Shown: positions 1 through 40,253 of the stretch, one piece after another | How the letters are laid out: the number at the start of each line of letters is the position of its first letter | Numbering within the stretch: the stretch's first letter is position 1 | Virus record (IMG/VR): IMGVR_UViG_3300009788_000183 | Coordinates: 1-40,253 of that record | Direction: 5' to 3' (one strand) | DNA length: 40,253 bases | Source: a virus | Made by a program: the position numbers and the translations under genes | The notes under the pieces: model-generated | Databases searched by the model: none | What the model saw: only the letters and a program-made list of their open reading frames with translations | What the model was told of the DNA's origin: nothing

Positions 1-1
1 G

Positions 2-298
2 CCACTGTTCCAATGGACCGGCCCCACATCTTTCGTATCTGGCGCTCCGCTAGACCCCCTAAGCGACCTATCAGAATACCGTTTGTACTGTCCTGTCGGT
101 CCTGCAGTGCCCACACAGACGATTTCTAACACAGACAATAGCTTCCAGGCACCCGTTGGGATGTTCCCCTCTGGCGATTATGAGTGTTATATGACGGCTG
201 TAGACACGAACGGGGAAGAATCTGTAGCTTCCAATACAAGGGCTTTCGCGGTGATCTCGGACAGGCCCGGACCCATTGTTATTTTTGAGGTGAATTAG
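2..298 (+). CDS. 5'-truncated virion protein, FN3-like C-terminus
   Basis: The reading frame is open from the window edge to the TAG at 296-298, so only the last 98 codons are seen and the true start lies upstream. The end of the protein has the beta-strand pattern of a fibronectin type III domain (YRLYCPVG, then YECYMTAVDTNGEES, then an ARAF-like final strand). Such domains are common in phage tail and capsid-surface proteins, where they bind carbohydrate or act as spacers. The next gene starts on its stop codon (TAGTG). The structural role is inferred from context. Confidence 0.6.
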   Translation, partial: PLFQWTGPTSFVSGAPLDPLSDLSEYRLYCPVGPAVPTQTISNTDNSFQAPVGMFPSGDYECYMTAVDTNGEESVASNTRAFAVISDRPGPIVIFEVN

Positions 299-663
299 TG
301 CCTAGATGGCTCCACCGAACAACCAAGCAACAGTTGAACTCTGTTTCATCTGCCAGTCTGCCTGAGCCAGAGGTTAACTATATTTTTGAGCCGGACTACA
401 GTGCAGTATCTGGCCAGCCTGTCCGGTATTGGCTGATAACCGGTGACGTTGTTTCATTGGCTGACCAGCCCGCACGAGATGCGATTGATGCAGCGATTGA
501 GTCAGCAAGGCTGGATGGTTTGTCCGATGAAGTGCGCACCGACGATTTGATAAGGGCTATCGCCAAAACCAACCTTGACCTATTCAACGCCGAGAGAGCG
601 GCTAGAGGCGCGTCACAGATTACGGCGATTCAGTACCGCGCTAACGTGCGGGGCAATCTGTAA
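298..663 (+). CDS. hypothetical protein in surface-protein block
   Basis: 121 aa, GTG start overlapping the previous stop and an end that overlaps the ATG of the next gene (TAATG), so it is translationally coupled on both sides. The N-terminal third is Ser/Pro-rich and basic. Residues about 55-105 are predicted helical with alternating Ala/Asp/Arg (DAIDAAIESARLDG, then LIRAIAKTNLDLFNAERAARG). No family was recognised. Its position among beta-rich genes suggests a virion component or assembly partner. Confidence 0.65.
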   Translation: MPRWLHRTTKQQLNSVSSASLPEPEVNYIFEPDYSAVSGQPVRYWLITGDVVSLADQPARDAIDAAIESARLDGLSDEVRTDDLIRAIAKTNLDLFNAERAARGASQITAIQYRANVRGNL

Positions 664-1184
664 TGGCCAGTGGTGACACTTTATTCGTACTAGGACCGCT
701 AGGCTCATCTCCTCCATCAGCTAGCTTTGCCACGTTGGACACGATAGCGGACGCGTCAACCCCAACATTAATTATACCCGTGTTGGATTTCGACGGTTCT
801 GCCGACGAGCACATGGACTGGTTTCTAACTATTCCTAGCCACTACTCAGATACGACAGGCTTTACGTTCTCGTACAAGTACGCTGTCGACGGCACAGACG
901 TTGATATAGTTGAGATAGAGTTTCGCGTGCTGCATATCGACGATTTAGACATCTTGACTGGTGATTTGGGTATTGATACGCAGACCGCCGTTGCAGTTCA
1001 GGACACACCCGCGACCACGCCAATTAACAAAGTCAACTACTCAACAACCGGCACGCTGGCTAAGACTAATTTCGGCGATGCGGTGGCGGCCGATAGAATA
1101 GTCATTCGTGCGACCCGTGATGTGTCAGCCGCAACCAATACTGACGATTTACAATTGTTAGAAATATTAGTAACTGAAACCTAA
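663..1184 (+). CDS. beta-rich hypothetical virion protein
   Basis: 173 aa, ATG start overlapping the upstream stop. The sequence is rich in Thr, Asp and Ile/Val and alternates in a beta-sandwich manner (GFTFSYKYAVDGTDVDIVEIEF, RIVIRATRDVS, LQLLEILVTET). It has no signal peptide or membrane segment. It lies directly before a LamG-like gene, and a head-decoration or fibre-associated role is plausible but unproven. Confidence 0.65.
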   Translation: MASGDTLFVLGPLGSSPPSASFATLDTIADASTPTLIIPVLDFDGSADEHMDWFLTIPSHYSDTTGFTFSYKYAVDGTDVDIVEIEFRVLHIDDLDILTGDLGIDTQTAVAVQDTPATTPINKVNYSTTGTLAKTNFGDAVAADRIVIRATRDVSAATNTDDLQLLEILVTET

Positions 1185-1951
1185 TGGCGGTCAATCTATC
1201 CAACGGCGGACTTGACCACGCCCATTACGGAACGTCGGCATTGGTCGGCGGGTTAGCCACAATGTCTATTGCGGTAACGGTAAATATAACTGCGTTGGCA
1301 GACGCTGAAAGGCTTGTGATGAAGTGGGGCGGGGCTGCTGGCAACAATGTCTTTCTAGTAGCGATGCGTTCTGCCGATGAGATAGGGTTTCTTGTCTCTC
1401 ATGACGGCGGATCTCCACGATACGGAGAGCAGACTACAGACGCTAATTTGACGACGGGGTTACACAGGTTTGTTTTTACCTTTATCGACAACGACGTAAA
1501 TATATACGTCAACGGCGTTGCTGCCGGGATGACTGGATGGCTTGATGAAGGTGCTGTCACATCAATTACCAGCGACACGGGGGTCAATACATCTCTCTGT
1601 CAAGAAATTAACTCAGGGAACCCCGGCATAGATGGTGACTATTCGGAATTTGCGATATGGGGTATAGAACTGGACCCGGCAGTCGCTGTAGCCATTTCGA
1701 GCGGCTTTAGCCCAGAGTTATACCCTACAGGTAGGATTCTGTATGACTCACTGATAAATACAGGCACACCTGGCGATATCGTAGGTGGGATTGCAACGAC
1801 ATTTTCAGGCGCGGTAAACGCCGCTCATCCTTCGGTCTTTCACCCATCTGGTCAAATAATACCGTTCCCTTCTGCAGCGGCACCCGCTACGGCAGGATCA
1901 ATCATCCCCCCGCTGCAGCGCAAGCCGATTAGACACATGCTGGTGAGATAG
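1184..1951 (+). CDS. LamG/concanavalin-like virion protein
   Basis: 255 aa, ATG overlapping the upstream stop. Residues about 25-165 have the jelly-roll signature of LamG/ConA-like lectin domains: RLVMKWGGAAGNNVFLVAM, GLHRFVFTFIDNDVNIYVNGVAAG and a final SEFAIWGIELDPAVAVAIS helix-strand. These domains commonly bind sugars in phage adhesins and decoration proteins. The last 15 residues are Pro/Lys/Arg-rich (PPLQRKPIRHMLVR), resembling the RR-P motifs of the repeat protein at 2853-3701. Carbohydrate binding at the virion surface is an inference. Confidence 0.7.
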   Translation: MAVNLSNGGLDHAHYGTSALVGGLATMSIAVTVNITALADAERLVMKWGGAAGNNVFLVAMRSADEIGFLVSHDGGSPRYGEQTTDANLTTGLHRFVFTFIDNDVNIYVNGVAAGMTGWLDEGAVTSITSDTGVNTSLCQEINSGNPGIDGDYSEFAIWGIELDPAVAVAISSGFSPELYPTGRILYDSLINTGTPGDIVGGIATTFSGAVNAAHPSVFHPSGQIIPFPSAAAPATAGSIIPPLQRKPIRHMLVR

Positions 1952-1992
1952 TGTTAGACTGACTTTCCGCCTTTTCATTGAGGGATTTAAAA

Positions 1993-2460
1993 TTGGGGCG
2001 AATATATTCAGTACAGTTCACAGAGGTTGCGGTTACCGCGCAGCAAGATCTATTCCAAGTCGAGGCCCTAACGGTTCCCGCTGTCTTTCACGCACTCTAT
2101 CTGAGCCAATCCAGTGACGTTGGGGATGCTGCCGCAGAAGGGTTGTCTATCCTCATCAGACGGGTAACAGACGCGGTAACAGACGATCTAGCGACCTCTC
2201 AGGCGGATACTGGGGATGCCACACAAAACGCTGACGTTGCTGTTAACGAAACAACCGAACTGGTTACGGGTGCGGCCACCTATCATTCTGAGGTCTGGAA
2301 CATCGTCCAGGGGCCGTTTATCTGGTTACCCCCCCCGTTACTGCAGCCAAATGCCGTTATCGGTGATGTGATGGTCTTTAACCTGAACACCACACCCGCT
2401 GACTCGATTACCATGTCTGGAACTGTATACTTGAGGAATCTCACTCGTGAACAGGAATAA
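1993..2460 (+). CDS. hypothetical virion protein
   Basis: 155 aa. The TTG at 1993 is chosen because GAGGG lies at 1980-1984 and the protein then begins MGRIYSVQFTEVAVTAQQDLF; an in-frame TTG at 1978 would lack a ribosome site. The predicted protein is all beta (VPAVFHALYLSQSS, FIWLPPPLLQPNAVIGDVMVFNL, SGTVYLRNL) with an acidic Asp/Ala/Thr loop in the middle. It reads like the small jelly-roll decoration or fibre-accessory proteins found near phage capsid genes. No specific family is assigned. Confidence 0.65.
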   Translation: MGRIYSVQFTEVAVTAQQDLFQVEALTVPAVFHALYLSQSSDVGDAAAEGLSILIRRVTDAVTDDLATSQADTGDATQNADVAVNETTELVTGAATYHSEVWNIVQGPFIWLPPPLLQPNAVIGDVMVFNLNTTPADSITMSGTVYLRNLTREQE

Positions 2461-2731
2461 AGTACAGTCTTTTCGAAAGGATGAACTAGAAAACCGGGTT
2501 GCTGCTACCAAACAACGAATGGCGAGATACGTAGGGCAACGTTTTGCCGAAGTACTGGCGGAAGAAATCACGCTGATTGAGGATGTAATCGCCAAAAAAG
2601 AATATGTTCCTTCTTTCAATGAAGACGGCACCCCCCACGATCCCCACGCGACCGCACTTGCAGCCAAACTGCAGTCCAAAGAGCACCAAGAAAAGGTTGC
2701 CGCAAAAATTGCTGCTAAGGCTGCCAAATGA
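2447..2731 (+). CDS. small helical Lys/Ala-rich protein
   Basis: 94 aa, GTG start 14 bases inside the previous gene. It is predicted almost entirely helical, with charged heptad-like stretches (ELENRVAATKQRMARYVGQ, EVLAEEITLIEDVIAKKE) and a C-terminal run of Lys/Ala repeats (KVAAKIAAKAAK). It could be a small nucleic-acid-binding or assembly factor. No family was recognised; overlaps at both ends support translation as part of the operon. Confidence 0.65.
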   Translation: MNRNKVQSFRKDELENRVAATKQRMARYVGQRFAEVLAEEITLIEDVIAKKEYVPSFNEDGTPHDPHATALAAKLQSKEHQEKVAAKIAAKAAK

Positions 2732-2847
2732 GTGATCAAGAAAAAAGACGGGAGCAACAGAAAGCGCAGTTAGCCGATCTGCAAAGACGTGCAGTCCCGG
2801 CCCCACCCGGTATGTTTCGTATACGCACCAACGTCCCCAAAAAGTAG
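2728..2847 (+). CDS. 39-aa basic peptide
   Basis: ATG overlaps the preceding TGA (ATGA). The product starts with a charged helix (SDQEKRREQQKAQLADLQRR) and ends in a short Pro/Arg/Lys tail (FRIRTNVPKK). It has no domain, and its overlap with the upstream gene and clean stop are the main support. Function unknown. Confidence 0.5.
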   Translation: MSDQEKRREQQKAQLADLQRRAVPAPPGMFRIRTNVPKK

Positions 2848-2852
2848 CTTAA

Positions 2853-3701
2853 ATGACCGGCGTATTTAGACGCCGCACGCCGTATACCTTCTTCCAACGG
2901 CGCAGGGTATGGCCTACTGCTGGCGGTGCGGTTGCGTTACCACAGTTTCGACGCCGAGTGCTTCAGCCGCGTTTAGAAGCAGTTACCCCACACGTTTACT
3001 ATCAGCGACGACTCGTTGTAGGCGGTGTTGTTGCCCCAGTTGTCACCGTTGCCCCTCCGATACTTCGTAGGCCAGTACAACACAGAGAAGCCATGGAGCC
3101 GCGCATTGTGTTTTACAACCGATCGAGGGTAACAACGACGGTCACGCCGCCGGCAAGCATTGTTGCACCACCGGCTTACCGCAGACCGCCATTGCCTGCA
3201 ACACGCGCCAAGGTTCGCCCAGAACATCTGTTTTTTCAAAGGCATTACCCGTATTACCTGACCCGGACACCCTCTTTAACCGATACCGCTCCAGATCAAT
3301 TCACCTTTACCGACGTAACAAGCCAGGAACTAGGCGCGTTAATAACCTCAAACACCATTACGATCTCAGGGATTAACTCAACTGCGCCGGTAAACTTCCT
3401 CGAGACAGGTCATCTATCCGGTCAATTTTCCATCAACGGCGCTGCTTTTGCTGATCTGGTTACGACCACCATAGAAAACGGGGATACGCTGCAGCTTAGG
3501 CTGACTTCAGCGGTGCTCCAGAACGAGATCCATTCGATTAACGTTGTTATCGGTGGGGTTGAGGATACCTGGGATGTCACAACGCTGGAGGATTGGACCG
3601 ATCAAGGCGATACAAGCACGATATGGTCTGACCAGAGCAACGAATCAACGACCTGGACTGACCAGCCTAATGAATCGACAACTTGGACCGATGACCCATG
3701 A
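2853..3701 (+). CDS. repeat-rich virion protein with Big-like domain
   Basis: 282 aa, ATG start 5 bases after the preceding stop. Three regions are visible. Residues 1-139 hold about four Arg/Pro-rich units starting near residues 6, 33, 72 and 110 (38-39 aa spacing in the last three), each with an RR(R/P) start and an aromatic-Gln/Asn-Arg motif (FFQRRR, YYQRR, FYNRSR, FFQRH). Residues about 142-242 are a beta-sandwich module of the bacterial Big-like type (FTFTDVTSQELGALITSNTI, VSGIN-like, GQFSING, NGDTLQLRLTS, DTWDVTT). Residues about 248-282 are three and a half copies of a 10-residue repeat W(T/S)DQxxxSTx. Probably a surface or fibre-linked structural protein; the basic repeats could contact capsid or nucleic acid. 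Confidence 0.7.
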   Translation: MTGVFRRRTPYTFFQRRRVWPTAGGAVALPQFRRRVLQPRLEAVTPHVYYQRRLVVGGVVAPVVTVAPPILRRPVQHREAMEPRIVFYNRSRVTTTVTPPASIVAPPAYRRPPLPATRAKVRPEHLFFQRHYPYYLTRTPSLTDTAPDQFTFTDVTSQELGALITSNTITISGINSTAPVNFLETGHLSGQFSINGAAFADLVTTTIENGDTLQLRLTSAVLQNEIHSINVVIGGVEDTWDVTTLEDWTDQGDTSTIWSDQSNESTTWTDQPNESTTWTDDP

Positions 3702-3725
3702 TACAATGCCTGAAAAGGAGGCTTT

Positions 3726-3872
3726 ATGGCTCAAGCAAACGGTAGAAACGACGCGATCATGAAACGGATGATGTCTAGCCCGGGCAAAAAGAAAGAAGCC
3801 CACCTAAAAGATCCGCTCATGCACTCACCCGATCGATCCACCACCCAGGTTATCGGTAAGAAGCTGAAGTGA
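3726..3872 (+). CDS. 48-aa basic peptide
   Basis: ATG follows a strong AAAAGGAGG ribosome site at 3713-3721. The product is Lys/Met-rich and soluble (MAQANGRNDAIMKRMMSS, then a KKK stretch), ending GKKLK. The next gene starts inside its stop codon (GTGA). No family recognised. The excellent ribosome site makes translation likely. Confidence 0.6.
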   Translation: MAQANGRNDAIMKRMMSSPGKKKEAHLKDPLMHSPDRSTTQVIGKKLK

Positions 3873-4072
3873 ACGTGCTGGATCTGCCATACGAGGTGTA
3901 TGTTATCCCTCCACACCTTCGGCAACCAGGCAAACCAGACCCAATCTGTGCTGGTCAAGTCATACATTCCGCATGGGCTAGTCGACCTAGAGCTAGGCTC
4001 TGTGCGATAAAAAACAATGGACTGGTGAAGTTCAATCAAGACAGTCATTACCTCCATGAGAAGCTGAAGTAG
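3869..4072 (+). CDS. hypothetical protein, 67 aa
   Basis: GTG start overlaps the previous TGA by the GTGA junction, and the stop directly abuts the next ATG. The product begins MNVLDLPYEVYVIPPHLRQP and contains PICAGQVIHSAW, and it ends in KLK like its upstream neighbour. It has a mixed alpha/beta character and no recognisable domain. Confidence 0.55.
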   Translation: MNVLDLPYEVYVIPPHLRQPGKPDPICAGQVIHSAWASRPRARLCAIKNNGLVKFNQDSHYLHEKLK

Positions 4073-4450
4073 ATGCAGTTAGTCAATTTCATAAGCGATT
4101 TGGTGATCAACGAAGTTCCGCGAGTTAATCGAGACGAAGTGCAATATCACTGTTTCAGTCCTAAATTCGCACCAATAAGCCCAGACGACGGACTGTTACT
4201 TGAAGATACTGTCGAAACAAGGGTTGTGCCTGTCCACACTCTATCCAAGAGAACAAACGGACAGACTGTCTCCACCTATATTGCCTACAGCAAAGAAGTT
4301 CAGGAATTGCTTGTGATGCCATTCGATGTGATGAAGGAGGAGATTGACGCATTGAGAGCAATAGCTGTCCGGCTCAGGGGTGAACTCGCAGACGTAAAAG
4401 CCCATCCATTCCGTGAATCATGGCGCACCATCAAAGAATGGTTTAAGTAA
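4073..4450 (+). CDS. hypothetical protein, 125 aa
   Basis: The ATG directly follows the previous TAG and the end overlaps the next ATG (TAATG). The N-terminal two thirds are beta-leaning (VVPVHTLSKRTNGQTVSTYIAYSKEV) and the last 45 residues form an amphipathic helix (MKEEIDALRAIAVRLRGELADVK). Probably a small virion or assembly protein from its context. No family recognised. Confidence 0.6.
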   Translation: MQLVNFISDLVINEVPRVNRDEVQYHCFSPKFAPISPDDGLLLEDTVETRVVPVHTLSKRTNGQTVSTYIAYSKEVQELLVMPFDVMKEEIDALRAIAVRLRGELADVKAHPFRESWRTIKEWFK

Positions 4451-4560
4451 TGCCTTTAAAACCACGTCCAGGCGGACCATCAACCGGCAGACGCCAGGTT
4501 AAACGGCGACCTGTTCGCAAAGTAGCGCCTAAACGTGGAACGCGCCGGGGCCGACGGTAA
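4450..4560 (+). CDS. 36-aa highly basic Arg/Pro peptide
   Basis: The ATG overlaps the previous TAA and its own TAA overlaps the next ATG (TAATG on both sides). The product is dominated by Arg, Lys, Pro and Gly (for example RRQVKRRPVRK and GTRRGRR), like a protamine or an arginine-rich nucleic-acid-binding tail. Coupled start and stop codons argue for real translation. Function unknown; it sits just before the packaging genes. Confidence 0.5.
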   Translation: MPLKPRPGGPSTGRRQVKRRPVRKVAPKRGTRRGRR

Positions 4561-4769
4561 TGCAGGTCATTGTTATTCGATATCCTGAAGGCACCCCTCT
4601 CGACTACGATGAGGCATTTGAATTTGCAAAAAACCTGCATGAAACAAAACATGGTGGCATTGTGCTCGTGCCTGATCACGTTAAGTTCGAAATCATCGAG
4701 ATTGAGGGCGATGAACTGCCTGTGGTGTTGGGTACCGCCAATGACAAATCATTATACGGCGTTGCGTAA
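4560..4769 (+). CDS. hypothetical protein, 69 aa
   Basis: ATG start coupled to the preceding stop. A compact alpha/beta protein: strand MQVIVIRYP, helix DYDEAFEFAKNLHETKH, strand GGIVLVPDHVKFEIIEIEG, suggesting a small ferredoxin-like or similar fold. It is the last gene before the terminase small subunit. Function unknown. Confidence 0.6.
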   Translation: MQVIVIRYPEGTPLDYDEAFEFAKNLHETKHGGIVLVPDHVKFEIIEIEGDELPVVLGTANDKSLYGVA

Positions 4770-4775
4770 ACATCC

Positions 4776-5159
4776 ATGGCTAAGACCAGAGCACAAGAGA
4801 ATCGAGCCATTAGGCAAGAGGCTTTACGTGAGCAGTTATCCAATCAGAAGCTAGTCGAGCATGTCGTTGAGCTTGCTAAGAAAATGGAGCAACTGACGGT
4901 ACGTGATGCAGATCACATTGCCAAAAAGATGGAAGACATAGAGGGGCTGGCTGTTTCAACCCAAGTCGCGTTACTTTCAGAGTCAGTAGACTTCGATTTA
5001 AAGAAGTTCAAAGCCGCTGCTGATATCAACATCAAACTGATTGCCAAGTATCTGCCTGACCTCAGAAGCACTGAGTTTACTGGCGATCCCGATAACCCAA
5101 TAGCCTTCAAAGGTGTATCTCTTGAGCGAGTCACAGCAGCTAAGAGTACAGATAGCTGA
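4776..5159 (+). CDS. putative terminase small subunit
   Basis: 127 aa, ATG start. Assigned by position immediately before, and overlapping, the large terminase subunit, and by its helical makeup with a charged N-terminus (RAQENRAIRQEALREQLSNQ), a central helix (VVELAKKMEQLTV) and a C-terminal helix-turn segment (KKFKAAADINIKLIAKYLPDL). Small terminases recognise viral DNA and regulate the large subunit. There is no clear HTH sequence signature, so the identity rests mainly on synteny. The C-terminal 47 bases overlap the terL start region. Confidence 0.6.
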   Translation: MAKTRAQENRAIRQEALREQLSNQKLVEHVVELAKKMEQLTVRDADHIAKKMEDIEGLAVSTQVALLSESVDFDLKKFKAAADINIKLIAKYLPDLRSTEFTGDPDNPIAFKGVSLERVTAAKSTDS

Positions 5160-6513
5160 GCCCTTCGAGCCGCTCTACGATCCTTACAGACACAAGGTAT
5201 TCTATGGTGGGCGCGGCGCGACTAAGTCATGGGAGTTCGCTCGGGCAATACTCGTCCAAGGTGCGGTAAAGCCTGAGCTCACGATATGTGCTAGGGAGTA
5301 TCAGACCTCCATTGAAGACAGCGTACATCGGCTTCTCAGTGAGCAGATACAACGCCTCAACATGGAGAGCTTCTATACTGTCCAAGCCAACATCATCAAA
5401 GGCCTTAACGGGACAGAGATGGTGTTTAAAGGCCTTAAGAACAACATCAACAACCTCAAGTCATTCGAAGGTGCTGATAGAGTCTGGGTTGAGGAAGCGC
5501 AGAACGTATCTGAACGCAGTTGGGATGTGCTTATCCCGACGATACGTAAGCAGGGCTCAGAGATATGGGTGAGCTTCAACCCTGAAGATGAGCTGGACCC
5601 AACCTATCAACGCTTCGTCGTTAACACACCACACGATACTTACTTACGGAAGATCAACTACAACGAAAACCCCTGGTTCTGGGACTCTCCACTCGTTCAA
5701 GAGATGGAGGAATGCAAGAAAACAAACTACAATAAGTATCTCCACATATGGGAAGGTGAGTGTAATACCGATTATGAAGACTCGATCATCCAGCCGGAGT
5801 GGTTCGAGGCAGCTAAAGACTCACGTATCAAACTCGGCTTTGACCCGCGCGGCATCACGGGTATGGGGTTTGACCCCGCTGATACAGGAAATGACGACAA
5901 AGCCTATGCAATCAGGCACGGGAGCGTTGTCACAGCGATCGAGGCATGGTCTGGCGGGGACATCGAAACGGCAATTGATAAGGCTTTTACGACGTCGTTT
6001 GAGCAAAGATTACAATACATCGTCTATGACGGTATCGGCGTTGGAGCAGCGATTAAAGTCGGCCTTAAGGACCGCATAGCAGGCCGTGAGATAGTCGTCA
6101 CCAACTTCATAGGCGGTGAGACTCCCCGGAATCCAGACGAGGTTTACAACGATGACAGATCGAACAAGCAGACCTTTAGAAACCTCAGAGCCCAGTGGTG
6201 GTGGTATCTGCGGGATAGATTTGAGAAGACTTATCGAGCCGTCAACGGGGAGTACATCGACCCCGATGAGCTTATATCGATTTCGACGGAAATTAAGGGC
6301 ATGGCTGATCTCAAATCGGAGCTATGTCGTGTGCAAAGGAAGCGTGGGCAATTTGCCAACACATACATTCAGGTTGAATCCAAAGACGACATGAAGCGCC
6401 GCCAGATGCCCAGCCCTAATAAAGCAGATGCATTGGTCATGTGTTTTGCTAATATGCCGCCCAAGAGCAAGCGAACGCGCAACCACTGGCCTGAGTTAGG
6501 AACCATGGCATGA
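5113..6513 (+). CDS. terL: terminase large subunit
   Basis: 466 aa ATP-driven DNA-packaging motor with nuclease, acting at the portal. Walker A GGRGATKS is at residues 32-39, a Walker B-like RVWVEEA at 123-129 and coupling motif IWVSFNP at 151-157. The RNase H-like nuclease domain shows the three expected acids: D254 in GFDPADTG, D306 in VYDGIGVGA, and D439 in NKADALVMCF. This is the Terminase_3/PBSX-like arrangement. The GTG at 5113 overlaps the small subunit by 47 bases; a TTG at 5122 (LSESQQLRVQ) is an alternative start. The gene ends by overlapping the ATG of a Tat-like small gene. Confidence 0.93.
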   Translation: MYLLSESQQLRVQIAEPFEPLYDPYRHKVFYGGRGATKSWEFARAILVQGAVKPELTICAREYQTSIEDSVHRLLSEQIQRLNMESFYTVQANIIKGLNGTEMVFKGLKNNINNLKSFEGADRVWVEEAQNVSERSWDVLIPTIRKQGSEIWVSFNPEDELDPTYQRFVVNTPHDTYLRKINYNENPWFWDSPLVQEMEECKKTNYNKYLHIWEGECNTDYEDSIIQPEWFEAAKDSRIKLGFDPRGITGMGFDPADTGNDDKAYAIRHGSVVTAIEAWSGGDIETAIDKAFTTSFEQRLQYIVYDGIGVGAAIKVGLKDRIAGREIVVTNFIGGETPRNPDEVYNDDRSNKQTFRNLRAQWWWYLRDRFEKTYRAVNGEYIDPDELISISTEIKGMADLKSELCRVQRKRGQFANTYIQVESKDDMKRRQMPSPNKADALVMCFANMPPKSKRTRNHWPELGTMA

Positions 6514-6719
6514 ACAGACGTAACTTTCTAAGAGGTAGCGCAACAGTCGGTGCTGCTGTGGTAGCGGTCAAGGCTCTGTCAAAGGCCGAGGCTATCGACA
6601 ACGCACAACTCATCGCTGAGATCCCAGAGCCTGATTATACGATGGCCACGTCTTTAGATATGGGCGGCGGCCCTATGATGTTCACTGCATTCAGCGCACC
6701 GAGGGAACACCGTGGCTGA
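6510..6719 (+). CDS. small protein with twin-arginine signal peptide
   Basis: 69 aa, ATG overlapping the terL stop (ATGA). The N-terminus MNRRNFLRGSATVGAAVVAV followed by KALSKAEA fits a Tat signal: RRNFLRG matches the (S/T)RRxFLK consensus, then a weakly hydrophobic Ala/Val/Gly h-region and an A-E-A type cleavage site near residue 28. The mature part is about 40 residues, acidic and Met/Gly-rich. Export by the host Tat system is inferred; the role is unknown. Such an exported micro-protein between terminase and portal is unusual. Confidence 0.65.
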   Translation: MNRRNFLRGSATVGAAVVAVKALSKAEAIDNAQLIAEIPEPDYTMATSLDMGGGPMMFTAFSAPREHRG

Positions 6720-7011
6720 CTACGTAGACCTATACGCAATCATCAGCGACGACACGCTCAGACAGCGGGTAACAGTCGCCACCATCATTGCTGCTGAGGC
6801 CCTAATCGCTGGTTCACCTACTGCTGGCGAACAAAGCTGGGCAGCCGAAGCATTCGACAATCCCAGGGGCGAAGGGCTCAAAGCACTCAGAGGTGTGCTC
6901 GCAGTCAACAACGCGGCCACGATCGCCAACATCCAAGGCGCAACAGACGCCCAGATTCAGACCAACGTAGACGCTATCGTCCCCTCCCTGGTAGTGGCGT
7001 TCAATGCATGA
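6712..7011 (+). CDS. conserved small head-region protein
   Basis: 99 aa, GTG start with GAGGG just upstream, overlapping the previous gene by 8 bases. Soluble and helical, Ala-rich: it starts ADYVDLYAIISDDTLRQRV, then TVATIIAAEALIAG, and ends DAQIQTNVDAIVPSLVVAF. The pattern resembles small proteins seen near terminase and portal genes in podovirus-like phages. Possibly an assembly cofactor. No enzyme motif. Confidence 0.6.
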   Translation: MADYVDLYAIISDDTLRQRVTVATIIAAEALIAGSPTAGEQSWAAEAFDNPRGEGLKALRGVLAVNNAATIANIQGATDAQIQTNVDAIVPSLVVAFNA

Positions 7012-7232
7012 TCATTGAATTTTACAGGCACGGGCTCAACCGGCATGGCAGGCAGAGAGCCTTTATGGCTTGCTGTGACATGCCAGAAGGCGCTTTGCAT
7101 CACAAACATTGCCGAGAGTTCGGGCCAGTTCGGGATGATCGTCAATGGTGGGATAAGCAATCGGTTGAAACAAGGTTGATTGACATGCCTGAATCCGCGA
7201 AGCCCCGAACATCGTCCCGAGAACTTCTCTGA
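7008..7232 (+). CDS. His/Cys-rich hypothetical protein
   Basis: 74 aa, ATG overlapping the preceding stop and ending directly before the portal ATG. The N-terminal half contains several potential metal ligands (FYRHGLNRHGRQ, ACCDMPEGALHHKHCREF), suggesting a small zinc-binding fold, although no standard spacing is present. Function unknown. Confidence 0.55.
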   Translation: MIIEFYRHGLNRHGRQRAFMACCDMPEGALHHKHCREFGPVRDDRQWWDKQSVETRLIDMPESAKPRTSSRELL

Positions 7233-9251
7233 ATGCTTGAGGACGGCCAAATCATCACAATGGTAGAGGCCGAGGCTGATCTAGCTATTGGCTACCGCGA
7301 TGAGATATCACGTAAACGAAAGATCCTGCTCGACTACTACAACACTGAGCCTTTTGGTGATGAGGTTAAAGGCAGGTCTCGTTATGTCTCTCCGGATGTA
7401 GCCAACACAGTCGAATGGATGCTACCTGGTCTCGTCAGGATGTTCACCCAAGGCCGACTGATGGGCCGCTTCGAGTCTGACCTACCTGACAATGATGATG
7501 AAGCCAATCAGAAGACTGAGCTTTCTAACTACGTGTTCATGCGCCAGAACGACGGCACACTCATTCTCTACAACATGTTTAAAGATGCGCTACTCCAGTT
7601 CCTAGGTGTGGTCAAAGTAGCCTGGGTGACTGAGAACGTGGTCACCGAAGAGAAGTACGAAGGTCTTTCACAAGACGAATTCGACAAACTTAAAGCTGAT
7701 TCAGAGACAGATATCGAGGAGTTCGAAGTATCTGAAACTATCCAAGGCCCAAGCTACAAGGCCACGGTCAAGCGCACCAAAAAGAAAGGTAAAGTAGATT
7801 ACCTAGGCATTCCGGGTGAAGAGTTCCTAATCAACCGTAACGCTCGAGACTTTGATGATCCTAGATTCATAGGACATCGATCAGAACACACTACCCGGTC
7901 AGACCTCATTGAGATGGGCTTCGATGAAGACACCGTTAACGCACTGCCTAAAGATAGCCGCACCCTAAGGAGTAGTGAGTCGAGGTTCGCCAGACAAAAG
8001 AATACGCACGGAACCGGCGACAATAACCCCACCACCTCAAAGGCTAACGATATCATCACCCTGGGCGAGTACTACCCTAAACTGGATATCGATGAGGATG
8101 GTATTGCCGAACGTTGGCAGATCTTCGTTGCTGGTCACGAGGTCTTGCAGAAAGAACGCTGGGACGAACATCCCTTTGCGGTAGTAGTTCCTACCCCTAT
8201 GCCTCATGTGGCGATCGGCACGTGTCCGGCCGAGCAGGCGGCAGACTTCCAGTTGGTTAAATCTGTCCTCGTCAGGAACGGACTAGACAATATCTACAAC
8301 ACCAACTGGAACCGCATGGTCTACAACGAACGTGTGGATCTAGATGATCTATTTACCGCACGTCCCGGCGGTGGAATTGGGGTTGAAGGTCAAGCGCCTG
8401 TCCAAGAGGCAATCTTTCCGCTGATCACCGAACCCCAAATAGACGGGATACTCGGTGCTATCGAGGTCATGGACGGCGCGCTGGAGACGCGTACCGGGGT
8501 GAACAGACACAACCAAGGTGTAGACGCTGACTCTTTGAATAAGACGGCCACCGGCTTTAAGGGCATGCGTGACGACTCTATGCAGCGTATTGAACTTATC
8601 GGCAGGCTGTTTGCTTCTACGGGGGTCCGACAGATCTTCCGGCTAACCGCGGCGTTACTGACCAAACACCAAGACACCACCATGCAGATCAAGGTGACGG
8701 GCAAGCCGATGGAGGTAGACCCCACGGCCTGGCGAGAGAACTTGGATGTTTTTGTAGATGTAGGATTAGGGTCAGGTTCAGGAGACAGAAACGAGAAGAT
8801 CGCTAACCTGTCATTTGTCCTACAGAATCAGGGTGAACTCATCTCTCAAGGCTCTCTACTCACCGACGACGCCAAACGCTACAACACGCTCGAGCGGATC
8901 ATCACTGAGGTAGGGCTTAAAGATACGTCTGAGTATTACAACGACCCGGATGATGACGAACAGCTCCTGTTGGCTGAGAACCAGCAATTGAAACAGATGC
9001 TCGAAGTCATGCAGCAACAGGCTAATCCGCTGGCTGAGGCTGAGATCATCAAGGCACAAGCATCGATCGCACGCGACGATAGCAAAGAGCTCAACGACAT
9101 GCGCAAGTTCATCATGAAGATGATGGAAGACTCACGGCAGTTCAACGCAACCCTTGAAAAGGATCTTACCAAGGATGCGACTGATTTAGAGACAGACCGC
9201 ACCGGGTTAGAGTTGGTGCATGAAGAGAATGTTCCGGGTAGTGCGGTGTGA
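7233..9251 (+). CDS. portal protein
   Basis: 672 aa, ATG. The portal is the dodecameric ring at the packaging vertex through which DNA is loaded by the terminase. It is identified from its position between terL and scaffold/capsid, its P22-like length, and the conserved feel of the N-terminus (DYYNTEPFGDEVKGRSRYVS then DVANTVEWMLPGLVRMF) and central part (TGVNRHNQGVDADSLNKTATG). The C-terminal about 90 residues are a Gln/Leu/Glu coiled-coil (LAENQQLKQMLEVMQQQ), like P22 portal barrel helices. It overlaps the next gene by 4 bases. Confidence 0.88.
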   Translation: MLEDGQIITMVEAEADLAIGYRDEISRKRKILLDYYNTEPFGDEVKGRSRYVSPDVANTVEWMLPGLVRMFTQGRLMGRFESDLPDNDDEANQKTELSNYVFMRQNDGTLILYNMFKDALLQFLGVVKVAWVTENVVTEEKYEGLSQDEFDKLKADSETDIEEFEVSETIQGPSYKATVKRTKKKGKVDYLGIPGEEFLINRNARDFDDPRFIGHRSEHTTRSDLIEMGFDEDTVNALPKDSRTLRSSESRFARQKNTHGTGDNNPTTSKANDIITLGEYYPKLDIDEDGIAERWQIFVAGHEVLQKERWDEHPFAVVVPTPMPHVAIGTCPAEQAADFQLVKSVLVRNGLDNIYNTNWNRMVYNERVDLDDLFTARPGGGIGVEGQAPVQEAIFPLITEPQIDGILGAIEVMDGALETRTGVNRHNQGVDADSLNKTATGFKGMRDDSMQRIELIGRLFASTGVRQIFRLTAALLTKHQDTTMQIKVTGKPMEVDPTAWRENLDVFVDVGLGSGSGDRNEKIANLSFVLQNQGELISQGSLLTDDAKRYNTLERIITEVGLKDTSEYYNDPDDDEQLLLAENQQLKQMLEVMQQQANPLAEAEIIKAQASIARDDSKELNDMRKFIMKMMEDSRQFNATLEKDLTKDATDLETDRTGLELVHEENVPGSAV

Positions 9252-9496
9252 CCTACTTCGTTATCGTTGCACCAGGGACCACGCGAATGATAGTGGCTGA
9301 CCTGTTCACACGCAGCAAAGCGTACGCTGAAGAGGCTATAACGCGCTTGGGACTGACGGCGGAGGCACGTGAAGTGGATGTAGAAATTACGTTTCCGGAA
9401 GATGAGCCCGAATTCATCCGTGAGCCCATCATGTTAGGCAGGAAGGCAAACAAAACCCTACTTGGCGTTGACACGGTGTATAAAGTTAATGAATGA
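9248..9496 (+). CDS. hypothetical protein, 82 aa
   Basis: GTG start overlapping the portal stop (GTGA). Alpha/beta composition (YFVIVAPGTTRMIVADLF, KAYAEEAITRLGL, VDVEITFPEDEPEF). No motif is recognised. The gene ends 8 bases inside the next gene's coding region, consistent with an operon. Confidence 0.6.
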   Translation: MTYFVIVAPGTTRMIVADLFTRSKAYAEEAITRLGLTAEAREVDVEITFPEDEPEFIREPIMLGRKANKTLLGVDTVYKVNE

Positions 9497-9746
9497 AATT
9501 GAAATAGGCGCGCTGATTGGTTTTGCGTTGTGTGTTGCTTGGACAATCGGTTATTACTTCGGGATGCGCGCCCAAAAGCGTTATGACGGCGGTACTGGAA
9601 TGCACAGCTTATTAGATCGGCTTGAGTCAATGGGCGGCGATAGCCGCCTGATCAGCAAGGCCAGGAACCAACCGCTATTTAGCCCATACGACCCGTTGTT
9701 GGTGGAGATTGCTTACCGCATCGCTCGCGCGCAAAGTTATGAGTGA
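9489..9746 (+). CDS. small membrane-anchored protein
   Basis: 85 aa. The ATG at 9489 is preferred over an upstream in-frame TTG because it makes a short overlap with the previous gene. One N-terminal transmembrane segment, residues about 6-24 (IGALIGFALCVAWTIGYYF), is followed by a basic turn (RAQKR) and a soluble tail with a helix (LLDRLESMGGDSRLISKA). Unusual between portal and scaffold. Role unknown. Confidence 0.6.
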   Translation: MNEIEIGALIGFALCVAWTIGYYFGMRAQKRYDGGTGMHSLLDRLESMGGDSRLISKARNQPLFSPYDPLLVEIAYRIARAQSYE

Positions 9747-10038
9747 ACAACAACTAAAAGACGGTGTACGCGCCCAACAGCTATTAAACGACTCTATGCT
9801 TGCGGATGCTTTCGAGGCTGTACGCCTGAACATCATCCACGGCATATCCACCAGCACCTTCGATGAGGCAGATAAGCGCGAGTCCGGCTACTTCATGCTC
9901 AGAGCCCTAGAATCAGTCAAAGGCAGCATAGAGAAGCATATCCGTATCGCTGCCGGCCTTCAGGCGGAAGAGAAAGAAACCGCTACACGAACAGTGTTGC
10001 GTCCTATAGAATTAGCAAAGGAAGACCAAGATGGCTAA
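9739..10038 (+). CDS. conserved protein upstream of scaffold
   Basis: 99 aa, ATG overlapping the preceding stop. Helical throughout (RAQQLLNDSMLADAFEAVRL, SGYFMLRALESVKGSIEKHI). The pattern of an N-terminal LLND...AFEAV helix and a central ESG..M..ALESV..IE.H segment is typical of small proteins encoded just before the scaffold in related phages. It may be a head-assembly accessory. It overlaps the scaffold start by 8 bases. Confidence 0.6.
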   Translation: MSEQQLKDGVRAQQLLNDSMLADAFEAVRLNIIHGISTSTFDEADKRESGYFMLRALESVKGSIEKHIRIAAGLQAEEKETATRTVLRPIELAKEDQDG

Positions 10039-10945
10039 CCCGGCACCGGGCACCATAGACGAAATGGTCCAGAAGATGATCGTACCCGCCGAGCTCGAAG
10101 CAGAGCCAAATGACGGGGAGAAGACTGAAGAAGAGAAGCAGGAAGAAATTCCTGAAAGCGTGGAGCCTGTAGTTGAGGGCGACACACCGGAGACAGCAGA
10201 GGAACCCGAAGGGCAACCCGAACCTGAAACCGTATCGATATCGGCTTTGGAGCTGAAAGACTTGCGTAACGGAAACCTGATGCAGGCGGACTACACGCAA
10301 AAGACCATGGCTCTAGCCGAGCAACGAAGGGTAGTTGAGGAAAACACAGTTGCATTCCAGGCGTTACTGGAACAAGCAGAGGCTGTTGCTCAACTGGACC
10401 GAGAAGATCTTGGTTCAACTGAAAACCTTGAGTTGAAAGAATACGACCGGACGGCTTTTGAAGAGAAAAAAGAGCGAGTAGACAAAAAACAGGCACAACT
10501 GACCGAGCTCAAGGCAAAGCGAACTGCTCAGATTGAGGAAGATGCAGCGGAGACCATAGCCAGGGAGACGGACCTACTTTTACCTGCAATCCCAGAATGG
10601 ATTGACCAGGAGAAGATGGTTAGCGAAATGCAGATGTGTTCTGAGATGTGGGCCAAGATGGGGTTCACGAACGAAGACCTTAAGGATAAGTACAACGATC
10701 ACCGCTTGATCGTCATATCCAGGAAGGCCGCTCTATACGATGAATTGCAAGCAAAACAGCAGCGCGTCGACTCCGCAAAGCCGGAAGATAAACAGGTAAC
10801 GGATACGCCCAAAACGGTTCAACCTGGCACCGTAACATCGAAACAGGATGGCATCTCAGCGAAACGCAAAGAGACCTCCGATCGAGCACGGGAGACAGGT
10901 AGGCCACAGGATGCAGTAGCGGCACTGTTAACGCCGCCGACCTGA
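10031..10945 (+). CDS. putative scaffolding protein
   Basis: 304 aa, ATG with GGAAG upstream. Acts as the internal scaffold for procapsid assembly, inferred from its position directly before the major capsid gene. The composition is strongly acidic and Glu/Lys/Gln-rich with long charged helices (residues about 85-185) and few aromatics. The N-terminal 60 residues are Glu/Pro-rich, and the basic Lys/Arg/Gln-rich C-terminal 50 residues are where capsid-binding regions often occur. No protease motif was seen, so it is not obviously a self-cleaving scaffold. Confidence 0.72.
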   Translation: MANPAPGTIDEMVQKMIVPAELEAEPNDGEKTEEEKQEEIPESVEPVVEGDTPETAEEPEGQPEPETVSISALELKDLRNGNLMQADYTQKTMALAEQRRVVEENTVAFQALLEQAEAVAQLDREDLGSTENLELKEYDRTAFEEKKERVDKKQAQLTELKAKRTAQIEEDAAETIARETDLLLPAIPEWIDQEKMVSEMQMCSEMWAKMGFTNEDLKDKYNDHRLIVISRKAALYDELQAKQQRVDSAKPEDKQVTDTPKTVQPGTVTSKQDGISAKRKETSDRARETGRPQDAVAALLTPPT

Positions 10946-10967
10946 CGGGCTTTGCTGGAGGATAGCC

Positions 10968-11933
10968 ATGGCTATTGAAGCGAACACCTTTCTGACGTTT
11001 ACCGCCATTGGTAACCGTGAAGATCTATCTGACATGATCCACGACGTATCACCGACCGATCGTCCCTTCATGTCCAACGCCAAGACAACCCGATCCACAG
11101 CGGTTACCCACGAATGGCAAACAGACGTCCTCGCCGCTGCTGGGAACAACAAAGAGATTGAAGGTAACATCGCAACGGCTGATGCGCTTGTTCCTACGGT
11201 GCGTGTTTCTAACCGCTTACAGATTGCGCGAGCAGTCATCAGCGTGTCAGGTACACAGAATGCGGTCGACTCCGCTGGCCGTGCCGAAGAATCGGCCTAT
11301 CAGGTCATCAAGGCAGGTCGTGAGCTCACTCGAGATATGGAGTTCACCCTGACCCAAAACGCCGCAAGTTCTGCAGGTTCAGCCACGGTAGGACGCTCTC
11401 TTGCCGGTCTTGAGTCCTGGCTTGCAACCAACAAGACCTCGGTAGGTACGGGTACTGCCCAGACCACACCTGGTTTTGCTTCTGGTGATACGGTCTCTCC
11501 GACCGACTCCACGGTACTAGGCGCATTCACCGAAACCTCCCTGAAGGCCACCATTAAGCTGTGCTTCGATAACGGCGGTGACCCAACGATGGTGATGGTG
11601 AACTCGTTCAACAAGCAGACGGCTTCCGGCTTTGCTGGTAACGCTGCTGCCCGACGAGACACTGGAGACGCGAGAGTTCAGATCGTCGGTGCGGCGGATC
11701 TGTACATCTCTGACTTCGGCCAACTGGCTTTGGTGCCTAATCGGTTCCAACGCGAGGAAACGGCTTTCACCTTAGACTATGACTTCCTGGCGGTTTCCTA
11801 TCTGCGGAACATCCAGATGACGCCACTGTCACGGACGGGTGACGCTGAGCGGTCGATGTTGATCGCTGAGTACACACTTGAGGTAGAAAACGAGGTGGCC
11901 TCTGGTAAAGTCACTGATCTAACTACGTCGTAA
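10968..11933 (+). CDS. major capsid protein (DUF5309/SU10-like)
   Basis: 321 aa, ATG with GGAGG at 10957-10961. The N-terminus (FTAIGNREDLSDMIHDVSPT then DRPFMSN) and the THEWQTDVLAA and RAEESAYQVIKAGRELTRDM segments match the pattern of the SU10-type major capsid family (DUF5309), which has the HK97 fold. It forms the icosahedral shell. The gene is followed by a strong hairpin, consistent with separate control of this abundant product. Family assignment is from pattern memory, not a search. Confidence 0.85.
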   Translation: MAIEANTFLTFTAIGNREDLSDMIHDVSPTDRPFMSNAKTTRSTAVTHEWQTDVLAAAGNNKEIEGNIATADALVPTVRVSNRLQIARAVISVSGTQNAVDSAGRAEESAYQVIKAGRELTRDMEFTLTQNAASSAGSATVGRSLAGLESWLATNKTSVGTGTAQTTPGFASGDTVSPTDSTVLGAFTETSLKATIKLCFDNGGDPTMVMVNSFNKQTASGFAGNAAARRDTGDARVQIVGAADLYISDFGQLALVPNRFQREETAFTLDYDFLAVSYLRNIQMTPLSRTGDAERSMLIAEYTLEVENEVASGKVTDLTTS

Positions 11934-11949
11934 CCTGACGTAAACGATA

Positions 11950-11978
11950 GGGGCCTGCGGTTGGTTACCAAAGGCCCC
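11950..11978 (+). terminator. hairpin after major capsid gene
   Basis: GGGGCCT at 11950-11956 pairs with AGGCCCC at 11972-11978 across a 15-base loop. It lies 17 bases after the capsid stop and is followed by GTTTAAGGAG rather than a clear U-run. It may be a weak or partial terminator, or an RNA-stabilising structure that lets capsid mRNA outnumber downstream mRNA. Confidence 0.5.
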
Positions 11979-11993
11979 GTTTAAGGAGACACC

Positions 11994-12140
11994 ATGGCTA
12001 TTGATACATCTCACGCTGAGAGCATGCCGCCGAGGATGAAGAAAGCCTCTAAGCTGCCACCCAATCTGAAGCCTGCATCACGGTTGCCACCGACGACCAA
12101 ACCGGCCTCTAAAAACCCTGCGCCGTTGAAGCACGCTTGA
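11994..12140 (+). CDS. 48-aa Lys/Pro decapeptide-repeat protein
   Basis: ATG with an excellent AAGGAG site 7-8 bases upstream. After a short head, the product consists of about three 10-residue repeats of KxASxxPxxx type: (K)KASKLPPNL, KPASRLPPTT, KPASKNPAPL. This is strongly basic and polyproline-like. Its strong ribosome site directly after the capsid hairpin suggests substantial expression; it may be a head-associated or nucleic-acid-binding peptide. The next gene starts on its stop (TTGA). Confidence 0.6.
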   Translation: MAIDTSHAESMPPRMKKASKLPPNLKPASRLPPTTKPASKNPAPLKHA

Positions 12141-12469
12141 GGTTCCTTGATTACGTCCCTGAGACCGGGATAGCTACCTATGTGGACTACGACCACGAGA
12201 CCAAGATATCCACGGTCATTGAGCGTCAGAACTGTGACGCGATCATTGAGCACAACAAACGCCTGATCTCTGATAACGAAGACACCACGAAGCAAGGGAT
12301 TAAGAAGGGTTGGATGCACCTCGGCACTATCCCACAGAACTTCATCCAGGAGTGTGCTTTAAAAACCGGTCTTGATCCTTTCTCGCGAGAGGGCATAAAC
12401 TGGCTAGTCAAGAAGATTCACGAACGAGACTTTAAGCTGCTCAAGGTAGCCAACGGGAAATTCATATGA
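12137..12469 (+). CDS. conserved capsid-adjacent protein
   Basis: 110 aa, TTG start overlapping the preceding TGA. The N-terminus RFLDYVPETGIATYVDYDHE, followed by a negatively charged segment and KQGIKKGWMHLGTIP, matches a pattern repeatedly found just downstream of phage major capsid genes, where DYxPETGI and KxGIKxxWxH are conserved. It has been viewed as a virion or head-assembly accessory; biochemical role unknown. Confidence 0.65.
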   Translation: MRFLDYVPETGIATYVDYDHETKISTVIERQNCDAIIEHNKRLISDNEDTTKQGIKKGWMHLGTIPQNFIQECALKTGLDPFSREGINWLVKKIHERDFKLLKVANGKFI

Positions 12470-12741
12470 TAGATCGAGAGAAAGTAGCTGAAACGATGAT
12501 TCCCTGTGACAGTTATTCCGGCTGGGCGGCTAAGTATCTGCGTGGTGATTTCGATTTCACTGACTTGTGGAAAGAAGTGAAAGGAATTCAGGCTGAAATA
12601 GTCCCGGGTAAGGTCGACGCGAGCCCCGTCGTGACCGTCGACGAGGAGGAAGTGGAGGATGAGCCGGAAGCAGAAGACCCTCGGGATGCAGAAATAGAGC
12701 GTCTGAGAGGTCTATTGACGGAGCAAGATGAGCAAGCCTAG
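12466..12741 (+). CDS. acidic hypothetical protein, 91 aa
   Basis: ATG overlapping the previous stop (ATGA). The first 40 residues include aromatic helical segments (SGWAAKYLRGDFDFTDLWKEV). The last 40 are a Glu/Asp-rich low-complexity tail (VDEEEVEDEPEAEDPRDAEI) ending in a leucine-containing charged helix. No family recognised; coupled to capsid-adjacent genes. Confidence 0.6.
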   Translation: MIDREKVAETMIPCDSYSGWAAKYLRGDFDFTDLWKEVKGIQAEIVPGKVDASPVVTVDEEEVEDEPEAEDPRDAEIERLRGLLTEQDEQA

Positions 12742-12904
12742 CTACATCATCGTTCAGGGAGACACACTCCCGGATCTGATAGTAGAGTGCAATAAATACC
12801 CAGAATACTATCCGTCTAGCCAACCTTATTTGGACGTAAAGAAAAAGCACAACCAAGTAATGTATCTACCGCATGCAAAGCCTAAACGGTGGTGGCATGG
12901 ATGA
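12728..12904 (+). CDS. 58-aa LysM-like peptide
   Basis: ATG 14 bases inside the preceding gene. The product begins YIIVQGDTLPDLIVECNKYP. The (Y)xVxxGDTL-hydrophobic-x-I pattern resembles the first half of a LysM peptidoglycan-binding domain, but it is too short for a complete one with certainty. The C-terminus is basic and aromatic (AKPKRWWHG). It overlaps the next gene by 8 bases. LysM identity is tentative. Confidence 0.5.
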   Translation: MSKPSYIIVQGDTLPDLIVECNKYPEYYPSSQPYLDVKKKHNQVMYLPHAKPKRWWHG

Positions 12905-14288
12905 ACGCCTAGAACAGGCAACCAACCTCGAAGACACAGACCCAGACCACGCCCTAACGCTCTGTTCCGATGTCTTAAACGAGGACAGAGACCACCCTGA
13001 GGCCATGTACATCGCCGCTCGCGTCCTGATGGGTGCTGGTAGAACGGGACTAGCTCACGCTCTGTATCGAAGATGTAATGAGATGAGCCCCCATAAGGCA
13101 GAGATACAGAACTCTCTGGGGCTAAGTGTTGAGCACACTGACCCTAAAGCGGCCCTAAACTACTACGAGAACGCGCTTCGTATTAAACCCGACTATTACC
13201 ACTCCCTGAACAATAAGGGCCTGATGCTTTTACGTAAAGGCAGACCAGATCTGTGCCTAAAGTACGCCGAGAAGTGCTTGGAGGTTAAGCCCGACTACAT
13301 CGGTGCCAATGTCAATAAGGCCACGGCGTTACTCATGCTGCGACGATGGAAAGAAGGCTGGGCCGAATACGCCAGTTCTCTAGGGGTTTCTCGCCTGCGT
13401 AGAGAGTACGGTGTACCTGATTGGAATGGTGAGAAAGGCACGATCGTTGTTTATGGGGAGCAAGGGATAGGCGATGAGATCCTATTCACCTCGTGTATCC
13501 CTGATTTGGTGAAGACAAATAAGGTGGTTATCGACTGTGACCCTCGATTAGTCGGTCTATTTCAACGTTCTTTCCCGAGCTGTGAAGTCTATGGAACGCG
13601 GTTTAAAGGCCAGACGCCCTTGATAAACGACCACAAAATTGACTATCAAGCGGCCATGGGCGACCTGCCCCGGTTCTTTCGCAATTCAGAGGAAGAGTTT
13701 CCGGGCACACCCTATCTAAAAGCTGACCCAGAGCGGTGTATTCAATGGCGGGCTCTATTTGATTCGCTGCCTCACGGTTCGAACAATCCAGTCATGAGGC
13801 GTAATCAGCCTAACGGGAAGAGAATAGGAATAGCGTGGCAAGGCGGCATTTTAAACACCGAGCGACACGCCCGCTCATTTGATTTAGATCTCTTCGCACC
13901 CCTGTTTGACCTGCCGCACACGTTCATCTCCCTCGAGTACGACGAACCAGACCTGAAAGGCTATCCGATCAGACACTTCGGCCGAGCTGTGAATAAGGGC
14001 GTTGATTACGATGAGACCATGGCGTTGATCGCTGAGTTAGATCTAGTTATTTGTGTCACCACCACGGCGGTACACGCTGCTGGTGCTCTCGGAGTAGAGT
14101 GCTGGTGTCTGACGCCTAAATATCCTTCTTACAGATTCCACTTAGACGGTGATATTCCCTGGCACAACTCGGTTGAACTTGTTAGACAAGTAGATACATG
14201 GGAAAATGTGATCACTGAGGTCAAGCAGAAATTGGAGGCTAAATGGTCACGAGGGTCTTCATCGGTTTCGATAGCCGCCAGCCAATAG
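12897..14288 (+). CDS. TPR-containing GT-B glycosyltransferase
   Basis: 463 aa from the ATG at 12897 (an in-frame ATG at 12873 would add 8 residues). Residues about 1-150 are TPR repeats (NYYENALRIKPDYYHSLNNK, CLKYAEKCLEVKPDYIGANV). Residues about 180-460 are a GT-B glycosyltransferase of GT9/GT41-like character: GEQGIGDEILFTSCIPDL near 187-204, GIAWQGG at 311-317, then ...LDLVICVTTTAVHAAGALGV at 381-400, where the nucleotide-sugar phosphate usually sits. It would transfer sugar to a protein or glycan acceptor. First gene of a modification cassette, 46 bases overlapping the next glycosyltransferase. Acceptor unknown. Confidence 0.82.
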   Translation: MDERLEQATNLEDTDPDHALTLCSDVLNEDRDHPEAMYIAARVLMGAGRTGLAHALYRRCNEMSPHKAEIQNSLGLSVEHTDPKAALNYYENALRIKPDYYHSLNNKGLMLLRKGRPDLCLKYAEKCLEVKPDYIGANVNKATALLMLRRWKEGWAEYASSLGVSRLRREYGVPDWNGEKGTIVVYGEQGIGDEILFTSCIPDLVKTNKVVIDCDPRLVGLFQRSFPSCEVYGTRFKGQTPLINDHKIDYQAAMGDLPRFFRNSEEEFPGTPYLKADPERCIQWRALFDSLPHGSNNPVMRRNQPNGKRIGIAWQGGILNTERHARSFDLDLFAPLFDLPHTFISLEYDEPDLKGYPIRHFGRAVNKGVDYDETMALIAELDLVICVTTTAVHAAGALGVECWCLTPKYPSYRFHLDGDIPWHNSVELVRQVDTWENVITEVKQKLEAKWSRGSSSVSIAASQ

Positions 14289-14899
14289 CTTTTTCAGTGC
14301 TCTCTCATTCGATTCTACGCCACGCAAGCGTACCCGTATCAATCACCCCACTTATCCTAGACACCCTCCCTATCACTCGTAAGGGCCTCACAGACTTCAC
14401 CTTCGCGCGCTACCTAGTGCCATGGCTATGTGACTATGAGGGGACGGGCATATTCATGGATTCCGACATGCTGCTTACCGCAGATGTGGCGGCGTTGGCT
14501 GTTGAAGATGAGTATAACGTTGCGCTCGTTCGTCACCCGTCCGCCGCTTATGAAGATACCTCAATGATGGTGTTTAACAACAAGCGATGCCGGACATTAA
14601 CCCCAGAATATATCGAAAACGATGCCCCCCAAACACTCGAATGGGCAGGCCCGATATATGAACTTCATCCAACCGCTAACTTTCTGGTCGGGTATGATGA
14701 ACCTTTCGGAGAGTCGAGCAGACTCCCTCATGTAATCCACTACACCCAAGGCATACCGGAATACAAAGAGTGCCGAGACTGCGACTACGCTGATTTGTGG
14801 TTTGAAGAAAAGGCAGCCATGTTACACAGCGTATCCTGGATAGAGATCATGGGGCAGTCAGTACACGCTGATCCTGTTCTAAAGCGTCTATGCTCATAA
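14243..14899 (+). CDS. GT-A (GT8-like) glycosyltransferase
   Basis: 218 aa, ATG inside the previous gene's last 46 bases. Starts RVFIGFDSRQPIAFSVLSHS, the typical start of family 8-like retaining glycosyltransferases. The metal-binding DxD is DSD at 73-75 in IFMDSDMLLTADVAAL, and downstream MMVFNN and HPTANFLVGYD are consistent with acceptor-side loops. A nucleotide-sugar-dependent transferase; substrate not predictable. It overlaps the methyltransferase by 10 bases, which suggests the three proteins modify one acceptor. Confidence 0.8.
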   Translation: MVTRVFIGFDSRQPIAFSVLSHSILRHASVPVSITPLILDTLPITRKGLTDFTFARYLVPWLCDYEGTGIFMDSDMLLTADVAALAVEDEYNVALVRHPSAAYEDTSMMVFNNKRCRTLTPEYIENDAPQTLEWAGPIYELHPTANFLVGYDEPFGESSRLPHVIHYTQGIPEYKECRDCDYADLWFEEKAAMLHSVSWIEIMGQSVHADPVLKRLCS

Positions 14900-15396
14900 G
14901 CGCTGAGTACCTCAATCAACAGCGCCAACTACACGAAAACCCGGACTACGGGACGGCGAGCGTTCACTACTGGCCGCTGATCCTTAAGCTAATCGATCAA
15001 CTAGACATCACCGAGGTACTGGACTACGGATGTGGCAAGGGCAAGTTAGCCGGTCTTCTTGAAGGTAGAAAGCTGTTAGTTCGCCAGTACGACCCTGTAT
15101 ATCTTGATCAACGCCAGCCTACCGAGATGGTGTGCTGCATCGATGTTTTAGAACATATCGAACCAGAGTGCTTAGATAGCGTCCTAGACGACCTGCAACG
15201 CCTCACACAGAGGATAGGTGTCTTCTCAGTACATACCGGGCAAGCCGCTAAAACACTCCCTGATGGCCGCAACGCGCACCTCATTCAAGAGGATTATCGC
15301 TGGTGGCTGCCTAAGATCATGGATCGATTCGAGATCTTCACCCTTTCTCATGAAATTCAAGGCGGTTTCTACGTGATAGTGAGAAAACTTGCCTGA
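14890..15396 (+). CDS. class I SAM-dependent methyltransferase
   Basis: 168 aa, ATG. SAM-binding motif I is EVLDYGCGKGKLAGLL (DYGCGKG at 45-51), followed by an acidic residue at the end of strand 2 (RQYDPVY), and the CCIDVLEHIEP motif (D85, H89) expected in small-molecule O- or C-methyltransferases of glycan pathways. There is no DNA-methylase (D/N/S)PPY motif. Coupled to the glycosyltransferases, so methylation of a sugar or capsid residue is likely; a nucleotide substrate is less likely. Confidence 0.8.
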   Translation: MLISAEYLNQQRQLHENPDYGTASVHYWPLILKLIDQLDITEVLDYGCGKGKLAGLLEGRKLLVRQYDPVYLDQRQPTEMVCCIDVLEHIEPECLDSVLDDLQRLTQRIGVFSVHTGQAAKTLPDGRNAHLIQEDYRWWLPKIMDRFEIFTLSHEIQGGFYVIVRKLA

Positions 15397-15457
15397 TGCA
15401 TTTCCACCCCTGACAGATTAAATTACCGCTCTCGATTGCCTATAACTGGAGAGGAAT

Positions 15458-16009
15458 ATGGCGGGGGAAGGGAGGTACGTCTATCGATTTTTAGACGTAG
15501 TAGGGGACGGGAGCGGTGTCTTAGATCTTGCGAGAGACCATTCCACGACAGAAGAGTTTTACCAAGTCGATCCGCCTGATCAAGGCTTCTTTGCTATCCA
15601 TCAACTGCTTATTCAAATACGATCGAGCGGTATGATGGCGGGGGACAGATACGGCGACCAACCGGAACTCACGAACGGTATCACCGTTGCCACCATCGAT
15701 CTTAACGACAATATCATTGTTGATTTGACCGATGGGCAACCGATCAAGAGTAACGGAGATTGGGCAGGCCAAGCCTATGATGCGACCCATTTAGAGTATG
15801 GTGCCGGCTCCCCGTCGGCTGATCAATTCTTAAGGATACGCTGGAGTTTTGCAGACGCCGGACAGCCGATTTACATCACCCAAGGCGAACGTTTCGCCGT
15901 CAAACTCGATGATGATTTTAGCGGATTGATCGCCCATAGTGCTCAAGTACAGGGTTTCTTCGGAATTTCTGCCAGAACACAGGAGTCGGGCATCATAAGG
16001 ATAAAATAG
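15458..16009 (+). CDS. hypothetical protein within glycosylation cassette
   Basis: 183 aa, ATG with GGAGAGG upstream, after a 61-base gap. Soluble, beta-rich and acidic (YVYRFLDVVGDGSGVLDLAR, ITVATIDLNDNIIVDLTDG, PIYITQGERFAVKLDDDF, GFFGISARTQESGIIRIK). It resembles small virion-surface beta-sandwich proteins but not any named family. Flanked by transferases on both sides and having its own strong ribosome site, it is a candidate acceptor (decoration protein) for the cassette. That role is an inference. Confidence 0.62.
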   Translation: MAGEGRYVYRFLDVVGDGSGVLDLARDHSTTEEFYQVDPPDQGFFAIHQLLIQIRSSGMMAGDRYGDQPELTNGITVATIDLNDNIIVDLTDGQPIKSNGDWAGQAYDATHLEYGAGSPSADQFLRIRWSFADAGQPIYITQGERFAVKLDDDFSGLIAHSAQVQGFFGISARTQESGIIRIK

Positions 16010-16023
16010 AGTATTATGGGTAG

Positions 16024-17220
16024 ATGAAGTGCGTCACCTCGTTCAGTGCCGAAGGCTATGAGAAATACGGCAAACGCTTTTTAGAAACATACGTCGAACA
16101 TCACGATATTCCCATTGATGTTTACATTGAAGATCCCTGCGACTTCGAACACCCCTTGATTACCTTGAAAGAGCTGTATCTGGTTCCCGGGTGCGTGGAT
16201 TTCCTACGAAAATGTAAGTTTCCCATCATGCACGGGGTCCAGCAGGACGGAGAAAGACTGTATCAGTACAACGCCGGCCGATTTTGCAGGAAGGTTTACG
16301 CTCAAATTTCCGCTTCTGAAGGTGAAACGGGCTGGCTTTACTGGTTAGACGCCGATATCGAGTTTAATCAACCGCTCCAATTCCCTGAAAAAGACACCTT
16401 TTTGCTCTATTTGGGCCGAGAACAACCCCATACGTGTACGAGTTTTGTCGGTTTTAACCTAGATCACCCGGCTTCCAAGAGTTTTTGGAAGATCTATCAG
16501 GACTTCTACGATAATGGACTCGTGTTTACCCTGCCTCACTGGCACGACTGCGCCGTTTTAGACGCCATACGTGAACTCACCGACCTCCCGGCTATAAGTC
16601 TCACCAGCGGCACCGGAAACGTGTTTGATACCGCTTTCCCGGGATGTCACCACGCCAAGGGGGTGTGGAAGCACAACTTTAAGAATCGATACCATGAACT
16701 CTATGATTTGGTGAAAAAGAGAAATCCATCCTCAGTGCTCGAGATAGGCACGCACGCGGGTAACAGTGCATTAGCGTTTTGTCGGCAAGGGGCCGAATAT
16801 GTGGGGTTTGATCTCTTCGAAGAGGCTACATACATCACCGACCTACAAGAGGGCAACGCTAAAGACCATCACTCTATGGAATTGGTATCGGGTCGACTTA
16901 AAGAAGCGGGGATTAAGCATACCCTGGTTCCTGGGAACACTCGAGAAACCCTTCCTGAGTATGTCGCAATGGGTGAGAAAAAGTTTGACTTCGCGTTTAT
17001 CGATGGTGGCCATTCTATTGAGACGATCGAAAGTGACTGGTTCCACGTGAAACAATTGATGAATCCAGGTGGGCTCGTGGTTTTTGATGACTATTACAGC
17101 CCTGCCAATGGGATTGGGTCTAATTCGATCGTAGAGAAACTAGACTATACTCTGCTGAATATGGCTGACAGAAATGGGGTGATTGGTGGGACAACTCGAA
17201 TGGCAATGGTAGAGGTTTAA
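16024..17220 (+). CDS. bifunctional GT-A glycosyltransferase-methyltransferase
   Basis: 398 aa, ATG 14 bases after the preceding stop. The N-terminal half (about 1-210) is GT-A-like: VTSFSAEGYEKYG at the start, GWLYWLDADIEF with DAD at 109-111, FVGFNLDHPA and a conserved LPHWHDCAVLDAI acceptor region. The C-terminal half (about 225-398) is a Rossmann SAM-methyltransferase: SSVLEIGTHAGNSALAF (motif I near 237-252), acidic GFDLFEE at 261-267, FDFAFIDGGHS at 321-331, and GGLVVFDDYY at 349-358 (Methyltransf_24-like). Joining both on one chain suggests sequential sugar transfer and methylation. Confidence 0.82.
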   Translation: MKCVTSFSAEGYEKYGKRFLETYVEHHDIPIDVYIEDPCDFEHPLITLKELYLVPGCVDFLRKCKFPIMHGVQQDGERLYQYNAGRFCRKVYAQISASEGETGWLYWLDADIEFNQPLQFPEKDTFLLYLGREQPHTCTSFVGFNLDHPASKSFWKIYQDFYDNGLVFTLPHWHDCAVLDAIRELTDLPAISLTSGTGNVFDTAFPGCHHAKGVWKHNFKNRYHELYDLVKKRNPSSVLEIGTHAGNSALAFCRQGAEYVGFDLFEEATYITDLQEGNAKDHHSMELVSGRLKEAGIKHTLVPGNTRETLPEYVAMGEKKFDFAFIDGGHSIETIESDWFHVKQLMNPGGLVVFDDYYSPANGIGSNSIVEKLDYTLLNMADRNGVIGGTTRMAMVEV

Positions 17221-17843
17221 TGGCGATTTCCACTTACCAAGAATTGAAAACCCTTATCCTCACTTGGACGCGTATCACCAATATCGATTCGGTGGTCGAT
17301 GATGTGATTGACATGTGTGAATCTCAGATATTCGGTAACGAATCCGAAGGGCTCCTGGTCAGAGAACTTGAGACCCGTGCTACCGCGGTCACCTCCACGT
17401 CTAATCGGTTTGTCGAGCTCCCGGTTAGATTCCTCAAGATGCGCCGGTTGAATATCACAACCACGAACGTGTCAGAGGTTTACCAGAAAGCCCCCGGAGC
17501 TCTGGTGATTCAAACAGGTTCGGCACGGCCTACCTACTTTTCAGCCGCCTCTCAAATCGAATTCGACATACAGCCGGACTCTGCCTATGACCTGGAGATG
17601 TTGTACTTCAAGCGCACCACGGCCCTAAGCGACACGGACACGACAAACACGGTGTTAACCAACTACCCAGACATCTATTTGCAGGGGTGCCTGTGGTGGG
17701 CTTACGACTTCTCAGGAGAAGAGATCAAGGCGGCTGAGCGTCAAAAGGCATTTTATGCTGCCATTCGAGGGGCAAATAAGAAAGATGTGAAAGGCCGCCA
17801 TGGCCCCGGACCTGTCCAAGCAACCGACAGGTCGACTCCGTGA
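17220..17843 (+). CDS. head-tail adaptor (P22 gp4 / SU10 adaptor-like)
   Basis: 207 aa, ATG overlapping the cassette's last stop. The N-terminus ISTYQELKTLILTWTRITNI and the long central helix-strand pattern match phage adaptor proteins that bind under the portal and start the tail. The C-terminus has YPDIYLQGCLWWAYDFSGEE then EIKAAERQKAFY, typical of these adaptors. It precedes a gp10-like gene exactly as in P22. Confidence 0.75.
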   Translation: MAISTYQELKTLILTWTRITNIDSVVDDVIDMCESQIFGNESEGLLVRELETRATAVTSTSNRFVELPVRFLKMRRLNITTTNVSEVYQKAPGALVIQTGSARPTYFSAASQIEFDIQPDSAYDLEMLYFKRTTALSDTDTTNTVLTNYPDIYLQGCLWWAYDFSGEEIKAAERQKAFYAAIRGANKKDVKGRHGPGPVQATDRSTP

Positions 17844-19252
17844 GTTTTGAAAACGTCCCGCTAAACATAGCCGGACCCTCTTACGAAGCTCGATCTGTCC
17901 CTGTTTCCGCTCAACGCACGGTTCATTTCTACCCGGAGCGAAACAAAGATGGGTTGAGCGAATTTATCTTGATGCCATGGCCTGGGAGAAAGGCATTTTC
18001 TGCCGGGGCTGGCGGAGAAGACCGAGGGATGCATGTTTTTCAGGATTTAATCTACAAGGTTTCCGGTACGACCTTATTTGAGATCGATTCGGCGGGTGTT
18101 CAGACATCAAGGGGATCTATAGCGGACACAAGGTTTTGTACGTTTGCCGACAACGGCACCACGATGATGATCACCAACGGGAACACGCCTTATTCGTTTA
18201 CCGGGACTGCCCTCACATTAGAAACCGCCATTACGACCAACCCAAGAGCGGTGACTTACTTAAACAGCCAGTTCATTTTAGATGGTGATGATGGTCTTTT
18301 CTCCACTTCCGACCCTAGCTCCACTACGTTTAACGCTTTGAACGTCGCAGAACCCGAAAGCGCCCCCGATCCACTCACTTTCCCGTTCGCTTACAATCAG
18401 ATTCTGGAATTATTCGGAACGAAAACTCTTGAGCCCTGGGACAATACAGGGACTGGTAACCCGCCCTTTGCGAGAATTGACGGCGGTATTGTGGAAGGGG
18501 TGGGTTGTTTAAGTCCTTATGGGGCAACCGTCACGCCAAACTTTATGTATTTTGTCTCGTTTGACGGCGTAGCCAACCGGGTCTCAGGTTTTAAGGCTGA
18601 ACCTATCACCCCTCCCGCTGTCTCGAGACTCTTCCAGACCTACAACCTCAGCACCTACAAGGCCTTTACGATCACCTTTGATGCACAGCGATTCGTTGTG
18701 TTTGCGTTCGATGAGGCGACCTGGGTGTTCTCAGAGCAGCTTAACCTGTTAAGTGACGATCCCTCGAAGTGGTGGTTCGAGCTAGAAGACCGGGGCAACA
18801 AATGGCCGGTAACGTCTTATGTAAATCACTTTGGCAAACGGCTCGCCGCGTCAGGTGGAGATGTGCTAGAGCTCGACTTCGACACGTTCACTGACGACGG
18901 AAATACAATCATCCGAGAACGAGTTTTAGCTGTAATTGCGGGTGAAACGTTCGGTGACCCTCGGAGATATCTGGAAATGTCCAAACTCTACCTGACCCTA
19001 GAAACGGGGGTGGGATTGAGCACAGGCCAAGGTGATGATCCTCAAATCATGGTCCAGGCATCCACGGACGGCGGAAAGACCTACGGTAAAGAAACCTGGA
19101 TCAGTACCGGGCGTTTAGGTGAGTTTAATACCGATGTAGAGTGGTCGAATCAAGTGCAATTTAAGCAGTTGGCTATTCGGCTGAGGATGAGCGACCCGAT
19201 TATGTGGGCGCTGTATAAAGCCTCGATCGACCTAAGAGAAGCAGGCTATTGA
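17840..19252 (+). CDS. packaged-DNA stabilisation protein (P22 gp10-like)
   Basis: 470 aa, GTG start overlapping the adaptor's stop (GTGA). The N-terminus VPLNIAGPSYEARSVPVSAQ, then RTVHFYPE, is characteristic of the Phage_stabilise family, whose P22 member gp10 is a hexameric beta-propeller tail hub component. Propeller-like repeats throughout (RGMHVFQDLIYKVSG, FILDGDDGLFSTSD, MYFVSFDGVANRVSGFK, WVFSEQLNLLSDDPSKWWF). It seals the filled head and contacts fibres and needle. Confidence 0.88.
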   Translation: MSFENVPLNIAGPSYEARSVPVSAQRTVHFYPERNKDGLSEFILMPWPGRKAFSAGAGGEDRGMHVFQDLIYKVSGTTLFEIDSAGVQTSRGSIADTRFCTFADNGTTMMITNGNTPYSFTGTALTLETAITTNPRAVTYLNSQFILDGDDGLFSTSDPSSTTFNALNVAEPESAPDPLTFPFAYNQILELFGTKTLEPWDNTGTGNPPFARIDGGIVEGVGCLSPYGATVTPNFMYFVSFDGVANRVSGFKAEPITPPAVSRLFQTYNLSTYKAFTITFDAQRFVVFAFDEATWVFSEQLNLLSDDPSKWWFELEDRGNKWPVTSYVNHFGKRLAASGGDVLELDFDTFTDDGNTIIRERVLAVIAGETFGDPRRYLEMSKLYLTLETGVGLSTGQGDDPQIMVQASTDGGKTYGKETWISTGRLGEFNTDVEWSNQVQFKQLAIRLRMSDPIMWALYKASIDLREAGY

Positions 19253-19830
19253 CTACTGTTAAAACGACGATGCTTGCGAAGATGGAGGAAGGAAGCCCTG
19301 AATACTTTCGGATGCTCCATCGGTTTTTAGAGCAGATGCAACGACAGATAGGTTTTACGATAGAGCAGGTCGAAGAGGAAAAGATTCCACAGATAGCAAC
19401 GAATACCACGGCTACCGCCACCGCTCAAACATCTGCAGATAATGCCGCAACAGTGATCAAATCGAACCCTTCGGTTTTTCATGATTGGACGAGCATAGAT
19501 GACGGAACAGGCACATTCACCGCAGGAGACCCAACCCGCGATCTAGGCATTGAACTAGTCAACAAAGACGATGACGATCAATTGGTCACAAGGGTTTTAC
19601 GAGGCACTTTGACGAGCGCGTCAGGGACGATAGCGGTAACCGCCGTCTCCGATTCTGCTGACACAGGCTACAGCACGGCATTTGTTTTGGTGGATGATGG
19701 GACCAATAACGTCAGGGCTGATATCACCATTACTTACCCTGATGGTTCGGAGCGCCAAACTTCTGTGTCGTGGATCGCAAGAGACACTTCCAGTGCGACC
19801 AGTATTCCCTCGACAGGTGGTGGAAAATGA
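19249..19830 (+). CDS. tail protein in gp26 position
   Basis: 193 aa, TTG start overlapping the gp10-like stop. Residues about 10-55 form a charged helix (RMLHRFLEQMQRQIGFTIEQ) suggesting an oligomerising coiled coil; residues 85-190 are a beta domain with GTITLxxx-type strands (RVLRGTLTSASGTIAVTAV, AFVLVDDGTNNVRADITIT). It occupies the slot of the P22 tail needle gp26 but has no obvious needle heptads. Probably a tail or baseplate-like accessory. Confidence 0.6.
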   Translation: MTTVKTTMLAKMEEGSPEYFRMLHRFLEQMQRQIGFTIEQVEEEKIPQIATNTTATATAQTSADNAATVIKSNPSVFHDWTSIDDGTGTFTAGDPTRDLGIELVNKDDDDQLVTRVLRGTLTSASGTIAVTAVSDSADTGYSTAFVLVDDGTNNVRADITITYPDGSERQTSVSWIARDTSSATSIPSTGGGK

Positions 19831-20282
19831 TCTTAAGGGACCCTAAAAACACGAAAACAGAGTGTCAGTTCATAGCGGATTTGTATGACGAATGGCCGGA
19901 TTCGAATAGAGGGCCGATTTACCCCGAAGATGTGAAGGTATGGATCAAGCGCTTTCAGACTAGAGACGGTGAGAAAGGTCTAGTAGGTGAGTTAAACGGT
20001 GAATCCATAGGATACATTCTCTATGAGGTGACGCACGGCGGGCAGTTGGCTCAGGTTTACGAGTTGCTTGTTCGAAAAGACTTACAAAATCAAGGTCACG
20101 GGTCCGCAATGGTTCAGGTTTTGACAGACAAACTCATCTCTGAGGGCGTCTTGGCTGCTGAATTTGACGCCTTACCGGGTGCTATCGCAGAGAAAACAAA
20201 GGCGGGTGGTTTTGAGAAGATTGGCGAAGGTGTTGGTGAAGATACTGGGCTGCCCATCGTTGTAGGCCGAGTAACCGCATGA
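19827..20282 (+). CDS. GNAT-family N-acetyltransferase-like protein
   Basis: 151 aa, ATG overlapping the previous stop. The GNAT core is clear: YILYEVTHGGQLAQVYELLV is the strand-loop leading to the acetyl-CoA pyrophosphate loop, seen in V-R-K-D-L-Q-N-Q-G-H-G-S (the Q/RxxGxG/A loop at about 93-102), followed by helix AMVQVLTDKLISEG and strand VLAAEFDALPGA. It resembles acetyltransferase-like proteins in the P22 gp14 position. Substrate unknown. Confidence 0.75.
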   Translation: MILRDPKNTKTECQFIADLYDEWPDSNRGPIYPEDVKVWIKRFQTRDGEKGLVGELNGESIGYILYEVTHGGQLAQVYELLVRKDLQNQGHGSAMVQVLTDKLISEGVLAAEFDALPGAIAEKTKAGGFEKIGEGVGEDTGLPIVVGRVTA

Positions 20283-20722
20283 TCAGTCTCGCCCTTTCCC
20301 AGGAACACGCGCATGAGATCTTCGTGCACCCCGAGATATACGAGACGATCACAGACGACTTCTCCGTCGCTCCAGAAGACTTTGACCTTAAACCCGATAT
20401 CGCCCTGGTGTCCTATGTAAACGGCTCTCCTGCGGGCTGTGTGGCGCTACGCTCGATAAACGGTGTTAAGATGGAGGTCCATGTACAGATACTGCCAGAA
20501 TACCGTTATACCTCTCTGCTTTTGGGTCACGAGATGATGGCGTGGATCTGGGAGAATACGAGTGCTCAGAAGTTGGTTGCCGAAATTGCGTTTAAGTATG
20601 AAAATGTCAAAAGATACGCCGAAAAGATGGGTTTCAAGGTAGAGGGAATTTGTACAAAAGGCGTCCAGATAGACGGGGCACTGATGAACCAATGGATCAT
20701 GGGGGTTAGCAAATGGGACTAG
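20279..20722 (+). CDS. GNAT-like protein (DUF2824-like)
   Basis: 147 aa, ATG overlapping the preceding stop (ATGA). The pattern ALVSYVNGSPAGCVALRSI, then EVHVQILPEYR, then LVAEIAFKYENVKRYAEKMG with final GFKVEG, is a degraded GNAT fold in which the usual QxxGxG loop is replaced by YRYTSLLLGHEMM, so activity is uncertain. It resembles the P22 gp14/DUF2824 type of GNAT relative. Two GNAT-like genes in tandem here may reflect duplication. It overlaps the next gene by 10 bases. Confidence 0.7.
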   Translation: MISLALSQEHAHEIFVHPEIYETITDDFSVAPEDFDLKPDIALVSYVNGSPAGCVALRSINGVKMEVHVQILPEYRYTSLLLGHEMMAWIWENTSAQKLVAEIAFKYENVKRYAEKMGFKVEGICTKGVQIDGALMNQWIMGVSKWD

Positions 20723-21522
20723 CAACTGCGGCGATCGGTATAGGTTCCTCGCTTTTAAGTGGAAGTCGATCGAGCCGTGCATCTCGTAGCGCTCAACGCT
20801 CCCAGGAACAAGCAGCGGGAGCGGCAGCGGCTACCCAACGAGAAGGCGCCGAGATAGGGCAGCGTGCTATTGAGGCAGGCCGCGCTGGAGGCCGAAGAGA
20901 TCTTATTCAAGCTAGGGACACATCACGTGGCTTTTTAGAACCTTTTGCCGAATTCGGTGAGGGGCAAATCGATCCTTTACAGGATATTCTAACTTCTGAG
21001 GGACAATTAGATTTCCTCCAGAACAACCCGATTTTTCAAGCAGCCCTCAGGAACGCAAATCTAGGGACTAACGCCTCAGCGGCGTCTCAAGGTCGTTTTA
21101 GAGCAGGTGGAACAGCGGCCGAACTATTCCAGAACTTCCTGTCAACCTCGTTTCCGTTGCTTCAGTCTCAAACACAGAACTTATTCCAGGCGGCGGGATT
21201 TGGTGAGCGCGGGCGCACCGGTCAAGCGAACATCACTCAACAGGCTGGGCGGGACTTAGCCGGCGGTGCTGAAAGGGCGGGGGCTAATATAGCCAACATC
21301 CGCGCAGGAGAGGCCGCTAACGTGGCTAACCTCCAAAGTGGGGTGGGTGACGTTCAGGCTGCAGGAGAAATTGGTCGGGCCAATATCTTTGGAAATACCG
21401 TTGGGAACGTGACGGGTTTTCTACCTACTATTATCGATGAGTTTCAAAGACGCAGACAGGAAGAACAACCACCACAGGTAGGGATAGCTAACCCCAACCC
21501 TAATACGCTCCGTATCCCCTAA
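20713..21522 (+). CDS. DNA-ejection protein (P22 gp7-like)
   Basis: 269 aa, ATG. Gly/Ala/Arg/Gln-rich internal-virion protein. The N-terminus LATAAIGIGSSLLSGSRSSR followed by Ala/Gln-rich helix, then GNVTGFLPTIIDEFQRRRQE at the end, matches DNA-transfer proteins that leave the head first and help DNA cross the envelope. Position immediately before two further ejection candidates matches P22 gp7-gp20-gp16. Function by analogy. Confidence 0.72.
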   Translation: MGLATAAIGIGSSLLSGSRSSRASRSAQRSQEQAAGAAAATQREGAEIGQRAIEAGRAGGRRDLIQARDTSRGFLEPFAEFGEGQIDPLQDILTSEGQLDFLQNNPIFQAALRNANLGTNASAASQGRFRAGGTAAELFQNFLSTSFPLLQSQTQNLFQAAGFGERGRTGQANITQQAGRDLAGGAERAGANIANIRAGEAANVANLQSGVGDVQAAGEIGRANIFGNTVGNVTGFLPTIIDEFQRRRQEEQPPQVGIANPNPNTLRIP

Positions 21523-22715
21523 TGACAGACCCCCGGATACAATTCGCTTTAGAGCAGCCGGACATAGTCTCGCGTCTAACGAGAGGAATAGACTTAGCGC
21601 AACAACTTAGAAACTCACCTATTCTGGACCGGCTCCTCCAGCAAAAAGAAACCCAGGGACAGCAAACACTTGCACAAGGCGAACAGGGTCTAAGGCAGGG
21701 CGAACTGGATATATCCGAAGCTGAGCAGGAACAAGCGCTCCGGGGAATTCAGCTTCAAGGCAGAGTCGGCACGGCCCTATTAGGCATGGAGGATATCGAG
21801 GATCGGCGGGCCTTCTTACAGCAGGTCGCGCCTACACTCGTTGATGCGGGTATTGATCCCGAAGAGATCAACACTTTCCCGCTCGGTGACGATGAAAGAA
21901 TCCGTGAGATTGTTGATCAGGCTCAAACGTTATTCCCTCAAAAAACCATCGGTTCGCCTGTCATAGGGCAGCTCGAGGGTGGGGGTTTTGGGTTTGCTAG
22001 TCTGACCCCGGGTGGGGCAAGGGTGGCTGAAGTGCCTGGTTTTACGCCTACTGGGACAGGAGGTGAGACCCCATCCCAGAAAGAATCTCGCAGACTCAGG
22101 GAAGCACAGAAAAAACAAGACATAGCAACCGGCGGATTCCAGGAAACGCAAGATATCCGCTTAGAGACTGATCCAGAAATTGCAGCGGCCACGACAACGG
22201 CAAGAACGGCGGCAGAGGCCAGGGCGAGAGATTTAGCAGGGGCAGAGGGAAGAATACGTGGCTCGGATACTCAGATCGAAAAAATTGATGGTGTGATTGA
22301 AGAGGTTGGCGCGGCGTTAGATTTAGTTGGGCCAACGACGACAGGGTTTGTTGGGGCCCGTGCTGCCGGTATTGAAGGAACAGACGCCTTCAGCCTTGCC
22401 GCCAAGATAGAAACAATTCAGGCTAACCTCGGCTTCAAAGAACTTCAGGACATGCGTAACGCTTCGAAAACTGGTGGCGCATTAGGCCAAGTGTCGGAAA
22501 GGGAACTAACGTTGTTAACTTCGGCATTAGTGAGTCTCAAACAAGGGCTGCCGGAAAAAGAGATGCGGCGAGCCCTTGAGAAAGTCGTCAGGCATTACAA
22601 CAATTGGAAAGCAAACGTTGTGAAGATCAGGGCGCGAGACGTGAAATTGTTGGGCAGAGATCCAACGTCTGTTTCAGAAATGTCTGATGAAGAACTTCTC
22701 CAAAGCCTGCAGTAA
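21522..22715 (+). CDS. DNA-ejection protein (P22 gp20 position)
   Basis: 397 aa, ATG overlapping the previous TAA. Predicted mainly helical and Gln/Glu-rich, with a repetitive coil (RLLQQKETQGQQTLAQGEQG) and a Glu/Arg helix around 190-250. The middle has a Gly-rich beta segment (VIGQLEGGGFGFASLTPGG). The C-terminal domain about 280-397 is helical (LTLLTSALVSLKQGLPEKEM, HYNNWKANVVKI). Assigned by synteny; no enzyme motif. Confidence 0.65.
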   Translation: MTDPRIQFALEQPDIVSRLTRGIDLAQQLRNSPILDRLLQQKETQGQQTLAQGEQGLRQGELDISEAEQEQALRGIQLQGRVGTALLGMEDIEDRRAFLQQVAPTLVDAGIDPEEINTFPLGDDERIREIVDQAQTLFPQKTIGSPVIGQLEGGGFGFASLTPGGARVAEVPGFTPTGTGGETPSQKESRRLREAQKKQDIATGGFQETQDIRLETDPEIAAATTTARTAAEARARDLAGAEGRIRGSDTQIEKIDGVIEEVGAALDLVGPTTTGFVGARAAGIEGTDAFSLAAKIETIQANLGFKELQDMRNASKTGGALGQVSERELTLLTSALVSLKQGLPEKEMRRALEKVVRHYNNWKANVVKIRARDVKLLGRDPTSVSEMSDEELLQSLQ

Positions 22716-24457
22716 TGGCATCACAAGCCGAGATTCAACAGGAAGCGTTGCGTAGAGGGCTGGTAACTCAACAGGATCTGATTAGAGCCGAAGCGCAACG
22801 GAGAGGTTTGGTTGCAGAACAACCCGCCCCAGAGATAGCCCCAACGGCAGAGATAGCGCCGGAAGGCCCTGGTGCTCTCCAGCAAGCAGAGGAAGCCTTT
22901 CAGCAGATCCCCGGAGCTTCTGTGCTATCCGAAATAGCCGCCGGCTTTAACAGAACTGTTGCGGAAACCGTCAATTTCTTCGGTGTTGATGCCGTCAACC
23001 AGATGTTAGAGAAAACGGGTACAGACTTCCGGTTGCCTAGATCTCCTGAACCACAGGGCGAATTCATGGACCCAGGGCTCGGCAGAGACGTTGCAAGGGC
23101 CGCTGGTGAAACCGGCGCTCTAGCAGTAGGTGCTGGAGGGTTGGCCCGCAGAGCGGCAACAGCGATAGCCCCAGAAGCAACATCGACCGCTGCACAGGTA
23201 GGGCGACAATTAGGGGCTGGTTCAGTGCCCCAGGACGTTGCTGTAGGCGCTTTGGCTGGCGCAGGTGGCGAGGTCGGGGAGGATATCGGAGAGGCCGTAG
23301 GCGGCGAGACAGGCGCCCAGGTGGGTAGATTGGCTGGAGCCGTCATAGGGCCTGTGGCTGGGCAAAGCATTAAAGCCTTCACTGATAGCATTGGTGCCGG
23401 CACGCTACTTAAGCGAGCAGCGCCAGAGATCGAGACGCTTAAAACGAAGGCTTCGGATTTGTACAGGCAGGTAGATGATCTTGGCGTAACTATCAATGAA
23501 AAACCGCTTCAGGCGTTATCTCAGAAAATCGCAACGGAGGCCAAGGCAAAAGGCTTAGATCCCGATCTAACCCCGAAAGCAACGGCACTGATCAACAGAA
23601 TTGCTCGAGACACCGAAAGTCCGATGACTGTTACCGACATTGACACCTTACGAAAGGTTGCCTCAGTAGCCGCTGGCAGCATAGATAACCGGGTCGAGGC
23701 GGCCATAGGGTCTCGTGTTATCAAACAGATTGATGATTTTTTAGACAACATTCCTCCTGGGTCAATTACAGGCAGAGCGGGGGCCAGGGTTGGCTCGACG
23801 ATTAAACAAGCCAGAGACCTATCGAGCAGGGCCTTTAAGGCTGAAAAAATAGAAGATGCGCTTACTGCCGCGGCGAATACGGCGAGCGGCTTGGAAAACG
23901 GCATCCGTATAGAGTTTAGGAAGATCGTCAGCAGCGCCAAAAAAAGTCGTGGTTTTACTCCCGATGAAATCTCTGCGATGGAACAAGTTATCAAAGGCGG
24001 GAAGTTGACCAATGTCGCTAAACTTCTAGGGAAATTCGGATTCAATGAGCGGCAGGCGACCAGTTTTCTTGGAACCATGGTCGGTATTGGGGCTGGTGCC
24101 CAAATTGGCGGACCAATTGGCGCTATAGCTGTCCCTGTCGTCGGGCAAGGTTTTAGGAAATTGGCACAGGTGCTGACTCAAAATAACGCAGAGCTGGCTA
24201 GTGCGCTTGTGAGGGCTGGTAAAAACAGCAAATCGATCATGCGTGCCTATCTTGAGCATGTGCCGAAAGATCAGCGCAATTCTCAGGAATTGGCAGGTTT
24301 GTTTTTGAGCCGAGAATTCAAACCTTCAGCGATTAATGCGTTGAAGATATCTAAAGATCCTATTGTGGCTAATGCGGCTTTTATAGCCTCACTGGTAGCG
24401 ACGCAAGAGACGGAAGCCAATAGCCTCGATACTCAGAATGACGGCAACGGTGGCTAA
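22715..24457 (+). CDS. DNA-ejection protein (P22 gp16 position)
   Basis: 580 aa, ATG overlapping the preceding TAA. Begins with two EA-x-RRGLV repeats (about residues 10-17 and 25-33), then an Ala/Pro/Glu linker, an Ala/Gly-rich amphipathic region about 115-225 (AGETGALAVGAGGLARRAAT, ALAGAGGEVGEDIGEAVGGE) and a helical C-terminal half ending in hydrophobic segments (ATSFLGTMVGIGAGAQIGG). Large, Gly/Ala-rich and membrane-interacting, as expected of the gp16-type protein that acts in the host envelope. No lysozyme or transglycosylase motif was found. Confidence 0.65.
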   Translation: MASQAEIQQEALRRGLVTQQDLIRAEAQRRGLVAEQPAPEIAPTAEIAPEGPGALQQAEEAFQQIPGASVLSEIAAGFNRTVAETVNFFGVDAVNQMLEKTGTDFRLPRSPEPQGEFMDPGLGRDVARAAGETGALAVGAGGLARRAATAIAPEATSTAAQVGRQLGAGSVPQDVAVGALAGAGGEVGEDIGEAVGGETGAQVGRLAGAVIGPVAGQSIKAFTDSIGAGTLLKRAAPEIETLKTKASDLYRQVDDLGVTINEKPLQALSQKIATEAKAKGLDPDLTPKATALINRIARDTESPMTVTDIDTLRKVASVAAGSIDNRVEAAIGSRVIKQIDDFLDNIPPGSITGRAGARVGSTIKQARDLSSRAFKAEKIEDALTAAANTASGLENGIRIEFRKIVSSAKKSRGFTPDEISAMEQVIKGGKLTNVAKLLGKFGFNERQATSFLGTMVGIGAGAQIGGPIGAIAVPVVGQGFRKLAQVLTQNNAELASALVRAGKNSKSIMRAYLEHVPKDQRNSQELAGLFLSREFKPSAINALKISKDPIVANAAFIASLVATQETEANSLDTQNDGNGG

Positions 24458-24532
24458 CATGGCAGGCAATACGTTTACGCCGTATATAATCGTTAGAATT
24501 AAAATTATGGCTGCATTAACAGAAGTTCTCAT

Positions 24533-25837
24533 ATGGCAGTAGCATATACACCAGTTTCGGGCACGGTGCCACAGTATCAGGTCGATGGAAACACGATCGC
24601 GGCCGGCTATTTCCTGAAAGGCTACACCACGGGCACCACCACACCTCTGTCCATGGCGACGGACGTGGACGGCGGAACGCTCATAGCCAAATGCAAACTG
24701 AATACCCAAGGCTACCCGTTATCGAATCCGTCTGATGACACAACTGTGTTTATTCCGCACTTCAACCAGGAATATAAATTAGCCCTCTATACGAACGCGA
24801 CAGACGCCGACAACAATACGACGGCCAACGCCGATTGGGTGGTTGATAAGATCTCTCCATTCAATCCGGTAGGCGCAGTAACGGCCTCAGACGGTGACGC
24901 TACTCCGACTGTTCTAGGGGTAGGTATTCTCACCACAGGCAATACCTCTGCGACCACAATCACTGATTTTGATGACGCCCACGTAGGCCAACAATTACTC
25001 GTCATTATCAACGATGGATTTACTACTTTCGACTTCACGAGCTCGGCTTTAAACACGACAGGCAACGGTGAGGTTAATTGGATTCCTGTATCCGGGGATT
25101 CGCTCAAGTGTGTTTATGACGGCGCATCCTGGTGGTGTACGCCTTCTGTCTCGATCATGAATGAGATTGGGATCGCCGACCCGACGAAGTTCCAAGTCTA
25201 TTTCAACGACTTCTTCGATTACGACGCTAACTTCTGGGTAGTCACTTCGACCGAAGCCGGTTCGGGCAGCGCAACAGAAACCATTGTGGATGCGACTGAG
25301 CGCGGCGTGCTCCAGCTTCTTTGTGATGACGCTGATAATGACAACACTTTTATGCAGTTCGCCGGTAACTCCGGGGGCGCTGCTAGTGAACATTGGAAAT
25401 TCAATTCCGGTAAAAGGTTTGTGTTCAAGTGCCGGGTCTCAATGGATGACGTGGACCAGACCTCTATGTTCATCGGGTTGCACATTACCGACACTACCCC
25501 GGGCTTAGGTGGTGGTTCTGTCAGTGATGGCGTTATGTTCTTTGTCGATGACAATGACGCTGATGGTACGGTTGGTCTGCGTGTTAGAAAGGATGACACC
25601 CAGACAGTCACCTCGAGCATCGCGACGATGGTAGACGCTACGATGATTATCTTTACGTTGATCTACGATGGTGGAACGGTTCTCCAGCATTACGTGGACG
25701 ATGTTCTGGTCGGAACCTCGGTCACGACGAACCTTCCCGATGACGAAGAACTAGCGATATCCTTCGGGGTCCAGAACGGGGAGGCCGCTGCCAATCGTCT
25801 CAAGATAGATTATATCCATGTGGTGTCTGAACGATGA
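24533..25837 (+). CDS. tail fibre with lectin-like C-terminus
   Basis: 434 aa, ATG. Residues 1-107 form a virion-anchor domain (QVDGNTIAAGYFLKGYTTGT, CKLNTQGYPLS, TTANADWVVD) shared with the next gene. Residues about 110-200 are a second beta unit (GQQLLVIINDGFTTFDFTSS). Residues about 215-434 form a ConA/LamG-like sandwich (FNDFFDYDANFWVVTS, FVFKCRVSMDDVDQTSMFIG, GVMFFVDDNDADGTVGLRV, LIYDGGTVLQHYVDDVLVG). Expected to bind a surface glycan. The ribosome site is weak and the 75-base gap before it may hold a promoter. Confidence 0.75.
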   Translation: MAVAYTPVSGTVPQYQVDGNTIAAGYFLKGYTTGTTTPLSMATDVDGGTLIAKCKLNTQGYPLSNPSDDTTVFIPHFNQEYKLALYTNATDADNNTTANADWVVDKISPFNPVGAVTASDGDATPTVLGVGILTTGNTSATTITDFDDAHVGQQLLVIINDGFTTFDFTSSALNTTGNGEVNWIPVSGDSLKCVYDGASWWCTPSVSIMNEIGIADPTKFQVYFNDFFDYDANFWVVTSTEAGSGSATETIVDATERGVLQLLCDDADNDNTFMQFAGNSGGAASEHWKFNSGKRFVFKCRVSMDDVDQTSMFIGLHITDTTPGLGGGSVSDGVMFFVDDNDADGTVGLRVRKDDTQTVTSSIATMVDATMIIFTLIYDGGTVLQHYVDDVLVGTSVTTNLPDDEELAISFGVQNGEAAANRLKIDYIHVVSER

Positions 25838-27687
25838 CGGCTATCTATAAACCTGTTTCAGGCATCGTCCCACAGTTTCAAGTTGACGGTGACACGATCG
25901 CGGCGGGTTACTTTCTTAAGGGCTATACAACTGGAACCACTACGCCTTTATCTATGGCGACCGATGATACCGCCGGAACCTTGTTGGCTAAATGCAAGCT
26001 CAACACTCAAGGCTACCCTTTATCTAACGATTCCGACGACACCACGGTTTTCATCCCATACTTCAATACCAAATACAAACTCGCGCTATATAGAAACGAA
26101 GCAGATGCGGATGCCAATACGACGGCTAACGCAGATTGGGTCGTCGACACCATCACAGTTAACAACGATGCAAACGGTTTGAACTACAACTCTGGCGAAA
26201 CCGGCGCAGTAGATCGACTTATCCAATCTTGGATGCGAGAAACCGTGAGAGCGGGCGACTTCATGACCGCAACGCAACTTGCAGATGTTCTGGCAGGGAC
26301 CTTGGGAGAGGATGTTGTTTTACCGCTTCAGGCGGCTTTAGATACCGCGAAAATGGTCTTATTGCCAGGTGGAAAATGCTTGATCAGTACGGGGCTAACT
26401 AAATCGACGGACGGTGGTGGCATCGTAGGGCAAGGTCTTTTTGAGAGCGAGATCGTCGGTAACTTCTTGGCGGGAGATATTCTGCATTTTGATGGATCGG
26501 CTGCAACGCTAGACCGTCTCGATATAAGACACTTCTCTGTTCTTTCGAGCGTGGTGAAAACCAGCGGCTCGGGCATTCATTTTCAGGAAGTCAAACATCT
26601 CAGCGTGATCAACGTCCATTGTGGTCGCCAGGACGATATACCGACTCACAAGTTATGGGACGGGTACGAATTAGACGTTGTAGAGAACGCCAACTTTGAC
26701 AACATCTGGTCTATCGCCGGTAACGATGGAATGATTGTTAATGACAGCGCCTCGAGTCTGAATTGCGCGCTAATCAACGTGCGCGGTGGACGAATAAGCT
26801 GTGAAAATATCGGTCTTCTGATAGGGGGGGGTGTTGCTGCTTTCTATATGGACGCTGTTGACATTAACGACTGTGATACGGCATTAGTCAGGATAGACCA
26901 AAGCCTTTTCGCAGACGGAAATACAGGCATTCGGTTCGGCCCTGGCACATTTATCGATGGACAAAGTGTCGAAGGTACGAGAATCGCGACGGGCATTGAA
27001 ATAAACGACGCTAACTTTGGTGAACTTGACATCCTCGGTACGCGCCTTTCGGTGTTAAAACATGGAATCCATGTCCAAGCAGCCAGCGCAACAACAACAG
27101 AAATTAACATGGTTGGGGCCACGGTCAGAAACATCGACAACGACGGCATATTTATTGAAGCCGACCTCTTTGTGCTAAGAGTGAACGCCACCAAATTCAA
27201 AAACATTACCGGGCTTGGCGTTAACTCCACTGTAGATTTTTCTGGTAATGCCGAGGGAACCGGCGTATTTATTTTCCCTGACTGTACGTTTGAAAGCATT
27301 ACTGGCGACAACGTAGATTGGGCCGACATCCCACCACTGCCCGGAACCGCATTTCCAATAGAGATTGCGGATGATGCCGCCTTTTCATTTACCCCACGAG
27401 ACAACGGAGCTAACGGATCTGCTGGGCTTGTTTTTATCTGGCAGGGGACAGGCGCAAATTTCCTTCATGGGTTTTACAGTGCCAAGTCTGGCGGGGCGAC
27501 CATGACCGCTTTGAACAGCACTAATTTCGATGTGACCACTGGCGCATTGACTGGTACAGACGGGGTAGATACCAATCAAACCGTTTCCGCGCACACGGAC
27601 AAGAAAATCTATATCGAGAATAGATTGGGTTCGTCTGTAACTTACAACGTTCACGTATTGGCCGCTCACCCGGGAGGGACTGGATGA
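25834..27687 (+). CDS. tailspike-like beta-helix protein
   Basis: 617 aa, ATG overlapping the fibre's stop (ATGA). Residues 1-107 repeat the anchor domain of the upstream fibre. Residues about 130-505 are a right-handed beta-helix with repeated short Val/Ile strands and Asn/Asp turns (GIHFQEVKHLSVINVHCG, GYELDVVENANFDNIW, GIEINDANFGELDILGTR, GIHVQAASATTTEINMVG), similar to pectate-lyase-fold tailspikes that cut host polysaccharide. The final 100 residues are a separate beta domain (FIWQGTGANFLHGFYSAKSG). A depolymerase is inferred; catalytic acids cannot be fixed. Confidence 0.8.
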   Translation: MTAIYKPVSGIVPQFQVDGDTIAAGYFLKGYTTGTTTPLSMATDDTAGTLLAKCKLNTQGYPLSNDSDDTTVFIPYFNTKYKLALYRNEADADANTTANADWVVDTITVNNDANGLNYNSGETGAVDRLIQSWMRETVRAGDFMTATQLADVLAGTLGEDVVLPLQAALDTAKMVLLPGGKCLISTGLTKSTDGGGIVGQGLFESEIVGNFLAGDILHFDGSAATLDRLDIRHFSVLSSVVKTSGSGIHFQEVKHLSVINVHCGRQDDIPTHKLWDGYELDVVENANFDNIWSIAGNDGMIVNDSASSLNCALINVRGGRISCENIGLLIGGGVAAFYMDAVDINDCDTALVRIDQSLFADGNTGIRFGPGTFIDGQSVEGTRIATGIEINDANFGELDILGTRLSVLKHGIHVQAASATTTEINMVGATVRNIDNDGIFIEADLFVLRVNATKFKNITGLGVNSTVDFSGNAEGTGVFIFPDCTFESITGDNVDWADIPPLPGTAFPIEIADDAAFSFTPRDNGANGSAGLVFIWQGTGANFLHGFYSAKSGGATMTALNSTNFDVTTGALTGTDGVDTNQTVSAHTDKKIYIENRLGSSVTYNVHVLAAHPGGTG

Positions 27688-28067
27688 CTAGCGTAACACC
27701 TACAGAGCCAACCATTACCGGCACAGGGCCGTGGGTAAATGAACGCAAGGTAGCCTGGGAAGCCTGTGGAGAAAGCGGCGAGGTAGATGTTGGGTTTGTG
27801 TCCGACTTTGCCAGCACACCACGGATTCTATGGGCCATCTTCCCGCCGATGGGGAAATACAGTATCGCAGCTCTCACTCATGACGATCTATATAAATTCA
27901 ACAAATTCAAGCGCAAGGTGTGCGATCAAATATTCCTCGAGTTAATGGTTTTTCTGGAGGTCAAGCCCTGGGCCAGAAACACAATGTACAGCGCCGTTCG
28001 AATGGGTGGGTGGAGGCCATACAGGAAGCACAAGAAAAAGCTCAAAGCAGCCCGTACGCAACCATAG
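27684..28067 (+). CDS. DUF1353 family protein
   Basis: 127 aa, ATG overlapping the spike's stop. The motif GFVSDFASTPRILWAIFPPM (residues about 41-60) followed by ALTHDDLY is diagnostic of DUF1353, found in phage late regions close to fibre and lysis genes. The D-F-A-S-x-P and H-D residues are invariant; a peptidase-like role has been proposed for relatives but is unproven. Last rightward gene before the leftward operon; it overlaps that operon's last gene tail to tail by 26 bases. Confidence 0.8.
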   Translation: MTSVTPTEPTITGTGPWVNERKVAWEACGESGEVDVGFVSDFASTPRILWAIFPPMGKYSIAALTHDDLYKFNKFKRKVCDQIFLELMVFLEVKPWARNTMYSAVRMGGWRPYRKHKKKLKAARTQP

Positions 28068-28197
28068 CCACACCGATACCACATAAGACAGTCATCCAGA
28101 ATATTCGCCAGTTGCTGAACACCGGCCCCCTGTACTCTGGGTCAGTTTCATATTCTCGATTGAGTCGATCGAGTCGTCGCTGGTTCAAATCGTTCAT
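28042..28197 (-). CDS. small membrane protein, last leftward gene
   Basis: 51 aa. The ATG at 28197 overlaps the upstream stop (ATGA). Charged N-terminal helix (NDLNQRRLDRLNREYETDPE) and one C-terminal transmembrane segment (about 30-51, WRIFWMTVLCGIGVAMVAYG). Predicted topology: a cytoplasmic N-terminus with the short tail in the membrane or outside. Convergent overlap with the DUF1353 gene on the other strand. Function unknown. Confidence 0.6.
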   Translation of the reverse strand: MNDLNQRRLDRLNREYETDPEYRGPVFSNWRIFWMTVLCGIGVAMVAYGLL

Positions 28198-28529
28198 TTC
28201 AAATACCCGTTTTTGTCCCACCATGCCAAAGTGCGTAGGTGGCCTTCCAGAATGTATCCGTCCAGAGTTGATGTTGAATAGTGTGGTGAGCTAACCCGGC
28301 GATCGATCGCGTCATGGCAGCTACTACAACCGAACACCCCGCAACAATCTGGCGGTTTCTGACCCATGCCTGCAACGCCGCCGCGCCTGATATGGCACAA
28401 CACCGTTGTCTCAGGATCACCATTACAAATTCCCGGTAAACGGAGGTGACACTGTTGACCGCGGGCTGATTTGCGTAGTTTGCTCACAGAACTTCCCAAC
28501 CTCGAGTTCTGGCCCCTAACACGTGCCAT
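28194..28529 (-). CDS. DUF1364 nuclease-like protein
   Basis: 111 aa from the ATG at 28529 (an earlier in-frame ATG at 28568 would lengthen it with no family match). It carries the DUF1364 signature: KLRKSARGQQCHLRLPGICN, HIRRGGVAGMGQKPPDCCGV and CSSCHDAIDRR. Four Cys and two His suggest an HNH/zinc-finger (treble-clef) nuclease fold of the kind seen in the ninR region of lambdoid phages. Likely works with the NinB and ERF-like proteins in recombination. It overlaps the HTH gene by 46 bases. Confidence 0.82.
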   Translation of the reverse strand: MARVRGQNSRLGSSVSKLRKSARGQQCHLRLPGICNGDPETTVLCHIRRGGVAGMGQKPPDCCGVFGCSSCHDAIDRRVSSPHYSTSTLDGYILEGHLRTLAWWDKNGYLK

Positions 28530-28723
28530 TGGGTTTTGTCTCTGAGGCCACAACCGAGCCAGACGCATAACTTATTTACAAACCTCGGTGTTGGATGACG
28601 GTTGCCCAATTTCATATCAGACAAGTAAGCGGTAGATACTTCTAACTCTCGTGCAATTGATGACTGCGTTGCTTCTGATTTGAATACCGCAGCGGCCAGC
28701 GCAACTGAAAATTCACTTCTCAT
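28484..28723 (-). CDS. XRE-like helix-turn-helix protein
   Basis: 79 aa. The ATG at 28723 overlaps the upstream gene's end and follows GGAGTCAGAGA. HTH: QSSIARELEVSTAYLSDMKL then GNRHPTPRFVNKLCVWLG, the helix-turn-helix of the Cro/CI family, with the LSDMKLGNR recognition-helix region. C-terminal residues after 62 are not part of the family core. Probably a DNA-binding regulator of the leftward operon or of the lysogeny/lysis switch. Confidence 0.7.
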   Translation of the reverse strand: MRSEFSVALAAAVFKSEATQSSIARELEVSTAYLSDMKLGNRHPTPRFVNKLCVWLGCGLRDKTQWHVLGARTRGWEVL

Positions 28724-28916
28724 TCTCTGACTCCAGCGCCTCTTCAGCAACACACGGGAAGCACCATTGATCGCCGGTATACCTCGCTGTTCTTATCAAG
28801 TTTTCGTGATCCTTACACGAACCTTCCGTCCAGTGCTCACAGCCCGTGCGTGCGATGATGGTTAGCGCGATTCGGTAGCGTTCGATTTCTTTGAGTACGT
28901 GGGCATTTTCACTCAT
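28713..28916 (-). CDS. Cys-rich hypothetical protein
   Basis: 67 aa, ATG overlapping the NinB-like stop (ATGA). Cys pattern: C26-x-H...C33-x-x-H..., then C52-x-x-C55 (GCEHWTEGSCKDH, WCFPC), consistent with one zinc site. Similar short proteins sit near ninB/DUF1364 in other phages. Function unknown. Confidence 0.6.
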   Translation of the reverse strand: MSENAHVLKEIERYRIALTIIARTGCEHWTEGSCKDHENLIRTARYTGDQWCFPCVAEEALESENEK

Positions 28917-29329
28917 TCTGGCTCCGGTATCACAACCCCGTCCTCAGCAGCGAGACGCAGCATTGTGTCGATCAGTTTGCTATAATCTTCTCTGGTGAGT
29001 TTGGCGCTGGTCATTTTTGGGATCTGTCGAATCTGGCCGCGGTGGCGAATAGTTTTTAGAACGCCGAAAGTCTCGCAGCAAACGATATCGTAATGAATCC
29101 ATTGCTCTGATTCTTTCGCTGAATAACCAACGTGATCGCCCCATAGATTGATGCCTTTCCAATAATATCCCCTTTGAAAATCCGTATGCTCTGGCTTGAC
29201 CTTCTTAACTACGAAATCAACACCTAGAGGACTATTCAACGGCAAGTGTTTCGCAACCCAATTACCCGCCTTTTCCTCTAGGTGCCGTAGGATATCGTCT
29301 GCGTCACGAGTGCCGAGGCGTATCTTCAT
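28913..29329 (-). CDS. NinB-like recombination protein
   Basis: 138 aa, ATG overlapping the next upstream gene's stop. The pattern DFQRGYYWKGINLWGDHVGY, then YSAKESEQWIHYDIV and a C-terminal MTSAKLTREDYSKLIDTMLR with a final VVIPEPE, matches NinB-type recombination mediators: an aromatic start followed by an E-x-x-x-x-(W/H) helix and a late S-T/A-x-L-T...DYxxxIDxxxxxAAxxGV motif. Part of the recombination cluster with the ERF-like gene and DUF1364. The specific family call is tentative. Confidence 0.6.
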   Translation of the reverse strand: MKIRLGTRDADDILRHLEEKAGNWVAKHLPLNSPLGVDFVVKKVKPEHTDFQRGYYWKGINLWGDHVGYSAKESEQWIHYDIVCCETFGVLKTIRHRGQIRQIPKMTSAKLTREDYSKLIDTMLRLAAEDGVVIPEPE

Positions 29330-29631
29330 GCAGCTTTAATCGCTTTACGGAACATACGGCGGATAGCGGCGTAACCTAGTTGGTCGTTTACATAGGCAAT
29401 GCCCATGTTGTATCGGTCTGAACAAAATCCTTGCAAGAAATAAAAGGCCTTGTTCCCGAAATCATCCCCCGCTTTAGTAATGGCACCTCCAGCACACCAA
29501 CAAACAGCTTGCTCACTGCGCGCGTCTACAGTAGTTCCATATTCATCTTTAGCGTAGGCATTCTGCGTCCACCGTTTCTTATCTCCTATAAGGTCATAGG
29601 CTTCTTGCAGTATTTGTTTTGTGGTTTTCAT
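29326..29631 (-). CDS. DUF6197-like hypothetical protein
   Basis: 101 aa, ATG. Helical N-terminus (TTKQILQEAYDLIGDKKRWT) and a conserved CWCAGGAITKA segment (residues about 43-53), the pattern of DUF6197-type phage proteins. Two Cys and a C-terminal basic helix (AIRRMFRKAIKAA). Function unknown; it lies between NinB and the annealing-protein gene. Confidence 0.6.
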   Translation of the reverse strand: MKTTKQILQEAYDLIGDKKRWTQNAYAKDEYGTTVDARSEQAVCWCAGGAITKAGDDFGNKAFYFLQGFCSDRYNMGIAYVNDQLGYAAIRRMFRKAIKAA

Positions 29632-29640
29632 GATTTTTTC

Positions 29641-29715
29641 TCAACAAAATGTAGCTAGTGCACCGAGCAGGTATAAGCCTGCCCAGAACAAATAAAAACT
29701 ACTCCATTTTCGCAT
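29641..29715 (-). CDS. 24-aa candidate membrane peptide
   Basis: ATG at 29713-29715, overlapping the 3' end of the annealing-protein gene by 17 bases, and ending 9 bases before the next gene. The product is MRKWSSFYLFWAGLYLLGAL plus four residues: a positively charged start followed by one unbroken hydrophobic segment, like known phage single-pass micro-proteins. The hairpin-like GCAGG/CCTGC in this gap lies within it. Small size makes chance a real alternative. Confidence 0.35.
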   Translation of the reverse strand: MRKWSSFYLFWAGLYLLGALATFC

Positions 29716-30331
29716 GGTCTACAGTTTCTGAATCGCCTTGCGGTTTTGTGGCACCCGCCCAGTCCCGTTCCTCGGTGGTAAATACTGAGCCTTTCGTTGG
29801 TGCCCGCCAAAGGATGCGGAAATCTTCTTTACCTATCATCCGCTGAAGTGCGTCTGTGGCAGTCTGTAACTGGTTGACGTTGTCCGCTTCGTCGGCCTTC
29901 ACCTTGAATGTGTCCAGCATGTGCCAGTGTTCTCTTATCTTGTCCAAGTAGCGAATGAAATACAGAACAATCTCATCTTCACGGTGACTTTGCATTTCAT
30001 CGGCTGTCGCTACATCGACACCAAGATAACCGGCACTGGCTAGAGCGCGACCTATGGCTGACGTTTCGCAGTTCTCCAGCATGGAAGATGCGTTGATTTT
30101 CGATGCGGCTTTCTTTTCTTCGGCATGACCGGTTGATATAATGCGGTCACGGTCACGAATGACGCACTTGAACCGAACGGTTTCATCGTCAGCTTGTAAA
30201 AGTTGTGTGTCGATCGCCCATTGTTCCCCATGATCGGCGCGCATTTGTTTGATACGCAACGCAACCGTCTGGTAATCCCTGCCATGAATCGGGACAATAC
30301 CATCTACGACCGCTTTCTTGTTGTCAGTCAC
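29699..30331 (-). CDS. ERF/Rad52-like single-strand annealing protein
   Basis: 210 aa, GTG start overlapping the previous stop (GTGA). The motif LENCETSAIGRALASAGYLG (residues about 85-104) after the pattern TVRFKCVIRDRDRIISTGHA (51-70) is the conserved core of ERF/Sak-type annealing proteins: beta strands, then an A-E-E-K..A helix, then E-T-x-A-I-G-R-A-L-x-x-x-G-Y. These proteins coat single-stranded DNA and pair complementary strands during phage recombination. Length matches the family. NinB and DUF1364 partners lie downstream. Confidence 0.7.
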   Translation of the reverse strand: MTDNKKAVVDGIVPIHGRDYQTVALRIKQMRADHGEQWAIDTQLLQADDETVRFKCVIRDRDRIISTGHAEEKKAASKINASSMLENCETSAIGRALASAGYLGVDVATADEMQSHREDEIVLYFIRYLDKIREHWHMLDTFKVKADEADNVNQLQTATDALQRMIGKEDFRILWRAPTKGSVFTTEERDWAGATKPQGDSETVDHAKME

Positions 30332-30540
30332 GTCGTAAGCTCCAGTATCTCAGCCGCCAGAGAACCGATTGTATCGTTGTCGCTATCTATCTTATCCACT
30401 GTTACGGCCCCCATCCCTGATACAACGTGGTAGGCCAGTTCGTGGGCAGCCTCTTCGTCCTCAGCCTCGACATTGAGGCTGAACCACATCTGATTGGTGA
30501 AAGGCAGTTCGCAGACACCAGTGATTCTGTATTTATTCAT
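30328..30540 (-). CDS. hypothetical protein, 70 aa
   Basis: ATG overlapping the upstream gene's stop region. A beta N-terminus (YRITGVCELPFTNQMWFSLN), then a helix (AEDEEAAHELAYHVVSGM) and beta strand (VTVDKIDSD). The alpha/beta pattern resembles small DNA-mimic or ferredoxin-like proteins. No family recognised. Confidence 0.6.
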   Translation of the reverse strand: MNKYRITGVCELPFTNQMWFSLNVEAEDEEAAHELAYHVVSGMGAVTVDKIDSDNDTIGSLAAEILELTT

Positions 30541-30817
30541 GTACCACTTCCTTTTCGGTGTATAGGGATGTTTCGTCAGGGTCTAAGGGGAGCATCCACT
30601 CAACGGGCCAGCAAGCATCCGGTCCCGTGCCCTGAAATTCAGATTCCGGCAAAAGCCCATATCTCAAAAACTCCCCCGGGTTTGAGCAACTGTCCTGTAG
30701 AGATCTTGTCCACGAATCCACCGTCACAACCTTGCCTATAAAATGCTCGCCCTCAAGTTCACAAGCCATCTCAGGCGGCTTCCACGTAATCACACACTTA
30801 GTCCCTACTGGATACAT
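30533..30817 (-). CDS. hypothetical protein, SH3-barrel-like
   Basis: 94 aa, ATG. The pattern YPVGTKCVITWKPPEMACEL, HFIGKVVTVDSW and CWPVEWMLPLDPDE suggests a small five-stranded barrel like SH3/Tudor-type folds in phage early proteins. Preceded by a GGGAGATAGAG ribosome-site-like sequence. Function unknown. Confidence 0.6.
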   Translation of the reverse strand: MYPVGTKCVITWKPPEMACELEGEHFIGKVVTVDSWTRSLQDSCSNPGEFLRYGLLPESEFQGTGPDACWPVEWMLPLDPDETSLYTEKEVVHE

Positions 30818-30844
30818 CTCTATCTCCCGGCTAGTTCGTTAAAG

Positions 30845-31066
30845 CTATACATGCTCGCGTTCGTCCTCGGTTAGAAATACTTCTAGGTGAACATCCTTTT
30901 CTGACGGGAGCGCAACTTGGCCGTCTTCATTGAAAAAATGCATATCGTCAAATCGCATCGACCCGCTAGTTCCCATCCAGGCCATTGAGATAGGCGAGAA
31001 CTCGACCGGCATATTGTCTGGCAACGTTTCCAGCATCGCGCGAATCTCTTTAACGGTTGTTTTCAT
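30845..31066 (-). CDS. first gene of leftward operon, hypothetical
   Basis: 73 aa, ATG after an AAGGCG ribosome site. N-terminal helix (TTVKEIRAMLETLPDNMPVE) then a beta-rich acidic half (MRFDDMHFFNEDGQVAL, HLEVFLTEDE). Similar to many small early phage proteins in which T-V-K-E-(I/L)-x-x-x-L-x-x-(L/M)-P is conserved. First gene after the divergent promoter. Confidence 0.6.
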   Translation of the reverse strand: MKTTVKEIRAMLETLPDNMPVEFSPISMAWMGTSGSMRFDDMHFFNEDGQVALPSEKDVHLEVFLTEDEREHV

Positions 31067-31093
31067 TTCGCCTTCGTCCTAATCAATGACACC

Positions 31094-31157
31094 ACTCTAC
31101 CAAACAGGCACAACCTGCGCAAGTAGTTCTTGCTATTCTATTTCAGGTGTGGATAAT
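31094..31157. promoter_or_regulatory. divergent promoters with shared dyad operator
   Basis: Rightward promoter: TTGCTA (31130-31135), 16-base spacer, GATAAT (31152-31157). Leftward promoter, read on the minus strand: TTGCGC (31117-31122), 17-base spacer, TAGAGT (31094-31099). Between and overlapping the two -35 boxes is a dyad GCAAG-TAGTT-CTTGC at 31119-31133; each arm contains part of one -35. The rightward promoter would start transcription about at the ATG of the Cro/YdaS-like gene (31164). The dyad is the natural operator for that protein, but this is inferred. Confidence 0.5.
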
Positions 31158-31163
31158 GCAATC

Positions 31164-31337
31164 ATGGAAATACAAAAAATTATCGCAAAGGCCGGAGGCC
31201 CAGTAGCCCTCGCTAGAGAGTTGGGAATAACACATCAAGCAATCGGAGACTGGAAAAAAGTCCCTGGCACTCGAGTAAAGCAGGTTGCTGAGTTGACCGG
31301 GCTTTTACCGAAAACGATTCGACCGGACATATTTTGA
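31164..31337 (+). CDS. Cro/YdaS-like DNA-binding protein
   Basis: 57 aa from the ATG at 31164. The HTH is visible as AGGPVALARELGITHQAIGD plus WKKVP (helices 2-3), followed by RVKQVAELTGLLPKTIRPDI, the C-terminal pattern of YdaS/Cro-type repressors. An earlier in-frame ATG at 31086 lies upstream of the promoter and is rejected. No ribosome site precedes 31164 and the predicted transcript start is at or within a few bases of it, so a leaderless mRNA is possible. Likely regulates the divergent promoter. Confidence 0.75.
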   Translation: MEIQKIIAKAGGPVALARELGITHQAIGDWKKVPGTRVKQVAELTGLLPKTIRPDIF

Positions 31338-31349
31338 ACGACCGAAGTT

Positions 31350-31396
31350 GCTGCCGGGGTTTAACTCTCCCCCCAGAGACCTCCCGCCCCGGTAGC
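31350..31396 (+). other. stem-loop in 84-base gap after the Cro-like gene
   Basis: GCTGCCGGGG (31350-31359) pairs with CCCCGGTAGC (31387-31396) in a 10-base-pair stem with one G-U pair. Its 27-base loop contains a second small pairing CTCT (31365-31368) with AGAG (31375-31378). No U-run follows, so it is not a standard terminator. It may shape the leader RNA of the next gene or bind a protein. Confidence 0.45.
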
Positions 31397-31421
31397 GGCT
31401 TCTCTAGGTAAGAGGTGAGAA

Positions 31422-31754
31422 ATGAACAAATGGTACGAATATCCCAACCAGCGTTTCCAGTTTTTCGACCGGGTGGTTGAAGAGGTTAACCGCGCTGAGA
31501 TGAAGTTCCCTGGTGGCGAGAGGTTGTTTGGTGCGCTGGCTGAAGAGTTCGGTGAAGTTGCAAAGGCCTTGCTCAAGATTAAAGAATCGGGCGAATCTCC
31601 ACAGAATGTTTATGACGAACTAATCCAGACGGCGGCTATGTGTTACCGGCTCGCAACCGAGGGCGATGAAGAGTATGGCTATGAGGGCTCAAAGTGTCAC
31701 CACAGAGGTTGTGAGGCGCCGACGCAAAACAAGCCTTGCCCGCTGTGCACATAG
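31422..31754 (+). CDS. MazG-like protein with C-terminal zinc-binding tail
   Basis: 110 aa, ATG with AGAGGTGAG upstream. Helical MazG-like NTP pyrophosphohydrolase core: EEVNRAEMKFPGGERLFGAL, EEFGEVAKALL (acidic E41, E42, E45) and NVYDELIQTAAMCYRLA (D65, E66), the E-E-x-x-E...D/E-E metal-binding pattern. MazG proteins remove nucleotide alarmones or damaged NTPs. Residues 92-109 add CHHRGCEAP and CPLC, a possible zinc ribbon not part of the core. Confidence 0.72.
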   Translation: MNKWYEYPNQRFQFFDRVVEEVNRAEMKFPGGERLFGALAEEFGEVAKALLKIKESGESPQNVYDELIQTAAMCYRLATEGDEEYGYEGSKCHHRGCEAPTQNKPCPLCT

Positions 31755-31757
31755 AAA

Positions 31758-31973
31758 ATGAGTAGATTGGAGGCGTGGGTTAATTGGGTAGAGCAGTATT
31801 GCTCACCAGATGGCTGTGAAACTATCCGCATTGATGCCGGGATGCTGCACGAGGTTCTGTGGAATGCGATGGATGAAATCCAAATGCTCAAAGACGAACT
31901 TGACCCGACGCAGCCCCCAGATGCTGAAGCCATTTTATCACAAACGACAGCGGCCACCCAGAAGGATAGCTAG
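31758..31973 (+). CDS. hypothetical protein, 71 aa
   Basis: ATG just after the MazG-like stop. Helical and acidic, starting SRLEAWVNWVEQYCSPDGCE and continuing RIDAGMLHEVLWNAMDEIQM. No domain recognised. Its stop directly abuts the next ATG. Confidence 0.55.
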   Translation: MSRLEAWVNWVEQYCSPDGCETIRIDAGMLHEVLWNAMDEIQMLKDELDPTQPPDAEAILSQTTAATQKDS

Positions 31974-32096
31974 ATGAGTAAGGCTAAAGTACGCGTGCAA
32001 GATCCGCCGCGTCCACCGGATTCGTTCAGCAAAAAAGAAGCCGTAGACGCAATCAGGGTCGTCAAAGCGCGTCGTAAGTGGAGAGACAAAGAATGA
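31974..32096 (+). CDS. 40-aa basic peptide
   Basis: ATG directly after the previous TAG, and its TGA overlaps the next ATG. Composition is strongly basic with Pro (RVQDPPRPPDSFSKKEA then RVVKARRKWRDK). Not membrane-associated. Tightly packed start and stop support translation; function unknown. Confidence 0.5.
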   Translation: MSKAKVRVQDPPRPPDSFSKKEAVDAIRVVKARRKWRDKE

Positions 32097-32284
32097 AGTC
32101 TGATTATACCGTAAACCAAGCCCTGCTTTCCATGATGAATGACAAAAGAGACTTAGAAAGTATTGCCATAGTCGGTCGAACTGCCGATGGGGAGATAGTG
32201 CGTTTTATCGGTGGGGCCATGACAAACGAAAGGCTGGTATTTATGGCTCACACTTTGGTTGTGCTGGCTGATGAAGAAGGATAG
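32093..32284 (+). CDS. hypothetical protein, 63 aa
   Basis: ATG at 32093 overlaps the previous TGA. Compact alpha/beta: helix (NQALLSMMNDKRD), strand (IAIVGRTADGEIVRFIGG), helix (TNERLVFMAHTLVVLADE). This pattern is common in small phage early proteins that bind host proteins. No name can be assigned. Confidence 0.6.
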   Translation: MKSDYTVNQALLSMMNDKRDLESIAIVGRTADGEIVRFIGGAMTNERLVFMAHTLVVLADEEG

Positions 32285-32289
32285 CTGAT

Positions 32290-32466
32290 ATGAGTGATCG
32301 GGGCTTTAGAGTTTTATTGAGTTTGTTCATGGTATCTGATCCTTGGCCGTTGGATGAGGATGTAGAAGGTCAGCAAGCATTATACGAATTTCTCGAAGAT
32401 CAAGCGAGAGAACGTGGCTTTGAAAACTGGGTCGATGCCTATCACAATTTCCAGCCTAGATCATGA
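32290..32466 (+). CDS. hypothetical protein, 58 aa
   Basis: ATG at 32290, ending by overlapping the next ATG (ATGA). The product begins SDRGFRVLLSLFMVSDPWPL, then EGQQALYEFLEDQARERGFE, predicted helical with an acidic middle. Function unknown. Confidence 0.55.
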   Translation: MSDRGFRVLLSLFMVSDPWPLDEDVEGQQALYEFLEDQARERGFENWVDAYHNFQPRS

Positions 32467-32681
32467 CCGCAAAGAGAAAATACGATGGCAACATATACAA
32501 GCTTCGGCTTCATGAGTTTGTCAGCAGCACATGCACTAACCACATCATCACGCGGGTTCCGGGTGGTTGGTTGTATTCCTCGTATCATTCAGCGGGTGAC
32601 CAAGTTGTTCAGACCTTCGTGCCATATCATGTTAACGCTTTGGTTAATGAACAAAAAAGCCCGACCGAAGCCGAGCTCTGA
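32463..32681 (+). CDS. hypothetical protein, 72 aa
   Basis: ATG overlapping the preceding TGA. Beta-leaning (NIYKLRLHEFVSSTCTNHII, PGGWLYSSYHSAGDQVVQTF). The C-terminal 10 residues are Glu/Lys/Pro-rich. Part of the coupled small-gene array; the next start overlaps its stop (TGATG). Confidence 0.55.
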   Translation: MTAKRKYDGNIYKLRLHEFVSSTCTNHIITRVPGGWLYSSYHSAGDQVVQTFVPYHVNALVNEQKSPTEAEL

Positions 32682-32764
32682 TGTGTTCCCAGAAGAACAA
32701 TCCCGAAGGGGACTTGCGCATGAAACCTGATGGGTACATGCTACGCAACGCCACATTACGATGA
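32681..32764 (+). CDS. 27-aa candidate peptide
   Basis: ATG overlapping the previous TGA. The product starts CSQKNNPEGDLRMKPDGYML and ends RNATLR. The coupled start is the only strong support. It overlaps a second candidate (32730-32825) in another frame, so only one or neither may be real. Confidence 0.3.
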   Translation: MCSQKNNPEGDLRMKPDGYMLRNATLR

Positions 32765-32825
32765 AGCGATTATACACGCTTTCCACAAATGTAAATCCCT
32801 TTTCCGTAAATGGCATCCGTCCTAG
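32730..32825 (+). CDS. 31-aa candidate peptide
   Basis: ATG at 32730, in a different frame from the 27-aa peptide. The product, GTCYATPHYDEAIIHAFHKC then KSLFRKWHPS, reads like ordinary protein (an amphipathic helix with paired Cys residues), unlike the alternative frames of this stretch. It might be a remnant of a longer gene. Confidence 0.35.
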   Translation: MGTCYATPHYDEAIIHAFHKCKSLFRKWHPS

Positions 32826-33002
32826 GGTGGCAGCGGTATTGGGGACGTTAATCAGCATACCGAATATGCCTGTACTCGGCTCCGGTCGGTCAAAGCATCC
32901 GCCCTCTTTACCCGTTTTGTTACTTTTAGTACCAAGGGGGAAAGGGGGTTATTGCCTCCCTCTCACCTATCGGTCAGATGTAAAGAAAGAGAGCAGGAAG
33001 AT
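32826..33002 (+). other. 177-base stretch with no convincing gene
   Basis: This gap before the GIY-YIG-like gene is the largest non-coding interval in the window. Its reading frames encode low-complexity or implausible peptides. It contains the G-rich AGGGGGAAAGGGGGTT around 32936-32951 followed by a pyrimidine-rich CCTCCCTCTC segment at 32957-32966, which could form a stem. The AGCAGGAAG ribosome site at its end serves the next gene. Confidence 0.4.
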
Positions 33003-33368
33003 ATGCAGCATTGGGTTTACTTCATCATCACTAAGGGCGGCAAATTCGTAAAAATTGGATACGCTAAGGACATTGAAAAACGTCTAGCCGCAATGCAAAC
33101 CGGATCGGCACAAGAAATGCAGGTCAAATATAGGTTTCGGTGTAGGAACGAAGCAAAGGCTAGAGATCTTGAGTCGAGCCTACATCAATTGTTTAAGAAG
33201 CGTGGTTGTCACCACAGAGACGAGTGGTTCTATTGGCCGAAAGTAAAACCGATAGTCAAGAAATATATGGTAGCAGGAGGGAAAATGGGGTGGCGTAGCG
33301 AATATACACCCGGGAGAAGTCCTTCAGAAAGAGACGAGAAACGACGAGCAAAAAACGAAATCATATAG
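33003..33368 (+). CDS. GIY-YIG (T5orf172-like) domain protein
   Basis: 121 aa from the ATG at 33003 (ribosome site CAGGAAG). N-terminal residues hold WVYFIITKGGKFVKIGYAKD and EKRLAAMQTG, the T5orf172-type GIY-YIG nuclease pattern (Y-x-x...V-K-I-G-x-A/T, R-x...Q-x-G). It then has RDLESSLHQLFKKRG and EWFYWPKVKP, the rest of the fold. Found in phage early regions; may be a homing or host-DNA-attacking nuclease. The C-terminal 25 residues are a basic tail. Confidence 0.72.
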   Translation: MQHWVYFIITKGGKFVKIGYAKDIEKRLAAMQTGSAQEMQVKYRFRCRNEAKARDLESSLHQLFKKRGCHHRDEWFYWPKVKPIVKKYMVAGGKMGWRSEYTPGRSPSERDEKRRAKNEII

Positions 33369-33396
33369 AACTATGGCTGATAAAGAGGATTAAGAA

Positions 33397-33702
33397 ATGA
33401 GTGACGACACCACCACGCCGGATCGAATGTTGGTGCTTGAGATCGAGGCAATCCTTCCGCTCTGGGGTGCGTCACTCACAAAAGAGCAATCGTTGCTCAA
33501 CAGCGCCGCCAGGGAACTGAAAATATTGCGTACAGTCGCCGACCGTTGGTTCGAAAAGGATCTTGAGGCCGATGCTGCTCACAAAGAAGTAGTCATACTG
33601 GAAGCCAGACTCCGCCGCGCCGAGGATTATATCAAGTACATAACGAAACTTGTGCCTCCCGGTAAGCCACCGCGCCCCTACGGACACAACCCAGTCGCAT
33701 GA
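33397..33702 (+). CDS. helical hypothetical protein, 101 aa
   Basis: ATG with GAGGATTAAG upstream. Long helices with acidic and basic alternation (LVLEIEAILPLWGASLTKEQ, AREL and EKDLEADAAHKEVVILEARL), probably a coiled coil, then a Pro-rich tail (PPGKPPRPYG). Its stop overlaps the next ATG. Function unknown. Confidence 0.55.
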   Translation: MSDDTTTPDRMLVLEIEAILPLWGASLTKEQSLLNSAARELKILRTVADRWFEKDLEADAAHKEVVILEARLRRAEDYIKYITKLVPPGKPPRPYGHNPVA

Positions 33703-33830
33703 GCAGCAACATAACTAGCGCCGATTTCAACGGTAAACGCACCCCCAAAATGGTGTTGGCAGATGCAATGAGTGAGGTAGATAGTTACGACGATATTATA
33801 CTTGTTGTCGTAGACAAAAACCACGATTGA
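33699..33830 (+). CDS. 43-aa hypothetical peptide
   Basis: ATG overlapping the previous stop (ATGA). The product is SSNITSADFNGKRTPKMVLA then DAMSEVDSYDDIILVVVDKN ending HD. It has an alpha then a hydrophobic beta strand (ILVVVD) and is small but protein-like. Function unknown. Confidence 0.5.
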   Translation: MSSNITSADFNGKRTPKMVLADAMSEVDSYDDIILVVVDKNHD

Positions 33831-33938
33831 ATGGGGTGGAGCGATGGGCGGTATTTGCAACACATCGGAATGCTTCAGTTTGCCGCTAACAAATTATCAA
33901 TGGAAATGGCAGAGGACGATGAATCTAACTCCCAGTGA
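33831..33938 (+). CDS. 35-aa hypothetical peptide
   Basis: ATG immediately after the TGA of the previous gene (TGAATG). The product is GWSDGRYLQHIGMLQFAANK then LSMEMAEDDESNSQ, a well-composed helix with an acidic tail. It overlaps the next gene's ATG (33919) by 20 bases. It competes with an alternative upstream start (33844) for the next gene in another frame; composition favours this peptide. Confidence 0.45.
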   Translation: MGWSDGRYLQHIGMLQFAANKLSMEMAEDDESNSQ

Positions 33939-34290
33939 CACCACAAAGAAAATCCCATGTCGTCAGATATGTGGGGCCTGCCATCGGGTTTCGCCAATCG
34001 ACTTCGCTGTTCCGAAAGAGATCTGGGTAGAGGCTGTTCACCCGTATTACCAAAACGACCACATCTGCATTTACTGTTTCGCCGCTTGGGCTGACGACAA
34101 GTTGCTGGCTTGGGACAAAGAAATAGAGATGTTGCCGATGAGCCTGCAAACCCATATCAAAGAGGTGCGCGGCCAAAGGAATTTTTTTGCTGAGCTCGAA
34201 GAAGGCAAACTCAGAGCCCAAATAGCTGAACTTCAGAAAGAAAACGCCGAAATGAAGGACTACATCGGCGAGGAGCAGTCACATTCATGA
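33919..34290 (+). CDS. zinc-binding treble-clef-like hypothetical protein
   Basis: 123 aa from the ATG at 33919, with AGAGG 7 bases upstream; an in-frame ATG at 33844 would add 25 residues. Two Cys pairs, PCRQICGACHRVSP and HICIYCFAAWADD, form a likely zinc site (CxxC ... CxxC). After it comes an amphipathic coiled-coil C-terminus (ELEEGKLRAQIAELQKENAE). May bind nucleic acid or a host protein. Confidence 0.55.
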   Translation: MNLTPSDTTKKIPCRQICGACHRVSPIDFAVPKEIWVEAVHPYYQNDHICIYCFAAWADDKLLAWDKEIEMLPMSLQTHIKEVRGQRNFFAELEEGKLRAQIAELQKENAEMKDYIGEEQSHS

Positions 34291-34323
34291 GTCTAACTGA
34301 CACCTATACCGAAGGATAAAGAT

Positions 34324-34584
34324 ATGACCGATATAGCAGATGCGATTAAAACTATTCAAGATGCATTGTTAACCGATGACGAATACCGGGCCAGTTGGGT
34401 TGCTAATATCTCAATGGCAATCTACGACACCTGCGAAATGACGGGGGAAGAAGACCACCTGTGGCGCAATCGTTGTGCTGAGACGTTTCTGCGTTATCTC
34501 ACAGCAGGCCATCCAGACGATCCAACATCGATCAACATGGAGCATCTGCCGGGAAGTATGGGCATTCAGGGGCACCCTGTCTAA
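34324..34584 (+). CDS. conserved acidic hypothetical protein, 86 aa
   Basis: ATG with GAAGGATAAAG upstream. Helical with a pattern A-x-L-x-D...W-x-A-N-I...D; contains DDEYRASWVANISMAIYDTC and LWRNRCAETFLRYL. The overall pattern resembles short phage proteins in early regions. Its stop overlaps the next ATG (TAATG). Confidence 0.55.
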   Translation: MTDIADAIKTIQDALLTDDEYRASWVANISMAIYDTCEMTGEEDHLWRNRCAETFLRYLTAGHPDDPTSINMEHLPGSMGIQGHPV

Positions 34585-34988
34585 TGGCACTACAAGAAGA
34601 CCAACACCCCTGGTTCGTCGAGCTGAAAGACGTCTACCCCAAGTGGCCGGTGGGGCGAACAGTAACCCGGCTTGCCGCGGACAAGTTCAGAATCGCTATG
34701 AAATTGCTTGAGTTCACCCGTGAGGATATCGATGCCATCAAACTCGACATTATCGACAAGACTGCTCATTGCGCATCCTGGCAGAAAGGCAGTCGATTTG
34801 GACCACCGGGGCTTCAAAAGTACTTCCACCAGCGACTATGGAATGAGGGCTACAAGCGAACCAAAACGCAGCACGCCCATCAATCGGAAACTGAAACCTC
34901 AGACGAGGCTAACCGCAAGCTAGTCGCCAACCTAATAAAATACGATGAACCGGTTCCAGAATCACTTAAGAAGTGGATTAACCAATGA
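34584..34988 (+). CDS. hypothetical protein, 134 aa
   Basis: ATG overlapping the preceding TAA. Basic N-terminal half with a helix-rich central part (RIAMKLLEFTREDIDAIKLD, GPPGLQKYFHQRLWNEGYKR) and an acidic tail (SETETSDEANRKLVANLIKY). The Arg/Lys-rich middle could bind nucleic acid. Not assignable to replication or recombination families. Confidence 0.55.
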   Translation: MALQEDQHPWFVELKDVYPKWPVGRTVTRLAADKFRIAMKLLEFTREDIDAIKLDIIDKTAHCASWQKGSRFGPPGLQKYFHQRLWNEGYKRTKTQHAHQSETETSDEANRKLVANLIKYDEPVPESLKKWINQ

Positions 34989-35209
34989 ACAAAATATGGG
35001 CCTGGAAACGCACGGACACTGGCGGTTGGTGGGCATTGAATCGATCGGCATCTCCGGCGTCGTCAGAAGCTATCCCCTATTATCAGATACCCGACGAGAT
35101 GATAGAGCAAATGCGCTGCGAGATCGAAAACGATGTAGGCGTGCCATTAACGGCAGAGTTTGCACACGACACTTTACGCGACCTCCTAGCCATCATAGGT
35201 GACCAATGA
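34985..35209 (+). CDS. hypothetical protein, 74 aa
   Basis: ATG overlapping the preceding stop (ATGA). Trp-rich N-terminus (NKIWAWKRTDTGGWWALNRS) and an acidic helical C-terminus (EMIEQMRCEIENDVGVPL). Overlaps the next gene by 4 bases. Function unknown. Confidence 0.5.
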   Translation: MNKIWAWKRTDTGGWWALNRSASPASSEAIPYYQIPDEMIEQMRCEIENDVGVPLTAEFAHDTLRDLLAIIGDQ

Positions 35210-35388
35210 ACGAATTAGACCGACTGTTTTTTGATGTACGAGAGGCGTGGCGGCAACTCATCAACGAAGCGTTTGTGTCTACTCGCGCACCATACCAATC
35301 AGAGTGTGACCGGCTTCGGTGGGATTACGACCGAGCGCGACGAATTTACGACGAAGCCTTTTTGAATTTCATTTTGGCAAACCAATGA
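35206..35388 (+). CDS. helical hypothetical protein, 60 aa
   Basis: ATG overlapping the previous TGA (ATGA). Wholly helical, with aromatic and Arg residues (DRLFFDVREAWRQLINEAFV, DRLRWDYDRARRIYDEAFLN). Stop overlaps the next ATG. Function unknown. Confidence 0.5.
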   Translation: MNELDRLFFDVREAWRQLINEAFVSTRAPYQSECDRLRWDYDRARRIYDEAFLNFILANQ

Positions 35389-35660
35389 GAACCCCAACAA
35401 CCCCCTATTGCCTAGACTGTACCGAGACAGAGTTCTTCGTAGCCGGCCCAGCCCTAATCGAGCAAGCAATGGAGCGCACCATGACTGATCTCCATTCGCC
35501 CCGGGTTGCTATGCTTTGTCGAATGCTCGCCAGAGCAAACGCCAGAAACAACACGAAGGAGGCAAATCGTATTTTCAAAATCCTGGACTCGACAAATGTG
35601 CCTGTTGAAAAGGCAAGGGCCAAAGCCAGGTTAAAAACACTAGCGAGGTTAGCGGCATGA
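35385..35660 (+). CDS. hypothetical protein, 91 aa
   Basis: ATG at 35385 overlapping the previous TGA; an earlier in-frame start at 35319 would lie deep in the upstream gene. N-terminal TPYCLDCTETEFF (Cys-x-x-Cys) and then a basic helical section (RVAMLCRMLARANARNNTKE, KARAKARLKTLARLAA). May bind nucleic acid. Function unknown. Confidence 0.5.
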   Translation: MRTPTTPYCLDCTETEFFVAGPALIEQAMERTMTDLHSPRVAMLCRMLARANARNNTKEANRIFKILDSTNVPVEKARAKARLKTLARLAA

Positions 35661-36097
35661 CAGACAGAACCAATGCAATAAATCGGATGGCAAAGATAAT
35701 GGCACAGCCCGCAACGGAATCACCAGACATAGATGCGCTGATAACGTGGGGAATGGGTTTCTATCAGAGCAACCGCAACGTATATCCCACGGCCACACAG
35801 AAAGTCCGAGAATGCGCTGAAGCCCTCACAGCCCTTCGAGATGAGAATCAACGATTGGCAATGGATCACTGCTGTTGTGTGTTCAATGAGCAATATGAAC
35901 TTGTTGAGTCGTGCAAATACCACAGCGCGGTTTCTGACCAAGTTGCCGAACTACAGGCAGAGAACGAACGTCTACGAGCACAACACGATTGCAACTACGA
36001 GCATAAATTTGAGATTGCCTGCTACAAGTGCGGTTGGTTCCGTGCTGATCCTGCTACTACAGGTATAGATATGGGTGACGAGGAACACAAGGAATAG
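35657..36097 (+). CDS. Cys-rich hypothetical protein, 146 aa
   Basis: ATG overlapping the previous TGA. Central helix ECAEALTALRDENQRLAMDH followed by CCCVFN and a second coiled segment (SDQVAELQAENERLRAQHDC), then CYKCGW near the end. Several Cys and His make zinc binding likely. May scaffold a small host-takeover complex. No family recognised. Confidence 0.5.
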   Translation: MTDRTNAINRMAKIMAQPATESPDIDALITWGMGFYQSNRNVYPTATQKVRECAEALTALRDENQRLAMDHCCCVFNEQYELVESCKYHSAVSDQVAELQAENERLRAQHDCNYEHKFEIACYKCGWFRADPATTGIDMGDEEHKE

Positions 36098-36099
36098 AT

Positions 36100-36303
36100 A
36101 TGAGTGAGTACAGCCATTTATGGAACGACCTGCCTTTTGAGGAACGCGAACGGCTCCAGCCTTTCATGATGGAAGTACAAATGCGCCACCTTGAGCAGGC
36201 AAAGCAAAAAGCTATTATAGCCCACAAGACGTTGCTAGGTGAATTTAACAGGCAAATTAGCAGCATTCAGGGGGTATTAGATGCTCGAAATCATGATAGA
36301 TGA
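36100..36303 (+). CDS. hypothetical protein, 67 aa
   Basis: ATG 3 bases after the preceding stop. Helical, with a charged N-terminus (SEYSHLWNDLPFEERERLQP) and FMMEVQMRHLEQAKQKAIIA. It overlaps the next gene by 23 bases. Function unknown. Confidence 0.5.
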   Translation: MSEYSHLWNDLPFEERERLQPFMMEVQMRHLEQAKQKAIIAHKTLLGEFNRQISSIQGVLDARNHDR

Positions 36304-36556
36304 GCGGGAGTTGCGCACGCTTTGTGAGGCCTTGGAGCTTCTGGCTCAAACAAAGAAAGATGACGAACTGGAAATGATTGGCCGGCTTCTTGAATATCTA
36401 GACCCAGATGACTCCGAGCTGCTGAGAGTTAAGGGTCTAGTGCAGGAATATGAAGAAGGTTGGTCGGTACATGACGCCGTAGTGTGGGCAGATAAAGCGT
36501 ACAAAGCTCTAAAAAACAAAACAGAGATGCAGTCATTCGATGGAGGTGAGCGGTGA
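36281..36556 (+). CDS. acidic hypothetical protein, 91 aa
   Basis: ATG at 36281 in the 3' end of the previous gene, with a ribosome-like GGGGG upstream. Helical (LRTLCEALELLAQTKKDDEL, GRLLEYLDPDDSELLRV, SVHDAVVWADKAYKALK). Asp/Glu-rich, maybe a protein-interaction module. Function unknown. Confidence 0.55.
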   Translation: MLEIMIDERELRTLCEALELLAQTKKDDELEMIGRLLEYLDPDDSELLRVKGLVQEYEEGWSVHDAVVWADKAYKALKNKTEMQSFDGGER

Positions 36557-36753
36557 GTTTACAGCAAACGGGAGAACAGTGCGCAGAGTACATGGCTCGT
36601 ATATCAGAGATGTTCAAGCGCCCAAATGAAGTAACTCTTATCGTTCGCCGACCGGGTTACCCAAATCAGGATTTCATGTTGACTAACGATTCATTCCAGG
36701 AACTGAAAGCACTTCTGGACCGCCGCACCCCACCCAGCACAGGGGATGAATAG
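36553..36753 (+). CDS. hypothetical protein, 66 aa
   Basis: GTG start with GGAGG at 36541-36545, overlapping the preceding TGA. Alpha/beta: helix (EQCAEYMARISEMFKR) then strand (EVTLIVRRPGYPNQDFMLTN) and helix (SFQELKALLDRR). Common pattern in small phage regulatory proteins. Function unknown. Confidence 0.5.
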   Translation: MSLQQTGEQCAEYMARISEMFKRPNEVTLIVRRPGYPNQDFMLTNDSFQELKALLDRRTPPSTGDE

Positions 36754-36755
36754 AT

Positions 36756-36989
36756 ATGGGGCTGTCAGTTTCTAACGATAAAACCCAAAGGTTGAGAGAT
36801 GAAGGTAGAATATTCAAAGAACATAGAATTATTCAGTTTCGGTTAGCCAAAGATTTTGCTGATTATATTGGGTACACGCCTTTCATCGTGAGCAAATGGG
36901 AAAACGGAAAGGCTGAAATACCCCGCATAGCATGGGCAGTTCTGGAATCGTTGGCAGGCAAAACCATTCAACCGCCCATGGTACAATAA
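36756..36989 (+). CDS. XRE-like DNA-binding protein
   Basis: 77 aa, ATG 3 bases after the preceding stop. HTH: RIIQFRLAKDFADYIGYTPF then IVSKWENGKAEIPRIAWAVL, with VSKWENGKAEIPR the classic Cro/CI recognition-helix and turn. A small regulator located far from the divergent promoter, so its targets may be late genes. Confidence 0.72.
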   Translation: MGLSVSNDKTQRLRDEGRIFKEHRIIQFRLAKDFADYIGYTPFIVSKWENGKAEIPRIAWAVLESLAGKTIQPPMVQ

Positions 36990-36992
36990 GCA

Positions 36993-37682
36993 ATGAAAAA
37001 CCTAGCCATCATTTTAGCACTATTCGCGCCTATCGTGGCATTCGCTAACACCGAGGTTCCGCCTGATGATGTTAACGTTATTGAGCAAACTCAAAGCCAA
37101 GTTCAGAAGCAAGAACAAAATCAGACAGGTGGTGATGCCAACGCGACTGGCGGAAACTCTTCTTCAGAGGGAGGGGATATCTCTATCAGCAACAAACGCC
37201 CCCACCGCAACACGCCAAATCCTGACGCCCCCACCGTCTACCCTACAGTTCCCTGTTTCCGAGGACAGTCTGGTAGTGCCGTGGTCCCCGGTTTTGGGTT
37301 ATCAGTGGGCCGAGGCAAAATCGATGAAGGCTGCGTTCGTAGAGAACTAATCCGCCTAGCCCCAGACACCCACAAATTATACCTTTTTTGCCGTGAGCCG
37401 TCAGTAACAGAGGCTTTTGGCGACTTCGAAACATGCCTCGAACATAACCAACCAGACGATGAAGGAGGTGATGACGAAAATGATAGGTCCATACGACCCA
37501 GCACCTATGACGATACGTCGCTTAGAGAAGAGATAGAGGCCGCGCTGAGCGACGTAAGAGACGATTTGCGGCAAACCCAAGCAGAAGCCCAGGAGTCGCG
37601 GCAATACGCTGTCACGGCTTCCAGGGTCGACCCGCTTTCTGAGATCAGACGAAAATTGGCAGACGTGGAATACGTCAAATGA
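36993..37682 (+). CDS. secreted Gln/Gly-rich four-Cys protein
   Basis: 229 aa, ATG after a 3-base gap. A Sec signal peptide is obvious (KNLAIILALFAPIVAFA, cleavage after about residue 19), then a Gln-rich segment (QTQSQVQKQEQNQTGG) and a Gly/Ser/Asn-rich spacer. The core has PCFRGQSGSAVVPGFGLSVG, GCVRRELIRLA and LFCREPSVTEAF plus ETCLEH: four Cys that could form disulfides. This arrangement resembles a secreted-protein type found next to phage lysis genes. The charged C-terminal 90 residues are additional. Role unknown. Confidence 0.65.
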   Translation: MKNLAIILALFAPIVAFANTEVPPDDVNVIEQTQSQVQKQEQNQTGGDANATGGNSSSEGGDISISNKRPHRNTPNPDAPTVYPTVPCFRGQSGSAVVPGFGLSVGRGKIDEGCVRRELIRLAPDTHKLYLFCREPSVTEAFGDFETCLEHNQPDDEGGDDENDRSIRPSTYDDTSLREEIEAALSDVRDDLRQTQAEAQESRQYAVTASRVDPLSEIRRKLADVEYVK

Positions 37683-37957
37683 GTGAGACAGTTAAAGTGT
37701 TGCTAATTGCGGTGGCAACAGCGGCTGTACTTGGCACTGGAGCAATACTCTGGTCTACCTTCTCTAAGGGCGTAGAGGCAGAGATGGGCGATATCCCAGC
37801 AATTACTGAACTGAAGGGTGAAGTAACTGAGTTGAAGATTGAGATCAAAGGTCTGCGCGCCGAGGTGGTTGAAGTGAAAGTTGAGTTGGCGGGTGTAACG
37901 GGTACGCTCACGGCAGTAAAAGATCAGGGTAACGCGATTCTCGCGATTCTGAAATGA
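37679..37957 (+). CDS. membrane-anchored coiled-coil protein
   Basis: 92 aa, ATG overlapping the preceding stop (ATGA). One N-terminal transmembrane segment (about 7-26, VLLIAVATAAVLGTGAILW) then a Leu/Val/Ile coiled coil (LKGEVTELKIEIKGLRAEVV, EVKVELAGVTGTLTAVK). Its C-terminal about 10 residues QGNAILAILK are echoed after the HNH gene. Could be a spanin-like or holin-associated protein, but lysis function is not shown. Confidence 0.6.
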   Translation: MSETVKVLLIAVATAAVLGTGAILWSTFSKGVEAEMGDIPAITELKGEVTELKIEIKGLRAEVVEVKVELAGVTGTLTAVKDQGNAILAILK

Positions 37958-37959
37958 GA
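37923..37959 (+). repeat. left copy of diverged 37-base direct repeat
   Basis: Pairs with 38479-38515; 27 of 37 positions are identical by direct comparison, with no gap. Shared blocks are ATCAG, GTAA, ATTCTCGC and AATGAGA. It lies across the end of the coiled-coil gene and the start of the HNH gene, so the endonuclease gene sits between the two copies. Confidence 0.55.
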
Positions 37960-38409
37960 ACCCTGCTGGAAAGATTCGAAGAAAAATTTGTACCGGAGCC
38001 GAATTCAGGGTGTTTCCTATGGACTGCGAGCGGTGGCCCTAATGGTTACGGCCATATCAATATAGGCGGGAAAACTGTTAGGGCCCATCGTGCTGCCTAC
38101 GAACTTTTCAAAGGACCAATCCCCGACAATCTTTGCGTGCTACATACCTGTGATACGCCGTGTTGTGTGAATCCAGGCCACCTTTTTGCCGGGACCCAAA
38201 CCGACAATATGACGGACATGATCAAGAAAGGACGTGCACGGTACTTGGCTGGTGAAAGTCATCCGCGCGGAACTGCAAAACTGACAGAGAAGCAAGTTCT
38301 TGAGATACGCGTCGCCACCGGAAGCCAAAAACAAATTGCGGCTAGATACGGCATTGGTTGCTCAAATGTAAGCCAGATAAAATCCCGCCAACGATGGGGC
38401 CACTTGTGA
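37954..38409 (+). CDS. HNH endonuclease (homing type)
   Basis: 151 aa, ATG overlapping the previous stop (ATGA). HNH_3 core: GYGHINIGGKTVRAHRAAYE and LHTCDTPCCVNPGHLFAGTQ, followed by DNMTDMIKKGRA, the textbook phage homing-endonuclease pattern with H-N-H residues (H in VLHTC, N in CVNP, H in GHLF). A C-terminal DNA-binding module follows (LTEKQVLEIRVATGSQKQIA, then RYGIGCSNVSQIKSRQRW), an HTH/NUMOD-like tail. Free-standing homing gene, bracketed by the 37-base repeat. Confidence 0.85.
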   Translation: MRTLLERFEEKFVPEPNSGCFLWTASGGPNGYGHINIGGKTVRAHRAAYELFKGPIPDNLCVLHTCDTPCCVNPGHLFAGTQTDNMTDMIKKGRARYLAGESHPRGTAKLTEKQVLEIRVATGSQKQIAARYGIGCSNVSQIKSRQRWGHL

Positions 38410-38513
38410 TCACCGCCATGGACCTTAAATTCTCAACCACAGACGCAAGAATTGAGGCTAGGCAGGATCTGATCGTTAATCAGAGTAATGCCATTCTCGC
38501 AGCACATCAATGA
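38406..38513 (+). CDS. 35-aa peptide, possible coiled-coil remnant
   Basis: GTG overlapping the HNH stop (GTGA); an ATG at 38418 is a shorter alternative. The product ITAMDLKFSTTDARIEARQD, then LIVNQSNAILAAHQ, ends in QSNAILAAHQ, similar to QGNAILAILK at the end of the membrane coiled-coil gene. It may be the detached C-terminal part of a gene split by the HNH element, or a duplicate tail. Independent function not supported. Confidence 0.35.
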   Translation: MITAMDLKFSTTDARIEARQDLIVNQSNAILAAHQ

Positions 38514-38515
38514 GA
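38479..38515 (+). repeat. right copy of diverged 37-base direct repeat
   Basis: Partner of 37923-37959 (27 of 37 identical by direct comparison). It covers the C-terminal codons of the 35-aa peptide and its stop. Distance between copies is 556 bases, enclosing the HNH gene. Confidence 0.55.
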
Positions 38516-38522
38516 GTAGAGC

Positions 38523-38816
38523 ATGATTGAACTATCCGAAATGGACATAAAAAAGCCAGGCGAAACAGTTCTGGTTTTGATTGATGAATATCTGGACGCT
38601 GCCGTAAAACCGAACACAATCACGCTGTACGGTTATCAGTGTGAGCGGCTGACTGTATCTGTTCGAGGGCGTTATCGGCGGGAAACGAAAGCAAGGCCCG
38701 ATGATATGACGTGCGATGAGTGGATTAAATCTGCGCCGCTTGCAGAAGATTGCAGCTATCACGGGATTCCTATTCGCCGCCATATCCTAGAAAAGCCCCG
38801 TGCTCTGGCAGCGTAA
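38523..38816 (+). CDS. hypothetical protein, 97 aa
   Basis: ATG 9 bases after the preceding stop, with GAGAGTAGAG upstream. Mixed alpha/beta (IELSEMDIKKPGETVLVLID, TITLYGYQCERLTVSVRGRY) with a basic C-terminal half. Its stop lies inside the next gene. Function unknown. Confidence 0.55.
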   Translation: MIELSEMDIKKPGETVLVLIDEYLDAAVKPNTITLYGYQCERLTVSVRGRYRRETKARPDDMTCDEWIKSAPLAEDCSYHGIPIRRHILEKPRALAA

Positions 38817-38964
38817 AGGCAAGTACTACCTCCAAAGCGGCGGCTTCACTATCGCAAAGTTTCGCTACAGCCATGAAGAAAAACACAAGTACTCGTTATT
38901 CGAAAAAGGTAAATTGCTCAAAGTATGCAGCACGTTGAACGAAGCCAAATCGATTACCCAATAA
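38800..38964 (+). CDS. conserved short phage protein, 54 aa
   Basis: GTG start overlapping the previous gene by 17 bases. The product LWQRKGKYYLQSGGFTIAKF then RYSHEEKHKYSLFEKGKLLK has the W-x-R-x-G-x-Y-(Y)-L-x-S-G-x-(F/Y)-T-I-(A/S)-K pattern of short proteins often found next to rusA in phages. Probably an all-beta peptide; function unknown. It overlaps rusA by 40 bases. Confidence 0.55.
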   Translation: MLWQRKGKYYLQSGGFTIAKFRYSHEEKHKYSLFEKGKLLKVCSTLNEAKSITQ

Positions 38965-39314
38965 CCCCGGTACCCAAACCGCGCATGACGCGCCGTGATG
39001 CAATGCGGTCGACGACGAAATATCCTCGCAGGCCAGGGGTGGCACGGTATGATGCGTTTAAGCAAGAATGCTTGCTAAGGAAAGTAGCGGTACCGGAGTC
39101 AGGTTCTCACATCACATTTTACTTGCCTATGCCCAAATCGTGGAGCAAGAAGAAAAAAGCGGTTATGTGCTCCATGCCCCACCAACAAAGGCCAGATAAA
39201 GACAACCTAGAGAAAGCCTTACTGGACGCCATATTTGACGAGGATTGCAGGATTTGGGATAGCCGAGTCACCAAGCGATGGGGCTACGAAGGATCTATTC
39301 TGATAGAAACATGA
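38925..39314 (+). CDS. rusA: RusA Holliday-junction resolvase
   Basis: 129 aa, ATG. The RusA signature is visible: ITPVPKPRMTRRD at the N-terminus, LPMPKSWSKKKK in the middle and RPDKDNLEKALLDAIFDEDC at 89-108, with the metal-binding acids of the family (D91, D93 and D101). RusA cuts four-way DNA junctions. No good ribosome site is seen for this ATG, so coupling to the upstream frame may supply translation. It joins the recombination set (ERF/NinB/DUF1364) although on the opposite strand. Confidence 0.88.
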   Translation: MQHVERSQIDYPITPVPKPRMTRRDAMRSTTKYPRRPGVARYDAFKQECLLRKVAVPESGSHITFYLPMPKSWSKKKKAVMCSMPHQQRPDKDNLEKALLDAIFDEDCRIWDSRVTKRWGYEGSILIET

Positions 39315-39323
39315 GGATAAAAC

Positions 39324-39527
39324 ATGACTGAAACCACAATGACTATTCCAGAGCTCGAGGAAATGGAAAAAACGGTTAAGCGCGGGCTCGCTGTTATCGA
39401 AGCAAGCGAGGACGAATCCGCAAAACGAGCCGGGAAAGCTGTTCATAAAGAACTGACGGATCTGCGCAGAAGTTTCCCTGAATGGCCGGAAGTAGTGCCA
39501 GAGGGTGGAGGCGGAACCGGGAAGTGA
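39324..39527 (+). CDS. hypothetical protein, 67 aa
   Basis: ATG with GAGGATAAAA upstream. Helical, acidic (TIPELEEMEKTVKRGLAVIE then ASEDESAKRAGKAVHKELTD) with a Gly-rich end. Stop overlaps the next GTG (GTGA). Function unknown. Confidence 0.5.
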   Translation: MTETTMTIPELEEMEKTVKRGLAVIEASEDESAKRAGKAVHKELTDLRRSFPEWPEVVPEGGGGTGK

Positions 39528-39928
39528 ACTGGGAGCACGTCTACGCTGCCCTGACCATTATCACGATAGTCTACGTTGTCCGTAAGGGCGATGGCACCAC
39601 CATACTAGCGATTCTGTTTGTTGCCGCGGCTTGGATAGCTTCGAACCGCGTAGATCCCACCAACACGATCGCCAACGTCATTATCGACATGGTGTTTCTC
39701 TTCGTCGTTTACCGCTACTGGTATACAGACCGCCTCAGTTTATGGGGCTTTCTCTGCGCCATCACCATCCTTCAGATAATCTGGCACAGTATTGCGCCGT
39801 TCCTATTCATTTTTTCGGTGCGTGAGGAAGTTTGGTATTATCTCGCCGTTCGAAATGTTCTATACGTCTCGCAGCTGCCGTTAATAGGATGGTACGCACA
39901 TGGAAGTTTTGTGGTTTCTAAGGGATAA
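39524..39928 (+). CDS. multi-pass membrane protein
   Basis: 134 aa from the GTG at 39524, overlapping the previous TGA; an ATG at 39482 would add 14 residues not matching membrane topology. About four transmembrane segments (YAALTIITIVYVV, TTILAILFVAAAWIA, IANVIIDMVFLFVVYRYW, FLCAITILQIIW and a hydrophobic segment SIAPFLFIF). This matches a holin-like or phage integral membrane protein. The two following genes are also small membrane proteins. Confidence 0.6.
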   Translation: MNWEHVYAALTIITIVYVVRKGDGTTILAILFVAAAWIASNRVDPTNTIANVIIDMVFLFVVYRYWYTDRLSLWGFLCAITILQIIWHSIAPFLFIFSVREEVWYYLAVRNVLYVSQLPLIGWYAHGSFVVSKG

Positions 39929-40070
39929 TTGGGGGCTGGTACTGGCGATAATTGTATTCTGTATCGTGATGATGAGATTGGCCGAAGTAGATACGGATGG
40001 CGTAACCAAGGCGTTGAAAAAATCAGCAAAATTACGGAAACAGATAGAGAAAAAGTTAGATGACGGCTGA
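39900..40070 (+). CDS. small holin-like membrane protein, 56 aa
   Basis: ATG at 39900 inside the end of the previous gene. One N-terminal transmembrane segment, residues about 10-26 (WGLVLAIIVFCIVMMRL), then a basic charged tail (KALKKSAKLRKQIEKKLDDG). The arrangement resembles short class-II/III holins or spanin-like partners. Function inferred only from topology and neighbours. Confidence 0.5.
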   Translation: MEVLWFLRDNWGLVLAIIVFCIVMMRLAEVDTDGVTKALKKSAKLRKQIEKKLDDG

Positions 40071-40248
40071 AATCATGGAACTGATGCAGTTTGGATCTGC
40101 CGGTGCTGTCATCATCGTCGTTTGGCTGTTTTTGAAAGACCGAAAAGAAGATAGAAAAAGTTTCAACGAGACCATCAAAACCGCCCTCGAGGCCAATAAC
40201 GCCGTATTAAACAAGGTTCTGGTTCAATTGGGTAAGGCAGATCGATGA
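40060..40248 (+). CDS. small holin-like protein, 62 aa
   Basis: ATG overlapping the preceding TGA. N-terminal transmembrane segment, residues about 13-24 (SAGAVIIVVWLFL), followed by a charged helix (RKEDRKSFNETIKTALEANN) that may form a coiled coil. This single-TM-plus-coil layout resembles small phage lysis-associated proteins. Its stop overlaps the ATG (40245) of a further gene cut by the window edge. Confidence 0.55.
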   Translation: MTAEIMELMQFGSAGAVIIVVWLFLKDRKEDRKSFNETIKTALEANNAVLNKVLVQLGKADR

Positions 40249-40253
40249 AATAC

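What the first reader, a model, noticed from the sequence alone, without database searches (positions are those of the whole stretch)
12897..17220. Glycosyltransferase-methyltransferase cassette inserted in the virion-assembly module
Four transferase genes (TPR-GT-B, GT-A/GT8-like, SAM methyltransferase, and a GT-A/methyltransferase fusion) sit between the capsid block and the P22-type adaptor gene. They overlap one another at 12897-15396 and surround one unknown beta-rich gene with its own strong ribosome site (15458-16009). Their place in the structural region rather than among early genes suggests modification of virion proteins, or of the receptor-facing surface, with a methylated glycan. 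DNA-base glycosylation is less likely because no hydroxymethylation genes are visible.
Basis: partly seen in the sequence, partly recalled or inferred. Interest (0 to 1): 0.85.

Follow-up and report, generated by a model that had tools for sequence, protein, structure and literature searches.

The report
Phage capsid-gene sugar-transfer module
Next to its capsid gene this uncultivated bacterial virus carries an old, conserved set of sugar- and methyl-transfer genes, led by an enzyme built like those that attach sugars to proteins, so the virus probably decorates its own particle with a sugar; this was not measured.

Summary
Between the SU10-type major capsid gene and the SU10-type adaptor gene lie a TPR+GT-B protein, a GT-A protein, a methyltransferase, a beta-rich protein and a GT-A/methyltransferase fusion. 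The word 'inserted' is mostly wrong. IMG/VR relatives chosen mainly by TPR-GT sequence form 64 clusters; 33 of 42 have the SU10-type capsid gene within 3 kb upstream and 31 of 35 the adaptor within 5 kb downstream. Most exceptions appear to carry a different capsid family in the same gene order. On a capsid tree the TPR-GT phages are one clade. Only the beta-rich gene and the fusion are later additions. Other phages carry unrelated transferases, or nothing, in the same slot. The TPR-GT model (pLDDT 94) resembles the protein glycosyltransferases OGT and SPINDLY as a whole and GT9 in its catalytic half. Eleven of 74 chromosomal bacterial homologues lie near type IV pilin genes. I conclude that the module most likely glycosylates a virion protein, with the TPR arm choosing the acceptor and the methyltransferases finishing the glycan. 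The acceptor and the sugar are unknown; a Ser/Thr-rich capsid loop is a post hoc candidate. Virion glycosylation is known, so this is a new variant.

The parts
10968..11933 (+). Major capsid protein, SU10-type; possible acceptor
   Evidence: SU10_MCP 1.9e-80, phrog_1328 5.6e-83; solved relatives 9ny2 and 7z45
11427..11513 (+). Ser/Thr-rich variable loop of the capsid protein (residues 154-182, with T166-T167-P168): candidate acceptor site, hypothesis only
   Evidence: [ST][ST]P in this region in 24 of 29 capsid proteins of TPR-GT phages against 2 of 28 without a transferase; loop S/T 9.5 against 5.5; post hoc, and one clade contrast
12137..12469 (+). sm110, small head-region gene (start codon uncertain); left boundary of the transferase slot, present with or without transferases
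   Evidence: phrog_3982 8e-5; syntenic in nearly all relatives
12466..12741 (+). 91-aa acidic ORF between sm110 and the TPR-GT, no family
12728..12904 (+). 58-aa ORF overlapping the TPR-GT start; a 59-aa ORF lies at the same place in L145 (not aligned)
12897..14288 (+). TPR-GT: TPR repeats (about residues 1-165) plus GT-B domain (about 176-450)
   Evidence: Pfam TPR; AF2 mean pLDDT 94.1, pTM 0.90; OGT/SPINDLY whole-chain and GT9 domain matches; GEQGxGDE motif nearly invariant in 53 homologues
14243..14899 (+). GT-A glycosyltransferase candidate with DxD (FMDSDM)
   Evidence: phrog_28018 7e-13; homologues annotated glycosyltransferase; alignment
14890..15396 (+). SAM methyltransferase, phrog_24759 family
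   Evidence: motif I kept in 54 of 55 relatives
15458..16009 (+). Beta-rich protein with its own strong ribosome site; virion or cassette protein, function unknown
   Evidence: no hit, nothing significant; relatives at E 1e-33 in L306 and L307; in L307 it sits between capsid and tail genes next to a phrog_24759 methyltransferase
16024..17220 (+). Fusion of a GT-A-like domain and Methyltransf_24
   Evidence: Methyltransf_24 1.6e-15; the halves are two separate neighbouring genes in L047
17220..17843 (+). SU10-type adaptor; right boundary of the slot
   Evidence: PF24175 6.5e-22
17840..19252 (+). Head closure Hc3-like protein
   Evidence: phrog_578 2e-71

Best explanation
The module glycosylates a structural protein of the virion, most likely a head protein, during late assembly. 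The TPR arm of the TPR-GT (gene 1) holds the acceptor protein and its GT9-like GT-B domain attaches the first sugar. The GT-A protein (gene 2) extends the glycan. The methyltransferase (gene 3) and, in this phage, the added GT-A/methyltransferase fusion (gene 5) extend and O-methylate it. Shown here: gene content, architecture, conservation, purifying selection, fixed place next to capsid genes, and pilin-adjacent bacterial homologues. Inferred: that the acceptor is a protein, that it is a virion protein, the order of the steps, and methylation of the glycan rather than of the protein.
For: (1) Position: of 64 TPR-GT clusters, 33/42 with >=3 kb upstream have the SU10-type capsid gene within 3 kb, and 31/35 with >=5 kb downstream have the adaptor within 5 kb. 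Most exceptions carry a ~350-aa ORF at the capsid position; two were confirmed as a different capsid family, phrog_334, and ctDrO704 as Phage_capsid_3. The phage TPR-GTs form one clade across both capsid types, with a capsid-type change inside it, so the place was kept when the capsid family changed. (2) Selection: dN/dS 0.03-0.17 for the TPR-GT where estimable, close to capsid and adaptor. (3) Architecture: best whole-chain fold matches are the TPR-GT-B protein glycosyltransferases OGT and SPINDLY; the GT-B part matches GT9 3tov, Z 17.1, 249 residues, 3.4 A. In FlmG the TPR part binds flagellin and the GT-B part transfers the sugar (PMC7591256). (4) Bacterial homologues: type IV pilin is the commonest family among sampled neighbour genes; 11 of 74 non-phage loci have a type IV pilin within 1 kb, and one (L316) has TPR-GT, MT and GT-A homologues together with pilin genes. 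(5) Unrelated transferases occupy the same slot: Anp1-like GT-A families and a sulfotransferase-like gene, plus cassettes in other capsid types. (6) Soluble proteins without a convincing membrane segment; overlapping genes and no convincing internal promoter imply late co-expression with virion genes. (7) Capsid loop of TPR-GT phages richer in S/T (post hoc).
Against: No glycan was measured. Synteny within one clade is not many independent events. Many related phages live without any recognised transferase in the slot (28 of 36 capsid clusters with an adaptor in view), so the function is dispensable in the wider group. The GT-A family also occurs outside structural regions, e.g. Pelagibacter phage Mosig. 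Most bacterial loci do not show a pilin neighbour (63 of 74). No whole-protein superposition on OGT is good (rmsd ~15 A, domain arrangement differs).
Confidence: 0.7

Rival explanations
1. The enzymes glycosylate a host surface protein (for instance a pilin or flagellin) or other host receptor, blocking superinfection or changing adsorption.
For: Bacterial homologues sit beside type IV pilin genes; the window has a Cro/YdaS-like regulator, so a temperate lifestyle is possible.
Against: The place is tied to the capsid gene across two capsid families inside a late operon with no convincing own promoter; superinfection genes are usually free of such a link (established knowledge).
Confidence: 0.12
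2. The enzymes modify host LPS or another polysaccharide (serotype-conversion type or host pathway genes carried by chance).
For: The catalytic half resembles GT9, the family of LPS heptosyltransferases.
Against: No membrane segments; no flippase or polyprenyl-glucosyl-transferase genes among the families found in the proteins scanned; TPR arm; strong conservation and capsid linkage exclude carriage by chance.
Confidence: 0.08
3. The enzymes glycosylate phage DNA bases.
For: Phage glycosyltransferases of DNA exist (established knowledge).
Against: No hydroxymethylase, thymidylate-synthase-like or other hypermodification gene in the proteins scanned (small ORFs not all scanned); genes sit in the morphogenesis block; the TPR arm and OGT-like layout point to protein.
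Confidence: 0.03
4. The genes are a neutral or mobile cargo recently inserted, without a steady function.
For: The slot is empty in many relatives; one cassette (ctDrO704) carries an HNH endonuclease; two genes here are later additions.
Against: Purifying selection and clade-wide retention; conserved catalytic motifs.
Confidence: 0.04

Closest known systems
FlmG of Caulobacter crescentus (flagellin glycosyltransferase; PMC7591256)
   Same: N-terminal TPR plus C-terminal GT-B; TPR arm binds the structural protein that the GT part glycosylates
   Different: FlmG works on flagellin and transfers pseudaminic acid; here the gene sits with capsid genes in a phage, and acceptor and sugar are unknown
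O-GlcNAc transferase and SPINDLY (GT41)
   Same: TPR arm followed by GT-B; best whole-chain fold matches
   Different: No GT41 Pfam hit; catalytic half fits GT9 well; shorter TPR arm; different domain arrangement
Glycosylated mycobacteriophages (Freeman et al. 2023, known here only through PMC12619734 and PMC12691614)
   Same: Phage virions whose capsid and tail-tube subunits carry glycans
   Different: No mycobacteriophage among the tblastn hits of genes 1, 2, 3 or 5; the TPR-guided design is not described in the passages read
GT9 (heptosyltransferase) family, e.g. 3tov
   Same: GT-B domain fold (Z 17.1 over 249 residues); a GxGDE motif similar to the GT9 GD motif (from memory)
   Different: No Glyco_transf_9 Pfam hit at E<1; fused to TPR; linked to structural genes rather than LPS genes
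Cassettes of other phages in the capsid-connector interval (ctDrO704; Tetraselmis viridis virus S20; CRP-9)
   Same: Glycosyltransferases and/or phrog_24759-type methyltransferase between capsid and connector genes
   Different: Different gene sets and capsid families; annotated gene by gene, not recognised as one system as far as found here

Membership tests
Virion glycosylation system | Phage-encoded glycosyltransferase genes linked to structural genes | tested here: met
Virion glycosylation system | Glycan on a virion protein | not testable with these tools
   needs mass spectrometry
TPR-guided protein glycosyltransferase (FlmG/OGT type) | TPR arm fused to a GT-B catalytic domain | tested here: met
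   Pfam TPR; AF2 model and fold search
TPR-guided protein glycosyltransferase (FlmG/OGT type) | TPR arm binds the acceptor protein | not testable with these tools
   needs two-hybrid or pull-down
GT41 (OGT) | GT41 sequence signature (PF13844) | tested here: not met
   no PF13844 hit at E<1
GT9 | Glyco_transf_9 sequence signature | tested here: not met
   no Pfam hit at E<1 for the window protein
GT9 | GT9 fold of the catalytic domain | tested here: met
   3tov Z 17.1, rmsd 3.4, 249 residues
DNA-base glycosylation pathway | Base hydroxymethylation genes beside the glycosyltransferase | tested here: not met
   none in the proteins scanned; not every small ORF was scanned
Serotype-conversion (Gtr-type) cluster | Membrane glycosyltransferase with flippase and bactoprenol glucosyltransferase | tested here: not met
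   no convincing membrane segment, no such families found

The most novel reading that the evidence does not exclude
A large, essentially uncultivated lineage of short-tailed phages carries a capsid-addressed TPR glycosyltransferase system in which the TPR arm reads the phage's own capsid (or another head protein) and which has stayed next to the capsid gene through a change of capsid family, while bacterial relatives of the same enzymes are addressed to type IV pilin: one toolkit for decorating whatever protein shell or fibre it is encoded with.
Probability: 0.5. Interest if true: 0.72.

Novelty: new variant of a known kind. Interest (0 to 1): 0.62.

Why it matters
Glycosylated phage particles are documented in few phages, and how the right protein is chosen is an open question.

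Tried and rejected
Pattern scans for the GT-A/MT fusion and the beta-rich gene in viral contigs found no relative; a degenerate motif (DLTDGxxIKxNxDW), recalled as typical of such phage proteins, found five. 'Recent insertion of the whole block' was rejected. A sharp compositional boundary was sought and not seen: GC drifts only from 0.51 to 0.48 over the added genes. The S/T-rich capsid loop was found after looking at the data; the TPR-GT contrast is a single clade on the tree. The Anp1-type acquisitions inferred on the capsid tree also lie towards the high side, which is suggestive and not a test. Freeman et al. 2023 could not be read. Literature searches found no paper describing this TPR-GT/capsid linkage, but only open-licence papers are held. 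L307's 184-aa neighbour of the beta-rich gene has no Pfam or PHROG hit and was left unnamed.
Full report
What is there. The window is an IMG/VR virus record of 40,253 bases with a short-tailed-phage gene order: terminase 5113, portal 7233, scaffold 10031, SU10-type capsid 10968, small genes, transferase block 12897-17220, SU10-type adaptor 17220, head closure 17840. Gene 1 (12897-14288) is TPR repeats followed by a GT-B domain; gene 2 (14243-14899) a GT-A candidate with a DxD motif; gene 3 (14890-15396) a methyltransferase of phrog_24759; gene 4 (15458-16009) a beta-rich protein; gene 5 (16024-17220) a GT-A-like domain fused to Methyltransf_24. Most of the genes overlap or nearly touch, the last one overlaps the adaptor start by one base, and no convincing promoter lies inside, so they are probably made with the virion proteins.

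Old or new. I collected relatives chosen by the TPR-GT sequence, added the TPR-GT copies in loci found through other queries, and merged those at 90% identity: 64 clusters, the window included. Of 42 with at least 3 kb of upstream sequence, 33 have the SU10-type capsid gene within 3 kb; of 35 with at least 5 kb downstream, 31 have the adaptor within 5 kb. The usual order is portal, scaffold, capsid, sm110, TPR-GT, other transferases, adaptor, head closure. Most exceptions have a ~350-aa ORF at the capsid position; L070 and L088 were confirmed as phrog_334 major head proteins and ctDrO704 as Phage_capsid_3; the others look alike by eye. Conversely, among capsid-selected relatives 36 clusters show both capsid and adaptor: 28 have no recognised transferase between, three a 434-aa and one a 211-aa Anp1-like glycosyltransferase, one a sulfotransferase-like gene (by eye), three the TPR-GT set. 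On a capsid tree all TPR-GT phages form one clade with full bootstrap support, and the Anp1-type occupants need three changes. So the slot between sm110 and the adaptor repeatedly takes up glycan enzymes, and in this clade the TPR-GT has been kept. In the nearest relative (L145, 61-64% identical TPR-GT and GT-A) TPR-GT, GT-A, MT and adaptor follow each other with overlaps; the beta-rich gene and the fusion are therefore later additions in the window, between MT and adaptor, or were lost there; no other relative seen has them in this form. In L047 the two halves of the fusion are separate adjacent genes, which argues that they act in one pathway.

Is it functional. Nei-Gojobori dN/dS between relatives, where dS could be estimated, is 0.03-0.17 for the TPR-GT, 0.05-0.30 for the GT-A and 0.09-0.11 for the methyltransferase, against 0.025-0.135 for the capsid protein. 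Motifs are kept: the GEQGxGDE motif is nearly invariant among 53 TPR-GTs, and methyltransferase motif I is present in 54 of 55.

What gene 1 does. The AlphaFold model (53 sequences, pLDDT 94.1, pTM 0.90) has as best whole-chain matches the TPR-containing protein glycosyltransferases OGT and SPINDLY (Foldseek E about 1e-11 to 1e-9; VIA Z about 20, with a poor overall rmsd because the domains are arranged differently). The GT-B domain alone fits GT9 3tov (Z 17.1, 3.4 A over 249 residues). The design is that of FlmG, whose TPR part binds flagellin and is needed for efficient glycosylation by the GT-B part (PMC7591256). Chromosomal bacterial relatives support a protein acceptor: among sampled neighbour genes pilin is the commonest family, and 11 of 74 non-phage loci have a type IV pilin within 1 kb, mostly directly downstream, with no such ORF found in 3.1 Mb of phage loci. 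One of these, a Burkholderiales locus (L316), carries TPR-GT, methyltransferase and GT-A homologues together beside pilin genes. In a tree of the GT domain the phage proteins form one clade apart from the bacterial ones, spanning both capsid types with a capsid-type change inside.

Which protein is the acceptor. Not known. The link is to the capsid gene, so a head protein is the first candidate. The variable loop of the capsid protein has more Ser/Thr in TPR-GT phages (9.5 against 5.5 residues) and a [ST][ST]P motif in 24 of 29 against 2 of 28. This was noticed after the fact and the TPR-GT phages are a single clade, so it is a hypothesis. The beta-rich protein (gene 4) is another candidate: some of its relatives lie among phage structural genes, in one case (L307) between a third capsid type and the tail genes and directly beside a phrog_24759 methyltransferase.

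Rivals. Modification of a host surface protein is the strongest rival because of the pilin link and the possible temperate lifestyle (Cro/YdaS-like regulator). Polysaccharide modification and DNA glycosylation are less likely: no convincing membrane segments, no base-modification genes in the proteins scanned, and the TPR arm. Carriage without function is disfavoured by selection.

Novelty. Glycosylated virions are known from mycobacteriophages (Freeman et al. 2023, cited in PMC12619734 and PMC12691614). TPR-guided glycosylation of a structural protein is known from FlmG. Their combination as a capsid-linked, clade-wide module in uncultivated phages, with pilin-linked bacterial relatives, was not found in the papers searched. 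I file it as a new variant of a known kind.

Limits. Relatives were taken from the 80 best matches per scan, so distant contexts are undersampled; contigs are fragments; the ORF calls are mechanical; the counts come from related phages and are not independent events; the independent supports are the capsid-type change with position kept, the unrelated enzymes in the same slot, and the pilin link.

Noticed in passing
L311, L312, L316, L319, L325-L328, L333, L336, L340: Chromosomal TPR-GT homologues in beta- and gammaproteobacteria (e.g. Methylococcus capsulatus Texas) lie within 1 kb of type IV pilin genes, sometimes with MT and GT-A homologues: a possible pilin glycosylation system.
   Followed up: partly
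L310, L323, L378: Phage or prophage copies of the module in Acidobacteria, Bradyrhizobium and Thiotrichaceae assemblies, giving host leads for isolation.
   Followed up: partly
L307 (198-9200) and L304: A phage with a third capsid family (phrog_3437) has a beta-rich-gene relative and a phrog_24759-type methyltransferase between capsid and tail genes.
   Followed up: partly
L014-L039, L050, L054; L004-L010, L020, L283: Two Anp1-like GT-A families occupy the same sm110-adaptor slot in other phages of this group.
   Followed up: partly
L046:5849-6559: Sulfotransferase-like gene (by eye, no Pfam or PHROG hit) between the capsid gene and sm110.
   Followed up: no
L088:7064-8008: Protein with a radical-SAM-like cysteine motif (by eye) inside a TPR-GT cassette.
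   Followed up: no
window 31086-31337: YdaS/Cro-like regulator next to minus-strand genes; possible lysogeny switch, no integrase seen in the proteins scanned.
   Followed up: no
window 1184-1951: Concanavalin A-like lectin domain protein (Laminin_G_3) upstream of the terminase, near a fibre-like gene at 2853.
   Followed up: no
MW202615.1 1087-1539 (L309): Unannotated relative of the beta-rich protein beside the terminase small subunit gene of a Manatee Spring phage.
   Followed up: no
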